Assembly (NCBI RefSeq): GCF_001723175.1
Contig: NC_064653.1
Coordinates: forward strand, 2,108,001-2,172,000
DNA from: Penicillium oxalicum
Taxonomy: Eukaryota; Ascomycota; Eurotiomycetes; Eurotiales; Aspergillaceae
Direction of reading: 5' to 3'
Length of the DNA stretch: 64,000 bases
Below, piece after piece: positions 1 through 64,000 of the stretch. Position 1 is the stretch's first letter, and each line of letters begins with the position of its first letter. The position numbers were made by a program, and so were the translations under genes. The notes under the pieces were generated by a model. The model did no database searches, was not told where the DNA came from, and saw only the letters and a list, made by a program, of their open reading frames with translations.

Positions 1-77
1 CCCTGACACATTCCACGGCTCCATCACTCGGAACACCCGACCCAAGCGAACACTCCGAGTGGGACGCGCCGGTCGTC

Positions 78-1783
78 ATGTCCGCTTGCCTCTCATTATC
101 CGAGTCAAAGGCCTGTCCCGCATGGAATGAATCCAGAATCTCAATCAATTCCAATCAATATGCCAACTTGTCAGTACTACGATCATCTGCGATGTGTAAA
201 TGACTGGGGCCAGCAGCTAACAGCATGGGTGACAGTCCGTGGTTGGACGGGGTCTCCAATCTCACCGCATTCGACGCCGCGCTGAGCAACTATGTCGCCA
301 ACACCTTCGTGACCTACAAGTATGTTGTGATTCGTCAGGGAACAATCGGGCTCGCTTCTTCTCCGGGGTCAGTTCCGTTAACGATGACTCTAGATATGTG
401 AACCAGCTAGGTTGCGGCGGTCTCAACAAGAGCGCCTTGACCGACTACTATGCCCAGTATACTATGAGTGTCATCTGCAGTGGCCTCGTTCAGAGCTCGA
501 TCAAGGATTGTGATCTGTCCACCGCCCAGTCCGAGCCATTGTGCGCCGAGACGTGCGCGCTTATGGCCACGAGTGAGCAGGAAATCATGGTCAACAAGCA
601 ACTGTGCCCGGATGTCAACAAGTCCTATATGGACGAGATTCGGTCGGACTTCACAATTTGCTCCAACCCGGCTGATTCACTGACCGGGAGCTGTGTCAAG
701 GGGGCCGATAACGAACCTGATAACTGTGGTTTCTCCTCCAACACCATCGGTCTCTGCACCTACTGCGCCTCTAGCTCGCCCAACTCTACCGACACCTGTT
801 GCTCTAGTTCCAACGCCTCGAATCGATGCAGCGGCGTCAGCATCCCCAGCTCCACTGTGACTTTACAGCCGATTATCACGTCCACAGTGACTGCTGCCGC
901 CGCCGCCGCGGCGCACAGTCACGATGGTCTCACCGGAGGGCAAATTGCAGGCATTGTAGTGGGGTGTCTCGTGGCCGCGGCCGTCCTTGCAGCTCTGCTG
1001 GCCTTCCTTTGTCTACGACGACGCCGCAGGTCTCAATCGAATGTCGTTCTGAACCGTCCCAATCCGCAGCGAAAAGGGGTCTCACCACCAATGCAGCAGC
1101 CCGAAAGCCCATCCGGGTACAATTTAGTTCCCGGCGGTCGTGTCGCCCGCATGTCTGCGTTACGTGAGGTTCCAAGCTCCTCTCCTGTCCCCTCTCAAAA
1201 ATCGCCACTCGTGCTCGGCACCGCAAAGTATAGCGATGAAGACTCCGAGGCGCTCGGGGCCAGCCCGGGGGCCATGTCGCGGCGAATTCCCCCCGTGACG
1301 GGGAAACGCCACGGCTCGCTCTCGAGTAACTCGGTGCTGGCTGGATTGGATAGCGATAGCTCCCCGTTATCTGGACAGCAATTCTCTTCTCCCGAGGGTT
1401 TCACCAGCGGTCAATCGGAGCAATTGTCGTATTTCCGAGACTACTACTCCGGGGACGACATTCAGCCCGGTGACAAGGTGGCCGCGCTGTGGGCATACTC
1501 TCCTCGGGCTGGGGATGAATTTGAGCTGGACCGGGGCGACATGCTGAAGGTGATTGGTATCTGGGATGATGGTTGGGCCACGGGTGTGCGTCTTTCCGAG
1601 CGGGCGGAGGATTATGACATTCGCCATCGCGAACAACGGGATAGTGGAGTGTCCAGTGGTTCGCGCCGTCCAGCACCGTCACCGGCACCTTCAGGAGAAA
1701 TCAAGGCATTTCCCTTGGTATGTGTTTGCCTTCCCCAGCATTGGCGGAAGATTTTTGAGGGAGGTGTACCGGCAGAGGACTAA
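78..1783 (+). CDS. SH3-domain single-pass membrane protein, 5' end probably beyond the window edge
   Basis: Exons read as 78-169, 224-319 and 394-1783, about 525 residues from the first ATG in view. The frame stays open upstream of 78 to the window edge, so the true start or a signal-peptide exon may lie outside. In order: a Cys-rich extracellular part with several N-glycosylation sequons, an Ala run, one membrane segment (about residues 243-268) followed by a run of arginines that marks the cytosolic side, a Ser/Pro-rich linker, and an SH3 domain (about 420-475, with ALWAY and a DDGWATG stretch). The tail contains the sequence IKAFPLVCVCLP, which I recall from fungal SH3 membrane proteins. 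The layout resembles yeast Fus1-like proteins, and a surface-sensing or polarity role is only inferred. The first intron is supported by its frame fit and by restoring a Cys-rich N-terminus. Confidence 0.8.
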
Positions 1784-2945
1784 GCCTGGACCGAATGACT
1801 CGGAATCTGGGGTCGACTCTGTGCAATTTCCAACCCCATCTTACGCCTTGACGACAGCGTGTACCGCATTCTCATTTCCGCACGCCAGCCCTGGGGGAGA
1901 GGAGCTTACAGTTTAACTCCTTCATGGTTGCCTCTGCCTCTTTTTTTTCCCTTTCTTTTTTGTTCTTCCTGCCTTCAACCAGGGCCTTCGCGGGACTCTC
2001 TGTATCCTTCTATCTTGCCCTTCGACGTCGGAAGGGTTGGATTTGTGTGCACGATCTCGCTGGTGATCTCCAAGCTGGTTGGGTGTGATGGCAGGTGGTG
2101 CTTGGTTGCGATTCTCTTTTCTGTGGTTCTGCGCTTTTCATTCTATATACCCTCAGGTTTCAAGGCGATTGACCCTCTCGTCATCCCAACTACTTCTCCT
2201 CGCTCCTTACCGGGTCCTTGGCGCCTTCTTTTCTCGTCTTTTCTTGATATTTCTTCTTACCCAAGCCTCGAGAGTTGCATCAACGGACCCTGTATCAGGC
2301 ACGCAAGATGCTCTTTTCCTCATCGATGAAGCTTGTGTAATATCTTTCCTATCTTTGCTGTGAACATCGGCATGTCGCCATTTGACTGGGCACTTGAGCT
2401 GGCCTGACCCAGATGTTGGCTTTCGAGAGTAGCCGATTACATATAGTGAATAATTCCCATAGCGTATGTACATCATCAGACGTGAACTACCTTGAAGGCT
2501 CGGCTTGCTCCAGATTCGAACGACCAGACAACCTTTCGAATAGCACCTGGGTTCCCTAATTCTAATCATAAAGACATCTCAGCCCCTAAGGATCGTGCAG
2601 GGTAGGCAAGTCTTGAGGGACTTCGAGATGCTGGCCCTATCCATCTTGTGAAGGATCTGGTACTAGAAACCGTAAGCTGAGGTGTCCGCGTCTCCCGCAT
2701 CACCCCACTTCCTCGGAGAGTCTCCTCGGCCTCGGCGTTTAGAGGGGAATCGGAGATCTCGATCGCGCCATCACGCACGTCCTACCCCAAAATACCTTGT
2801 TCATCCTATTCGATTGCATTCCGTGATTACCGTGTTGCTTAGAAATTCCAGATCGTCATTTTCCACCTGTCTTAAAGCACGCCTAAAGAAAAATCTCCCC
2901 GTTGGATAAACAAAACACTTTACTCTTCTCTGCCAAATCCCCACG
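1784..2945. other. Intergenic: 3' region of the SH3 gene and promoter of the GST gene
   Basis: No supportable gene. It holds pyrimidine-rich tracts (around 1935-1961) and open frames up to 156 codons with no recognisable protein character. Probably the long 3' UTR of the SH3 gene followed by the GST promoter. Confidence 0.5.
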
Positions 2946-3879
2946 ATGGCGTCCCCTTCACCCAAGATCATTCTCTATACCAACCGCAACTGTCCCTGGG
3001 CGCATCGTGCCCATGTCATACTCAAAGAACTTGGCCTCGAGTACGAGGAAGTCACTATTGACTTGAGTGTTCCTCGTGAACCATGGTATCTCGAAATCAA
3101 TCCTGTATGTGCAAGTCCTGCGAGGATATGAGCCTTTGTCAAGCTGCTTGAGCGAGTCAGACTCTAATAGGCACATTCATATTCTTGCACCACGTAGCGT
3201 GGTCTTGTGCCCAGTCTGTCCTATGACGGCACAGTTATCACCGAGTCTGGCATTGTCGCACAGTTCCTTGCCGACGCCCACCCGTCGCATCTCCTGCCAC
3301 CATCTGCACCGGCAGAGAACGCGCTCTACCGCGCGCGTCTGGCCTTCTTCGTCGATGCTTTCTTCAGCAAGGCTATACCGTCTCTTTTCGCCAGTATCAG
3401 ATCTGCTTCGGAAGAGGAGCGCGATACTGCCGCGGAGCAGATGGTGGCTAACATCGTGAAGGAGATCGAGCCTTTGCTTGCCGACACGGAGGGCAAGGGC
3501 CCATTCTTTGGTGGAAGCCACAAGTTGACTCTGGCTGAGGTATGATCGATGATCCCTCTCGGAATCCCTGTCCTTTGCTTTTGTTCCCTTTCTGCTTGCT
3601 GGCATGCCCCGTTCCAGGATCGATGGTAACATTTTTCTTTCTATTCTTTCTTTTCTTATGCAGGTCTTATCGGGATCTTTCTTGATTCGGATCCTGAGCT
3701 TCAGTAAGCCTGAGCATGGCTTGGTGAGTTCGAAGCTGCCTGGTCTGCTGGAGCAGCAGGCTCCACGCTTCAAACGGTGGATGGAGGCGACGTCTGCACA
3801 CGAGAGCGTGAACTTTATTTACAACGAGAAAGACGTCGCCGACAAGATGCGCGCCAAGTTTGCCCCCAAGCCACAGTAG
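2946..3879 (+). CDS. Glutathione S-transferase, omega-like
   Basis: Three exons, 2946-3104, 3198-3539 and 3664-3879, give 238 residues. The N-terminal thioredoxin-fold domain begins with a beta strand and the active-site motif CPWAHRAH (Cys16), which marks the Cys-type omega/Gto-like glutathione transferases rather than Tyr or Ser types. The expected cis-Pro loop (GLVPSLSYDG) and the glutathione-contact ES (TESGIV) follow. The C-terminal all-helical domain covers about residues 90-215. Family chemistry is glutathione-dependent thiol transfer, dehydroascorbate or glutathionyl reductase activity; the substrate cannot be told here. No targeting signal is visible, so it is probably cytosolic. Splice sites restore the family alignment across both junctions. 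Confidence 0.88.
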
Positions 3880-4941
3880 GCTGCGGAAAATCTGTGAGCA
3901 AGGAGGATTGTGGCTCTTCTGGGTAGCTCATGAGACCGACGGAATCATGTGCAGATCATCTTGTTTACAACGTTGGATGGAATAGGTAACAATATAACAA
4001 AGGTCGCGGAGCCATGCCCCCCGCGTCATCTAGTGTAATGACCACCAGAAACATCGTTCATGAGTCATCTGGCTACGATCTTGATGGTGAACACTTCTTT
4101 ATCTGTAGGTAGCATCGGCTTACTCGCAGGAACGGAGGTGGAAGCAGGCCATGACGGCACGACTGACGTGTCGGGTCGGTACCCGGTCGATTGTTTTACC
4201 ATGAAAATTGTCTACCTCCATAGATGCTCCTGCAGCGCAGGTACAGTGCTTCTCTCAATGCAGAGTACTACTGCTGTTGCATAGCCCCTTCAAGGTAGCC
4301 CAAAAATACAACTAGACATTTTCTGATTGCACCGACGCATAGATGTCACGCCCGCGTACACCGGCAACTGGCTGACGTTTGTTGGTGCCTTTTTAGAACC
4401 ACGCGACTGCTCCAGGCTGCTCAAATCTTGAGATAGAGGTGCCTAGAGGAGTATCCTTGCCTGTCTCCAAAATGAAGCTCTATATATCACGCGTACATCC
4501 GACTTCGTTTGGCATAACGTGTGGTGATTGGAAACTGCGCCTAGTCGGATACTTTCGGTTTCTTGATCCCAGCTTTGTTTATTCCTGAGGTACAGTAGGT
4601 GGTCATCACGTGCAAGCCATCCCCCCCCACCATCGCAACATCTGGGCAAACAACCCCTCCGCCTTGAACCCCCCCCCCAATTAACTTACCCACCCCCATT
4701 CTCCCCAACAATCCTGTGAGTGCGCCCCTGAATCGTATCTTTGTGAGGATGCAATATACTTGAATCCAGTGCGATCATACCAGATTTCTTCCGACGGATT
4801 GACTCGATCGCTTCTGCAATTCGAACTCTAGACGTTGGGAATGTCTTGGTTCCTGACCTCTCAGCCGCTGACATCGTGTGCCGCCTAGTCGACCTTCCTC
4901 CCCCCTTTTCCTTTCTCACCTCCAAAGAAAAAAAAACAACG
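3880..4941. other. Intergenic: GST 3' region and cofilin promoter
   Basis: No gene seen. Two poly-C tracts (about 4621-4628 and 4669-4679) lie roughly 300 bp upstream of the cofilin start, and a CT-rich stretch sits just before it (about 4895-4922), typical of promoters of highly expressed fungal genes. Confidence 0.5.
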
Positions 4942-5705
4942 ATGTCGGTCAGTTATACCGGTGGAGAGTTTCGAGATAATTCTCTGTGAGACTAACTTGT
5001 TCATTTCTATACAGCTCGCATCCGGGTATGATTCATTATCCTTCCTTCTCCGCTGCCGGTGGAATCGCGGCCAAGCCGATCGACTCTGATGTTGACAATT
5101 TGATCTCGCAGTGTTTCGGTTCAAGATGAGTGCTTGACAGCCTTCAACGAGTTCCGTCTGAGCAAGGGCAAGACCAAGTACATCATCTACAAGATCTCCG
5201 ACAACAAGAGGGACGTGGTTGTCGACGCCGTTGGTCACGACCAGGACTACGAGGTTTTCCGTGAGCAGCTCGCTGCCTCCAAGGACAGCCAAGGACGTCC
5301 TGCTCCCCGGTACGCTGTCTACGATGTCGAGTACGACCTCGGCGGTGGTGAGGGCAAGAGGTATGTAATCGTCAATCGCGAGCAGTCGCAGTCCACGTGA
5401 TTGTCAGTTCGGCTACTCACCTTGACTATAACTACAGAAGCAAGATCATCTTCATTTCTTGGGTCCCCAGCGACACCCCCACTCTCGTAAGTGACCACCC
5501 TGTGAATGTGCTTGGGCAAGAATTGCCTTTGGGTCAAGACTCCAGTACTGACCTCTACACGCAGTGGTCCATGATCTACGCCAGCACCCGCGAGGTCCTG
5601 AAGAATGCTCTCAACCTGTCTGCCTCCATCCACGCCGATGACAAGTCTGACATTGAGTGGAAGACCGTCCTTAGCGAGGCTAGCGGTGGCAAGGCTGGTA
5701 AATAG
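4942..5705 (+). CDS. cof1: Cofilin (actin-depolymerising factor)
   Basis: Five exons, 4942-4947, 5015-5025, 5112-5360, 5438-5486 and 5565-5705, give 151 residues, the normal size for a single ADF-homology domain. The protein severs and depolymerises actin filaments, driving turnover of cortical patches and rings. Family features seen: the MSLASGVSV start with a phosphorylatable N-terminal Ser, the KYIIYKI strand, the Y..YDVEY strand, the FISWVPSDTP segment, and the long actin-binding helix starting MIYASTREVLKNAL. The first two coding exons are only 6 and 11 nt, and all five junctions keep frame. The gene symbol follows the yeast homologue. Confidence 0.95.
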
Positions 5706-6728
5706 ATAAATTGCGCCGGCTGGGTCCGGGCTGCGTGATCGACGGGGGGGTTGTTTCCCGTCTCAATGGTACTATGGCCCATTCGAATTTATCCCCTTCT
5801 CTGCACACCATTCTCGTGTTTTACCCTTCTCTTGCGACTTTGATTCAGTAGCAATGCAAAGATTAACATGAATTTGGCCTCATCTTTGACTTTCTCCAAG
5901 AGCCCGCGGATTTGTGGCGGGTTTGGTTTTTCCCCCCAAGCCTAGTGCTCTGATATCTATCGCGCCGAGTTCTTTGTGGGCTCAGTGTTTCAATCTTGTA
6001 TTCATCCTTTTTATGTAGTGGGGTCACTTGGTAGTGGAAGACGTAGTTGCGAATGGATTGGTCAATTATTTGAAGCAAATGCTGATGATCGGATAGAGGC
6101 GGCATTCGCCTCGATGGCATTTTCAGTAAAAATGAGTGACCCTTCTTTTGAGAGCGTGAAGTCTAGTCCCTCAGAGCCTTGTATATCTTGCAGATGAGGC
6201 TCTTTCGCTGCCTGGGTTTTGCAAGCCTCGGTGTGAGATTGCTATCGAATCCGTGGTGAGCGCAGGGCGCTGTCGGCAGCCGACCGGAGGTATTATACAA
6301 GCAGTAGTTCAACTACTTCTTTTTGTTGGTTCAAGAATTTTGGAGAATGCTGAGGTAGTCTTTGTGCTTCAAGTGTAGCTCGTTCATACCACTTGGTTTT
6401 TGTGGTCAGCGCATTGACGAAGCATTGAGCGCCTCGATCGTCGTATGATGCTGCTGAGAATTGATGATGTCCCGTGGGAGCCCAGGTTGAGCGACGGCCC
6501 AATCAGCTGGCGGACAAACCAAGCCAGCGCTAGTCCGGAAACCTCGCGACTTTCCACCTCGAACCACCCGAACAACTTCAATTCTTCCCCATCCCACGAC
6601 CCTCCCCCTCCACTCTCTACTCCAGCCGAGTCGCCCTCGCCGCCAGACCTTTCTGGACCCGGACTTCTCCCTCTACCATCAATTGACCAATTTTCGACGT
6701 GGTGCTCCCACCTCCCACCTGCCGCACA
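5706..6728. other. Intergenic: cofilin 3' region and cox5 promoter
   Basis: No gene seen. The last 250 bp carry the CCAAT box annotated separately and a CT/CCTCC-rich leader before the cox5 start. Confidence 0.5.
6499..6503 (+). promoter_or_regulatory. CCAAT box upstream of cox5
   Basis: CCAATCA lies about 226 bp before the cox5 ATG. In fungi the HAP/AnCF CCAAT-binding complex controls many respiratory genes. Binding here is inferred from sequence and position only. Confidence 0.45.
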
Positions 6729-7530
6729 ATGTTTCTTCGCTCCATCGCTCGCGCTGCTCCTCGCAGCCCGGCCGCCATCCGTGCCGGTCCCATGGCCTCG
6801 CTGAACGCCATGCAGACCCGTGCTGCCTCTGAGCACGCTATTGCCAACCCTACTCTCGCCAGCATTGAGAAGCGCTGGGAGGCTATGCCCCCTCAGGAGC
6901 AGGCCGAGCTGTGGATGCAGCTCCGTGACCGCATGAAGGTCGACTGGCACCAGATGACCCTGCAGGAGAAGAAGGCCGGTATGTGATGTCTTACGAACTC
7001 CTTCAATCTCATATCAATTGCAAACCTGCCGAGTCACCGAGGCCATGAGATCGTCGGCTGCTCTCAACCTCCCTCCCATTCCGGTTGGTGCGATCATCGC
7101 TGACATCAGGATTTTCTTTGCCTTTTTTGTCCTCTAGCCTACTGGATTGCCTTTGGTCCTCACGGTCCCCGCGCCGAGGCCCCCAAGGGTGAGGGTCTCC
7201 GCATCTTCTTCAAGGTTGCTCAGCTCACCGCTGCCTCGGTCGCCGTCTTCTACGCCATCCACTACTTCGCCAAGCCCCAGCCCAAGACCATGTCCAAGGA
7301 GTGGCAGGAGGCCAGCAATGAGTACGCTCTGGTAAGTGCTCTTTCTCCCCAAGTGATTGATTGAGGGGACATGTGCACGGCTGCAGTTGTCCTTTTTCAT
7401 AGGTGGGATGGACATGCTGACTAAATCTCCTTTACAACAGTCCGAGAAGATCAACCCCATCCACGGCATCAGCAAGGATGGTTACGAGGGCCAGGGCTTC
7501 GTCCAGAGCCCTTCCGCCGACAAGTCATAA
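6729..7530 (+). CDS. cox5: Cytochrome c oxidase subunit V (COX4/COX5 family), mitochondrial precursor
   Basis: Three exons, 6729-6978, 7138-7331 and 7441-7530, give 177 residues. It is a nuclear-encoded subunit of respiratory complex IV in the inner membrane. The first ~33 residues are Arg/Ala/Ser-rich without acids, a matrix-targeting presequence. The matrix domain contains IEKRWEAMPPQEQAELW and DRMKVDWHQMTLQEKKA, both family hallmarks, then AYWIAFGPHGPRA and a single membrane helix (about 106-127), ending in a short intermembrane-space tail. Codon use is strongly biased to C-ending codons, as expected for high expression. atp2 lies 1.4 kb downstream on the same strand. Confidence 0.95.
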
Positions 7531-8932
7531 ATGGATTGTCTTCCTGATTTGAAGTGGTAAGCGGGACTCTGGCGCCCGAGTTGTCTGAAGCGAATCCAGA
7601 CTTCGCACGCCCGCATGGACTCGAAGATACCTATTCTTCGGATTACGATTTCCAGATCGCCAGTCATGTCTTTCCCGACACGCCTGCTGATGGGCATTCC
7701 GTCAACTCCCTTCATTGTCCTGTGTGGTTTTTTTTGTCCTTTGGCCCACAAGCATCCGAAAATGCGTGTATCCCGTACTGTGCTATAGTCAATGTATCTC
7801 CTTTGTAGCCATAGAGAAACAGATTGGACTGTTCTTTTTGTTTCATCTCTGCCGCAGCTCTCCTAGCCTCGCTGCCATCGCTGTCTTTGGAATATATGTG
7901 TAATTGGGATCTTATGTACGTAATGTGGCATATATCCACCTTTCTGACATAGTTGGTACTTGGGAGGTACTTCAGTTCCGTTGGTGCGTCCTGCTACCGG
8001 AGGGATTCGGAACCTGCAGAGCTGGTGCGGAGAACCCCTGTCCCAGCGCTCAAGCGCACAGCGACAGAGACGACCATTTCCAAGTGAATCGTGGCCAAGT
8101 TGAAATGGCGTCTACGATTGTGACAGAGAGGTCAAGCTGCTCAGAAATTGGGTCTCTGCCACTATGGAAGGCCATTTGAGCTTTGGACAGACCCGCTGGA
8201 ATGCGCGTTCGAGACACATCCCAGAAACGGAATGATGGGCGGTTAAAGGACCCCCCGAGGTACACGTCAGAGATTTTCTACAGGAGATGTACCTGGGGCA
8301 GAAGCAACACACGATCATCCTTGGACCCTCGATGAGAGAAGCTCAATGAATTGAATCCACGGTGGAGGATTTTAGAGTCAAGCCATTGGCCTAGATCATC
8401 GCAGCGTTCAAATGGTGTAGGGCATTGAATAAGCTACGCACATTATAGATCGATACCTGGGGGTTCTGCTCTCCCTGCATCCGGGTGCCAAGCCGACCGG
8501 TGAGAAGGGACGAGAATTGCCTGGCAACGGGAGAATGAGAAACCGGCATTGAAGACAGCAGACATTGAATCGCAGTCACTGTGAGAGAAACACTGAGATA
8601 GAATGGGTTGTAGAATCATATGGAGATCTATTTAAAGATCTTCTTTTTTCTTTTCAAATAAAAAACACTATACTCTGCGAGTAGAGAGAATTTGCGTTGA
8701 TAGACGCTTATAGTTGTGCTGGCCAACAGAACCTGGTCCCAATCGGTTCATCACGGGACCATCGGCAAAACCATCCCGGAAGGGTGTAGTGCGGTCCAGT
8801 TCCCGTGCCAGCGCGAGAAGGGAGGAAAGGTGAGTAGAGTCCACCAACCTCTTTCCTCTTCTTCCCTCTTTTCCCTTTCCCCCCATCCACACCTTTCCTG
8901 ATCCTTACACCTCGCTCTTCAACACATCCATC
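7531..8932. other. Intergenic: cox5 3' region and atp2 promoter
   Basis: No gene seen in 1.4 kb. A CCAAT box lies near its right end and a CT-rich leader (about 8851-8885) precedes the atp2 start. Confidence 0.5.
8739..8743 (+). promoter_or_regulatory. CCAAT box upstream of atp2
   Basis: CCAATCGG lies about 190 bp before the atp2 ATG, matching the spacing seen at cox5. A CCAAT-binding-complex site is inferred. Confidence 0.45.
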
Positions 8933-11095
<2,163 letters not shown>

Positions 11096-12623
11096 ATGTA
11101 ATTTTATCCACTTTGTTTAGCTAGCGGCGGGGTTTGTTTCCCATGTTTAACATTCCCCTCATGTCGAAAACTTTCGCGGCTTTTCTGAAATCTTCTTGCC
11201 TTTAAAGATCTGTCTTTCTCCCGTATGCTTGTTTGTTGACTTTTGTTCTTTCATGTCCGGATGTCCCGATTGGGATCATGACATCTCGTTGCTTTTGTTG
11301 ATTGTTTTCCAAGTCTTTCTTGACGGGGGTGTTTTGTCCAGGTAGATTTGACCCTCCTTTTCTTGGTTGAGATACCGAGACTGGTGTTTTGGGTCGATCT
11401 CGCAATCAAAGTGGAGAAGAAACGAACTCGCCGAGTTTCGATTCACTCCTCTTTGTGTCGAGTAACCTGACGCAAGATCACTGCTCCGCCTTGGAATGAT
11501 TTCGACACTGGCAGTCAAGCTGTCAAAGCGTGGGCTATGACACGGATGGCGAGAATTTCATCTGGTTCTCATGGGATAGGAGATGGAACGAGAGCTGACT
11601 TGCGCTTGGGGAGAGACGGATTTGATCTGTTGAGAAGAAAGTACGAGGAGGCTGGGGAAGGAAAAGAGATCCAGAGGCGGTGCACGTTGAACGAGGCAAG
11701 ACACTTCCCCGTGTTGTCTGGCGAGCAGGTTGATGAGATTGCCTCCCCTGGTTCCTTCGCATTTTTCTTAAAAAAGCCTTGTTTAGACGCACCCTGACTT
11801 GGCTTTGTGTTTCATTATTGTGTATTTAGAGGTTCAAAACCTACGCCGTCTCATGGCAACCCTAAATATCGTCTTGGTGTCCAACTCAGTTTCCTTTGTC
11901 CATGTGCATTTGGCTAGCTTTCTTATGTCGTTTAGATTTGACGCGAATTGGAAAATTTCGAGTCTGTTGTCTTTCATAGCGAACCCATCATGTCTTGTAG
12001 TCTGAGGTTGCGACTTTAATGTGGGATATTGTAGTCAATTTGCGCGGATGACTGCCAACATACTGTGATGAGGGTATTGACCTCCCACCTAGCGACATTG
12101 TCTCGTCCAGCCTGATCCATGAACAGCAGATGTACACTTTTATGTCTATACCAGCTCTGCTCGTGATATTATCAATATCCCACTCGGCTACCTAAACTCC
12201 TGCTGTGCCACCAAAAGGCTCCAGACCCTCGAGAAATCCACGCCACATAAATACTTATCTACGAGACCTATCCAGCTCAGGCAGACAGGTCCAACCTAAT
12301 GATTGATGCTGAACGGGTATTCTCCATCCTGTACTCACAGCACGCGAGATTCGCGAAACAATACCTGTTGAGTCTGAGATGCAAGATGTCGAATCAGTGT
12401 GTAGTCCAGTTCGATCTGACATGATTTGAGAGAGTTTACCCTCTCTAGATGTTTACTGGCCCAGCAGTCAGGTGTCTAAAGGGGTTTTCTCCCAGTCATG
12501 CGTTTCCCTCTTCCTTCTTCCTTCCCTCTCCTTAAATTCCCCAATCCAGATGTCTCGCCGCCAGATTGCTTTAATCCTTGCCTTTAGATCTGTAGGCTTG
12601 TCATGATTATTTTGTAATTGTGA

Positions 12624-12715
<92 letters not shown>

Positions 12716-13793
12716 TTATTCGTAAGAGCAAGACCAAGGTCAATATCAAAATTGATGGACATAAGCTCGTGATATAATAGGTACTTCCAGTACCTATTGG
12801 TTAGTTTGCATTCCTACCATTGATCCATTCCACTAACCTGAAGGTTGATGTCGGGACAAAAGCATCCTGTCACTCCACATGCCCGCTCCAGGCCAGGCCA
12901 GGCCCGGCTCCATCATTGATCCCTATTGTCAGGTCCGTACCGACTAGAATGTATATTTCAAGCTTGGTCCGTCTCCATGTTGATCCCTTCCATCTTGATG
13001 AGCCAGACCGATTTCAGGGGATAGTATTCTGACAGTAGTAGGACTGGTAGCAATAATGAACGGCCCCGGCAAAGTTGATAACTACCAAGATATAGATGAT
13101 TTCCCCGCCTTATACCCATTGCAAAATGCAAAATTGTCAGTTCTGATGGATCTACAAATAGTTTACCGGTTCTCATGGCTTGGACCTTTATCCGGTTGAT
13201 CTGATCCTATGTGAAATCGTGTGAAACTAGAGCATACGGCATGTCCGGCGGTCACAGTAATGGTACCTCAAAGTCCTACCTTGTGTACGGGCATAAATAC
13301 CCAGATAGCAGTAACCCCAGCCGTATACCAAGGTATTATATTCAAACTCGCAGAACTCCACCACCTTGGTGGTTAGGTAGGAGGGAGGTATCGCGAGGTA
13401 CCCAAGGATGTCAATGGAAGCCGTATCTTAGGTTGTCGGGCCGTCGTGCGCTGGGGCATAATGAAACTCGTGATTCATTTAGGCAGGGATTGACTACCTA
13501 CCGACTAATGCAGGGGGAGAATTACTCAACAGTGAGGGGTTTCAACTTTTAGTATCTGTATGGATGCACTTTGAATTCCCAGAGTGGAGAATTGGAGACT
13601 GGCACAAGCTTCAAGCAAAATTTCAGGTAGACTGGGGTTCCGCTCAGTGTATTAAATTTGATTCGATGGGATAATGAGATATCCGCTACCAGTAATAAAC
13701 GATTTATTTCATATGCAAACAGTTTTCAAAGATCTCCCAGGGTGCGTGGTTCAAATGGATAATGATTCATCATCGGAAATATGAGATGATTCA
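11096..13793. other. Intergenic between convergent atp2 and branching-enzyme genes
   Basis: 2.7 kb with no supportable gene. It contains the trinucleotide microsatellite annotated separately. Short open frames here lack protein character. Confidence 0.5.
12624..12715. repeat. (TAC)n trinucleotide microsatellite
   Basis: An uninterrupted period-3 run of 92 bp (about 30 units), followed by a few TTA units. On the complementary strand it reads as a poly-Val open frame, which is an artefact of the repeat. Confidence 0.97.
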
Positions 13794-16681
13794 TTACAGA
13801 GTGTTCTCCAGAGCAAGAACCTAGAGGTAGGGAATATGGTTAGTACCCGATCACAAAAAGAAAAAAAAAACAAAATCTCCATGAGGAAATGTGTACAGGT
13901 CACTGGAAGGGTTGAGTGCACTTCAAAGCACACCAGCGAGGACCCGATGGGGCAAAGTTGGGGGAAAATAAGAGCGGGAAAAAAGGAGGGAACAGGAGGC
14001 TCACCAATGCAGTTCTTGTCGGAATGTACACTTGCGTAAAGTTGGCGCGGCCATTCCACGGCATATCCGTCGTGAAGAACCTCGTCTCCTTCACGTTGCG
14101 GCCCAACCCACCATAAGCCGGGTCATCGGAATCCAGCACGATGCGGTATGTGCCGGGGACATCGACACCCACACGGTAATCGGTAAAGCTATCAGTGGGG
14201 TGGAAGTTGAAGATCCACAGCAGACCGGCCCGTTCAAAGACGAGCACCTTGTCACTCTCATTCTTCAGACTCACGTAGGCCTGAGGAGCGTGGAGCCAGC
14301 CATACTTCTCCTCGGTGACCTGCATGGCCCGGTCGAACTCGTTGAGGAACTTGTACCGGAGGAGGTTGTCCTCGGTCAGGTTGAGTTGACGACGGGCGTA
14401 CCAGAAGGAATTGCCGTTGCCTTCGCGGGGGAAGTCGAGCCACTCGGGGTGGCCGAATTCATTACCCTCAAAGTTGAGGTAGCCCTCGCCGCCGAGACCG
14501 TGCGTCACAAGACGGATCATCTTGTGGAGGGCCATACCGCGCTCGATGACGGGAGTGAATTCTGTGAGAACTGACATGTGCGTGTACATTTCTTTGTCAC
14601 AGAGCCACATCATCAGAGTCTTGTCACCGACCAGTCTGTTTTTTTGAAAGTCTATTAGCTGGTGCCTCACTTCTCGAACCGCCCCCAAGGCCCGAAGGGT
14701 GGGTGTCCTTTGTTTCAGTGCTACTTACGCTTGATCGTGACTCTCAGCATAGGCGATGGTCTTTTCACCGTGGCGGCGGTTGGTGAGAGTGAACGCGAGA
14801 TTTCCAATGTCCCACTCGCTGTCTGACTTTTCCTTCAGAAGCTTGATGTACATGTCGGGAACAGCCATCGCCAGTCGGTAATCAAACCCGACTCCACCCA
14901 GCGCGTGAGGCAGACACAGTGCGGGCATACCCGAGACATCTTCTGCCACGGTGATACACTCGGGGTAAAGATCGTGAAGCATGGTGTTGGCGATGGCCAG
15001 GTAGGCCAGACCCTCCTCGTCGACGCCAGGGCCGAAGTACTCGTGGTAGCCACCAGAGAAGCCTCTGCATGTGTATTTTTTTAAGTTAGCCCAGACCCAG
15101 GACAGAACAAGTTGAGCGAGACAGAGAGGACAGAGCGGGAAGGTGGGAGGAACGATATAGACTCACGTTCCAATACCGTGATGTACGTAGAGCATACTGG
15201 TGACACCGTCAAAGCGGAAACCGTCGAATTGGTACTCATCCATCCAGAAGCGCAAGTTGCTAAGAAGGAATCGCAAAACTTCGTGGTGGCCGTAGTTGAA
15301 CAAGCGACTGTCCCACAATGAATGGCGGCCCTTGGCGCCCTCATGGAAGTAGAGATGGTCGGACCCATCAAACATGTTGAGACCATCCAGTACATTCTTC
15401 GAGGCATGACTGTGCACCACGTCGAGCAGCACCACCAGCCCCATGCTGTGTGCGGTGTCGATCAACTCCTTCAGGTCCTCCGGGGATCCATAGCGGCTGC
15501 TGGCTGCAAAGAAGTTGTTCACCTGGTATCCGAAGCTGGCATAGTAAGCATGCTCCATGATGGCCATCAATTGAATGGCGTTGTAACCCAGATATTTGAT
15601 CCGGGGCAGCATGTTCTTGGTGAACTCTTTGTAGGTTGCGACGCGGGTTTCGGGCGAGGAAATCCCGACATGCGCCTCGTAAATTCGGAGGCTTTCGGGC
15701 TTCTTGGGACGGGACTGCTTGAACGTGTACTGTTCACTGGCCGGCGGATTCCAGAACACGGCGTCGTAGTCGGGGGATACACTGAGGTCTTGCACGACCC
15801 GCTTGATCCAGGCGGGGATTCGGTAGATACGCTCGCCGCTAGGTAGCACCATTGTGATCTAGAGTGATGCCGAGAAGCGACGGATTAGCCCTTTGTTCTC
15901 TTTGCTCTGCTCACTGGTGTAGGAGGTCAATCGCAAGGAGCTCCACTCACCTTAATCTTGCTCTCGTGAGGAATGGCTGGGGCCCCATTCTTTGCGGGGA
16001 CGGTCACCTCCCATACACCGAAGCTGTTCTTCGTCATGGGGTTGGCCTGTGCATCCCAATTGTCTAATGGCGTGTCAGTGCTATTCAATCACAGCTTTCT
16101 CCTTCTCTCCCGCCTCGGGTGAGGAGGATGGAGTCGGTGTACTCACTGAATTCGCCGACCAGCGACGCCTCCACTGCGTTCGGAGCCCATTCCCGGTACT
16201 TGACATCGCCATTTGATTGCGCATGGAGACCAAATGTTTCATAACCCTGTTGATTGGCGAGGCGCGGAGAATGGTCAGAATTGGGCGGAGCGATTGGTCC
16301 GGGAGCTTCACTGTACCTTGCTGAACTTGTCCAGACCACCCTCGGAGTCGGTGATGGTCTTGATCCAGTTCTCGATCACGCTGTAGCGTTGCTTCAGTAC
16401 CGCGCGGTGGGGTTCCAACCACGGGTCGAGTGTGAGGACGCCTGAACAGGACAAGGTCTGGGGTTAGTTTCCAATTGCTTCACAAGACGTGATATGTCAT
16501 TTTTTTTGCCGACTTCATGTTCTGAAGCTCTGAGCGACGGCGGTCGCCTATCTCCCTGGCCGACCTCGTCCACTCCACTTGCATGGGGAGCTCTGTCCGA
16601 GAGGGTCTGGCGGAACATGGAGGGAGCGCAGATGGGTGACGTACCTGTTCCGTCGGTGGGAATTTCAGTTGTCGAAGCCAT
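13794..16681 (-). CDS. 1,4-alpha-glucan (glycogen) branching enzyme, GH13
   Basis: Eight exons in transcript order: 16681-16645, 16441-16317, 16246-16147, 16063-15951, 15858-15167, 15064-14729, 14635-14005 and 13820-13794, giving 686 residues. It cuts alpha-1,4 glucan chains and re-attaches them by alpha-1,6 links, making glycogen branches in the cytosol; the yeast homologue is Glc3. An N-terminal CBM48-like module (YREWAPNA...GEFNNWD) precedes the GH13 barrel. Conserved regions seen: DVVHSH (I), GFRFDG with nucleophile Asp342 (II), AEDVSG with acid/base Glu397 (III), and ESHDQ with Asp466 (IV). The last exon is only 27 nt and supplies the residues after TRTAL; without it the frame runs into an unrelated tail. 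All phases fit. Confidence 0.95.
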
Positions 16682-17015
16682 CTTGAGCAGTTGCAAAGAG
16701 TCGACTATCGACGGGTCAACTGGCAATGCTGTGTTGAAATGAACAAAGGGAGATCGACGACAAGAGCGAGGATGGAAGAAGAAGAGAGGGAGAAAGATAA
16801 ATGGATGGAATGAAATTGGCATCCCAGCTGAGAAGAGCTCCCGTCGAAGGGAACCTGGAACCGTCATGTGCGGGACCCCCTCCTCCGACGGTTCAACGCT
16901 TATCGGTCTCGACCGTCGAGATGATTGGGCTGTTTTGGAATTGTTGGGTTTTGAACGGAGGATTTCATTCTTTTCTTCTTTTCCTCTTTTCCTCTTTTCT
17001 ACTATGGCTCTTTTG

Positions 17016-17042
17016 CCTCTCTCTCTCTCTCTCTCTCTCTCT
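17016..17042. repeat. (CT)n microsatellite in a promoter region
   Basis: About 13 CT units, embedded in a longer pyrimidine-rich stretch starting near 16970. As GA on the coding strand of the branching-enzyme gene it may be a promoter element, but this is not shown. Confidence 0.9.
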
Positions 17043-17756
17043 GGGAGTGAATTGTCCTTCACCCAAGTCTTCCTATCCCTCCAATGTCCTGTTCCTATTT
17101 TCTCACTTTTTGCGTCTCCGTCTCAGGCGGAGGGGGGCGATGAGGGACTGGCCTAATGCGGGGAGCTCGGGCCTGCTGCGGGTCACTTTTGGGGGAGGAG
17201 GAGCAGGTTCCTCTTTGTATCAACCATGCATGGAGGGTGAGGGGAAATACAGCAGAGTACAAAGGGGTACATCTCCAGTCCCACTTGCATCAAGGTACAG
17301 TACAACCGTCGCCCGGTACCTGGCTGGACATGGACAACACCAAACGCCTCAAGTCACCATCGCAGTGGATCGTGCTCCTCCCGCCACCGATCATTCCAAT
17401 TGTCAGACTCTGGTAGCTAGGAACCTGCTAGCCTACGAGTGAGAACCTGTACAGACTAACCCAGTACCCCCTTTCGATGCTGTTCTTCGCCCGCAGACTG
17501 TGGCCAAGATCCTCATAGTGGACACTCGGGGACTAGTCTCGACTACAATAATCCGGTTTTCGGTCTGGTGGTGAGCAGTTTCTGGACAGAGGTCCCCTGT
17601 TCCTCGCCCAGACTATACGGTACACTTTGGTATCATGAACGATTGCCCGTACACCGTTTGCACGCTCCTGCAAAAGAGCAATCATTTGATTTGGCACCCA
17701 TCACTGCCCCCCCAGAGCCTTGAAAGAGAACTCGTCGTACAGGCCCAGGCATGTAC

Positions 17757-17774
17757 GTACAATGTACATTGTAC
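17757..17774. repeat. 18-bp perfect GTAC-type palindrome
   Basis: GTACAATGTACATTGTAC equals its own reverse complement. It lies about 1.1 kb upstream of the branching-enzyme start and about 0.8 kb beyond the GH92 stop. Function unknown. Confidence 0.9.
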
Positions 17775-18544
17775 ATGATAATGCCAGGTGAGAATACTAA
17801 GTACTAGTAGTAAGTATAATCGAGAGCAATTAATAGACTAGCCCGGTTCATTCTTCGCCATCTGCGCATGGACCCCAACACAGAGCAAGTCACTGTACAA
17901 TGCAGACGGTCTTGAAGATCCTTCATTCTCAAAGGACCCGGCGAATCATCCTGGAGTAGGGACAAGTAACAACTGGCTGTACACCTTGTACCAATGTGAA
18001 TGCGCTAGTCAAAAGTCCACCATCGGCGCTCGGCCGGGCGCGGTACGTGGACGGAGACGGGTTCGCCCCTTAACGCCAGATGCGTCTCGGTGTAGAAATC
18101 TCGGCCACCCGATTGCACGGCCAGCCCGCGATATGGACGAGGGTGGAGAAAGGATTTTTCTTATGATGGCCAAAAAAACATGTCTTTCGTGGGGGTTTTT
18201 TCTAAATGAAGAATATCAGTCAAACAGAATGAGACTGATCTCTACGGATCTAGCAAGATTGATGCTGTAAACACCGCAGACACGCAAGTCAAGAACGTCT
18301 AGTTTGACGAGATTTAAAAAAAGATAGAGAGAAAACAAAGATATCTCGTCTGTTTACTCTAATCACAGAATAATTATGCTAATCGATAAAAGTTCGAAGT
18401 TCGAGAGAGAGGGAGAGATAAAGAAATGAAACGATCATTGCAGTCATGACATTTTTCCAAGTCCAAGGTCAATCGACGACCTCCGGGGAAATTGGAGAAG
18501 CAGGAGATCACACAGGGCCTAGTTTCTTGACGAAATCACGGGAC

Positions 18545-21211
18545 TCACTCGGACGCGGGACTCGGAGGCAACTCGCCAGTTGCCCACTGCACCGGCGTAG
18601 GACCCAGCCGGAACTCCAGCACCCCTCCGTCGGCAAAGATATCGTCCCACGTCAACCAGTTCTTTGTCCACGGTTGGCCGTTGACAGTGACCCCCTGCAC
18701 GTGGATATTCTCATCGCCGTTGCCATCACCACCGGAGGAAAGGATGATCAGTTGCTTGCTGTCGCCGAGATCGATGGTCATGGAATCAAACCACGGCGAA
18801 TGGATCAGGAAGGTGGTCTGGCCCGTGATGGGATACAACCCGATCATGTTCCATAACAGCCACGTCTGCATGGCACCGCCGTCGCTGTTACCGGGGAGTC
18901 CCGTGGGCCCAGTGGAATAGAAGCGCTTGGCCACGCTGCGGGACTGACGGACAGAAAAGTCCGAGTGTCCGACGTAGTGGTAGAGATAAGGGATGTTGAA
19001 CATTCTATCGACCACCGTTAGTTCTCGTGGACATTGCTCTCCGCTTCTCTCAGATGATCGCCCCCCCGGCGCCCTGGAGGACACTTACGGTTCATTCGTG
19101 GGATCAAAGATGATGCCTGGTGATCCTTTGGCGCCATCGGTAAACATGGTCTCGAGCCGCTTGACGACCGTCTCGGGGCCTCCCATCAGCTCCACGAGAT
19201 GCTTCATGTCGTGCACGTCGGCCCAGGAATACGCCCAGGAGTTGGCCTCGTAATAAGGATCTGCCCAGTAGCCGCTGTCACCCAGCGGATCCGTTGCGAT
19301 GAAGCCGGTGGTGTTCCGCGGGACAACAAAGCCCGCAAAGCCCAGCGACGATTGCTTCGGGTTCCAGTGATTGCGCCAATTCCGTGAGCGGTTGAGATAC
19401 TTTTCGGCATCTTCTCCTTTCCCCAGTCCCGCTGCTACTTGATAGAGGCTGAAGTCGTTGGCCGCATACTCCACAGCCCGACTGACGGCCCGACTGAACT
19501 TGGGGGTGATGTATCCCAATTCAAGCCAGTCGGGCAGCGCGCCTCGACCTTCGTGCGTGGACGAGTCGGTGGCCATGTGGTCGACGGGGGTATTCGACGG
19601 GGCTACTTCAGCGTCCTTGACCATGGCTCGGTATGCATCCTCCCAGTTGACGGATCCTCGGACGCCCTTGACATATGCATCGGCCAGGACATTGTCCGCA
19701 TTGGAGCCGCCTTGGGTGCGGCCGTTGTAGTTGGATGATCGTGCATCAGGCAGATAGCCCTCATTTCGCCAAATATCAACGAGCGATCGAATCTGCTCCT
19801 CATAGGCAGTCGGTTGCAGGACCTGCATCAAAGCTGTTCCACAACGGAAGAGGTCCTAGACAATTGAACGAGTCAAACGGGGGTGGTTCATCTGGGAAAT
19901 GCTCCCAGAAGATGGAGTCAAGGAGTTATCTGGGATCTCATGGAACTTACCCAGAAAGTGAAAATGTCTTGATAATATGGCTCCTCCGACTGCCATCCGG
20001 GATTCTCACCGGTTTGGTTTGTCGGGATGAGATGCATAAAGTACAGAGATGTATACAGCAAACTGAGGCTTGTCTCATTCGTGTTGGTCGTCTGGATCTT
20101 CGACAAGACTTTGGCATTCCATTCGGCGACAGCATCGCTGACAACGGCGGCAAACTCGGTTCCAGAGGGAATCTCGTTATTCACGTTCCGGCACGCTTGG
20201 TCGGAGGAAATCCACGAGATGCCGACTCGAGATATCACTTCGTCGTCGCTAAAGGTGAAGAGGGCACCGATACGAACTGTCTCCGAGTCGGAAGAGACAA
20301 ATCCCCCCGGTTGTTCGACACTCGGGCTGGCACCCGCAGCCACAAATGTCTTGTTGCTGGTTGCATTGGACTCGAAGTAGCCGCCTATATCGGTAGACGG
20401 TCATGTTAGCCTGTCTTCTCTTTCTCCTACTGCCCAGTAATAGGGAGGGGGCTAAGGGGGTCTGGCTTTTTCGCATTGGCTGCAGACACGCACAGAAGTA
20501 GATTGTCCAGTCGGGAGCCTCGTTCCATCCATTGTTGTATATCCCGTGACCCTCATAATGACCGTCCGCAAAGACGGTCAGGTTTCCACCCTCATAGTGC
20601 TGTCCTAAGCCCTGTCCGCGAAACGACGGAAGCACATGGGAGACATCCACAAGCACGTGGTTCTCCTCGTCCGAGTCCCGAGGGAACGAGTATCGATAAA
20701 TACCGGCTCGAGCAGAAGCACTCAGCTCAACCTCCACGCCCTCTGCCGTATGCGCTTGATAGTACCCGACGGAGCCTGTATCGGCTCCTGCGCGAGGCAC
20801 GGTGATGTTGGACAGGGGATCCTCAATGTGGCCTACCAGGGGCAGCTGAGAGACTGTACCATACTTGGGAGCGCCACCCGTCCCCTGCTCATGCATCAAG
20901 CTGAAGCCCGAGAACTCTCCTCCGGGGAGATAGCCAGCGTATGCATCGGCACCCTGCTGAAGTAGATCAGGTCCCAACTTGACCATACCAAAAGGCCTTG
21001 CAGCTCCCGGAAAGTCATTTCCACCGTTTTGTGTTCCCATACTAGATCAGGATCCGTCAGCTTGGATGAACCTCAGAGACATCACCCAACCGCCCCCAAC
21101 GGGATGGGGAGGTGCATTTGCTTACAAGACATCAACATGTTGGGCCCAATCGTCAGCCGTAGACACTGCGGCCAGAAATGCAAGGCCAACCAGCATGTTA
21201 AGGGAGAGCAT
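18545..21211 (-). CDS. Secreted GH92 alpha-mannosidase
   Basis: Five exons in transcript order: 21211-21126, 21041-20494, 20384-19951, 19855-19089 and 19004-18545, giving 764 residues, typical for GH92. An N-terminal signal peptide (LVGLAFLAAVSTA) leads to the start of the catalytic region, GTQNGGNDFPGAARPFGMVKLGPD-like, which is the family's N-terminal hallmark. Other family landmarks are GTGGAPKYG, the DMKHLVELMGG stretch, and the C-terminal NIPYLYHYVGHSDFSV and GNSDGGAMQTWLLWNMIGLYP blocks, the last being part of the GH92 active site. GH92 enzymes are exo-alpha-mannosidases, mostly alpha-1,2, dependent on calcium. It probably trims extracellular mannoproteins or N-glycans. Confidence 0.93.
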
Positions 21212-24200
21212 TGCGGAGAATCTTTATTTCATCGCCTGTGTTGTGACCTGGACAAGGTCGCTGTGAAAGACAATCTGGAGGACAGGCGGACCGAAGGTTG
21301 AACATTCGCTGTTGCCAGTGAGCGTGGTCACAATGCAGCTAGACCTACGATCTATGGCCTTGATTTCGCTCCGTGAAAAAGCGCAAGATGAACAGCAATT
21401 TACAAACCACCAAAGAAAAACGAAAGCGTGGGCCAAACGACTACTCAAATGTCATTGTCGGCTCCGTGTGGACTCACGCCCTCCTCCCCTGCCGCAAGCA
21501 CCTCACGAGCTCATACAGTCATGATCCAGTCAGCACGTGCTAAGGGTCTTTGTTCTTTTGGCCCCACGAGGTTTTCCCCGTTATGGAGACGAGGATTGAC
21601 TACGGCACATGTGCCAAGTTCCGTAAGCACAATTCGTGGCCATGCTGTCCATCCATTGTCTCTGACTAGTGTGCGCTTGGCTATCCAGGGTCTCCATCAG
21701 AGTCCCATGGATATTGACACAGATGGCACTGACGTCTGACATGCCTCCAGTCCACTATTTCTCTCTCTCCTTCTCCCTATTCATGTTCCTTTCCTCGTCT
21801 GTCGCTGCAATTTCTTTGGACCAGCGTCAGACCAACTTCAAACCGTCAGCAGTCCCATCCGAACAACCTGCTCGAGTCCTTGATCTCCATGAGGCACCTG
21901 TCCTTGTGCCCCGAGACAGTAACAAGTCCAAAGGGATGAGCCCGAAAAGACACGGCTCCAACTCTAGACCTCTCTGTTTTCCTTTTTTTTTCTGTTTTAT
22001 TCTTTTTTTTTTTTTTTTTTTTTTTTTTTTCATTTTCCTGAGACCCCTAGCCCTAGATATCCAATGCGCCCCACGTCATGGGCGCCTTCGGTAGTGGCAC
22101 CCATTCTTGATGGCTTGTCCTTGGCCGGGGCCCGTCCCCATACCTCGCGTCCTTTCTCTGGGTCTCTGAAGACCACCCCAGTCCCACTTAAACGACTATG
22201 CTATGAACATGTAATGCTGTGAACCAGTTTGCTGTTGGCATGCGAAGATACATCACACAAAAGTGCCCTTCTTGCGACAAGGCCTCCCACTCTCCTCTAC
22301 ATGTGTGTACGGTGCGTAGGGACCATATGGAGTAGTCATGCCATGCACGCGCTTGCTTAATCTTCACGAACAAGACAGCCATAGTTTACCACCCAATCCG
22401 GGACCAACATGTTGTCACCTGGACAGAAAAGGGCGATGCGACTCGTTGTGGAAACGTCGGTAGCATCCGCCCAACGGCAGGGGCTCGGATCCAGAGAGAT
22501 GACCATTTTATCATCTGCACGAATCAACTGCGCTGCACCATGGAGGTTTTCCAACTTTTCGAGTCTACCGACCGGTCATAGAGTACAGGCAGTCTCACCC
22601 GTCGCCTCTCGTCGCCCGTAGGTCCATCGTGCACAATTGACCATTTCGTTTCCTCCCGCCGCTCAGGCGCAATCCACTGCGGGTCATCGGAACCGGACAT
22701 TTATGTCCTGCTGAATTGTGGCTCAGGTACCCACGGGAATCTATTCGGTCGTTGGACAGCCACTACTTTTCAGATGGGTTTCCCTCTAACTACCGGTCCT
22801 GGTTTCGTTCCTAGATAGTGGTCCGGTCTCTCTTGCTCTTTCCGAGGGAAGGGAAAGGGACGGGAGAGAGAGAGAGAGGGAGAGTGCGTGTGTTTGTCTG
22901 TGTGGCCGTGTGTACTGTGCACCACCGACCTCTCTGCAGAACGACTGGGTCTCGGGCGGCTTGGACCTCAAATCAACGGGCTCACATATGAGTTTTCGTT
23001 ACATTCTCTGGATCGACATGGCGATCGGCCACACGTGGAATGCTTGGTTGGCTGAGATCAACAAGAGCAAAGGCTAATGTCCCTCTTTCCCGAGTGGAAA
23101 AAAAGAAAAGAGACGGAAACGATCTTCCAGAAGATCAAATTTGAGCAGATCTGATGATTCTCAATGCTTTTCTTCTCGAAAGGATCTCAAAGGATAACCC
23201 CCAGAAGAGGCAGACCACAATCTATGGGTCACAAAAATCGGCCTCGCTACAGGTCCCATCCATGCAAAGAGGGCACTCTGGAGAACGGGACTTGACCCCG
23301 TCTTTTGACAACCAGGGATTGGGTGGATTGGACCTGGTATTTCCACCGGTGCAACGGCCACCTCTTAAGGACATGCCGATTGAGGCAAGGACTCCGGGCT
23401 CGCACACACACAGTATAGGGGACTAGGGAGTGAGCTCACCGCAATCGTGATCACATCTCCTTACTGACGTAGGGGAGGAAGCTATGGCATGGCCAAGAAT
23501 GGACTTCACTGGATCTTCGGCTCCAGCAGGGGTGGGATCCACCGGCTCGATGAGCCGAGTCATGAACCGAGGAGGCAAAAGAAAAAAAAAACAGAAAAGA
23601 AAAAACAAAGGCCCTGATGAATGGTGATCGGGAATGGCTCGGCATGATTCGTGAGAAAAGAGGCAATCTACCATCACTACGAGCACCTTTCCTAGTCGTC
23701 ACCGTGGCCTCGTGATTTCGATCATCGAAGAACTGAAGCACAAGGGTGCTCTCAACTATGAAGCGATTATTAGCGTAAAGAAGAGCGTGACCTCAACTTG
23801 TGCAGTGAAAGATGATCACAGCAGTGAAGGAATAATAATCACTTGGCCGCGGTAACCGAGCTTGTATGTGGTAACTTGTCTCTCTCGCTCTCTTCAAGCC
23901 GAGACTGGTCAATCATCCAGGGCTGCTTCAGTCTCGGGCAGACCGACATGTCCAGTTGTCCACCCTAGCGGTAAGGCACCAACCCTGTGCCCCCCCAAAA
24001 GGGACTAGCGCGTTGCCCCGAGGGTCAAGCTTCCAATCGCCAACCGAGTCCGGATCCTAAACCCCCCAAAGAAATTCATAGTCCAGTCACGCTATTTGTA
24101 TGAGTTCCGCGATATCCAGACCAGCAGAACGACGGGCAAGGAACAGCATCATACACCCATTTCTCAATCGGAGCGTTTCCACCATGCAATCATCCAGAAA

Positions 24201-24288
24201 GTCGTGATCTTTACCTGATCGCCATGAGTCCTCCACCCATTCCGTTTCGCTCTGCCGCCCGCTCTCTGCCTGTCCATGTCCAGGTACC
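21212..24288. other. Intergenic, 3.1 kb, between the divergent GH92 gene and the hypothetical gene at 24289
   Basis: No supportable gene. Contains a 28-T homopolymer (22003-22030), a GA-rich stretch near 22862-22885, and a short frame at 21741 that starts like a signal peptide but runs into the T tract. Confidence 0.45.
22003..22030. repeat. 28-base poly-T tract
   Basis: An uninterrupted run of T, preceded by shorter T runs from about 21977. Possibly a nucleosome-excluding element or the tail of an old retroposed copy, though no source sequence is recognisable next to it. Confidence 0.95.
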
Positions 24289-25053
24289 ATGAAGCCTCAA
24301 CCTCGGCCACGACCCCAACTTACCTGGTGGATGCGCGTCCGCCGATTTATCTATAACATCGAATCACCACTTCAACTGCGCGGCACCCTCACACGGCTCA
24401 ATCATCGGCACAAGCATCCGATCTGGGCGTTACTTCGTCTGCTGTGCCCATTTCCATCATGGCAGTTTCCGCTCCCCGCGCCCGTCCCCGTCAAGACCAT
24501 GCTCAATAACGTCCCGCTTCTACAAGCACGCAAAGCGGCAGCCGACCTGACCAACATGCGTTCCGTACCCCTGTGGCGCTCCCGAGACACACCTCTCCGT
24601 GCGCTTTACCGGATATACGAGGCGGTGGTTGCGCGGGAATTCTATGCGATCGGATCGGAAGTGGAGTACTTCTGGTACCAGCCGCGGAAGAATTGGGCAG
24701 TGCATCGGATCCCCGATCCTCAAGATAGCGACCCGGTTCGATATGCGATCCTGGCGTGCATTGCCGAAGAGCTCGCCCTGGCATTCAACTGGCGCATGAG
24801 CCTCGGGATGCGACGCGACAAGAACAAGCATATCTATCGCAAGACCTTTGAAGATTGCTTGCCGTCATTTGTGCCCGAGATGGCCCCCGACTGGGCCAAA
24901 GTGGTGGCTCCGATCGATGTCGAGCTTCTGCATGAGTTTCCGTCTGATTTCTTAGATCCAGCTGGGAGACTGGTGCTTGAGCATGGCGGTGAAAATCCCA
25001 TCTTTGCACAAAGGAACATCATCATGGACACGGGCCACTTTTATACCGTCTGA
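24289..25053 (+). CDS. Uncharacterised fungal protein, 254 aa
   Basis: A single uninterrupted frame. I do not recognise a named domain. The N-terminus is basic and Pro-rich, then comes a conserved-looking middle with aromatic motifs (REFYAIGSEVEYFWYQP, NWAVHRIPDP) and an all-helical stretch (AILACIAEELALAFNWRMSLGMRRDK). There is no signal peptide or convincing membrane helix. It is convergent with the nucleotidyltransferase-like gene, with only 65 bp between stop codons. Length, composition and lack of stops argue for a real gene; function unknown. Confidence 0.65.
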   Translation: MKPQPRPRPQLTWWMRVRRFIYNIESPLQLRGTLTRLNHRHKHPIWALLRLLCPFPSWQFPLPAPVPVKTMLNNVPLLQARKAAADLTNMRSVPLWRSRDTPLRALYRIYEAVVAREFYAIGSEVEYFWYQPRKNWAVHRIPDPQDSDPVRYAILACIAEELALAFNWRMSLGMRRDKNKHIYRKTFEDCLPSFVPEMAPDWAKVVAPIDVELLHEFPSDFLDPAGRLVLEHGGENPIFAQRNIIMDTGHFYTV

Positions 25054-25118
25054 GGAAAGAAAGAATGTTGAGGGCCGGTGTGACTCCTTGTCTGCGTCGA
25101 GTCCAGGGATGTCGAATT

Positions 25119-25751
25119 TCAGAAAAAGACGTCATTATCGTATTGCTGCCGATACGCAGTAGCGATTTCGACCATCGTTGCGTCGTCTGGGGCCGTTTCA
25201 AAGGAGCATATGTTGAGCGTTCGGATATACTCTCGATTCAGCGGTCCACCATTCTGCCTTCTCAGGTGATGCAAAATTGCAAGCACGTCAGCAATATCCG
25301 ATCCCCGTTTCGCATGCCGTTTGCTGTGGTGGATGCGACGGAGTTTCCGCTCCAGCGCCCACTCCAAGGGCACGGCCAGAACACGAAGATATCGACCCTC
25401 CCAGAGAACAATATTCTGCTCCTCCGCCTTTTCAAAGAGGAGTTGCCGAAATTGATCGGGGACAAAGAACGCCAGTTCTTCGTTCACCCAGTCGTCGATG
25501 AATCCAAGACGCCGGGCCGCGCGGGTGATGGCGTTCTGTAGCGGTTTCTTGATCTCGTTATCGTGCGCCCATTGGGGGTCCAATAGATAGTCGATGTCGC
25601 CGGTGCTTTCGCGATTTCGGAAGAAATTCGTGGCGAGAAAGCCTCCCGTGGAGATCAGGGTGATGGGTGCAAAGGCAACGAGCCAGTCATCCTTGCCCAT
25701 CTCGTTGTCCAAGACTGCCAACCCTGGATGCCGAGACCAGACAATAGTCAT
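25119..25751 (-). CDS. Predicted nucleotidyltransferase-fold protein, 210 aa
   Basis: A single exon. The segment STGGFLATNFFRNRESTGDID (residues 34-54, GG36-37, Asp52 and Asp54) matches the minimal nucleotidyltransferase pattern, a Gly-Gly turn, a helix, then two metal-binding Asp in DxD. The helical remainder includes a basic WALERKLRRIHHSKRHAKRGSDIAD region, as in DNA- or RNA-modifying and antitoxin-like NTases where a later Lys/Asp pair follows the core. In-frame TGA 9 nt upstream of the ATG fixes the start unless an unusual splice exists. I know related uncharacterised proteins in fungi only in general terms, and substrate and role are unknown. Confidence 0.65.
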   Translation of the reverse strand: MTIVWSRHPGLAVLDNEMGKDDWLVAFAPITLISTGGFLATNFFRNRESTGDIDYLLDPQWAHDNEIKKPLQNAITRAARRLGFIDDWVNEELAFFVPDQFRQLLFEKAEEQNIVLWEGRYLRVLAVPLEWALERKLRRIHHSKRHAKRGSDIADVLAILHHLRRQNGGPLNREYIRTLNICSFETAPDDATMVEIATAYRQQYDNDVFF

Positions 25752-28278
25752 CAGTTTTCAGCATCTTATCAGGTCACGGGTCGGCTTGCGTAGCGTATAT
25801 GGACGGTCTTGTATGCAGGTGAAGCGATCAAGAGGGAAAGAGGAGGAACGAGGGAGGAGAGAGAGAGAGAGAGGGAGGGAGAGTAATCACCTTGTTTAAA
25901 GTCCTCCGCACCAAACCTGTCTTTCTCCCTCTCCATGAGTAAATCAATCTTCTTCTCGCAGGTAGATGGCACCGTTTGCAACAGCAACACTCGGTTAAAA
26001 GAAAACACCCCCCTTCTCCTCTTCCTCGTCCCCAAAAGTACGTGATAATCAACGTCTACGGTAGCCGGTACCTAGACAAAGTCGTATAATACCCTCAGCT
26101 GAAAGGACCCCTCCCGCCTAAAACTCATCATGCTTCATCAATCCAGCGAACGCCCACCAAAGAAAACAAATCAAGAGCGAAGAATCAAAAAAAAGAACAA
26201 GCCGCTCGCTCGCGCGCACGGTCACGGTCAGAAACGCATGTTCGCATGATCGGCCCTTGTGCGTACTTGGGTGCCGATTCTCGAGAATTCCAGGCCACTT
26301 GCAGATAAGCCGCCTTTTTTCAGATGAGAAAAGGTCGAGACTTTTTTTTGCACCGTTGATGGAACGGTTTCCCCCCTCCCCCCTCTCCCCGGGGGGAGGC
26401 CGTTCCTCGATGAGTGATTTCAACCTGGTTTGTTTTTTTTTTTTTTTCTCTTTTTTTTTGCCTTTCTGAGAGGCAGTGCAACTGGAAATCCTGCTCAGAA
26501 ACAAAAAAAAAAATCTAGTATTTCTAATCTTGCCATGCACGCCGCCTGAATTGTATGTTTCTCAGCTGACGATGATCTTACCAGGAGGGAGTCGGTGGGT
26601 GGTGATGATAATGCCTGCTTTCTACATGTGGTCGAGCGCGTCGGGAACAACGATTACTTTCAAGGGATCCCTACTAGTTCAGTGGTGTTGGTGACCGAGT
26701 AGCAGAGCCATAGACCTGTTGTGTTTTTTTTAAAGTCAGAAGAGGAAGCTGGAAAGAGGAGAAGAGTGAAAATCAAAAGTCAGATTCATGGTACTTGAAC
26801 AAAAGGGTCATATGATCTCCCCGTGTTGTAAGGTTGCCGACCAAGAAGTACTGATTTCGTACGAAGCTACTCAACAGGTACTGAACTACTTCCAGTAGTA
26901 GTATTACTCTACTACTTGCTACTACTGGCTTGACTACCCAGTACTTGCGTGAGTTGTAAAATCATCCGCAAACACCAAAAACAAAAAGCAAGAACAAAAA
27001 AAAAATTGAACTTTTCAGCCTTGCAACCCCCTTCATGCATCTGCAAAGCGAGAGAGCATGAACATGAACCCGCGCATGTAAGGAAATGTTAGGGTAAAAT
27101 GGATATGCGCGAACAAACGTCAGACGCCCCCGGCCATGAGGAACGAGCGAGACTGCCGGTAAGCATGCAGATCCCCCAGTCTGAAACGGGTTTTCAGTAT
27201 CAATTCCGGGAGACAAGTCCATATTTCTAGGTGGTATTGGAAGGGTTGGGTTCAAACCGGTGTACAAGCCATGGTCTAGACCGTGGATGGCTGTATCCAC
27301 CTTTTAGTTGGCTGGAAGATACCGAGGAATTGCTGTAGCTCTGCATGGGGACATTTGGAAGCCAAATCTGAGGATAGAAGATCTGCTCTTGTTCTACTGT
27401 AGTTCTGGGCAAAATCAGCACTTTGACTAAATATTCCCCTCTATTTTTTCCATTTTGGGGGGGGGGGAGGTAAATTAGAGAGATTCCATCTTGATGTAGT
27501 GGATGTATCGTTTCGGGGAAATCGTTAAGTAGTAGAGGTAAAAGGTACATACGCTGTCGGTCTGTGCAGGGGGCTCTAGGCCAGCTGCAAGTTCTTCTGA
27601 TATCTCCTATCTTTGCTTTCGGAGTCCCGATTCTATCGCCGAGGTCCATTCATCGCTGCCCCCCGCCCCCTTAAAGGGACCTTAGGTACTTGCCCAGAGT
27701 CGGTGAGGTTACTCGTATCATTTTGTGACAGTCATGTTTCCCCATTTTCACCCATTCCTCCTCCTCTTCAATCAATTTTCTACTGATTTTCTATGGTGGA
27801 TCTTCAAAATGAAAAAGAACGGCTGAATTAAAAGCAGAGCTTCTAGCAAACGTGTTGAAAAAGGTATCTGCAGGTAACGGAAATAATCGGAGACCTCACC
27901 AGAAGCCAAAAGTACCTTTGCATTTCCCTATGAAGCATTTGAAGAACTTTCAGATGTGAACAGTGAAATCTGCTTGTCTACAACCATTGCTATCGAGTGG
28001 CGTTTATTCTGGAAGATTAGCCCTGGGGGTTAGACAGATACAAGATAGATTCGGTCGGACGAGACAACTTTTGTTCTATGCTACTCACATGCATGCCCAA
28101 TTGCAGTTGCAACGCAACAGGTTTATTACGGTAGGTCAATTTGTAAACCCTTGTATATATCAAGGAAAATGCACAGGAAAATAACCCGAACCATCACTCA
28201 AGCGCGAGTGAGGGAAGGGGGCAAAGAATTCATTGGAAGGCTGATTCTAGAAGTGTCGTCCAAGTCGCCAAGCTTCCG
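25752..28278. other. Intergenic, 2.5 kb
   Basis: No supportable gene. It contains a GA-rich tract (25855-25880), several poly-T runs (26340-26460) and a cluster of TAC/GTA-type words at 26845-26945. Confidence 0.45.
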
Positions 28279-29453
28279 TCATTCGTCAAGCTTCCTCACC
28301 GTAGGATCCCAGGCACACGGGCTATATTCCTCGGTCTCCAAGTCCCGGAGCTCTTCAGGAGACAACTTGAAATCGAAGACGTCGGCATTGGCCACGATCC
28401 GTTCCGGTGTCACACTCTTAGGCAGCGGGATGAAGCCCTTGTCCAGACTCCAACGAATGAGAATCTGAGCCGGGGTCTTGTTATACTTTTTGGCAAGCCT
28501 CTGCAGCGATGGCTCTTCAAACCGGGCACCTCGCACAATGGGCGAGTACGCCTGCAGGGCAACACCTTTGGAGGTGCACCACTCCACAATATCTTTGCGA
28601 GCCAGCCAGGGATGAAGCTCGACTTGATTGACGCTGAGGATACCTCCTCTGCCTTTTCCGCCGCGTTCCGCCTCCAGCTCGCGGATATGCTGCTGGAGTT
28701 CCTCAAGATGGTGCACACCATAATTACTGACACCGATGGACCGCACTTTACCGGCTTCGACGGCTTCGACCAGCTTCATGCCTTTAGCCACGGAACTTGC
28801 CTCCAGGTGAGGGACTAGATCTGGGGACATCCAAATGGATTTGGGGGTTTTTTTATTTTATTTCACGTACCGCTTTCCAAGCTCCCTTTCGGTTCTCAGA
28901 GCCACCCATGGGCTTGTGGAGAAGCATGAGGTCGATGTACTCGAGTTTTGTCAGAGCAAGACTCGTGTCGACCGTGGCCCGAGCTTCATCATAGCTGATA
29001 TTGATGACCTTGGAGGTGAAGAAGATTTGATCGCGGGGAATCCCCGAGGCATGGATGGCGCTGCCACATCCCGCCTCGTTCTTGTAAGCCGCGGCCGAAT
29101 CGATCTACGTGGATATTAGAAGGTGGCCGTCGCAAGGGACATGGGGTTACAGCAACTCACATGGCGATAGCCAGCTTCTAGAGCCTCCCGGCAGCATCGC
29201 TCGGTTTCTTCGGGCGGACTACACAATTGAGAACCATATAATGTGAGCGTCGGACGATATGGAGTGACCCAAAGAAATGAACAAGATGCTTGCAGGATAA
29301 GACCTTACGTCTTGTAGACCTGGAAGTATCGTATGAGCCTTCTCTCTGAATTTAGTACTGACGACGACTTCATGATTGACTTACACCAAATCCCAGACGA
29401 GGAATCTCATAGCCACTGGCGAGTCTGAGGGTCGAATTCACAGTTGTAGCCAT
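28279..29453 (-). CDS. Aldo-keto reductase
   Basis: Exons in transcript order: 29453-29385, 29319-29309, 29218-29161, 29104-28871 and about 28773-28279, giving 288 residues. It reduces aldehydes or ketones to alcohols using NAD(P)H through a TIM barrel. The full catalytic tetrad is visible: Asp48 and Tyr53 (IDSAAAYKNE), Lys78 (FFTSKV), His109 (LMLLHKP). Cofactor-binding landmarks are GVSNYG and IPLPKSVTPERI. Exon 2 is only 11 nt. The last acceptor is uncertain: no YAG fits the frame, and an AAG acceptor restores the family spacing (GAWK-ALVEAVEAGKVRSIGVSNYG), while a GAG acceptor upstream would add 10 residues. The substrate is unknown. Confidence 0.88.
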
Positions 29454-30344
29454 CGTTCGTAGGGTGTTGGAAAAGTGTTGGCGGGGCATGTTCCTCGCAG
29501 GAGATGCTTATCGGCCACAAGGCGGGGGGAGACGGGGGTCAGTGAGATCAACTAGAAGAGGACACTCGCGTTATCGTTATTTTGGTCGATTGGTGTCCAC
29601 GTCATCTCGATCCGACCTGTCTAGCCGACGGTGTCTTACCATCAACAGGTTCGACCACAAGGAGGAATTTAGAAATAAACATGACAGCGCAATTCGCACG
29701 AACCGTTACCCGCGACAAAAATCCATTTTCTTGTTCTCCAGAGGACGAATCCAGATGCTCTTTTCGTCTCTCATCATACCCCTGCAAGTCGATCCAAAAG
29801 GCTTGGTATGGGCGTGCATCTTCCCTGGTTCGTCTCCCAGTTGCTGAAAATTAACCTTATATACTTCGCGTGGGGCTGCTTTTTTTTTTTTAATTTTTTC
29901 GTCCACGATAAAAACATATGGAAATAATGATGCTCTCCGCTGCGGCTCTGATTTGTTAGTTGAAACACACGTTTACAGCTACTCAAAGTCGACCCTTTGT
30001 CCCACGGATCTCTCATGTAGAAGCAGATTTGCAACGAAGCAGTGGCTGACTTAAAAAATGCACGAGCTCAGAACAGAAACTTTTAAAAGGTTGTCATCCT
30101 TTGCAGCATGTCTGAGAGGGTCGCCGCTGTCACTTGGACATTTCCGAGCTGGTGGCGTATGACGCCAAGACACGTTCGTATTCGGCGGCTGCTGTGGTCC
30201 GATCAAGTGTGGTCGCTTTGCAACATCCGGGGAGCATCTCCTCTTAAAATTTTCACTTAGCTACATGATCAATCATCAGCAATCTGTCTCCCAAAAGCTC
30301 TCTCAGGTCTCTGGAGGTCATCAAAATCCTCACTCAGCTCCAAG
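29454..30344. other. Divergent intergenic region between the aldo-keto reductase and the membrane-anchored protein gene
   Basis: 0.9 kb shared promoter region with short T-rich runs (29879-29900). No gene seen. Confidence 0.5.
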
Positions 30345-31031
30345 ATGCTGTTCCGCATCCTCGTAACAGCCAGCGCCGTAGTTAGCGGCGGATCAGCCGT
30401 ATATCTCTATCTGTTCCACCAAAGGCTGGCATCGCGAATAGAACACCACACACACCGTGGAACACTCTCATCACAGTCCCCCAGACTTCTGCTGGTCAAC
30501 TCAGTGCCCGAGCATGATTTCACCAAAGAGCACTTTGCCCTTCATGACCATTCGTCAAAGCAGGTCTCACGCGATGCGCTCCCGAAAAACATCTCTCCCG
30601 ACCAGCTTTTCACAAGGCTGGTGCGCCGTAACATGACGGCGTTTAGCCGTCTTCCCCAAGCGTGGATGATACGACTCGTCAGTACGACACCAGAAGAGCT
30701 ACAGAGCTTCAAAGCCTCCCATCTCGGCTCTCTGAACTTTGACAAAGGTGACCTTGTCTGCGGGGCTTACCGTGTCGTTGACCGCAGCGAAAACAAGGTG
30801 GAATTTGAAATCAAGATGAAGAATGTCGACTTTTTTCACGGCCGACTCGCTTTGGGCTATAGGGAGATTGGGGATCACATTGTGTTTTCCAGTGAGACGT
30901 TCATGTGGAGACGGACTGAAGAACGTCGACCGATGCCGTTGGAAAAGCCTTTGTTGCAGTGGATGCATGAAACAGCTTCGTGGTGGCTGCTCGAATCTGG
31001 TGTCAAGTACTTGATGGAGTTGGAATCTTGA
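30345..31031 (+). CDS. Uncharacterised membrane-anchored protein, 228 aa
   Basis: A single exon starting with a probable N-terminal membrane anchor or signal (LVTASAVVSGGSAVYLYLF, about residues 6-24). The rest is a soluble domain with alternating strands (GDLVCGAYRVVDRSENKVEFEIKM, ALGYREIGDHIVFSSETFMW) and a C-terminal helix (LLQWMHETASWWLLESGVKYLMELES). The strand-rich core with a final amphipathic helix recalls lipid- or small-molecule-binding cups, but I recognise no family. It is divergent from the aldo-keto reductase gene. Confidence 0.65.
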   Translation: MLFRILVTASAVVSGGSAVYLYLFHQRLASRIEHHTHRGTLSSQSPRLLLVNSVPEHDFTKEHFALHDHSSKQVSRDALPKNISPDQLFTRLVRRNMTAFSRLPQAWMIRLVSTTPEELQSFKASHLGSLNFDKGDLVCGAYRVVDRSENKVEFEIKMKNVDFFHGRLALGYREIGDHIVFSSETFMWRRTEERRPMPLEKPLLQWMHETASWWLLESGVKYLMELES

Positions 31032-31579
31032 GACGTGGAAGGCTTGCGTGTGTCTGATTCGACTTTTGTGTTTGTGTTTTGAGGCCAAGTAGTATTGACT
31101 CGTTTACGCCGAGACCTTCTTGGAGGTGCTGGCGCTGACCAAGACATCCTGAAGTACCGGTGATGGTCTATCTTTAGTAGTGCAGATAATGCAAATGTTC
31201 CTGGATGCTCTTTCTATTCGAGTATTTACAATCTGATCATCGACTGATCCGATGAAATCCATGTAGCCTTTGTTTCCTCACACAAAGGGCTATTTATAAA
31301 AATAGAAGACTCGATCTGTAAACAAGAGACGGGATTTCAACAATGACATTGATTCAAGCATGTTGCGCCTTTGTCTCGAAATTGGGTAACAAAGGCTCTT
31401 GTTGACTTCTGTGACCTCCAGCGCTCTGTCGGACTTGGATTTAAAATCCCTGTGGCCGAGCATGCTTGGATCGAGGTCCATTACACTTCAGCCTCATCAG
31501 ACAACTCTGTCTTCTCAAACTTAAGTACCCCAGGCTTTGTCGCATCTATTCTCCCCTCTTCCCCCCTGCAAAAGCCAGG
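31032..31579. other. Intergenic
   Basis: 0.5 kb, moderately AT-rich. The frame of the next gene is open upstream from 31466, but the ATG at 31580 fits better because it begins the Cys/His-rich segment. Nothing else seen. Confidence 0.4.
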
Positions 31580-32836
31580 ATGTGCCTTTTCACGTTCCAC
31601 CACTACCCACTCTGTGGGCACATTGCAAATTGGACAGTGAGCAGCTGCCAAGCTTATACCACCACCCTGCGCATGTTGAGCCACCAAGGTATGTTTGAAT
31701 GCTGCGACAACATTCACTCTGACCATGATGTTCTTTTCTCGCTCGACAGTGCCGACTGCAGTCAGTGCAGATTACTGGCGGATTCTGAGTCCACCGCGGA
31801 GGATTCTCATGCTCATCATGAATACTTGGAAATTGAGGGTTTGAATTCACCCAATCCGGTCCTCGACCTCTTTGGTTGCTTGAGCGTTCCTGATCGGCAA
31901 CACATAGTGTGCCCTCGGTCGACTCCAATGGATGATCTGACTCCAATCGCCGACAAATACACTTCATTCCGACTGACAAAGACATGCGATGACCCCCACA
32001 ACTGCTGCCAGAGAGCACCTGGACACGCTGTCACCGGTTGTCCCTCCGAATACGTAGACGAGTCTAGCCCCAACCCCGCGTCTCCTCGCAAAGAGACCTT
32101 TGATTTCATGCTCCGTGAACTGTTGGCAGACGAAGCTGCCTTTGCTGATTCATGGGATGTTCTCCACAAGAAATCCTCGGCCGAGGATATTTGCCCTTCC
32201 GCGACTCAGGTAGGTGCGCGAAGATCCCGCAATGCTTTGTGCGGTGCTATCTCAAGACTCACCCAGGAAATTCATGACGGCGGGAGAGATCACCACCGCA
32301 CTAGTCCTCCCTCTGGGAGCGACTTTGACCTGTCAGATGAGTCATCCGTTGATGCGGATAGCTTGTTTGCAAAAATGTGCTTGAAAGAACCATACACAAA
32401 GGCAGAATTTCAAAAAGATCAATCGTCGGCTTCATTCGAGCACGAAAATCCTGCTGTGACTAACCATGGGACTGAATCTCGATATCTGACGGCGCCAGGC
32501 TCCTGTGACGAAGAATCCTTTTCGGATGGCTTTTCATGCAGAATGAGTCGTGTTTTTTCACCAGCCGCGTGTTCGACGGGTCACTTGCTTCCCTCGCCAT
32601 CGTCGAGTCTCTTGCATCATCGGGAGAGCCCGTCATCTGAATCGATCCTGTGTCCGGCACCACTGAGAATCACGAGGCCTCGTCGATTTGTTAGCCTCGA
32701 GTCTCCAGTTCTCGAGCAAGCTATCCAGGAGCTGTCGACGGTGAAGAAGAGTTTCCCGTTCGGCCATGACAGCTGCCGCTTGACGAGTCAGAGGTCAATT
32801 TGGACGAAGCTGAAGAATTTCCTGATGAGCAGGTAA
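31580..32836 (+). CDS. Uncharacterised protein with Cys/His-rich N-terminus, 418 aa
   Basis: A single exon. The first ~75 residues are dense in Cys and His (MCLFTFHHYPLCGH, FECCDN, DCSQC) and could bind zinc, though no standard finger spacing is present. The remainder is acidic, Ser/Pro-rich and probably disordered, with patches such as SDFDLSDESSVDADSLFAKMC and a basic end (SQRSIWTKLKNFLMSR). No signal peptide or membrane helix. A regulatory role would fit a zinc-binding head on a disordered tail, but that is inference. An alternative upstream ATG at 31466 would add 38 residues. Confidence 0.6.
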   Translation: MCLFTFHHYPLCGHIANWTVSSCQAYTTTLRMLSHQGMFECCDNIHSDHDVLFSLDSADCSQCRLLADSESTAEDSHAHHEYLEIEGLNSPNPVLDLFGCLSVPDRQHIVCPRSTPMDDLTPIADKYTSFRLTKTCDDPHNCCQRAPGHAVTGCPSEYVDESSPNPASPRKETFDFMLRELLADEAAFADSWDVLHKKSSAEDICPSATQVGARRSRNALCGAISRLTQEIHDGGRDHHRTSPPSGSDFDLSDESSVDADSLFAKMCLKEPYTKAEFQKDQSSASFEHENPAVTNHGTESRYLTAPGSCDEESFSDGFSCRMSRVFSPAACSTGHLLPSPSSSLLHHRESPSSESILCPAPLRITRPRRFVSLESPVLEQAIQELSTVKKSFPFGHDSCRLTSQRSIWTKLKNFLMSR

Positions 32837-33515
32837 GATTGCTCGGCCGAATCAGTTCAGCCAAATACCTAATAAGCGGGAATATGCGAGTGCATCGAAG
32901 AATTAGATCTGTCTCTATGCCGGGAAGAATCAACTGAGCAGGTATCATGTTCCAATGCCAGGCTGGATCATTATTATTTTTCTGTAGGCATGAATTGCAT
33001 ATCAGGTTATTTCAAGGCTATCGTCTTGGTCAAGTACTCGGCCCTCGAACCGAAGTCTAGAGGGTTTCTCTGAAAAACATTCCGATTCTGGGCTGGTCCA
33101 CGTAGAAACCATGTCAGCATCCACTGAGCCGTCAACGATCCCGTAATCCGTGAACAAGAGTATTCCAATCATTCAGCCTGAACCAAAAATAAAAAATAAA
33201 AAAAAACCATCCTGCAGCCCAGGCATCTCGCTCTTCCAGCCGTTCTCCGCTTTACTCCATTCTCTCTCATTTTCAATGGCCGCTCGGGCCGGGTGGGCAT
33301 TTCAGAGCTGCGGTGGAATCGGACTTCCGCCGAAACGGTTCTCCCCCCCCACGTCGCTGGTTTTCCCCAGACGAGCCCCTCATACTCCCCCACACTTGGT
33401 AGAAGTGCATTATATACTCAACTTTCATCGCATTTTATTTCCTTTTCTTAATTTCTATTTTGTCCACCTTCATTTGTAAATTCATCTTTCACCACACACA
33501 GAAAGAAAGAACATC
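32837..33515. other. Intergenic: promoter of the threonate-dehydrogenase-like gene
   Basis: 0.7 kb, no gene. A short A-rich run lies at 33187-33206 and a T/C-rich leader (33420-33500) precedes the next start. Confidence 0.5.
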
Positions 33516-34988
33516 ATGTCAAAACCTGCTGTTGGATTTGTCGGCCTCGGAGCCATGGGCTTCGGTATGGCGACACACTTGGTCAAGGAGGGATATCCCG
33601 TCTCTGGCTTCGATGTATTCCCCGCTTCCGTGGAGCGATTCAAGGAAGCAGGTGGAACCCCGGCGTCTTCTCTGAAGGAGTCGGCCGAGGGAAAGCAATA
33701 CTACATTTGCATGGTAGCTTCAGCACCACAGGTGCAATCGGTGCTGTTTGGCGCAGATGGCATTGTCTCCGGTATGTGGGACGGACCGACGCAGTCCTGG
33801 TCGACATGATGTCGAAGCGAATTCAGTACTGATCCAGATGGTTACTGTAGCTCTTCCACAAGACGCAACTCTGATTCTCTGTTCCACCGTGCCTGCATCC
33901 TACGCACAATCCGTGGCTTCGGAGCTGCAATCGTGTGGCCGCGGCGACATTCACTTTATTGATGCTCCGGTGTCGGGCGGGGCCAAGCGCGCCGGTGATG
34001 GGACCTTGTCTATCATGGCGGGTGCATCGGATACTGCACTTGAGAAGGGTCAATTCCTTCTCGAGGCCATGTCGGATGCGAAGAAGCTGTACCTTGTCCC
34101 CGGGGGCGTGGGCGCCGGAAGTAATATGAAGATGGTCCATCAGGTTCTTGCAGGGATTCACATCCTCGGAGCCAGTGAAGCGATGGGATTTGCGGCTCAA
34201 TTAGGATTGGATGCGACCAAGACCGCAGAGGCTATCAAGAGCTCGGACTCGTGGACGTGGATGCACGAGAATCGACTGCAGCGCATGCTGGAGGAGGACT
34301 GGCATCCTGGTGCGAGTGCGCTGACGATCATCCTCAAGGACGTGGTAAGTTTCCGAGAGACTTCATATCCGCAAACCCTGCGAGACCTGGGACTTGTTGA
34401 CGCAGTTTGGGTTGATTCTCTCTCATTTTCTAGGGCATTATTACTACCTCTGCGCGTGAGAACCAGTTCCCGACCCCTCTTTGCTCCACGGCCGAGCAAG
34501 TCTATCTCTCTGCATTGCTGCAGGGTTACGGTCGTGTCGATGACTCCTCCATGGTCCGCCAATATTTCTCCGAGCCCATCACAAAAGTGACCAGCACCAA
34601 GACTCAGGACGAAACCACCGAAGCTCTGCAATTAGTCCTGGACGTGATGCAATTGACCAACCTCGTGGCAGCAGCTGAGGCGATCGCCTTTGCCAAATAC
34701 CTCCAGGTGGACCTGAAGCAGTTCTTCACCCTGGTCAGCGATGCGGCCGGTGCGAGTCGGCAGTTCATGACGGTGGGATTGGAAATGATCGAGAATCAGG
34801 TGGGGAAGAACTCGGAGACGATCGATCATGCCATCAGTCGCTTGGAGAAGGCGGTTCAAAAAGCGCGAGACCTGCACTGTCCATTGCATCTGGGTAACGC
34901 TACGATGGGTGTGCTGTTGATGGCGAAGCGAGCTGGACTCGGCGCCGAGGGAAGTACCAGCGTGGTGAAGATGTTTGGGTTCTCATGA
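33516..34988 (+). CDS. Threonate-dehydrogenase-like beta-hydroxyacid dehydrogenase with duplicated C-terminal domain
   Basis: Three exons, 33516-33771, 33851-34344 and 34434-34988, give 434 residues, long for the ~290-residue 3-hydroxyisobutyrate dehydrogenase family. The N-terminal Rossmann domain carries VGFVGLGAMGFGMA (Gly10, 12, 15), and the substrate loop reads FIDAPVSGGAKRA. The catalytic Lys179 lies in GAGSNMKMVHQVLAG. The KxxHQ.LAG.H form is the one of bacterial LtnD-type L-threonate/D-erythronate dehydrogenases, rather than the KxxxN of classical hydroxyisobutyrate enzymes. After one complete helical domain, a second copy-like helical domain (about 315-434, VDLKQFFTLVSDAAGASRQF) follows without its own Rossmann fold. 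The aldolase gene lies 0.8 kb downstream, same strand. Confidence 0.82.
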
Positions 34989-35769
34989 AAGTCACTTGGC
35001 TAGGATTACTATTACCCTTCTTTGTTTTTTGTTCATACAGTATTCAAAATCACCATATCCCTTTTCACTGTGTATGACTTCCCTTCTGTAGAGAATAAGT
35101 GAAATGAGCGACAAAAGAAGCAGAAACGGAGAAACCTTCATTTTTCTTGGATGGATTCCTAACGCATCAACCCCCACTTCTACCATCATCAAACCCTAAT
35201 TGGTCCATTCTCATGTCCGGCTCTTTGTTAACTACCTGTATGCAACCAAACATAGATGGGGCGGGAGTTTGAGCTAAGACCTGCAGGGTGTATTCCCATG
35301 CCTTGAAATACCCAGCCACTCGTGACTATCTTTTTCCCTAACCACCCTCGTGTGATCACTTCACCAGGTTGGTTCCATCGTCTTCTCCGAGCCTGGAATA
35401 AACCCGGTCGAAGCGTGGGGGTGAAGGAAGAAGGAAGAAGGAAGAGCGGGGGGGCACTGATTTTGACGTCAAGTCGCCCACTTCGGGTTTCCTCCGACAA
35501 AACTCTCGGAGATGATGCGATCCCGCACATGCTCGGGTAAAGCCAATGCGACCCGATGCGATGCGATGTTGCTCACAGCACGCGGGGTCAAGCTTATAAG
35601 TGTAGATCTGCAAGAGTAGAAGCAAGGATACAGTTTTTCATTCTCTTTTTTAGGGAAAAAAAGAAGAAGAGACGAAGTTCAAGGTTCAATAAACATTGCC
35701 GTTCCTTTCTCTCTCTCTCTATCTCTCTCTCTCTCCCCCCTCTGTCCACATCTTCCCCAATCAATCGCC
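34989..35769. other. Intergenic: between dehydrogenase and aldolase genes
   Basis: 0.8 kb, no gene. A TTATAAG element lies near 35593-35599 and a CT-rich leader (35705-35740) ends just before the aldolase start. Confidence 0.5.
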
Positions 35770-36630
35770 ATGCCTCTCACAGACAATCGCGCCCTGCGCA
35801 TTCTCGACCATGCCTCCGAGAACCACTACGGAGTACCCGCCATGTGCTGCTATAATGTAGAAGGCATTCTGGCCACCGTCCGCGCTGCCGAAGCCAAGCG
35901 CTCACCCGCCATGATCCTCCTCTTCCCCTGGGCCGTACACTACGCAGATGGGATCCTCGTGCACGCCGCCGCCGAAGCCGCGCGCAATGCATCGGTTCCC
36001 ATCACCGTCCACATGGACCACGCGCAAACGCCCGAGATCATCCGCCGGGCCGCCGACCTCGGCGGATTCGACAGTATCATGGTCGACATGTCACACTATG
36101 AAAAGGCGGAGAACCTGGCCTTGACGCGCGAACTGGTGGCCTATTGTCATGAGCGGGGGATTGCGACGGAGGCGGAGCCCGGGCGTATCGAAGGTGGTGA
36201 GGATGGAATTGCCGACACGGCGGATCTGGAGGGTCTGTTGACGACGCCGGAGGAGAGTCAGGAGTTTGTGGATACCGGGATTGACTGGTTGGCGCCGGCT
36301 TTTGGAAATGTGCATGGCGAGTACGGTCCTCGTGGGATCCAGTTGGAGTATGAGCGATTGCAGTCGATCAATCAGGCGGTGGGGAAACAGGTGCGGTTGG
36401 TGCTGCATGGAGCAGATCCGTTTACCAAGGAGATCTTTCAAAAGTGCATTGATTGTGGAGTCTCCAAGATCAATATCAACAAGGTCTTGAATAATGAGTA
36501 TATCAAGGTGCAGCAGGAAAAGGCGGGCAAGGTGCCGTTGACGACCTTGCTGGAAGAAGCTACCAATGCCATGCAGAAGGCGGTTGAGCGATGCATGGAC
36601 ATGCTCGAGTCGACTGGAAGATACCCGTGA
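35770..36630 (+). CDS. Class II (zinc) ketose-bisphosphate aldolase-like protein
   Basis: A single exon of 286 residues, the usual size of GatY/KbaY/FbaA-type aldolases. The catalytic Asp83 and Zn ligand His84 lie in HMDHAQ; the other two Zn ligands are His182 (GNVHGEYG) and His213 (LVLHGAD). The phosphate-binding end, GVSKINI, is also present. These enzymes cleave or form C-C bonds of phosphorylated ketoses. Next to an LtnD-like dehydrogenase, the most likely role is processing a four-carbon sugar-acid product to a triose phosphate. In plants and many fungi such a domain is fused to the dehydrogenase and a DUF1537-type kinase in one long protein; here it stands alone. Confidence 0.87.
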   Translation: MPLTDNRALRILDHASENHYGVPAMCCYNVEGILATVRAAEAKRSPAMILLFPWAVHYADGILVHAAAEAARNASVPITVHMDHAQTPEIIRRAADLGGFDSIMVDMSHYEKAENLALTRELVAYCHERGIATEAEPGRIEGGEDGIADTADLEGLLTTPEESQEFVDTGIDWLAPAFGNVHGEYGPRGIQLEYERLQSINQAVGKQVRLVLHGADPFTKEIFQKCIDCGVSKININKVLNNEYIKVQQEKAGKVPLTTLLEEATNAMQKAVERCMDMLESTGRYP

Positions 36631-36988
36631 GCGATACTTTAAAGCGGAGCGTTTGAAATGCTGTCTTACAGTATAAATTTGATTTTTTTTTTCTTTTTCT
36701 TTTCTTGTTTCATCTTCCTTTGTTAGAGAGGTCCTTCATGGTCGATGGATGTCTAAATCTTATCAACTTCGACTGCCAGTCCGGAGTAGCGTTGACTTTT
36801 AACATAATCTGTATTACGATTGTGTATGGAGGTTATCAAAAAGAATAGTCCACTTGGGAAAGAAAAAAAGAGAAACATTGAAGTCTCCTTGAACATCAAA
36901 GGTATGGTTCGAAAGCAAGGGGAAAAGAAACAAGATAAAGAGATAAGAAAAGTAGTCGGGCAAGTCCTGCGCTGGCAATGTAGATCGC
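36631..36988. other. Intergenic between convergent genes
   Basis: Overlapping 3' regions of the aldolase and the Ser/Ala-rich protein. A T-rich run lies at 36682-36708. No gene. Confidence 0.5.
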
Positions 36989-37789
36989 CTAAGCGCGGAA
37001 GCCAAGACTGCTGAATAGAGAACCCACCACAGGAATCTTGCCAAGCATGTTCGTAGCGTCCGAGGCAACGGAGGTGGGCGACAGGCTAGCCGAGCTCGAA
37101 GACGCGGCACCTCTAGCACTCGACGCCGCAGAGGCAGAAGCCATGTGTCCCTCGTGAATATTGGACGAGGCTTGCATACTGGCATGAGCCGACGTCGTCG
37201 CAACTGTGATGAAGCTGGATGGCTTCAGGCTACCGTAGGTGGGCATGCCATGTTGCGTCATGGCCGGGCTGCTAGTGGTGGTAGAGTCCATGTTTTCTGG
37301 CCAAGATTCCGATGTCGCGGGCACTTCAGATGCACTGGAGGCCATGGATGAAGGATATGACGGGTATGAGACAACGGCCGACATGGAAGAGGAATATTCG
37401 TATACCTCCATGTGCTCGTCACCCGCAGTAGGAATCGGGGTGGCCATAGATGAGCCGCCACTCGGAGATTTGTGCTGAGATGCACCGGTTGACTCCGCTT
37501 GTTGGTCAATGGGCTTGATCGGGGTCGCCTTAGACGAAGAAGATGTTGGACGAGACGCTGCCATATTGGCCGAGACGGACTTGCTGTAAGAGGCCGCATG
37601 GACTATCTCGATGGCTTGCATGGCAGCCTCGTAGGCAGGCGTGAAGCCATCGCCATCCTCCACGGCCGAGCTACCTGGAGCTATGAATGGGTAGCTACCC
37701 TCGAACGGATTGCCACTCGGTATTGGCACTTCGGGGATGGCAGCGACAGCCACGGCAAGAGCCGCCAGAGACAAGTAAGTCGCGTGCAT
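36989..37789 (-). CDS. Secreted Ser/Ala/Thr-rich protein, 266 aa
   Basis: A single exon. The signal peptide is MHATYLSLAALAVAVAAIPE with cleavage likely near residue 18. The mature part is low-complexity, Ser/Ala/Thr/Pro-rich, and so probably heavily O-mannosylated, with a short ordered start (GNPFEGSYPFIAPG). It ends in LGKIPVVGSLFSSLGF, a short hydrophobic C-terminal motif that I have seen on fungal secreted proteins but cannot name. The tail is too short for a convincing GPI signal. Cell-wall or extracellular location is inferred. Confidence 0.7.
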   Translation of the reverse strand: MHATYLSLAALAVAVAAIPEVPIPSGNPFEGSYPFIAPGSSAVEDGDGFTPAYEAAMQAIEIVHAASYSKSVSANMAASRPTSSSSKATPIKPIDQQAESTGASQHKSPSGGSSMATPIPTAGDEHMEVYEYSSSMSAVVSYPSYPSSMASSASEVPATSESWPENMDSTTTSSPAMTQHGMPTYGSLKPSSFITVATTSAHASMQASSNIHEGHMASASAASSARGAASSSSASLSPTSVASDATNMLGKIPVVGSLFSSLGFRA

Positions 37790-40700
37790 TGTGTGAGTGC
37801 ACTTGATAGAAAGATTCTGCAGGAAGATGTGTGAAAACTCAATTGTCCAATCTCGTTGCCAATTCAAATGGACCACGTCGATGATAGTCAAACGAGGCGT
37901 CGAAGTTGAAAGATCCACGAAACAAGTACACAACGGCCGGCAGCGCTCCCCCCGAACGAACATGGCCGACATTTATAACAAGGGGTGAAACAACAAACGG
38001 GGGGGCGGGAAAGCTTGTCAAGAATGGAGGTCAGGGGGGGGAAAGGCTGGAATTTGGGGGACGCGTTCGCAAATGGTCAAGGATCAAAGATGCAGTCTGG
38101 AATGATCGACAGCAGGAATTCCCCGTCCATGTCCGTCAGCAAAGAATAAGCTTTTCAGATTGCAATTGTGCCGGAACACTTTCGCGCATGCAGAAGGCAT
38201 TTGTGTGAGCCAATTATAAGCTAAATAACGAGGACTAAGAACGGACTGGACGTGGAACATCGTGACCCGAATCGCACAGCTGAATGCTGCATCATTGATA
38301 GAGGCAGAAAGCCTCAGATTGGCATCTCACTAGGGAGGTGTTGTCCTGTCTTGATCGAACCCCTTTCTTGAACTGACATTCATCGTGCATTGAACAGACC
38401 GAAAGCTCAATATGGGTCACGGCCATGAAATGAAGCCATGAGTTCAAGTTAGTTCCATAGAGATTATAAACTCCTTAGCTTCACGTACCTATGAGCAAAT
38501 GCTGGATATTGTACTGAGCAAAGGGACTCGTGCCGAGGCGTTTGGCTGAAAGCATCCACACCCTGAGTAACCCAGGCAACAGATATCGTCCATGCATCAG
38601 AGCCCCGTACTGCTCTGCGAGCAAAGACAGACTTTAGTCTCATTGAACTTCAGGCGCACGGTTCGTAAGAATATGATCGTTGCCGGGTATATGATCCAGT
38701 TCTGACTGTTTGACTCAAGTTGGAGGGGCCCGCTGAACAAATTGCACATCGAGGCCGTTGAAACCACGATCCCCAAATGAAGACAGTAAGACTAGCGTGA
38801 GCCAATATGTTTCTGAGCAAGGCCGCTGCAAACAAAGTTAGGCTCAGGACACTAGAAGTCAGTCACATCGCAGTCTCTATATTGACCTGCTGTATGGAAA
38901 ATTAGGGTTCCAACCTGCAGATTGCCCGAGAACAAGCCGGGGGTTAAACCTCAAAGTTCATTTCCGCCTGAGATTATCGCTAGACCAATGCAAAGTTGAC
39001 CTACTTCCTGACTTATCAAGTCGTAAATCTGCATGAGCTATTTCAATAATACGTATCCGTGCTTCGGACATGTTGGGCTACGTGAACCGCACTGGCTGAA
39101 AGACTAGGAGGCGAGAAGCTAGGCATGTAATCCCGTATTTCTACAGCGCGTTATCACGGGCATCATTAGTTCTGCAAACGAGCTAAGCTACTCTTAGATT
39201 TTCAGAAAACATTTTGGAAGTACCTTTCGACGGCCCCTGAGCCCCTGTGTTCTTGATTTTAGTACTCGTGTCGTGACAATATTCTATAGTGCCGCTGTTG
39301 GCACCTGAGAATTATGGCGGCACCCTTAGGGGCCTTCAAATAGGCCTAGAAGCCTGCCCAATCCGGCTTTAAGCTAAGACGGATGAGTCAGCATGTTACC
39401 CCCGGCCTTCCACCGCCACACTTTTACATCACCGACACGCACTACTCCCTCCTGACCCGAAGCCCCCCTAGTCACATGATCTTTTATCCACTTCCCATCC
39501 TTTTCTCTTACTACCCTCCAAAAGTTGAAGCTATTCAGAAACCGTACACTAATCAATTCTAATTAAGGCACGTTCAAATGTTTATAATCTCAGAGATATT
39601 TACACTTTCCACTTACCTCAAGATAAATTTATTGCGCTTCTACTATATGTCCTCTCCCCTCTCCTTACTCAAAACACGACTCCTAGTATAAGGGCAAAAT
39701 CTATAGTAAGGAGAGGGATACAGGTAGGTTTGAATACCTTCAAGTTGATCTTGGGGCCGGAAGGGGCCTGGGGAACAACAAAGACAAAGGTGAGCTCTAG
39801 GTCATGTGACTAAGAGGACTCCGGGTAGTGTGTGCAGGTAATGAACACTCTGGTGGCAAAAGGGACGAAATGCTGACTCGCCCGTCTTGGCAGGGATTCA
39901 GGCTCCCATCCCGGTCCTGAGGCCCTCAGGGGTGCCGCCACAAAATTCAGGGGGTGCCAAGAGAACCACTCCTTGCAGATCTACATTATTTCTATTAAAC
40001 AAACATTTCTTCGGCATGGAATTGCGACTTAAACTTTTATGAGCATCCGCCAACACAATGATTCCAGCATTAAAGTGAGGAAGCACTTTTGTGAAAGTAG
40101 ATCAGGGTGGAATCGCCTGCTACAATTCTATACCGCCAATTTTACGTCGGGCTACTCCTTATGGAGATTAGAAAGTAGGTTTATCTTCAGTGAAGGCGGT
40201 CTTACATCCATGCCTTACGCCTAATGTATGCTAACAACTTTCTGAAATTTACGCTGTCACCAGAACGTGAAAGATAAAAGGGTCAGTATTGTGTTATTAG
40301 AAAAAAATTTTCTCTATGCAGCGGCGGATCAGAGCTACACGTAGCATTTTATTTTGGTTCAGATTTAAGACACTCTTACTGACCTAGACTAGACCGCGCA
40401 ATGAAGGGGAAATGTGGACATTATGGGTTTGTCAATATACTTGGAGCGCAGTAGGTCCTAGGTGCTTCTTTGCCACAATTTGTCCCAAATTGACGACAAG
40501 CAGGAGGTTTAAGTTTGGGGCGCCTATGCCGCCTTGGAATGGATCTGGATTATTTATCAAAGACAAGATATAGTTCCTCGTTCCATGGTCATTGGAGTCC
40601 TGGACCTGGATGATATCATAATCAGCGGTCAACATGAGGTGCAGGTGGAGGTGGTGCTCAACGCCGATTCAAGTCCCTCTCTTGAAAAGTAAACATGGAC

Positions 40701-40806
40701 ATCTATAAGAATGGGCATCCAAACTGCAATCATCTGGTCTAACTCAACAGCACTAATGCGGTTCAGTTTAAAACCTTCCCCGCAGACGCAAAAGCTACAT
40801 TCAGAT
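37790..40806. other. Gene-free, partly AT-rich region with foldback repeat
   Basis: 3 kb. The first ~200 bp is the promoter of the Ser/Ala-rich gene. From about 38.2 kb the sequence has no convincing reading frame and becomes AT-rich around 39.5-40.4 kb, as in decayed, repeat-derived DNA. A 663-bp inverted-repeat element is annotated separately. Confidence 0.5.
39298..39960. mobile_element. Foldback / MITE-like long inverted-repeat element
   Basis: The ends read TTGGCACC (39298-39305) and its complement GGTGCCAA (39953-39960). The arms pair along their length, with imperfect but clear matches: GGCGGCACCC near 39316 and its complement near 39935; GAGTCAGCAT at 39385-39394 with 39870-39879; TAGTCACATGA at 39469-39479 with 39802-39812; and a perfect 13-bp stem at 39657-39669 with 39705-39717 flanking a 35-base loop. 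The left arm has roughly 100 bp extra AT-rich sequence (about 39555-39650). It encodes no protein. No target-site duplication is obvious. The arms are diverged, so the copy looks old. Confidence 0.75.
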
Positions 40807-43076
40807 ATGGCCATCGAGGCAAAAACATGTATCGATATGGACAACGTCGAAGGTCTATGCAAGAGCCTACTGTCATCTATTGACAAGTATCGTGCGACTA
40901 CGAAAGAACTTGATCGAGTCCGTGCCGTTGAGGCAGCTACAAACTTGACAAGGTCGTTAGAAAAACCGGCAGATGCGATATACAGGCTGTTCCTATCGGT
41001 ATGTCTGGTCCGTGAACAAGATTGGAGCAGCTCGCTGAGCCCATCACTAGCCAGCTATTCTTATGGCGGTCAAAGTAGCCTCGGACCTTGATATGTTCTC
41101 AATACTCTCCACGAGCAGCTCATCTATCACCTGCCAGGAGCTCGCGGCACGAAAAGGAGCAAGCGTTGAACTCACTGGTGGGTTCAAAATACCCGCTGAT
41201 TAAATGCATGACCCAAGATATTGATACACACTCTACGTTCACCAGAGCGGATCATGCGCGTTCTTGTGTGCGGTGGTTTCGCTGTGGAAAGAGGACCTGG
41301 CAAATACACAGCCTCAGCCATGTCGGACAGAATGACTGACAGGACGGTTCTTGGGCCTGTGAACTCACTGTAAGACCCCGTTTCCTGTCTCGCGACCTGT
41401 ACCAATTCTAACGGAGGTCATGGACTCAGCTTCATGGACTTCCTCCCGATTATTCACCAGACGCCGGAATTTCTCCAGAAAACAGGATACCGAAACCCCG
41501 AAGACCCAAAGAATGGGCCCTTTCAGTATGCCTATAAAACACCTCTGACGTGCTGGGACTGGCTAGCTCAGAACCCCCCAGTCCTCGATCGTTTTGATAC
41601 CTACATGGAAGGCCACAAAGCAGATTGTGCTCACTGGACCAGCTGGTTCCCCGTTCAGCATTTGTTACTGGATGATGTAGTGGCTGACGATCGCACCTTG
41701 CTAGTGGATATTGCTGGGGGCCGTGGTCATGACTTGATGGAGTTTAAACAGAGATTCCCTGACGCCCATGGTGCCCTCGTTCTTGAAGATCTGCCGGCTG
41801 TCATCGATGATATTCAGAGTCTGGATAGCGGGATCAAGCGAATTAAGCATGACTTTTTTCAACCTCAACCAGTTAAAGGTCAGTTCCCATTTACCCTTCC
41901 CCTTTGCGGCAATGCGTCTTAAGCAAGTTGCTTAGGCGCTCGCATCTACTATATGAAGCACATCATGCACGACTGGTCCGACGAAAACTGCAAAGTCATT
42001 CTTGGACACATTGCTGCTGCCATGGAGGAGGGATATTCAAAGCTCCTCATTGAGGACCATATCCTTCCGGACGAAAACGCCGCATATCTGGAGAGCCTGA
42101 TGGACATGATTGTGATGGTATGGTGTCCGGGTAACGAGCGCACCCGCCAGAGGTGGACAAAGCTTCTTGAATCTGTCGATCTGGAGGTTAAGAAGTTCTG
42201 GCTGCCGGATGGGTTAGGCCCAGGAATTGTTGAAGCAGAGTTAAAACAAAAGCCAAAAAGCCTCACATACAATGTCAGTGCAGAGGACACGCAGCCGATT
42301 GTTTACAGTCACATAAATGGGACCCTGGATGAGATACTCGATCGGTTCCAGGTGTCCGAATTATGCAAAGGCTGGCCAGTATACCGCGATGCGTCTGAGT
42401 GGAGCAACTACCGAGATTTATTCGTGAAGGATGGGGGATTCGTATGGACGAGTGAGTTGATTTTTATTCTGATCCACCGTCGCTGACGCGTCTGCTCTTG
42501 CGAGGAATGCATGAATTAACCCGGGCCGATCTATCAGCATGGAGTGGTGGTCTCAGTGTGGATGAGTTCATCAAGGTATCCAGAGAAGGACGTGAGCGCG
42601 GCGACTTCATTATGCACCGTGAGAACAGCACGCTCGTTGACCTGAACCCGGTCAAACTGCGGGCTGTGGGAAAGATGAAAGCGACCATCACACAGCGATT
42701 CAATATCCAAGGCTGCTCTGTCGACATTGAATGCGATTGTCGCTTCCAATTCTTCTGCAAGAAGATCCCATCGAAATCCGGTTCCTTGGAGTGGAAAACA
42801 CAGTATGTCAAATTGATATACGAAAAGGACAAGATGATCCCAGTCGATGGCCAGTCTGTGCCCAAATTTGATGAAGCTCAGCTCAACCTGTATCCGGAAG
42901 GATACCGATACCTTGGGCTTGCACAATCGACACTAGGGCATCAAGTCCTCCCTGGGCTTCCAACCTTGAACAATAAGGCTTTTTTTGAGATGTACGACGC
43001 TATCAATCTGTGGCTTCAGGGTGATGATATTGGGAGACTGCTGGGAGTGCCTGAAACAAGACTGGAGAGGCGCTGA
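40807..43076 (+). CDS. O-methyltransferase fused to a SnoaL/NTF2-like domain
   Basis: Six exons, 40807-40998, 41051-41177, 41246-41369, 41430-41878, 41936-42451 and 42505-43076, give 659 residues. Residues 1-~405 form a plant/fungal class-2 O-methyltransferase: N-terminal dimerisation helices, a winged-helix region ([23 protein letters not shown]), the SAM-binding [10 protein letters not shown] (about 238-247), and the catalytic His309 in [12 protein letters not shown]. From about 419 a second domain begins ([20 protein letters not shown], then [15 protein letters not shown]), the start of a SnoaL-like, NTF2-fold domain, continuing in exon 6. No stop or Met separates them. Exon 6 starts after a GAG acceptor, so that junction is the weakest. 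The start could also be 40837. Substrate unknown; secondary metabolism inferred. Confidence 0.75.
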
Positions 43077-44662
43077 TTACTCCGTATGCCTTGTAGCGGT
43101 AAAGGCCAGCGGGATGGAAAGACACTCTTCGAGGCTGTTACTTTGTGCTTTCGCTTGTCAGTTGAATCGTCGGGCCTAGATGACTGATCATGTATCGCTG
43201 ACCTTCTCGATTGATTCAACATCACGAGAATGCGGGGATTTACTGATAGCAGGGTGTATAAGTTTGTGGACGTTGTTATGATCAGTTATCAATCACAAAC
43301 TCATACTACAATGCCGTTCAAAAGTCTCCGGACAGTCCCCATTATGTAATTTCTAGCCCCTGGCATTTTCAATCATATATCTCTACACCTCACATCTATC
43401 CAAAACTAGGCAGATCTTCCCTCAGCTCGTCTAATGGTCCAGAAATGTGCTCTGCATACTCTCTCGCGAAGTTTTACTTATGGAAATTAGCAATGGTACT
43501 TCAGCTCTCTAGTCGGACTCGCGCAAATTCGCAACAGTCGAGCGCTCTTACATGTGAAACCGGATATTCTGTGGCGTAAAGTGTCCATGCAACGTCATTC
43601 ATGGGTTCAACGCCGAAAACATAATATTTACATGCCGATTTTATGGAAGGACCTGCAACGCCGTACAGCAGACTACCATTTTCAATATCTACCATGAGAA
43701 GTTCTACTTGTTGAAGTCGGTCATTCCCGTCTTCAGGTCTGCTTATAACTGAAGGAGTTGTTTCATGGGTCCAGAAAAACCTAGATGTGTAGAGAGATCT
43801 TTGGCCCATCCATATGCACAGATAATGTTGATAGCGAATGACAGCACACCTGGAGCAATTCAACGGCATGTGGGATAGCTGCTTGTTCAGAAATTCAAAT
43901 CATCGAGGAGGCTAGAACCCAACTACTCTTGCATACCGAGACAAAAGCTGATACCGCTCATATCAGATCTACTTCTTGGAGGACCCAAAGTCACCAGAAT
44001 GCAAATGTGTGCATTTAGTACTTGTTACGTATTCTGAATTTGGTTCATTTGTTGATAGCCAGTCTATACACTCGATCTACAGATCCGCCACTGTGTCTAA
44101 AGCATCACGTGCTGCAAATCGAGTTATCATATCCCGTTGAAGAAAAAGCGAGTGAGATCGAGTCCACAAAGACTGGGAAATGTCTATTGGAATACGGAGT
44201 TATCATCTGGCTAACGAATCGTTTTGGCGATCGAATCGGGTGGATGATTTCGGATCACACGGAGTGATCGGGGAGCGTCATCGAGATCCAGATCTAATCA
44301 GATCGATGTCATTTTATTGGTGGAGACACGGAGATGAGTGCAGACTGGATGGAGTGGGAAAGGGGCAAACCCTTGCGAGATACACTGGTTAATTCAGTCA
44401 CTTAGGATCAGGTCATTAGGGGTGAGCATCATGCTCATACTATAGCGGATCAGAGACACCGAGAAACACAGAGTTAGAAATGTATGCATGTAAGAGCAGA
44501 TTCGTACAATATACACCTAATGGGAACATTCAAAATGGAAGAACATATAATCAAAAGTAGAGCATGAATGATGGTAGCAAATCGACAATGGCTGAGAAAG
44601 AACACGTCAGAGCAGAAAGAAAAGAATGAGTATCTCAAAACTCCAGAATTTTATATCCAAAT
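43077..44662. other. Intergenic
   Basis: 1.6 kb between convergent genes. A 122-codon frame at 43869-43501 on the - strand may be a remnant gene but could not be extended by consistent splicing. Otherwise AT-rich, nothing seen. Confidence 0.4.
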
Positions 44663-45647
44663 CTACGCGGCGAGCATCTTCTTGGTCTCGGCGATAGCGC
44701 GGCCAGGGTTCAGGCCCTTGGGGCAAGTCCGCGTGCAGTTCAGGATGGTGTGGCAGCGGTACACGCTCATGCTGTTGTCGAGAGCAGCCTTGCGCTCAGC
44801 AGTCTTCTCGTCACGAGAGTCAACCAGCCAGCGGTAAGACTGGAGCAGGATGGCGGGACCGAGATACTCCTCCTGGTTCCACCAGTACGAGGGGCAAGAA
44901 GTCGAACAGCAGGCACAGAGGATGCACTCGTAGAGACCGTCAAGCTTCCTACGGTCCTCGGGGCTCTGGCGGTTCTCAAGACCCTGCAAATATAGATATA
45001 TCAGTGTCTGTAAAGCTGGCATATCCTCGACTTCTCGTGGGGCAGCTGACTTACATCAGGGCTGGGAGTATCACGCTGAAGGTAAGGCTTGATAGACTTG
45101 TACTGCTTGTAGAAGAGAGTCAAGTCCGGTACAAGATCCTTGACGACGTAGGTGTGCGGCAAAGGGTAGATGCGAGACTCCTTGGTGGTCTCGGTGGGAA
45201 TACGGCCTGTTGAAAACGCATTAGATGGGCTGTATGCAGGTAGACGATTCCCCCATGAGACAGCAATTGCGACGATTCGAAAGGTGGGTGAAAGCACATA
45301 CACAAGCAAGCCAAGGTGTTGACACCGTCAATGTTCATGGCGCAGGAACCGCAGATACCCTCACGGCAGGATCGACGGAAAGTGAGAGTTGGGTCAAGCT
45401 CGTTCTTGATGCGAATAAGAGCATCCAGCATCATGGGACCGGTTTTGTTCAGGTCGAGCTCATACGACTGCATGGTGGGCTTCTCGGTCGGGGTGTCCGG
45501 GTTCCAGCGGTAGATCTTGAAGGTCTTCATCTTGGGGGTCTCGGAGACATTGCTGTCGACGGTCGCATAGGTGCGAGCGAAGCTGGCTGGGCGGAACAAA
45601 GGCCGCGACGCAGCGAAGAGTCGAGAAGTGGTGCGGAGGGAAGCCAT
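44663..45647 (-). CDS. sdhB: Succinate dehydrogenase iron-sulfur subunit, mitochondrial precursor
   Basis: Three exons in transcript order: 45647-45302, 45206-45055 and 44983-44663, giving 272 residues. It is the electron-transfer subunit of respiratory complex II, passing electrons from succinate oxidation to ubiquinone. The presequence (about 1-28) is rich in Arg and Ser. All three clusters are complete: 2Fe-2S (Cys94, 99, 102, 114 in [10 protein letters not shown] and LACLC), 4Fe-4S (Cys186, 189, 192, 196 in [11 protein letters not shown]), and 3Fe-4S (Cys243, 249, 253 in [15 protein letters not shown]). The first intron splits the codon right after Leu115, beside the 2Fe-2S site. A CCAAT box lies about 257 bp upstream. 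Confidence 0.97.
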
Positions 45648-46501
45648 GACGGACGAATGGAGGATTATGGAAAGGCGAGTTCCACCCGGAGGGAACTTTT
45701 TCGAGTTGAGTTGTTGTCAATTTATGCCAGTAAGCGGCGGCGTGGTGATCGTTCAGGAGATCAAAAGACAGGTAGAGCCGATATGAGGCTTGAAGTCACG
45801 ATGTGAGAAGAGGTGACGATGGCGACAAATTGAGATCAAGGAGATCTGGGCATACTAACCTCGGGTTCGAGAGTCGGCAAGTGGCTGAGTCAGCTGACCT
45901 GAGCCAATCATGGCGGGGCTAATTACAAGCGTCGGGCGGACACGGGCGTCGCCTGGATTTCAAGGTTGCGAGGGCTCGTGATGCTAATGGGTGATTGCCG
46001 CTGTGAGATTGACGATCGATTGGTACCTTTTGAGTTCATGTGCACTTGTATTATTCATCTTCATGTGTGCAGCACATAATATACCCTCAGGGTGGTATTG
46101 ATCATTAAAGAATCATTACATTGAAGTGCCAAATAAATGCAAATTGATTGAATCGATTCTATTTTGAATCGATTCGGTAGGGACATAGGTATCGGATTCA
46201 CTTGGTACATACAGAAGGTCCAATAGGTATTATTACGCTGTCTCGGCCCATTCTTCCTCCACAATCTCGGATCAGGCAGCCAGGCAGACACTGTGGCAAG
46301 CTCCTCATCTCAGTGGTTGCCGAGCATATTTCTTCGGAAGTGATCGCGGATGACATGTGGCCCACTCCAACTAAGCAGATCTCCCATGCTAGACAACTCA
46401 ACCCGAGACCCTGCTGCTTTGGGAAAGCCAAAGCATTGCCGCCTTGATACGAAGTTTGCTCGGACACACAGTGTGCTGTGGATGGACTGCCCATCACTTC
46501 A
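45648..46501. other. Intergenic: sdhB promoter and NmrA-like gene 3' region
   Basis: 0.85 kb, no gene. The sdhB-proximal part is GC-rich with a CCAAT box; the part near 46050-46200 is AT-rich with TATT/GAATCGATT words. Confidence 0.5.
45904..45908 (+). promoter_or_regulatory. CCAAT box upstream of sdhB
   Basis: CCAATCA on the + strand, about 257 bp before the sdhB ATG, so it is inverted relative to the gene. CCAAT boxes work in both orientations. Binding is inferred. Confidence 0.4.
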
Positions 46502-47556
46502 TTAACGCCGATTCACATAGTTCTGGTGCCACTCATAGTCACGATTCTCCTGCAGCAACTGTCGGATAGCCTCCCGAGGTGGTGTCGGCTCTCTCCCCAG
46601 CAAGTCCGCCATCAATGGGTCTGTTGTCCCGGTCTCGCCCTTGCTGATCGCATCATGCCATGACAGGAGTTTTTGGAAGAAAGCCTCAGATTTCCCACCT
46701 TCGTCGTCGGTCGCCTTCACACGCACAAACTCCTCCGGGGATACAAATTTGACCTGGATGTTGCGCCCTGTAGTCTCATTGATGACGTCGATAATCTCGG
46801 AGAAGGTGATGGTCTGCTGGGCGGTAAGAAGGACGATTTCCTTGTCATGGCCACCTCGGATCATCAATCGGGCAGTGGCCTCGCCTAGCTCGGCGCGTCG
46901 AGTGAAAGCGACCGGGCCATCGGAGTGAAGATACATCACAGAGGTGCTAGGGTACCAGTTCATAAAGACGGGAAATGCCTCAACGTAAAGACCCTCCCGG
47001 ATCGAGGTGTAGTTAATACCGGACCTAGTGCCGGGATCAGTCTTGCCGTCTTCCTACATCAGGCGACTCGATTCGGACTCACTTGCGCATCATCTCTTCA
47101 GTCAGCAGATGGGCCTTTTGCACGTCGGCGTCGGAAGACCCGAAGCCACCAAAGGCCAATGATGTGTACCAAACCTGTCGTTCCATCTCAGCTCAGCATG
47201 TGCAGTAAATACCTAGCTCTGGGGCTCGCAATGGGTGCTGGACTTACATGTTTGACATTCATCTTCTTGGCCGCATCGACAAAGTTCTGATGTTGCTTCT
47301 CTCGCTTCGCAACGTCAAACGTGTTGGTGCTCACAAACAGTAGGTTTTCGACATCTTCAAATGCCGCCTCTAGGCTTGCTGGGTCACTGTAGTCTGCAAG
47401 TCGAAAGGCGATCCCTTGGTCCTCAAATCGTTTGCGATTCGCTTCATTTGAAGACGCTGCGGCGTACTCGGAGGCGGGGACGTTGGCGACTAGATATGAT
47501 AGCACTTGTGATCCCAGCCCTCCAGAAGCACCCGTGACGAGATATTTGAGAGTCAT
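46502..47556 (-). CDS. NmrA-like NAD(P)-binding protein
   Basis: Three exons in transcript order: 47556-47248, 47174-47083 and 47024-46502, giving 307 residues. The Rossmann motif VTGASGGLGSQVL (Gly9-Gly15) starts the protein. Atypical short-chain dehydrogenase features follow: ADYSDPASLEAAF (adenine-side Asp), LLFVST, and the VWYTSLAFGG strand that replaces the classical YxxxK site. NmrA-like and isomerase-type members bind NAD(P) as redox sensors or reduce quinones and phenylpropanoids. It resembles the quinone-oxidoreductase-2/YtfG branch; the exact activity is unknown. Proximity to sdhB is probably coincidental. Confidence 0.88.
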
Positions 47557-49490
47557 TGTTGATTCGTGATGAAGAAAAAGGACAAGATGAAAAGACACTT
47601 TCTGCCTTCGACGATGTGGCTGGGGAGACTCTTATGGATTGTTTCTTTACCTGAAGACCAACTGCCCACTCCAGTGGGGCGGAGGTAGCCTTTATGTTGA
47701 TGGGGAACCTCCCGCGCGGATCACAGGCTCCTCTTCTCGCCCAGGTACCCTCCCACCTTAATCTGGTGACACGCTGTCGATCAATCAAGCATCACAACAG
47801 AGAGCACCCCTGAACATCCTCTCCATGCTTATAAATCAACTGCTGTAGCCGACTCAAGATGGAGCAATTTTGATATCCACTCTTCAAGACTCGCTTCAAC
47901 CCGTCGATGATGAAAGGTTGTAGTCAAAAAATGATTTGTCACATATTGCGATCGGGCGAGTCACTACTGTAATGTTAGATCAATTATCATCCTACAACCA
48001 AGTCCAATTCATCCATCATGATTCCCTTGTAGAATGGGATGATGAGCTTTATTATGTACGCGATTGTCAACAACTTTGAAGACCTCCATTTCGGGCTAGG
48101 TAATTACCGGAACAACCAATATATAGATCTTCCGGTGTATGGACAAATATGTTACTTCCCGACTTCCAACTTGGCTCTCCAAAAGCTCATCTGTGCGTTA
48201 TTCGTGTGGCAACTTCTAGAACTCCAGCAGACATCCTTGTCCATCCAAAGTCTATGATTCGATACACGAGTGCCCACACGCTGATCGGAAAAAGAAACCC
48301 AAGCCCTACCTATAGCTGTGCTCATCACCTTAATACAAACTCAGAGCTCTCAGTTGGCGCAGGGGCCTGAATCGACTCAGAGCATTTGTAATCGGACAAG
48401 TTGCTCAACCATTACATAACCTAGAAGCCACAACCTTATGGAACCTAACACCTACCAGGTACACAATAATGTTATAGTCAGAAACAGTCGGTTTTGCAGA
48501 CTTTTTGACGATACAATAGTCAAGCAAGCGTCTAAATCGAACATGCTCCCGATTTTATTTTATTTTTTCTGGAAAAAAAAAGAAAAAGAAAAAAAAATAA
48601 AAACAGTCTGTGAATGGTGTGACCCAATATGATTCAAAGTAGCAAATGATCAAATTGCCTCCTGCGCTTTTCACACTTGACCAATTTGAAGAGGAGCAGC
48701 GAATTTAGTCAATACCATCAGACCCACCGGGCTTACAAGTGCAGGGGTATCCTGGGTCCTCGGCGTTGGCGAGTCAGTCTTTTTCATTCATACTTTCATC
48801 CTGTATACGTCACTTTCGGACTTGGGATCGTACAGTACATCCTGTACTGTAGGTGCTGTATGAGCCAAAAGGGCTCCATCGATTTGTTTCATTGGAGGAT
48901 GGGGCTTACTTTTCTTGGACCTGACCTTTGTCTCTTAAAGTGATCGTCACCAAGTAATGCAGGTTGATATTTACCAATCATTGGAGGTACCCTCAGTAGT
49001 ACATCTATGAAAAGAAAGGACGGATCATGCTGTGAGAATGACCCTTAATGCGAGTCCGTCCTAGATTAGCTCACCAACTGACGAGGCATGCGGACCCCTC
49101 CTGCCAGGAAGTTTCTTTCGTATTCCATGCAATCGAGGATGACTATGTAGGTACCCCCGCCCTGCACAGTGCCCAATGCCCCATCCATACGCACTGAGTG
49201 AACTGTGACAAGTGGCTTGTACTTGCAGGTGAAAATCAATTATGTCAGAGGACACGACAGAATTACACGCTCTGGAGAATGGAGTGGGAGATGGTGGAAA
49301 AGCCACCGTATCGTGGCAGATCATCCAGTCGGAAATGACGTAGTCGGGTTGGTTAGAGAGTTAGACACCTGAGGCATGAATGGTAGAAGAGTAGAACAGA
49401 GAACGGTGAGATTTCTAGTAGACTCTCTAGCAATTAGGCAACTATGTTTTTGGATCAAAGAATATAGACAAAGGAAAAAATCAAAAGAAA
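47557..49490. other. Intergenic, 1.9 kb
   Basis: No gene seen. It contains an A-rich run (48572-48603) and a 21-bp inverted repeat (48831-48851). The first ~300 bp is the NmrA-like promoter. Confidence 0.45.
48831..48851. repeat. Inverted repeat, 9-bp arms with 3-nt spacer
   Basis: TACAGTACA, spacer TCC, then TGTACTGTA: perfect arms. It shares the GTAC core with the palindrome at 17757. It lies about 0.6 kb beyond the 3' end of the rhodopsin-like gene. Function unknown. Confidence 0.85.
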
Positions 49491-50942
49491 TTATAGCAGA
49501 TGTGGTGTCTGGACACGCGATGAAGTCGAAGTTCTCGTGGAAGCCCGAGAGCGCGATCGATCAGTCTGTGTCCGAGTAACGTCCACTTCGTTGGTCACCC
49601 GAATGCCGGCTGCATTGATCGAAGAGCCCCGATTTTGCCGATCACGAGACACAAAGACCTCCGTGGGCATCATCTCATGATTATCATGGCCACGCTGGGA
49701 CCAATTCAGCAGATTTTTGTCGTCGCAGTTCGTCGAACCCTCGCCGCTCGGTGGTCGGGGCTGCGTTCGGCGGGACGTGAAGCGAGAGCGACTGTTGCTG
49801 GGTGTATACTCGGTCAGGCGCAGGTGGCCGAAGATATTGCCGAAGAGCGGCTTCAACGCAGGCACGGAGAGAGCGATCAGAGTTGCGGCGATTTCGGCAT
49901 TCTCAACACACAACATGGGATTGTAGGCCCAGCTACCATCGGCGGCCCATTGGCCCTCAACGACGAGCCAGACGCGAATCGCAGAAATGATGATGACGCT
50001 GTGGGGGCAGATGTCAGCAGCTGGGTCCGAAATTGGAGACAAAATACTCACAGGATACCGGGGAACATGACGGCCGACAGCTGGATCTTCTTTCTCAAAG
50101 AGGTATGCAACATTTGGATCAAGATTCCCGGAATGATAAACATCATCACATCACAGGCGAGGGAAACGCCGGAATTGACGGAGTAGACCAAACCCCAACT
50201 GAGACACTTATAGGCGACTGGCTCTATCTGCCAGCCATAGGGCCAAAGTCCAGTCACGGGGAGACAATGGAAAATCAGGAGGAAGAGCTGGGGCAAATAT
50301 GCGGCAAAAATGATTACTCCCACGACGATGATCACCAGACGGAGCTTGCTCTGTTTGACACTGATACGATAATAAAAGGCAAGACCGGACAGGCGGCACA
50401 GAAAGAGGGCGGTCGTATAGAAGATATGTGCGACAAAATCGAGGATTTCGGTTTGGCGGACGGTCGACATGGAGAGGACATACTGGATGTACTCGATATG
50501 CCGACCACTGCCCAGTTTGATGAGGATGAGGGAAAGAACGACAAAGGGGATGTAGAGGACCTGGAGATGATGCCACCGATCAGTGACCACTTCAGACACA
50601 CACGCCATGTCTTTAATACAAGCTGGGATCCAGAGGTTCGAATGTTGAATCGCCGATTCATTCCATACTGCCCAAGAAGCAAAGCTCACATGCCCTCTAG
50701 TTCATGTTGCATCCAAGACGTACCATAGTCGCGACAGCCAGCCAGTCATCAAGTCCCAGTCTCTTGACGAGAAACCCTCGCGCGTAGAGGCGCAGAAGCA
50801 GAATGATTGCTGAAAGACAGACCACGATCAAAATGCCCACGATGGCGGGATAGTCTCGAGACTGGGCAAGATACTCAAGAGGTATGCCATCGGGAATTCT
50901 GCCCGCCGCTTCAGCAGCGAGAATATCTTTGGGTATTGACAT
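49491..50942 (-). CDS. Fungal rhodopsin-fold integral membrane protein
   Basis: Exons in transcript order: 50942-50724, 50560-50052 and 49998-49491, giving 411 residues. Seven hydrophobic segments are visible, starting IVGILIVVCLSAIILLLRLYARG, then VLYIPFVVLSLILIKLGSGRH, and ending near IAATLIALSVPALKPLF. The RLGLDDWL motif after the first helix, the KLGSGRHIEY loop and the Cys pair around CLSWGLVYSVNSGVSLACD are typical of the Fung_rhodopsin family (related to PTH11-like proteins). The C-terminal ~100 residues are Ser/Arg-rich and cytosolic. Such proteins are suspected surface sensors. The first intron (163 bp) is longer than usual but gives exact frame and family spacing. Confidence 0.85.
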
Positions 50943-52886
50943 GATTTGGCGACGACGGTTTCAATCACATCTCATATGTGGTTTAGAACAGAATGGACAC
51001 GGTGTAGACGAGAATCTCTGTAAACGAATGGACGAGACTCAGTTGGACTTGATCAGGATAACATATTGAGCTCTTTTGGAAACAAAAAAAAAGAGAATGA
51101 ATGTTTCGAGGGAAAAGATCTCCAGTTGTGGAAAGCGTGCTGACCATGTCTAAACCATCGGCACACTGGAGTGGAACGAGATACCGATGGACACCGAGCC
51201 GTCACTCGGCACGACCGATGGATCAAGAATCTCACGCCAGCCCTGGGCACGATGCGAAAGCGCAGTAGCGTCGATCTGTCGCGTCTCCCACGGGGGTGCA
51301 ATGTCCCTGGTGTGAGAGGACTATGGAAGACTCCGATCTGCGAGCTGGCGCGTGAACAGCGTTGCGAAACCAGCAAGGCTACTACTACTTTGTAGAATTC
51401 AAGAAAGGAGAGTGTTGAGCGACCGGAGGATGAGAGCGATGGCCCTTCCCACGACAGACTTTCGTTTCCATTACTGGATCGGAGGGGGGCACCTGAATTT
51501 GACCGTACTTGGTGAACATACTATAGAACGAACCGAATCATAAGTGGCTGCCGCTACAGGCCTGACACCAGCGGAGCACATCTCCTTCCTCCCTACACGC
51601 CAGGGAGTTTTATCCAGGCTGATGCGACAGGAAGAACTAGAGGGAGAGGGGGAAAAAAGGTTTCAACCATGGCCAGACGAAGGATTCGTGGAGTCAAATG
51701 AGTGTCCGGCCCAGAGTTTGATAGACGTAATTTCACCACTCAGCCTCTTAGACTTTGTTGGCCGAGACTTGGCCCCTCTTGCTGAGATGGTTTTCTGCAA
51801 CCCTGCAGTCCGCATTCGGCAACTCTGGGCATCAGTTCCGGATTTGGCATGTCGCCCACGCCCGCGTCCCATGGCTTCTTTGGTGTCAAGTGGACCCGAA
51901 CCGGCACGAGCATCGAGGCGATCGTCCGGAGTGGGGAGATCGTAGACCAGCCAAGTGACGGTGGTTGCATGCAGCCCTGATTACTGCAGCACGTCGTCGC
52001 CATTGATAATTATAATAATTGTATAGCAGACTATGGAGCATCGTTAGATTTTACCAGGTGAAAAGAAAAAGGAGCACCACTCATCAGAACGAGGGCACGA
52101 GAAATCCATTCGATCATTTGGTAGCGCAGTCTGACTTGATAAAAGTGCACCGGAGGCAAACTTGACTCCGAGTTTGTCGGTTTTCCGCAATTTCCACCCT
52201 TTCCACACGGGCGCTTTGGCGCTTTGGGCGATGCGCGTACCGTCGGCATCGGCAGCATCGGCAGCCGGCGCCCGGGGTGGGGGCCTCGGAGTCTTTGGAG
52301 GCAAACCGCCTTTGGAGAGTTTACGCAGGAGGTTCACTGTCCTGCTGTGGATAACAACGTATATAGCGCAAACCCAAAGTCGACCTTGGACGCTAAGTCA
52401 CAGAAAAAAAGTCAAACACACAACCACATAGTAGTGCAGCGAGGCCCTTGCTCAGGCGGTATACCGGAACAGGCAGGTCACGGGCAGGAAGTTCCCGCTA
52501 GCAACGAGAGTTGAAGGAGTTTGATGCAGCCGTGGGATAAGTCTCCGCGAAGGATTTTGAAAGCTCGACTTGGGCTGGGGGGAAAGGACTTCCAGCTGGG
52601 AGAACCGGCGGAGTTTAATCGGGACCCGCCGAAACTGTATTTCTCAGCGGCCAGTCGGGGCACGCCGTCAACAGTTCGATGGTCACGGCTTGCACAAGGG
52701 GGGAAAGTAACATGACTCGATTAGTCACGATACGATGCACATTCTCGTGTGCACTAAATGTGAGTTTCGCTAATCTGCTTGGTATATCAATCCATGCTGA
52801 CCTTTTTCTTCTGAATGCCACATGGTTGTCTGGTGGGGCCCCTTGCTGTGTTGAAAGCCGATCCCTGTTGATCGTCCATCCCCTCG
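50943..52886. other. Intergenic: divergent promoter region of the membrane protein and amidase genes
   Basis: 1.9 kb. A 97-codon frame on the - strand (52337-52044) begins with a basic, Pro-rich stretch but no gene could be supported. Confidence 0.45.
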
Positions 52887-54787
52887 ATGATGTTGCCCAA
52901 GGTCCCGGCCTTCTTGAGCGGACTGCCCCTCGCTGGGCTGGCCGTCGCGTCGTTGGAGCACTCCGACGACGATCCTCTCGTCGCATCCCAGATTGTCACC
53001 GATCCGTATGCCTATGATTTCCCCCGGCTGGGCGCCTCCGGCGCCTCGTTATTTCCCATGCGCTCTTGCCATGGATTCAAATTGGAGGAAGCCAGCGTAG
53101 ACGAGATGCAACAGCGGATGAGCAATGGCTCTCTTTCAAGTGTGCAACTTCTTGAGTGTTATCTGGACCGAATCCATCAGACTCAGCCTTATCTCAAGTG
53201 AGTCTTCCACGAGAGCCCTCGTGCACGCGCACTGCGATCTGACAAATCAACCCCCTGCAGTGCTATCATGCAGCTCAATCCAGACGCGTACTCCATTGCG
53301 GCAGCGCTGGACGCGGAGCGTGCCAAGGGCCATGTCCGTGGTCCCCTCCATGGCATTCCTTTTATTGTCAAAGACAACATTGCCTCAAAGGACCGTCTGG
53401 AGACCACAGCGGGCTGCTGGGCCTTGATTGGCAATGTGGTGCCTCGCGATTCCTTCGTGGTTCACGGCTTGCGCAAGGCGGGTGCCCTCCTGGTGGGGAA
53501 AGGGTCCATGAGTGAATGGGCGGACATGCGCTCCAACAACTACTCCGAAGGCTACTCTGCACGGAACGGACAGTGCCGAAGTGCTTATAACTTTACGGTG
53601 AACCCTGGTGGCTCGAGTACCGGCCCTGGTGTCGCCGTCGGTGCCAATCTTGTTCCCATTGCCCTTGGCACTGAGACCGATGGAAGCGGTAAGTTGAAAT
53701 GTTGCATCTGCAAACATCCCGCTGGTCCTCGTATCCGGAGCTGACAATACTGGCAGTGATCAATCCCGCTCAGCGAAACGCCATCGTGGGCATCAAACCC
53801 ACGGTCGGTTTGACCTCTCGTGCAGGCGTCATCCCGGAGTCTCGGCACCAAGATACCATCGGCACCTTCGGCAAGACTGTGCGTGATGCTGTCTACACTC
53901 TGGATGCCATCTACGGGGTTGACCCTCGAGACAACTACACTCTTGCGCAACGGGGCAAAACCCCGGCGAACGGTTATACCCAGTTCCTGTCTAACAAAGA
54001 CGCCCTGAAGGGTGCAGTCTTCGGACTACCCTGGAAGTCCTTCTGGGCCTTGGGCGATCCCGTACAGATAGCCCAGTTAGAAGAGCTTCTGACACTGATC
54101 GAATCTGCCGGAGCGACGATTATCAACGGCACCGAGCTGCCTCATTACAAAGAGATTGTGTCACCCACGGGCTGGAACTGGGACTACGGCTCAGCCCGTG
54201 GTTATCCCAACGAGTCGGAGTACAGCTACATCAAGGTCGACTTCTACAACAACCTTCGTGACTACCTCTCCGAGGTGAACAACACCAACATCAAGTCCCT
54301 TGAGGATGTCGTCCAGTACTACGAAGATAATTATGGATCTGAAGGGGGTTACCCATCTATCCACCCTGCCTTTGGCTCTGGCCAAGACGGCTTCATCGCC
54401 TCCCTAGAGTCCAAGGGAATCATGGACGAAACATATTACTCTGCGCTGGAATTCTGCCAGCGCACGACGCGTGAGGAGGGAATCGACGCTGCGCTGCAAT
54501 ACAATAATCGAACCCTCGACGGCCTTCTCGTTCCCCCCGACGTTGCCCAAAGTATTCAAATTGCCGCCCAGGCCGGATATCCGGTGATTACCGTCCCCGC
54601 CGGTACCAGTCCCGAGTCGGGCATGCCCTATGGGCTGGCCATTATGAATACCGCTTTCTCAGAGCCGACTCTGATCAAATATGCAAGTGCAATTGAGGAC
54701 CTGCAGAAGAGCTCGGGCACAGAATGGCAGCGTACTCTTCCTGAGTGGCGCGGCTATCTGGTGCGTAATCTGCCTGTTCCTTTCTAG
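52887..54787 (+). CDS. Secreted amidase-signature family protein
   Basis: Three exons, 52887-53197, 53261-53688 and 53757-54787, give 589 residues. The N-terminus (PKVPAFLSGLPLAGLAVASLE) looks like a signal peptide, and sequons such as NFT, NNT and NRT fit secretion. The amidase-signature triad is complete: Lys141 in FIVKDNI, cis-Ser222 in NPGGSSTGPG, and nucleophile Ser246 in GTETDGSV. The expected GIKPTVGLTSRAGVIPES and HQDTIGTFGKTVRDA blocks follow. The second intron interrupts the codon just after the nucleophile. The family hydrolyses C-N amide bonds; secreted fungal members may release ammonia from amides or short peptides. Substrate unknown. A second ATG sits at 52890. Confidence 0.92.
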
Positions 54788-56002
54788 ACATGCGTCGCTT
54801 TCGACCTCAGGGTCATTTCTTTCTCTTTCAAATAGAGCTGTCGAGAATATCTGTACGTTAATAGAAATATTGCCCAGGTCCGTTCGTCAGTACAAACCAG
54901 AAAAGGGGGACCTAGATTGTTGGAGTATATCAAATATACAGCGATTGAATTAATGTTTATCCCGCACTTGCACAGTGATACTGTACCTTTCAAAAAACGA
55001 GAGTCAGGCACATAGTGAACCGCATCTCATTCTAAACTACAATTCATGCTCCCCAGATTATCCCCACATGATGAAGCCACACTGGGCTCCCGGCAAATTT
55101 TTCCAAAGCCATCGCGATATGTCAAACCAATAAACCCTTCAAACAAAAAATCAAGCTCAACTCAACTCCAACATGGCGGACAATGGGAACGGCATGACGC
55201 TTAGTGCCGCAGGGGGAAGGCTGTGTAGCCCAGCCATGCCAACTATACCACCACGCTGGACACTCGGAATTTCCGAGTGGGTGATCCATGGGGCTCGAAA
55301 GTGCTCACACAGTGGGGTATCGTGTGACGCCAAGCACCTATCCACAAATTTTACACCAACGATTCTACACGAAAAAAAGATCTTGAAATCCCGTCTCAAG
55401 GGCTTAGCGGCCCCGCCTCTAATTTCATCGTTGTTTCGTGTATATCAGGAGTTGTGGTGCTTGGGGAAGTGAGTGTGGATGCTGGCGTGCTTGCGTTGAC
55501 TTGCAACATTAAGAGCTTATTTGGACGCGGTCCATAATTGGGATGAGTTTCTTTTTTTGGAATGGAGTTTTAATTGACTTTGTGGATAGTTGAATGCTTA
55601 TATAGGACCAGTCGACTTCATATAGTATTTAGAAGATTTCTTTCTATTGTATTTTGTGTTTAGCGCTTACTGGAATTGAATCTAATCATCCACGTCCTTG
55701 AAGCCTGGAGCCTGGAGCTCTTAGCCCCTTTAAAGGGGGGGGGGGGTATCCAATAAGATTCAAAGCTTCACGGGACGAACCTGAGGCTGGGTTGTAGAGT
55801 ACCTGTTCTTGCCGTGAACGTACCTCGCACTGGCTTTGATGGGCCTGAAAGAAACCTTGCTTGAATACGACATAGGAGGCTCGTAACTTCGTATAACCGA
55901 TCAGCCTGTGGGAGCCCCTTTTTCAACGATGGGTCTGCTCTGAATGAACGAGAATTAAACAGGGTGGTGTATCGGCCACCGCGTACATGTGAGCAGAATT
56001 TC

Positions 56003-56713
56003 TTACTTTTGAGGGATCCAGGGAGGCGAACCTCTTTTTTTTTGATCTGGGGGATGGCTTGCTTGCATTTGAGTAGCTATATACGTCGGTATTTCCTCGT
56101 ACGTCCAGTACACCCATGTAGATGTGATCGAGAGACCACTGGATGGAGGACTATATGCCGTATTGCCATGCCTCGTCGCGAGATTCTGGAGCCAAGGAGC
56201 GGGTGAGTATGCGCGTCTGGGACAGGCCGGCCCAAACGAGTAGACCAAATCGAAACAACCCAGCCTGTTCAGGATAGTACCATGGTGTCGTCCTACAACC
56301 AACCACATGCCTGCGTGTTCCTCTGCTCGGCCGGTTGACACGGGATCAAGTCTGGCAGTTCGATGCTTGAATATGAACGCCCATTTCACCCTGTCCGTTT
56401 GTCTGGGAAGACCATTGTTGCAAGAAGTCCACTGGGTCAGATCGACTAAACGACTTCCTATACGAGTCGGTCCGGCTTCTCGAGAAGAGGCACATTTCCG
56501 GGCGGGGACGAGGATGCCAAGACGGAAGAATTCGCGGAGAGGGATCTGATTAAAAGGGCTTTGAGTTTCTTCAGAAATGTAACTGCGTGGGACCGGGTTA
56601 TTTTCTGAGCTACCGAATTGGGATTCGACGCTGCTGGTGATCAAAAGTGAGGTCTGAGAGTCGGTCGATGATCTCCATTGAAGGGAAATGGCCACTCCAG
56701 CCTTGATCACCAT
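56003..56713 (-). CDS. Doubtful open frame, 236 codons
   Basis: An uninterrupted frame, open a further 35 codons upstream without an ATG. Its length is more than expected by chance in this base composition, but no motif, signal peptide or membrane helix is visible, and the composition (many Arg, Ser, Pro, Trp) looks like non-coding translation toward the C-terminal end. The part near the start (VIKAGVAISLQW, FRLGILVPARK) is more protein-like. It could be one exon of a gene, a remnant, or chance. Confidence 0.2.
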   Translation of the reverse strand: MVIKAGVAISLQWRSSTDSQTSLLITSSVESQFGSSENNPVPRSYISEETQSPFNQIPLREFFRLGILVPARKCASSREAGPTRIGSRLVDLTQWTSCNNGLPRQTDRVKWAFIFKHRTARLDPVSTGRAEEHAGMWLVVGRHHGTILNRLGCFDLVYSFGPACPRRAYSPAPWLQNLATRHGNTAYSPPSSGLSITSTWVYWTYEEIPTYIATQMQASHPPDQKKRGSPPWIPQK

Positions 56714-57892
56714 ACAATGCACCCCCTCGTACACAGTACCGCCTGAGTATAGCAGCACCTCACTGCCTCCATAATGGACCAGGTCTCTCTCGGAAATAAA
56801 ACACCTGATTTGACTCAAGGCCAGTCGTGACGGGGAATATCTTTAGCCCGATCCGGTTGTGTCTCTTCTCACATGGAGCACATTCTCAGGACTCAACATT
56901 ATTCCGCCAGCAATGACAACTTGAAACCACAGAACTCTGGTACTCTGGAGATCAAGGCGAGTCAGTCTCGGCGGGGGGTCCGAGTGGGGCATTCGTCGTC
57001 CCAGATGCCTTTCCATGGCCAGGGTGAAACATCCTCACGCACCGAACAGATGATTCTCTAACCGCCTAACGGCTTTGGGCCACAAGGGCGACCACTAACG
57101 ATCGCAACGGGGTCAGAATCGGCTTGACACGCACTTTGACAAAAGTAATCAAAAGACGAAAAAGTCTTTCGGGAATTGCCAAAGGAGGTCTGGACCAATC
57201 TACTTGTGCAGCTGTGCGATCAATCATGCTGCGACTCCTGAGGCTTCTGGAGTCACACCGAGTCCACTCAGCATGCACTCCACATTTTGACTCCATCACC
57301 GACGTTCTGCCGGCTTCTGTCTACGAGCCAGGCTCGGGGCCAGGAGAACTTTGATTGGTGTGCTCATGTCGAGATCTTTGATTTACTCCTCAATTTTAGG
57401 CCCAATATAATTATCTATATGACTGTACAAGCTTGGCATGTGCAATAAACGTCCAACACGCCTGTGATCCGCGGATAAACTCATTCGGCTCTTCATGAAC
57501 CCCTGGACACTCCGTCTTCCAAATTGGGGATTGATGCCCCTGACGGGACTCCGCAACGGGGCCTCTTCTCATACACGTCTCTGGTATCTGCAAGCCTGAC
57601 AAGCAACTGCATCATCCCTCTGGAGGGAACCATCTGACTGGTGCTCAATTGGTGCTTTCGAGCACGGCTCACGCGCGACACCAGAGCAGATGAGGTGATA
57701 GCCCACTTCGGAGCCAAAACATCCATCCAAATTGGGTGTGGATTCCGTGTGGAGTCGGCACTTGAGAAATCTTGCAGCACCGTCCCTATAATATCCACTT
57801 TTGAAAATCATCGAAACAGCCCTCGGTCTCCTCGTAGACCTGCTGAAGGGAGGGGATTGGAGGTCTCCAAAAGGGAAACGGGACAGGTTTGA

Positions 57893-57898
57893 TATAAA
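57893..57898 (+). promoter_or_regulatory. TATA-like element of the pectin lyase gene
   Basis: TATAAA within GATATAAAGA, about 105 bp upstream of the pectin lyase ATG, a normal spacing for a strongly inducible fungal secreted-enzyme gene. Confidence 0.5.
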
Positions 57899-58002
57899 GA
57901 TGGCCACGTCGCGCCCCCTTCCCTCGATCTCGTCGGGACAAAATCTCTTGTAATCCAACTACCTTTCTTTCCCTTTTTTTTTCTTGAGACCTGGTTGTCA
58001 TC

Positions 58003-59408
58003 ATGAAATTCACTGCCTTGATCGCAGCCTTCGCTGCGCAGGCCGCTGCCATCAGTGTCTCCGGCGCTGCTGAGGGTTTCGCCAAGGGTGTGACCGGCGG
58101 TGGCTCTGCGAGCCCTGTCTATCCCCAGACTACTTCCGAGCTGGTCTCGTACTTGGGCGACAGCCAGCCCCGTGTCATTGTTCTGACCAAGACTTTTGAC
58201 TTCCGCGGCACTGAGGGAACTGCTAAGAGCAGTGGATGCTCTCCCTGGGGCACCAACTCCAAGTGTCAGATCGCCATCAACCAGAACAACTGGTGCAAGA
58301 ACTATGAGCCAAACGCCCCGACCGTCGGCTCCATCTCCTAGTAAGTTAGCAATCTCCCGGATCTGATCTGATTCCGACACAATTCCCACAGAAAGACAAG
58401 CCACTGATATCCCCCAAGTGACAAGGCTGGTGTTCTTGGTATCACCGTTGCCTCCCGCAAGACTCTCATCGGCCAGGGCTCCGCCGGTGTGATCAAGGGC
58501 AAGGGTCTGCGTATCGTCAGCGGCGCGAACAACATCATTATCCAGTATGTGAAAGCTCTGTGACACTCCATCACCACGAGGGACTTCTCCCCCGCTGACA
58601 TACTCTCCTCTGCTCAGGAATGTTGCTATCACCGACATCAACCCTCAATACGTCTGGGGTGGTGATGCTATCACCATCGACAACAGTGATATGGTCTGGA
58701 TTGACCACGTCACCACCGCTCGCATCGGTCGTCAGCACATCGTCCTCGGTACCTCGGCCTCCAAGCGTGTGACCATCTCCAACAGCTACATTGATGGTCG
58801 CAGCGACTGGTCCGCCACCTGCAATGGCTACCACTACTGGGGTATCTACCTGGATGGTTCCAACGACTATGTCACCTTGAAGGGCAACTACATCTACCAC
58901 ACCAGCGGTCGCTCCCCTAAGGTCCAGGGCAACACCGTTCTGCACGCCGTAAGCTTCTTACCCCCCTCCCTTCCTCTCCCCGCTAAAACTCTAAGAAAAG
59001 AACGAACCAATTTTTGTTCATTCTTCTTCGCGACATGAATAACTAACCTTGTCTCCTCACCGGCTCCAGGTCAACAACTACTGGTACGACAACGGCGGTC
59101 ACGCCTTCGAGATCGGCTCTGGTGGCTACGTCCTCGCCGAGGGCAACGTCTTCCAGAATGTCGCCAACATCCTCGACACCAGCATGGACGGCAAGCTGTT
59201 CACTTCTCCCTCTGATGGTGCCAACAAGGCCTGCAGCAGCGCCCTCGGCCGCTCATGCGTGATCAACGGATTCGGAAGCTCCGGCAAGTTCAGCTCCGCT
59301 GACTCCAGCTTCTTGTCCAAGTTCAAGGGCCAGAACATCGCCTCTGCTGCTCTTTATACTTCGGTTGTCGCGAGCGTCAACGCCAAGGCCGGTCAGGGCA
59401 AGCTGTGA
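58003..59408 (+). CDS. Pectin lyase, polysaccharide lyase family 1
   Basis: Four exons, 58003-58340, 58419-58544, 58618-58948 and 59070-59408, give 377 residues, close to Aspergillus pectin lyases (about 379). It cleaves methyl-esterified homogalacturonan by beta-elimination outside the cell. A signal peptide ([16 protein letters not shown]) precedes the parallel beta-helix. Landmarks: [29 protein letters not shown] (Asp171), [17 protein letters not shown] (Arg193) and [16 protein letters not shown]. Asp171 and Arg193, after removal of the signal, match the catalytic Asp154/Arg176 known in this family. Aromatic residues ([12 protein letters not shown]) fit pectin rather than pectate binding. 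Three of the four exons end at split codons or conserved positions and all phases agree. Confidence 0.95.
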
Positions 59409-60125
59409 GCTTTCTTATTTTTTTTTTTCTTCCTCTCTCTTTGAAACAAAAAGAAAAGAGAAAAGAAATCAAGTACCAGCTACGAGGGATTGTCTGATTT
59501 GGTTGATCACTCTGGCTGTTTTCACACGAAAACAGATGTTCTTTCTGCTTTTCGAATCAGATGACCGGGCTCACATTGTCATTTGAACTATCCTTTCTTT
59601 CTTTCCACTTTCTCTTCTGAACAAGATTCTTCGGAATTGTATTTCAATCTAATTCGAGATCAAATCTCTTGGATCACTGGGTCAATTCTGGACTCTCCTC
59701 TTCTATCTGATCTGTAGCTACAGTCCTGCTCGACGCTCTTCCGGGTGGCGGCTCTGGATAAGATCCAACCTCAGAGCAGTCCAGTTCATCAGTAGATAAG
59801 CGGACCTGCACATTACCGAGTCTGTCTTGCATCTCCTGTGACAATTGCTTAAAGGGGCCCATCCACTACAAGCATGACGAGATTGTATGAATAATATATA
59901 AGGTCGTTCGTTCATGCTATGCTCAAGTCTTCGGAGCAAAGAGCCATCCGACTTTTCCAGTAATCGACCACTACCGAAGCTCTCATATTGAAGTCAGCAA
60001 GAAATGTCCAAGGAGCATCCAGCAAAAGCCGCAAAGAGAAAGTAATATTCGGATTGGAGAGCAAGCTTGAAACACAAAGCAAAAAAAAAAAAAAAAGAAA
60101 GACCCAAAAGTCACAAACCCATCAC
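59409..60125. other. Intergenic between convergent pectin lyase and LsdA-like genes
   Basis: 0.7 kb of 3' regions. T-rich and A-rich runs at 59418-59432 and 60080-60098. No gene. Confidence 0.5.
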
Positions 60126-61262
60126 TCAATTAATTATAATCAGACCGGGTCCTGCCAAAGCCCATTTCGCCACATTGCTCGCATCACCAAATGGGCCAGC
60201 AGACTTTGTCACCGAAGCGATAGTCAACCCGTTCATCTTATGATTCTCATAAGGGAACAGCGCCTCCGCTTTAACCACCTTGGTACCCGCGTCACGGCTC
60301 ATAACACGAAGAGGCTGCACAATCGGAAGATTCTGCTGATTGATATAGGTCAACCAAAGCGGGTTCTTGGCTTCATGATCGGGATCGTTGAACTGGAAAG
60401 TGAGAATCTGGTTCTGCGGCGCCGGCGTCGAAAGCACTTTCAGTTCCTCGTAAGTGCGCAATGGAATCTCGGCAATGTTGGGGCAGCTGCCTGGAACAAC
60501 GAAGCCTTGAATGGCCGTGAATGCAAAGTTGAGGTTACCAGTTGTCAAGAATGGAAGTTCACTGGGCCTTTTGCCCAGAAGTGTGCGGAACCAGCCTTGC
60601 TGCTCTCCTTCCTGGCCGATGATGGAGGAAATCTCACGTGCCAGGTCAAAATCGCGGCCGAGCGCGAATCGCTCAACGACGTCTTGCAAGGTGCCGAGAA
60701 CGACATCGGTAAAGGTTGTGGCGAGAGTGATGGCCGAGTCGAGGGTTTGCACGGGGAATTTGTATTTGCATGGTTTCACTTGGGGAATTTTGAAGTGTTT
60801 CAAGGCATCGTTGGCGCGGAGAGCATGCAGTTCCTCTTGCTGTGGAAGATAGACGGTCAGTTGTCATTTGAACTCGTTCTGCAACGTCCGGATCAGGTTG
60901 GTATACGATACCGCTAGAATGGCTTTCAGTGCATCGAGCATGTTGGCCCGATCTGTCCCTCTCTCGAACGTGTAGCCATCGACCTTGTTGGTCACATTGT
61001 TGACGAGCTCATTGAAGAAGGCAATTTCGAATAGCTCATTGAAGGCGATCAACTTGAGATTCACAATCCCCTGGTTGCTGATCACAGGTGGAGGCGGCCC
61101 ATTTGGCAAAGTGCCATGGGCAGCCTTCTCGATGCCCTCAACTTGATTTGCATCTGGGAATGGGAGTCCGCTGGGTAGCTGGTTCATGACTTGGGAGGTT
61201 GGCGATCCCGCAACTGACCAGGTCAGACTCGAGACCGCTACCGCCAGAGAAACGAAGCGCAT
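60126..61262 (-). CDS. LsdA/Rds1-like secreted ferritin-like protein
   Basis: Two exons in transcript order, 61262-60912 and 60839-60126, give 354 residues. A signal peptide (MRFVSLAVAVSSLTWSVAGS) is followed by a Pro-rich stretch and a helical ferritin-like region: LKLIAFNELFEIAFFNELVNNVTN, then EELHALRANDALKHF, where the two ExxH/Glu-rich helices resemble ferritin-like metal or pair-forming helices. The C-terminal strand part follows (GNLNFAFTAIQGFVVPGSCP). The family includes Aspergillus nidulans LsdA, a late-sexual-development protein, and yeast Rds1, induced by stress and starvation. The molecular function is unknown. The intron (60840-60911) is in phase 0. The gene is not assigned the lsdA name because orthology was not tested. 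Confidence 0.82.
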
Positions 61263-62409
61263 TATGCCGATGGACTGAGAAGAATCGAAGATCAAATGAG
61301 AAGGAAAAGCTGATGGGCTGGCTTCGATTTGATTTCACCCACGACCAAAACAATGGAGACGAGCTAAACAAAGGACTGAAGCCCGTTGTGTAAACGGATA
61401 TCAATGACAAAAGAAAAGGCGCAACACCAAGTGTCAGAACTGCGGACTACCGCGTTTAAATAGTTCAAAAAGTGAACCAGGTTGCCATAAATGGGTACAA
61501 ATCTACAGGCATCGAGTGCAAGAGCGAATCGGTCGACTCGATTCGTTACTCTGGAAGGAGCTGCCACCTCCATTGTGGACGTACAACCAGTTTGCCTCGG
61601 CAAACGTTGATTTGTTGTTTGACTTCTGCAGTTGCACGCATGGAACTCCCAGGAATCTCCTAAAAGCTGACTGTGTAGCGCTTAACGAGGCACCGACGCG
61701 CTGTGTGACTTCTCAAACCAAATTTAGCTCATGGACTTGTCGACAGGCAGAAAGATAATTCGATTTCGGTCGATGCGAGGTGGAATTAGAGCTCGATAGA
61801 TTGCTAGCGATCGCACGTACGGACAGGCTCAAAATAGCATGCTGTACTGACGGTTCATCTTTGTTTGGGCTGCATCGGCTCCGATTTGAGGTTGGCGGGG
61901 CCGACCAACAGCCACCAGAGTAAAAATGGATTTTTGGTGCTCAAGTTGCGGCTCTGGGTGAGTTTGAGAGTAAATCGCCGGCTGTACGTGACCTTGATTG
62001 CTTTCGATCAGGCTGAGCAGGGTGGACTTGTTCGGAATAAGCTTGAGTATGGCGCCGTGGCTTCGACAAACGGTGTCGGCTTAGCCGCTTGAAGGGGTCA
62101 TGAACCGCCTCAGTGCATTCAAAGGGTCTGCTTCCGACTTTTGTTACTGGACAAAAGTGATTTGGAAGGGTGGAATCGGGACCACAAATTCGGGAGGGCG
62201 AATAGACCGGAGACGTCTGCTGGGTGGTAGAGACAAAAAGATTGTCATAACATTCATTACGCTACCAATGTGAGTGACTGGAGTTGCACGAGAGGGGCGG
62301 GGCACTGGGGATCTAGTTAGATTGAGTTTGTAGATTGATGTCACAATATATTTCATTTCTTGGGTTCATTGTTTTTTGGTTTCGAAAACGATAACAAAGT
62401 GCGAAGGTA
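61263..62409. other. Intergenic: LsdA-like promoter and transporter 3' region
   Basis: 1.1 kb, no gene seen. Confidence 0.5.
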
Positions 62410-64000
62410 CTAATACGGTCGGCGAAAGACCAGCCTCCTGGCATCCTCGTCTATATCTTTTTCAACTTCATCTAGGTCAATGTGGGCGATGGCGGCATCA
62501 TCACCATCAAAGATCTTGGCCAGCTCCTCAAGGGTAGGCCCGCGGGTCTCCACATAGAAGAAGTAGACAAAGACAAGCTCAATGAAAATCCAGATCTGCC
62601 CGAGGACATGTCAGTAAGAGCGCAGCTACAGATGATGAAGCATCATCAACATACCGTATAGATGAGTGAGAGATTCCAGTGGTGAGGCAAATTCTCCCAG
62701 GCGATTGGATTGGTGTAACTATAACACGTTAAAGATTTGTTTCACCGCGAGAAGATTATTGTCTTTACTCACTTTCCGAGAATCAAAGAAGCCTGCACTG
62801 TCAAGTTCATAATCATGATGCCCTTGGCACGCAGGCGATAGGGAAGGATCTCGAGAGAATAGGCGACCAAGAGACCCGACCAGGCGATGGCGTAGAAGAC
62901 GGAGAAAAGCCACACAAAGACGACCTGTGGATAACCAGAAGATTTGACGTCCTGGGTCTTCTCATAGACCGAAGACGTGACCGTCCAGGCTAAGAACATG
63001 AGCACCATGCCAGCGGTGGAGATTAGGAATAGAGGACGGCGACCAATCCGATCCACAAAGAATGCACTGCCTATACTGACTACGAGACTCAGGAGTGTCT
63101 GACCACCATTCAGCTATAGGAAGCGTATGTCAGCTTTTGAGACCTGTGACCAATCACAAAATAGGAAACGCCAGGAGACTTACTGGAATTTTCTTGGTCT
63201 GATCAGTGATGCCCATACTGTTGTAGATCAGACTGGTGTAGTTGCTGAACAGGGCATTTCCACTGTACTGCGAGATAATACCCAGCGAGACAAGGATGGC
63301 CAATCGATAGCGGTTACCTCGGGTCTTCATAAAGTCCAGATAGCTACTGTTCTTTTGAATGATCATTTCCAGGCGGATGGTCTCCTTGATCTCGCGGAAT
63401 TCGAACTGAACGGTGGAGTTGTATTGGTTGCCGTTACCATGGTAGTAGGCGAGGATATCAAGGGCTTCATCATATCGCTCCTGCGAGACCAACCATCGGG
63501 GAGACTCGGGGACCCCTTTATTTAGGTCAGATTGAACTCCATCGGGATTGACTCATGAGCACTTACACCAGATGAGAGCGAGCTGGATTACAGCGGGGAA
63601 GACTTGAAGGATGGTTAAGCTTCGCCATGACCAGTCTCCGTGGATGTACATTGTGCCCCAAGCGATCCACGCGACAACTTTTCAAGGTCAGTGATGCCAT
63701 TAATCAAGTGATGAGCGGGGATGGATTACCCAAGGCACCCAGGTTCCAAAGACAGTTGTAGATACTCGTCACCTTGCCTCGATGTTGGGGATGGCAAATC
63801 TCGGTAAGAAGAACAGGCGAGGCCATCTGGGCCAGACTGTTTCCGAAGCCAAGGAAGAGACGACCAGCGACGTACACTGTGGATTTCGTCAGAACAAGAT
63901 CAAGTCATGCTTGGAAAGGTGGAAGACGAACTCCCGTAGTCCTTGCAGAAGGCGCCTAAAAGTCCACCGAGAATCATGAGCACACACCCGATGATGATGG
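62410..64000 (-). CDS. MFS sugar transporter, N-terminal part beyond the window
   Basis: Exons in transcript order: 64000-63932 (cut by the edge), 63876-63730, 63677-63567, 63515-63184, 63113-62773, 62718-62655 and 62595-62410. The C-terminal ~415 residues are visible. Signatures of the sugar-porter family: the cytoplasmic-loop PESPRWL, DRIGRRPLF in the second half (equivalent of D-R-x-G-R-R), YVAGRLFLGFGNS in helix 4, and YVETRGPTLEE after the last helix. The segment LTEICHPQHRGKV and the AWSGLLVAYSLEILPYRLRAKG stretch match the lactose/hexose-permease-like branch of fungal transporters. It sits in the plasma membrane and probably imports a mono- or disaccharide by proton symport; the exact sugar is unknown. 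All phases agree across six junctions. Confidence 0.92.

Follow-up and report, generated by a model that had tools for sequence, protein, structure and literature searches.

The window, by which we mean the whole 64-kb stretch of Penicillium oxalicum DNA analysed here, contains on its forward strand a gene in which a complete O-methyltransferase runs in frame into a second, likewise complete, NTF2-like domain. The gene and its principal features are as follows, with positions given in the window and equivalences to the gallate decarboxylase AGDC1 taken from alignment.

40807–43076, plus strand: fusion gene, a spliced open frame of six exons and 648 residues with GT–AG introns
40807–40998, 41051–41177, 41246–41369, 41430–41878, 41936–42451 and 42538–43076, plus strand: exons of the fusion gene
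40807–42261, plus strand: O-methyltransferase part, residues 1–406, with a dimerisation domain (57–136) and a SAM/catalytic domain (236–376)
41968–41970, plus strand: H309 of the HDW motif, the catalytic base position of class I O-methyltransferases, aligned against LepI
42244–42279, plus strand: junction, the methyltransferase tail KQKPKS (401–406) followed directly by LTYNVS (407–412)
42262–43073, plus strand: predicted AGDC1/PPP2-type decarboxylase part, residues 407–648, with an NTF2/SnoaL-like fold and containing intron 5
42373–42390, plus strand: W444, R448 and D449 (AGDC1 W35, R39 and D40)
42452–42537, plus strand: intron 5 as corrected here, splitting T470, with W471 next (AGDC1 T60 and W61)
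42615–42623, plus strand: H496-R497-E498 (AGDC1 H86-R87-E88)
42807–42821, plus strand: V560, L562 and Y564 (AGDC1 Y146, V148 and Y150), a PPP2-type pocket
42924–42926, plus strand: Q599 (AGDC1 Q192)

The junction lies within the single exon 5 (41936–42451), where the frame is open from the GIVEAEL motif (residues 394–400) into the second domain and both other reading frames contain stops. Neither an in-frame stop nor a Met occurs between residue 400 and the second domain, and the upstream in-frame Mets all lie inside the methyltransferase. Chance is excluded for both parts, since the second matches solved proteins with E values of 6.7e-77 and 2.7e-71 and the first with 3.8e-53. As sequence, the in-frame fusion is nearly certain, and the initial annotation, which had described the parts as fused in frame without stop or Met between them, was right on this point. 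Its 659-residue model was reproducible, but the acceptor chosen for intron 5 was wrong: an intron at 42452–42504 inserts additional residues, [18 protein letters not shown], whereas the acceptor at 42537 yields a 648-residue protein with WTTWSGG, in agreement with the WTTWSG of both solved relatives (7jmr and 6w54). The acceptor at 42537 restores the catalytic Thr-Trp pair, which is aligned in the solved relatives; the Thr and Trp of WTTWSG are kept in 113 and 118, respectively, of the 119 relatives listed. By eye, the exon edges of a decayed decarboxylase copy on contig C7 match this intron in both position and phase.

The first half matches PF08100 (Dimerisation; residues 57–136, 39.2 bits against a cut-off of 25.6) and PF00891 (Methyltransf_2; residues 236–376, 73.2 bits against 22.3) in Pfam, and H309 is present at the catalytic position, as expected from the O-methyltransferase identity and catalytic His assigned in the initial annotation. 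Its nearest solved relatives are MpaG' (8xte, E 3.8e-53) and LepI (E 4.1e-50). Both H309-D310-W311 and a glycine-rich loop, [11 protein letters not shown], occur in the sequence; we take the HDW His to be the catalytic base, and the loop to be the SAM loop, of class I O-methyltransferases. A LepI-type pericyclase was rejected, since LepI carries Arg-Asp where the fusion keeps His309-Asp310, and we assume this replacement of the catalytic His-Asp to be a pericyclase feature. Given that His309 of HDW is kept, unlike in LepI, the plain reading of the sequence is that the first half is a working class I O-methyltransferase. Three of the 45 columns with ≥95% conservation across 59 methyltransferases differ in the fusion, the median row differing at none, where the columns were picked on the same 59 rows that gave the median. 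In a tree of 73 rows the fusion methyltransferase is sister to P0001, with support of 100/98.

The second half matches PF13577 (SnoaL_4; residues 430–539, 33.9 bits against a Pfam cut-off of 24), in line with the SnoaL-like domain described at the outset, so that the missing SnoaL-family match named there as a refutation did not materialise. SnoaL_4 was the sole SnoaL-type model up to E 1, and no cyclase-specific model matched in that range. At E ≤0.001 the only solved relatives are PPP2 (7jmr, E 6.7e-77) and AGDC1 (6w54, E 2.7e-71), with 219 query residues aligned, both of which the available text of PMC7862292 describes as cofactor-free non-oxidative decarboxylases and stand-alone trimers. 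In that description AGDC1 works with an H86-D40 dyad and a W35/W61 clamp, with R39, T60, Y150 and Q192 serving the substrate, E88 the central potassium and R87 pairing with D124/D126 (PMC7862292). All nine mechanism residues (AGDC1 W35, R39, D40, T60, W61, H86, E88, Y150 and Q192) are present in the fusion, and since each is kept in 113 to 119 of the 119 relatives listed, they mark the family. Across the 17 positions compared, 13 are identical to AGDC1; among the differences, Y146V and V148L agree with PPP2, whereas E49D and D124E do not. At the potassium and trimer positions E498, R497 and D536 are present, and AGDC1 D124 corresponds to E534. The position of Y146 is occupied by V in 90, K in 9, Y in 7 and I in 6 of the 119 relatives listed, and in PPP2 the Y146V difference has been tied to poor use of gallate and good use of protocatechuate (PMC7862292). 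Only one of the 57 columns at least 95% conserved in 118 relatives differs in the decarboxylase part, so that, with conserved columns kept in both halves, the protein does not look like one in decay.

These comparisons argue strongly that the second domain is an AGDC1/PPP2-type non-oxidative phenolic-acid decarboxylase, and judged by its residues the pocket is of the PPP2 (protocatechuate) type. The 'cyclase or isomerase-type step' first attributed to it does not fit a domain that has nine of nine mechanism residues and is AGDC1/PPP2-type by sequence. We regard it as rather unlikely that the fusion is real and its second domain performs dehydration, cyclisation or isomerisation in a specialised pathway: the fold and His-Asp dyad are common to scytalone dehydratase and LinA (PMC7862292) and Pfam places the domain in SnoaL_4, but both solved relatives by sequence are non-oxidative decarboxylases, and the Trp clamp, Thr, Gln, Arg and Glu of the decarboxylase mechanism are all kept.

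The architecture appears to be rare. A search of 5.8 billion clustered sequences with the whole protein (659-residue model) returned 92 matches among 7,998 scored candidates, for none of which did the precomputed Pfam column list PF00891 together with PF13577; query coverage never exceeded 61%. When the second part was used as query against proteins of ∼356–1,134 residues, three of 464 candidates matched, and no methyltransferase domain was listed for any of the three. The second domain by itself has many relatives: in a search confined to proteins of ∼132–420 residues, 743 of the 920 candidates reached E ≤0.001, and 120 of these were listed. Because the searches depend on shared five-residue words and on predicted proteins, the absence of fused relatives is not proof. 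The environmental record P0093 is 98% identical to the fused decarboxylase domain and covers exon 6, not the junction; P0194 (157 residues, from a 7,250-base environmental contig) is the closest after it at 78%, with tree support of 100/99, and is likewise confined to exon 6. Both records are therefore silent on whether the fusion exists there. Titles and abstract openings, in a literature search with most subscription journals outside its scope, named no published methyltransferase–decarboxylase fusion. Both families are known; their combination looks new, as far as searched.

Four protein searches of the genome (30.8 Mb, 17 contigs), in which only the best candidates were scored, turned up no intact AGDC1-type domain apart from the fused one; these searches did not list the decayed decarboxylase on contig C5 described below. 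They were used in place of a PF13577 family search, which returned no match and missed even the fusion gene. That the two parts are separate products, made from independent transcripts or an internal start, is very improbable: none of the 92 and none of the 3 relatives returned carries both parts, as separate proteins would have it, yet there is no in-frame stop, and no Met from residue 400 to the second domain, to divide them. An assembly error, or a strain-specific accident without function, would explain why the architecture was met in one genome only and why P0093, at 98%, spans exon 6 but not the junction. We consider this extremely improbable, however, as nearly all conserved columns are kept in both halves and the genome searches just described found no other intact AGDC1-type domain.

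Evidence on the origin of the fusion comes from its junction and from a related gene pair elsewhere in the genome:

contig C5, locus L023 (G000 C5:12001–21900), 1112–9458, near the contig end: FMO, O-methyltransferase, decayed AGDC1-type decarboxylase and P450

Where the stand-alone protein P0094 starts M-TYN..TQP, the fusion reads S406-L407-T-Y-N-V..TQP, placing Leu407 at the Met position of its relatives; a start of the form M..YN[IV]...TQP occurs in 25 of the 119 relatives listed. Stand-alone methyltransferases continue for 1–25 residues past an EAEL-like motif (located in 42 of 59 rows) and the fusion for six (KQKPKS). A tail of ordinary length and a Leu at the Met position together suggest that two proteins were joined almost end to end, with almost no residues of intergenic origin apparently needed at the junction.

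The C5 methyltransferase paralog has its own stop and is 63–68% identical to the fusion over residues 148–402, and 40–47% in the N-terminal exons. The same strand carries, about 0.8 kb further downstream, the remains of a decarboxylase gene interrupted by stops and frame breaks. Plain tblastn gave this remnant E values of 0.01–0.09, and with the fusion's domain as query its frameshift-aware score was 98, against a mean of 33.4 (sd 4.1, maximum 56) for shuffled sequence, none of 300 dinucleotide shuffles scoring as high. The remnant exceeded the shuffle maximum with all seven queries (narrowest, 60 against 58), and the best other place in the rest of the C5 locus, searched on both strands with three queries, scored 42–46. 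Introns 1–4 fall, by eye, at the same places in the fusion gene and the C5 paralog, and methyltransferase introns shared by both copies point to a merger of genomic DNA, not a processed copy. The simplest account is a neighbouring gene pair present in two copies, of which one became fused and the other decayed; we infer this rather than observe it, because the fork uniting the methyltransferase groups of the two copies reaches only 87/54 support in the tree of 73 rows.

Two further genes belong to these families. Locus L024 (G000 C7:674001–683000) contains at 4817–4369, on the minus strand, a decayed AGDC1-type decarboxylase gene that is interrupted by stops and, as judged by eye, lacks a splice acceptor at the expected place; its best match is P0106 from Aspergillus violaceofuscus. 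A second C5 O-methyltransferase (C5:23392–24096), ∼5 kb past the first, is 37% identical to that of the fusion.

The genomic settings of the two loci were also compared. The C5 pair is flanked by an FMO and a P450, and the FMO next to it has the decarboxylative vanillate 1-hydroxylase 8x38 as its best solved match (E 5.3e-64). No counterpart of the C5 FMO or P450 was detected by tblastn in the 64-kb window. A biosynthetic cluster around the fusion gene was rejected, there being no synthase, P450 or FMO among the 30 of 145 window ORFs (listed at ≥110 residues) that were compared with Pfam. The initial annotation had reported no polyketide or peptide synthase, which holds for the ORFs scanned; its suggestion that the gene marks the edge of a lost cluster is unsupported in the scanned part of the window, and the nearest cluster-like set is the one on contig C5. 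Named Pfam matches in the 30 ORFs were to a dehydrogenase, an aldolase, a succinate dehydrogenase subunit, an amidase, GH92, an alpha-amylase and DUF7582, together with one SH3 match below its cut-off. The succinate dehydrogenase iron–sulphur subunit (44666–45716, minus strand) was considered as a protective second copy conferring self-resistance and rejected; a family search of the genome for its 2Fe-2S domain gave a single match, which led us to take it as a housekeeping gene. Frames resembling 3-hydroxyisobutyrate dehydrogenase and class II aldolase lie on one strand at 33718–36627, perhaps as one multidomain gene. An Rfam search of the window gave no match. Upstream of the fusion gene, the 'foldback-bearing AT-rich stretch' noted earlier is only weakly AT-rich (50–59% in 300-base bins over 3 kb, against ∼49% for the window), whereas the foldback element of the description is matched by two imperfect, widely spaced inverted repeats. 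These are nested at 39373–39891, ∼1 kb from the gene, with arms of 22 and 28 nt that are 82–86% complementary and 316–475 nt apart, possibly an old foldback element.

We propose, with moderate confidence, that the locus is a single gene for a bifunctional decarboxylase–methyltransferase, derived from merged neighbouring genes and acting on a protocatechuate-type acid and then on catechol. An O-methyltransferase gene would have merged with a downstream AGDC1/PPP2-type decarboxylase gene on the same strand, introns being kept. The C-terminal domain would remove CO2 from a protocatechuate-like 3,4-dihydroxybenzoic acid, using the H496-D449 dyad, the W444/W471 clamp and, at the centre of a trimer, potassium bound by E498, after which the N-terminal domain would O-methylate a hydroxyl of the released catechol. 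The route would thus run from protocatechuate through catechol to guaiacol or a substituted analogue. Fusion would hold both enzymes close together at a fixed ratio, so that the reactive catechol could be capped as it forms. We infer both the coupled reaction and its order, decarboxylation before methylation being the likelier because the known active site binds both free hydroxyls.

Both activities could be real and yet methylation precede decarboxylation, or the substrate be a bulkier phenolic acid from specialised metabolism instead of protocatechuate, which we think unlikely. In favour, the closest solved relatives of the methyltransferase, MpaG' and LepI, are in our reading specialised-pathway proteins, and the decarboxylase relatives vary at the Y146 position among the 119 listed. 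Results from A. niger also oppose a role in gallate catabolism (PMC10512348). Against such substrates, the AGDC1 pocket is described as a sealed cavity with hydrogen bonds to free hydroxyls, which disfavours large or pre-methylated acids (PMC7862292). AGDC1 accepts gallate and protocatechuate and, in the available text of PMC5605622, refuses 3-hydroxy-, 4-hydroxy-, 2,3-dihydroxy-, 2,4-dihydroxy- and 2,5-dihydroxybenzoate.

The A. niger data also bear on the physiological role of the proposed decarboxylase–methyltransferase. In a gallate/tannin repressor mutant a COMT-type methyltransferase gene was the most induced (5,713-fold) and an AGDC1-like gene rose 96-fold, both within the top 20 (PMC10512348). 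Like the FMO beside the C5 pair, this induction would speak for a phenolic acid as substrate. Against it, growth on gallate survived deletion of the AGDC1-like gene or of the cluster containing the COMT-type gene, and the conclusion drawn in the available text is that in A. niger gallate does not undergo direct decarboxylation to pyrogallol (PMC10512348). The word methyltransferase is absent from the accessible portion of a review of aromatic pathways in A. niger published in 2025 (PMC12388069). The enzymes may therefore function in detoxification or specialised metabolism and not in catabolism.

The linker between the methyltransferase and decarboxylase domains of the fusion is ∼15 residues long. 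Relatives of the O-methyltransferase are dimers. A chain that pairs a dimer-type domain with a trimer-type one (PMC7862292) could not make both kinds of contact by itself and would have to assemble into a closed 6-mer as a minimum, or into some larger cage or network. That the fusion is a natural self-assembling two-enzyme particle, holding toxic catechol between its two active halves, is an improbable extension of the proposal.

If the proposed function is true, one polypeptide would suffice to convert a phenolic acid into a methoxyphenol. The fused pair would name a partner step for the stand-alone fungal AGDC1/PPP2-like proteins, whose known roles are few. Together with the decayed C5 pair beside a hydroxybenzoate-type monooxygenase, it suggests that some of these proteins work with an O-methyltransferase on phenolic acids. 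The two loci would also constitute a before-and-after example of gene fusion inside one genome.

Compared with known systems, the second domain shares its family, over 219 aligned residues, and the dyad, Trp clamp, Arg, Thr, Glu and Gln with AGDC1 of Blastobotrys adeninivorans (6w54) and PPP2 (Pea pathogenicity protein 2) of Madurella mycetomatis (7jmr), and its pocket resembles that of PPP2. AGDC1 and PPP2 are stand-alone, whereas the fused domain sits behind a methyltransferase without a start of its own. MpaG' and LepI, the closest solved relatives of the N-terminal part, are likewise stand-alone chains and presumably enzymes of specialised pathways acting on other molecules. The nearest relative of the first half, P0001 of Aspergillus avenaceus (406 residues, 66% identity), stops six residues past its EAVL motif without a second domain, where the fusion continues into the decarboxylase. 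The C5 pair has the same two families in the same order and on one strand, with the methyltransferase intron places of the fusion, but is unfused, its genes ∼0.8 kb apart and its decarboxylase broken.
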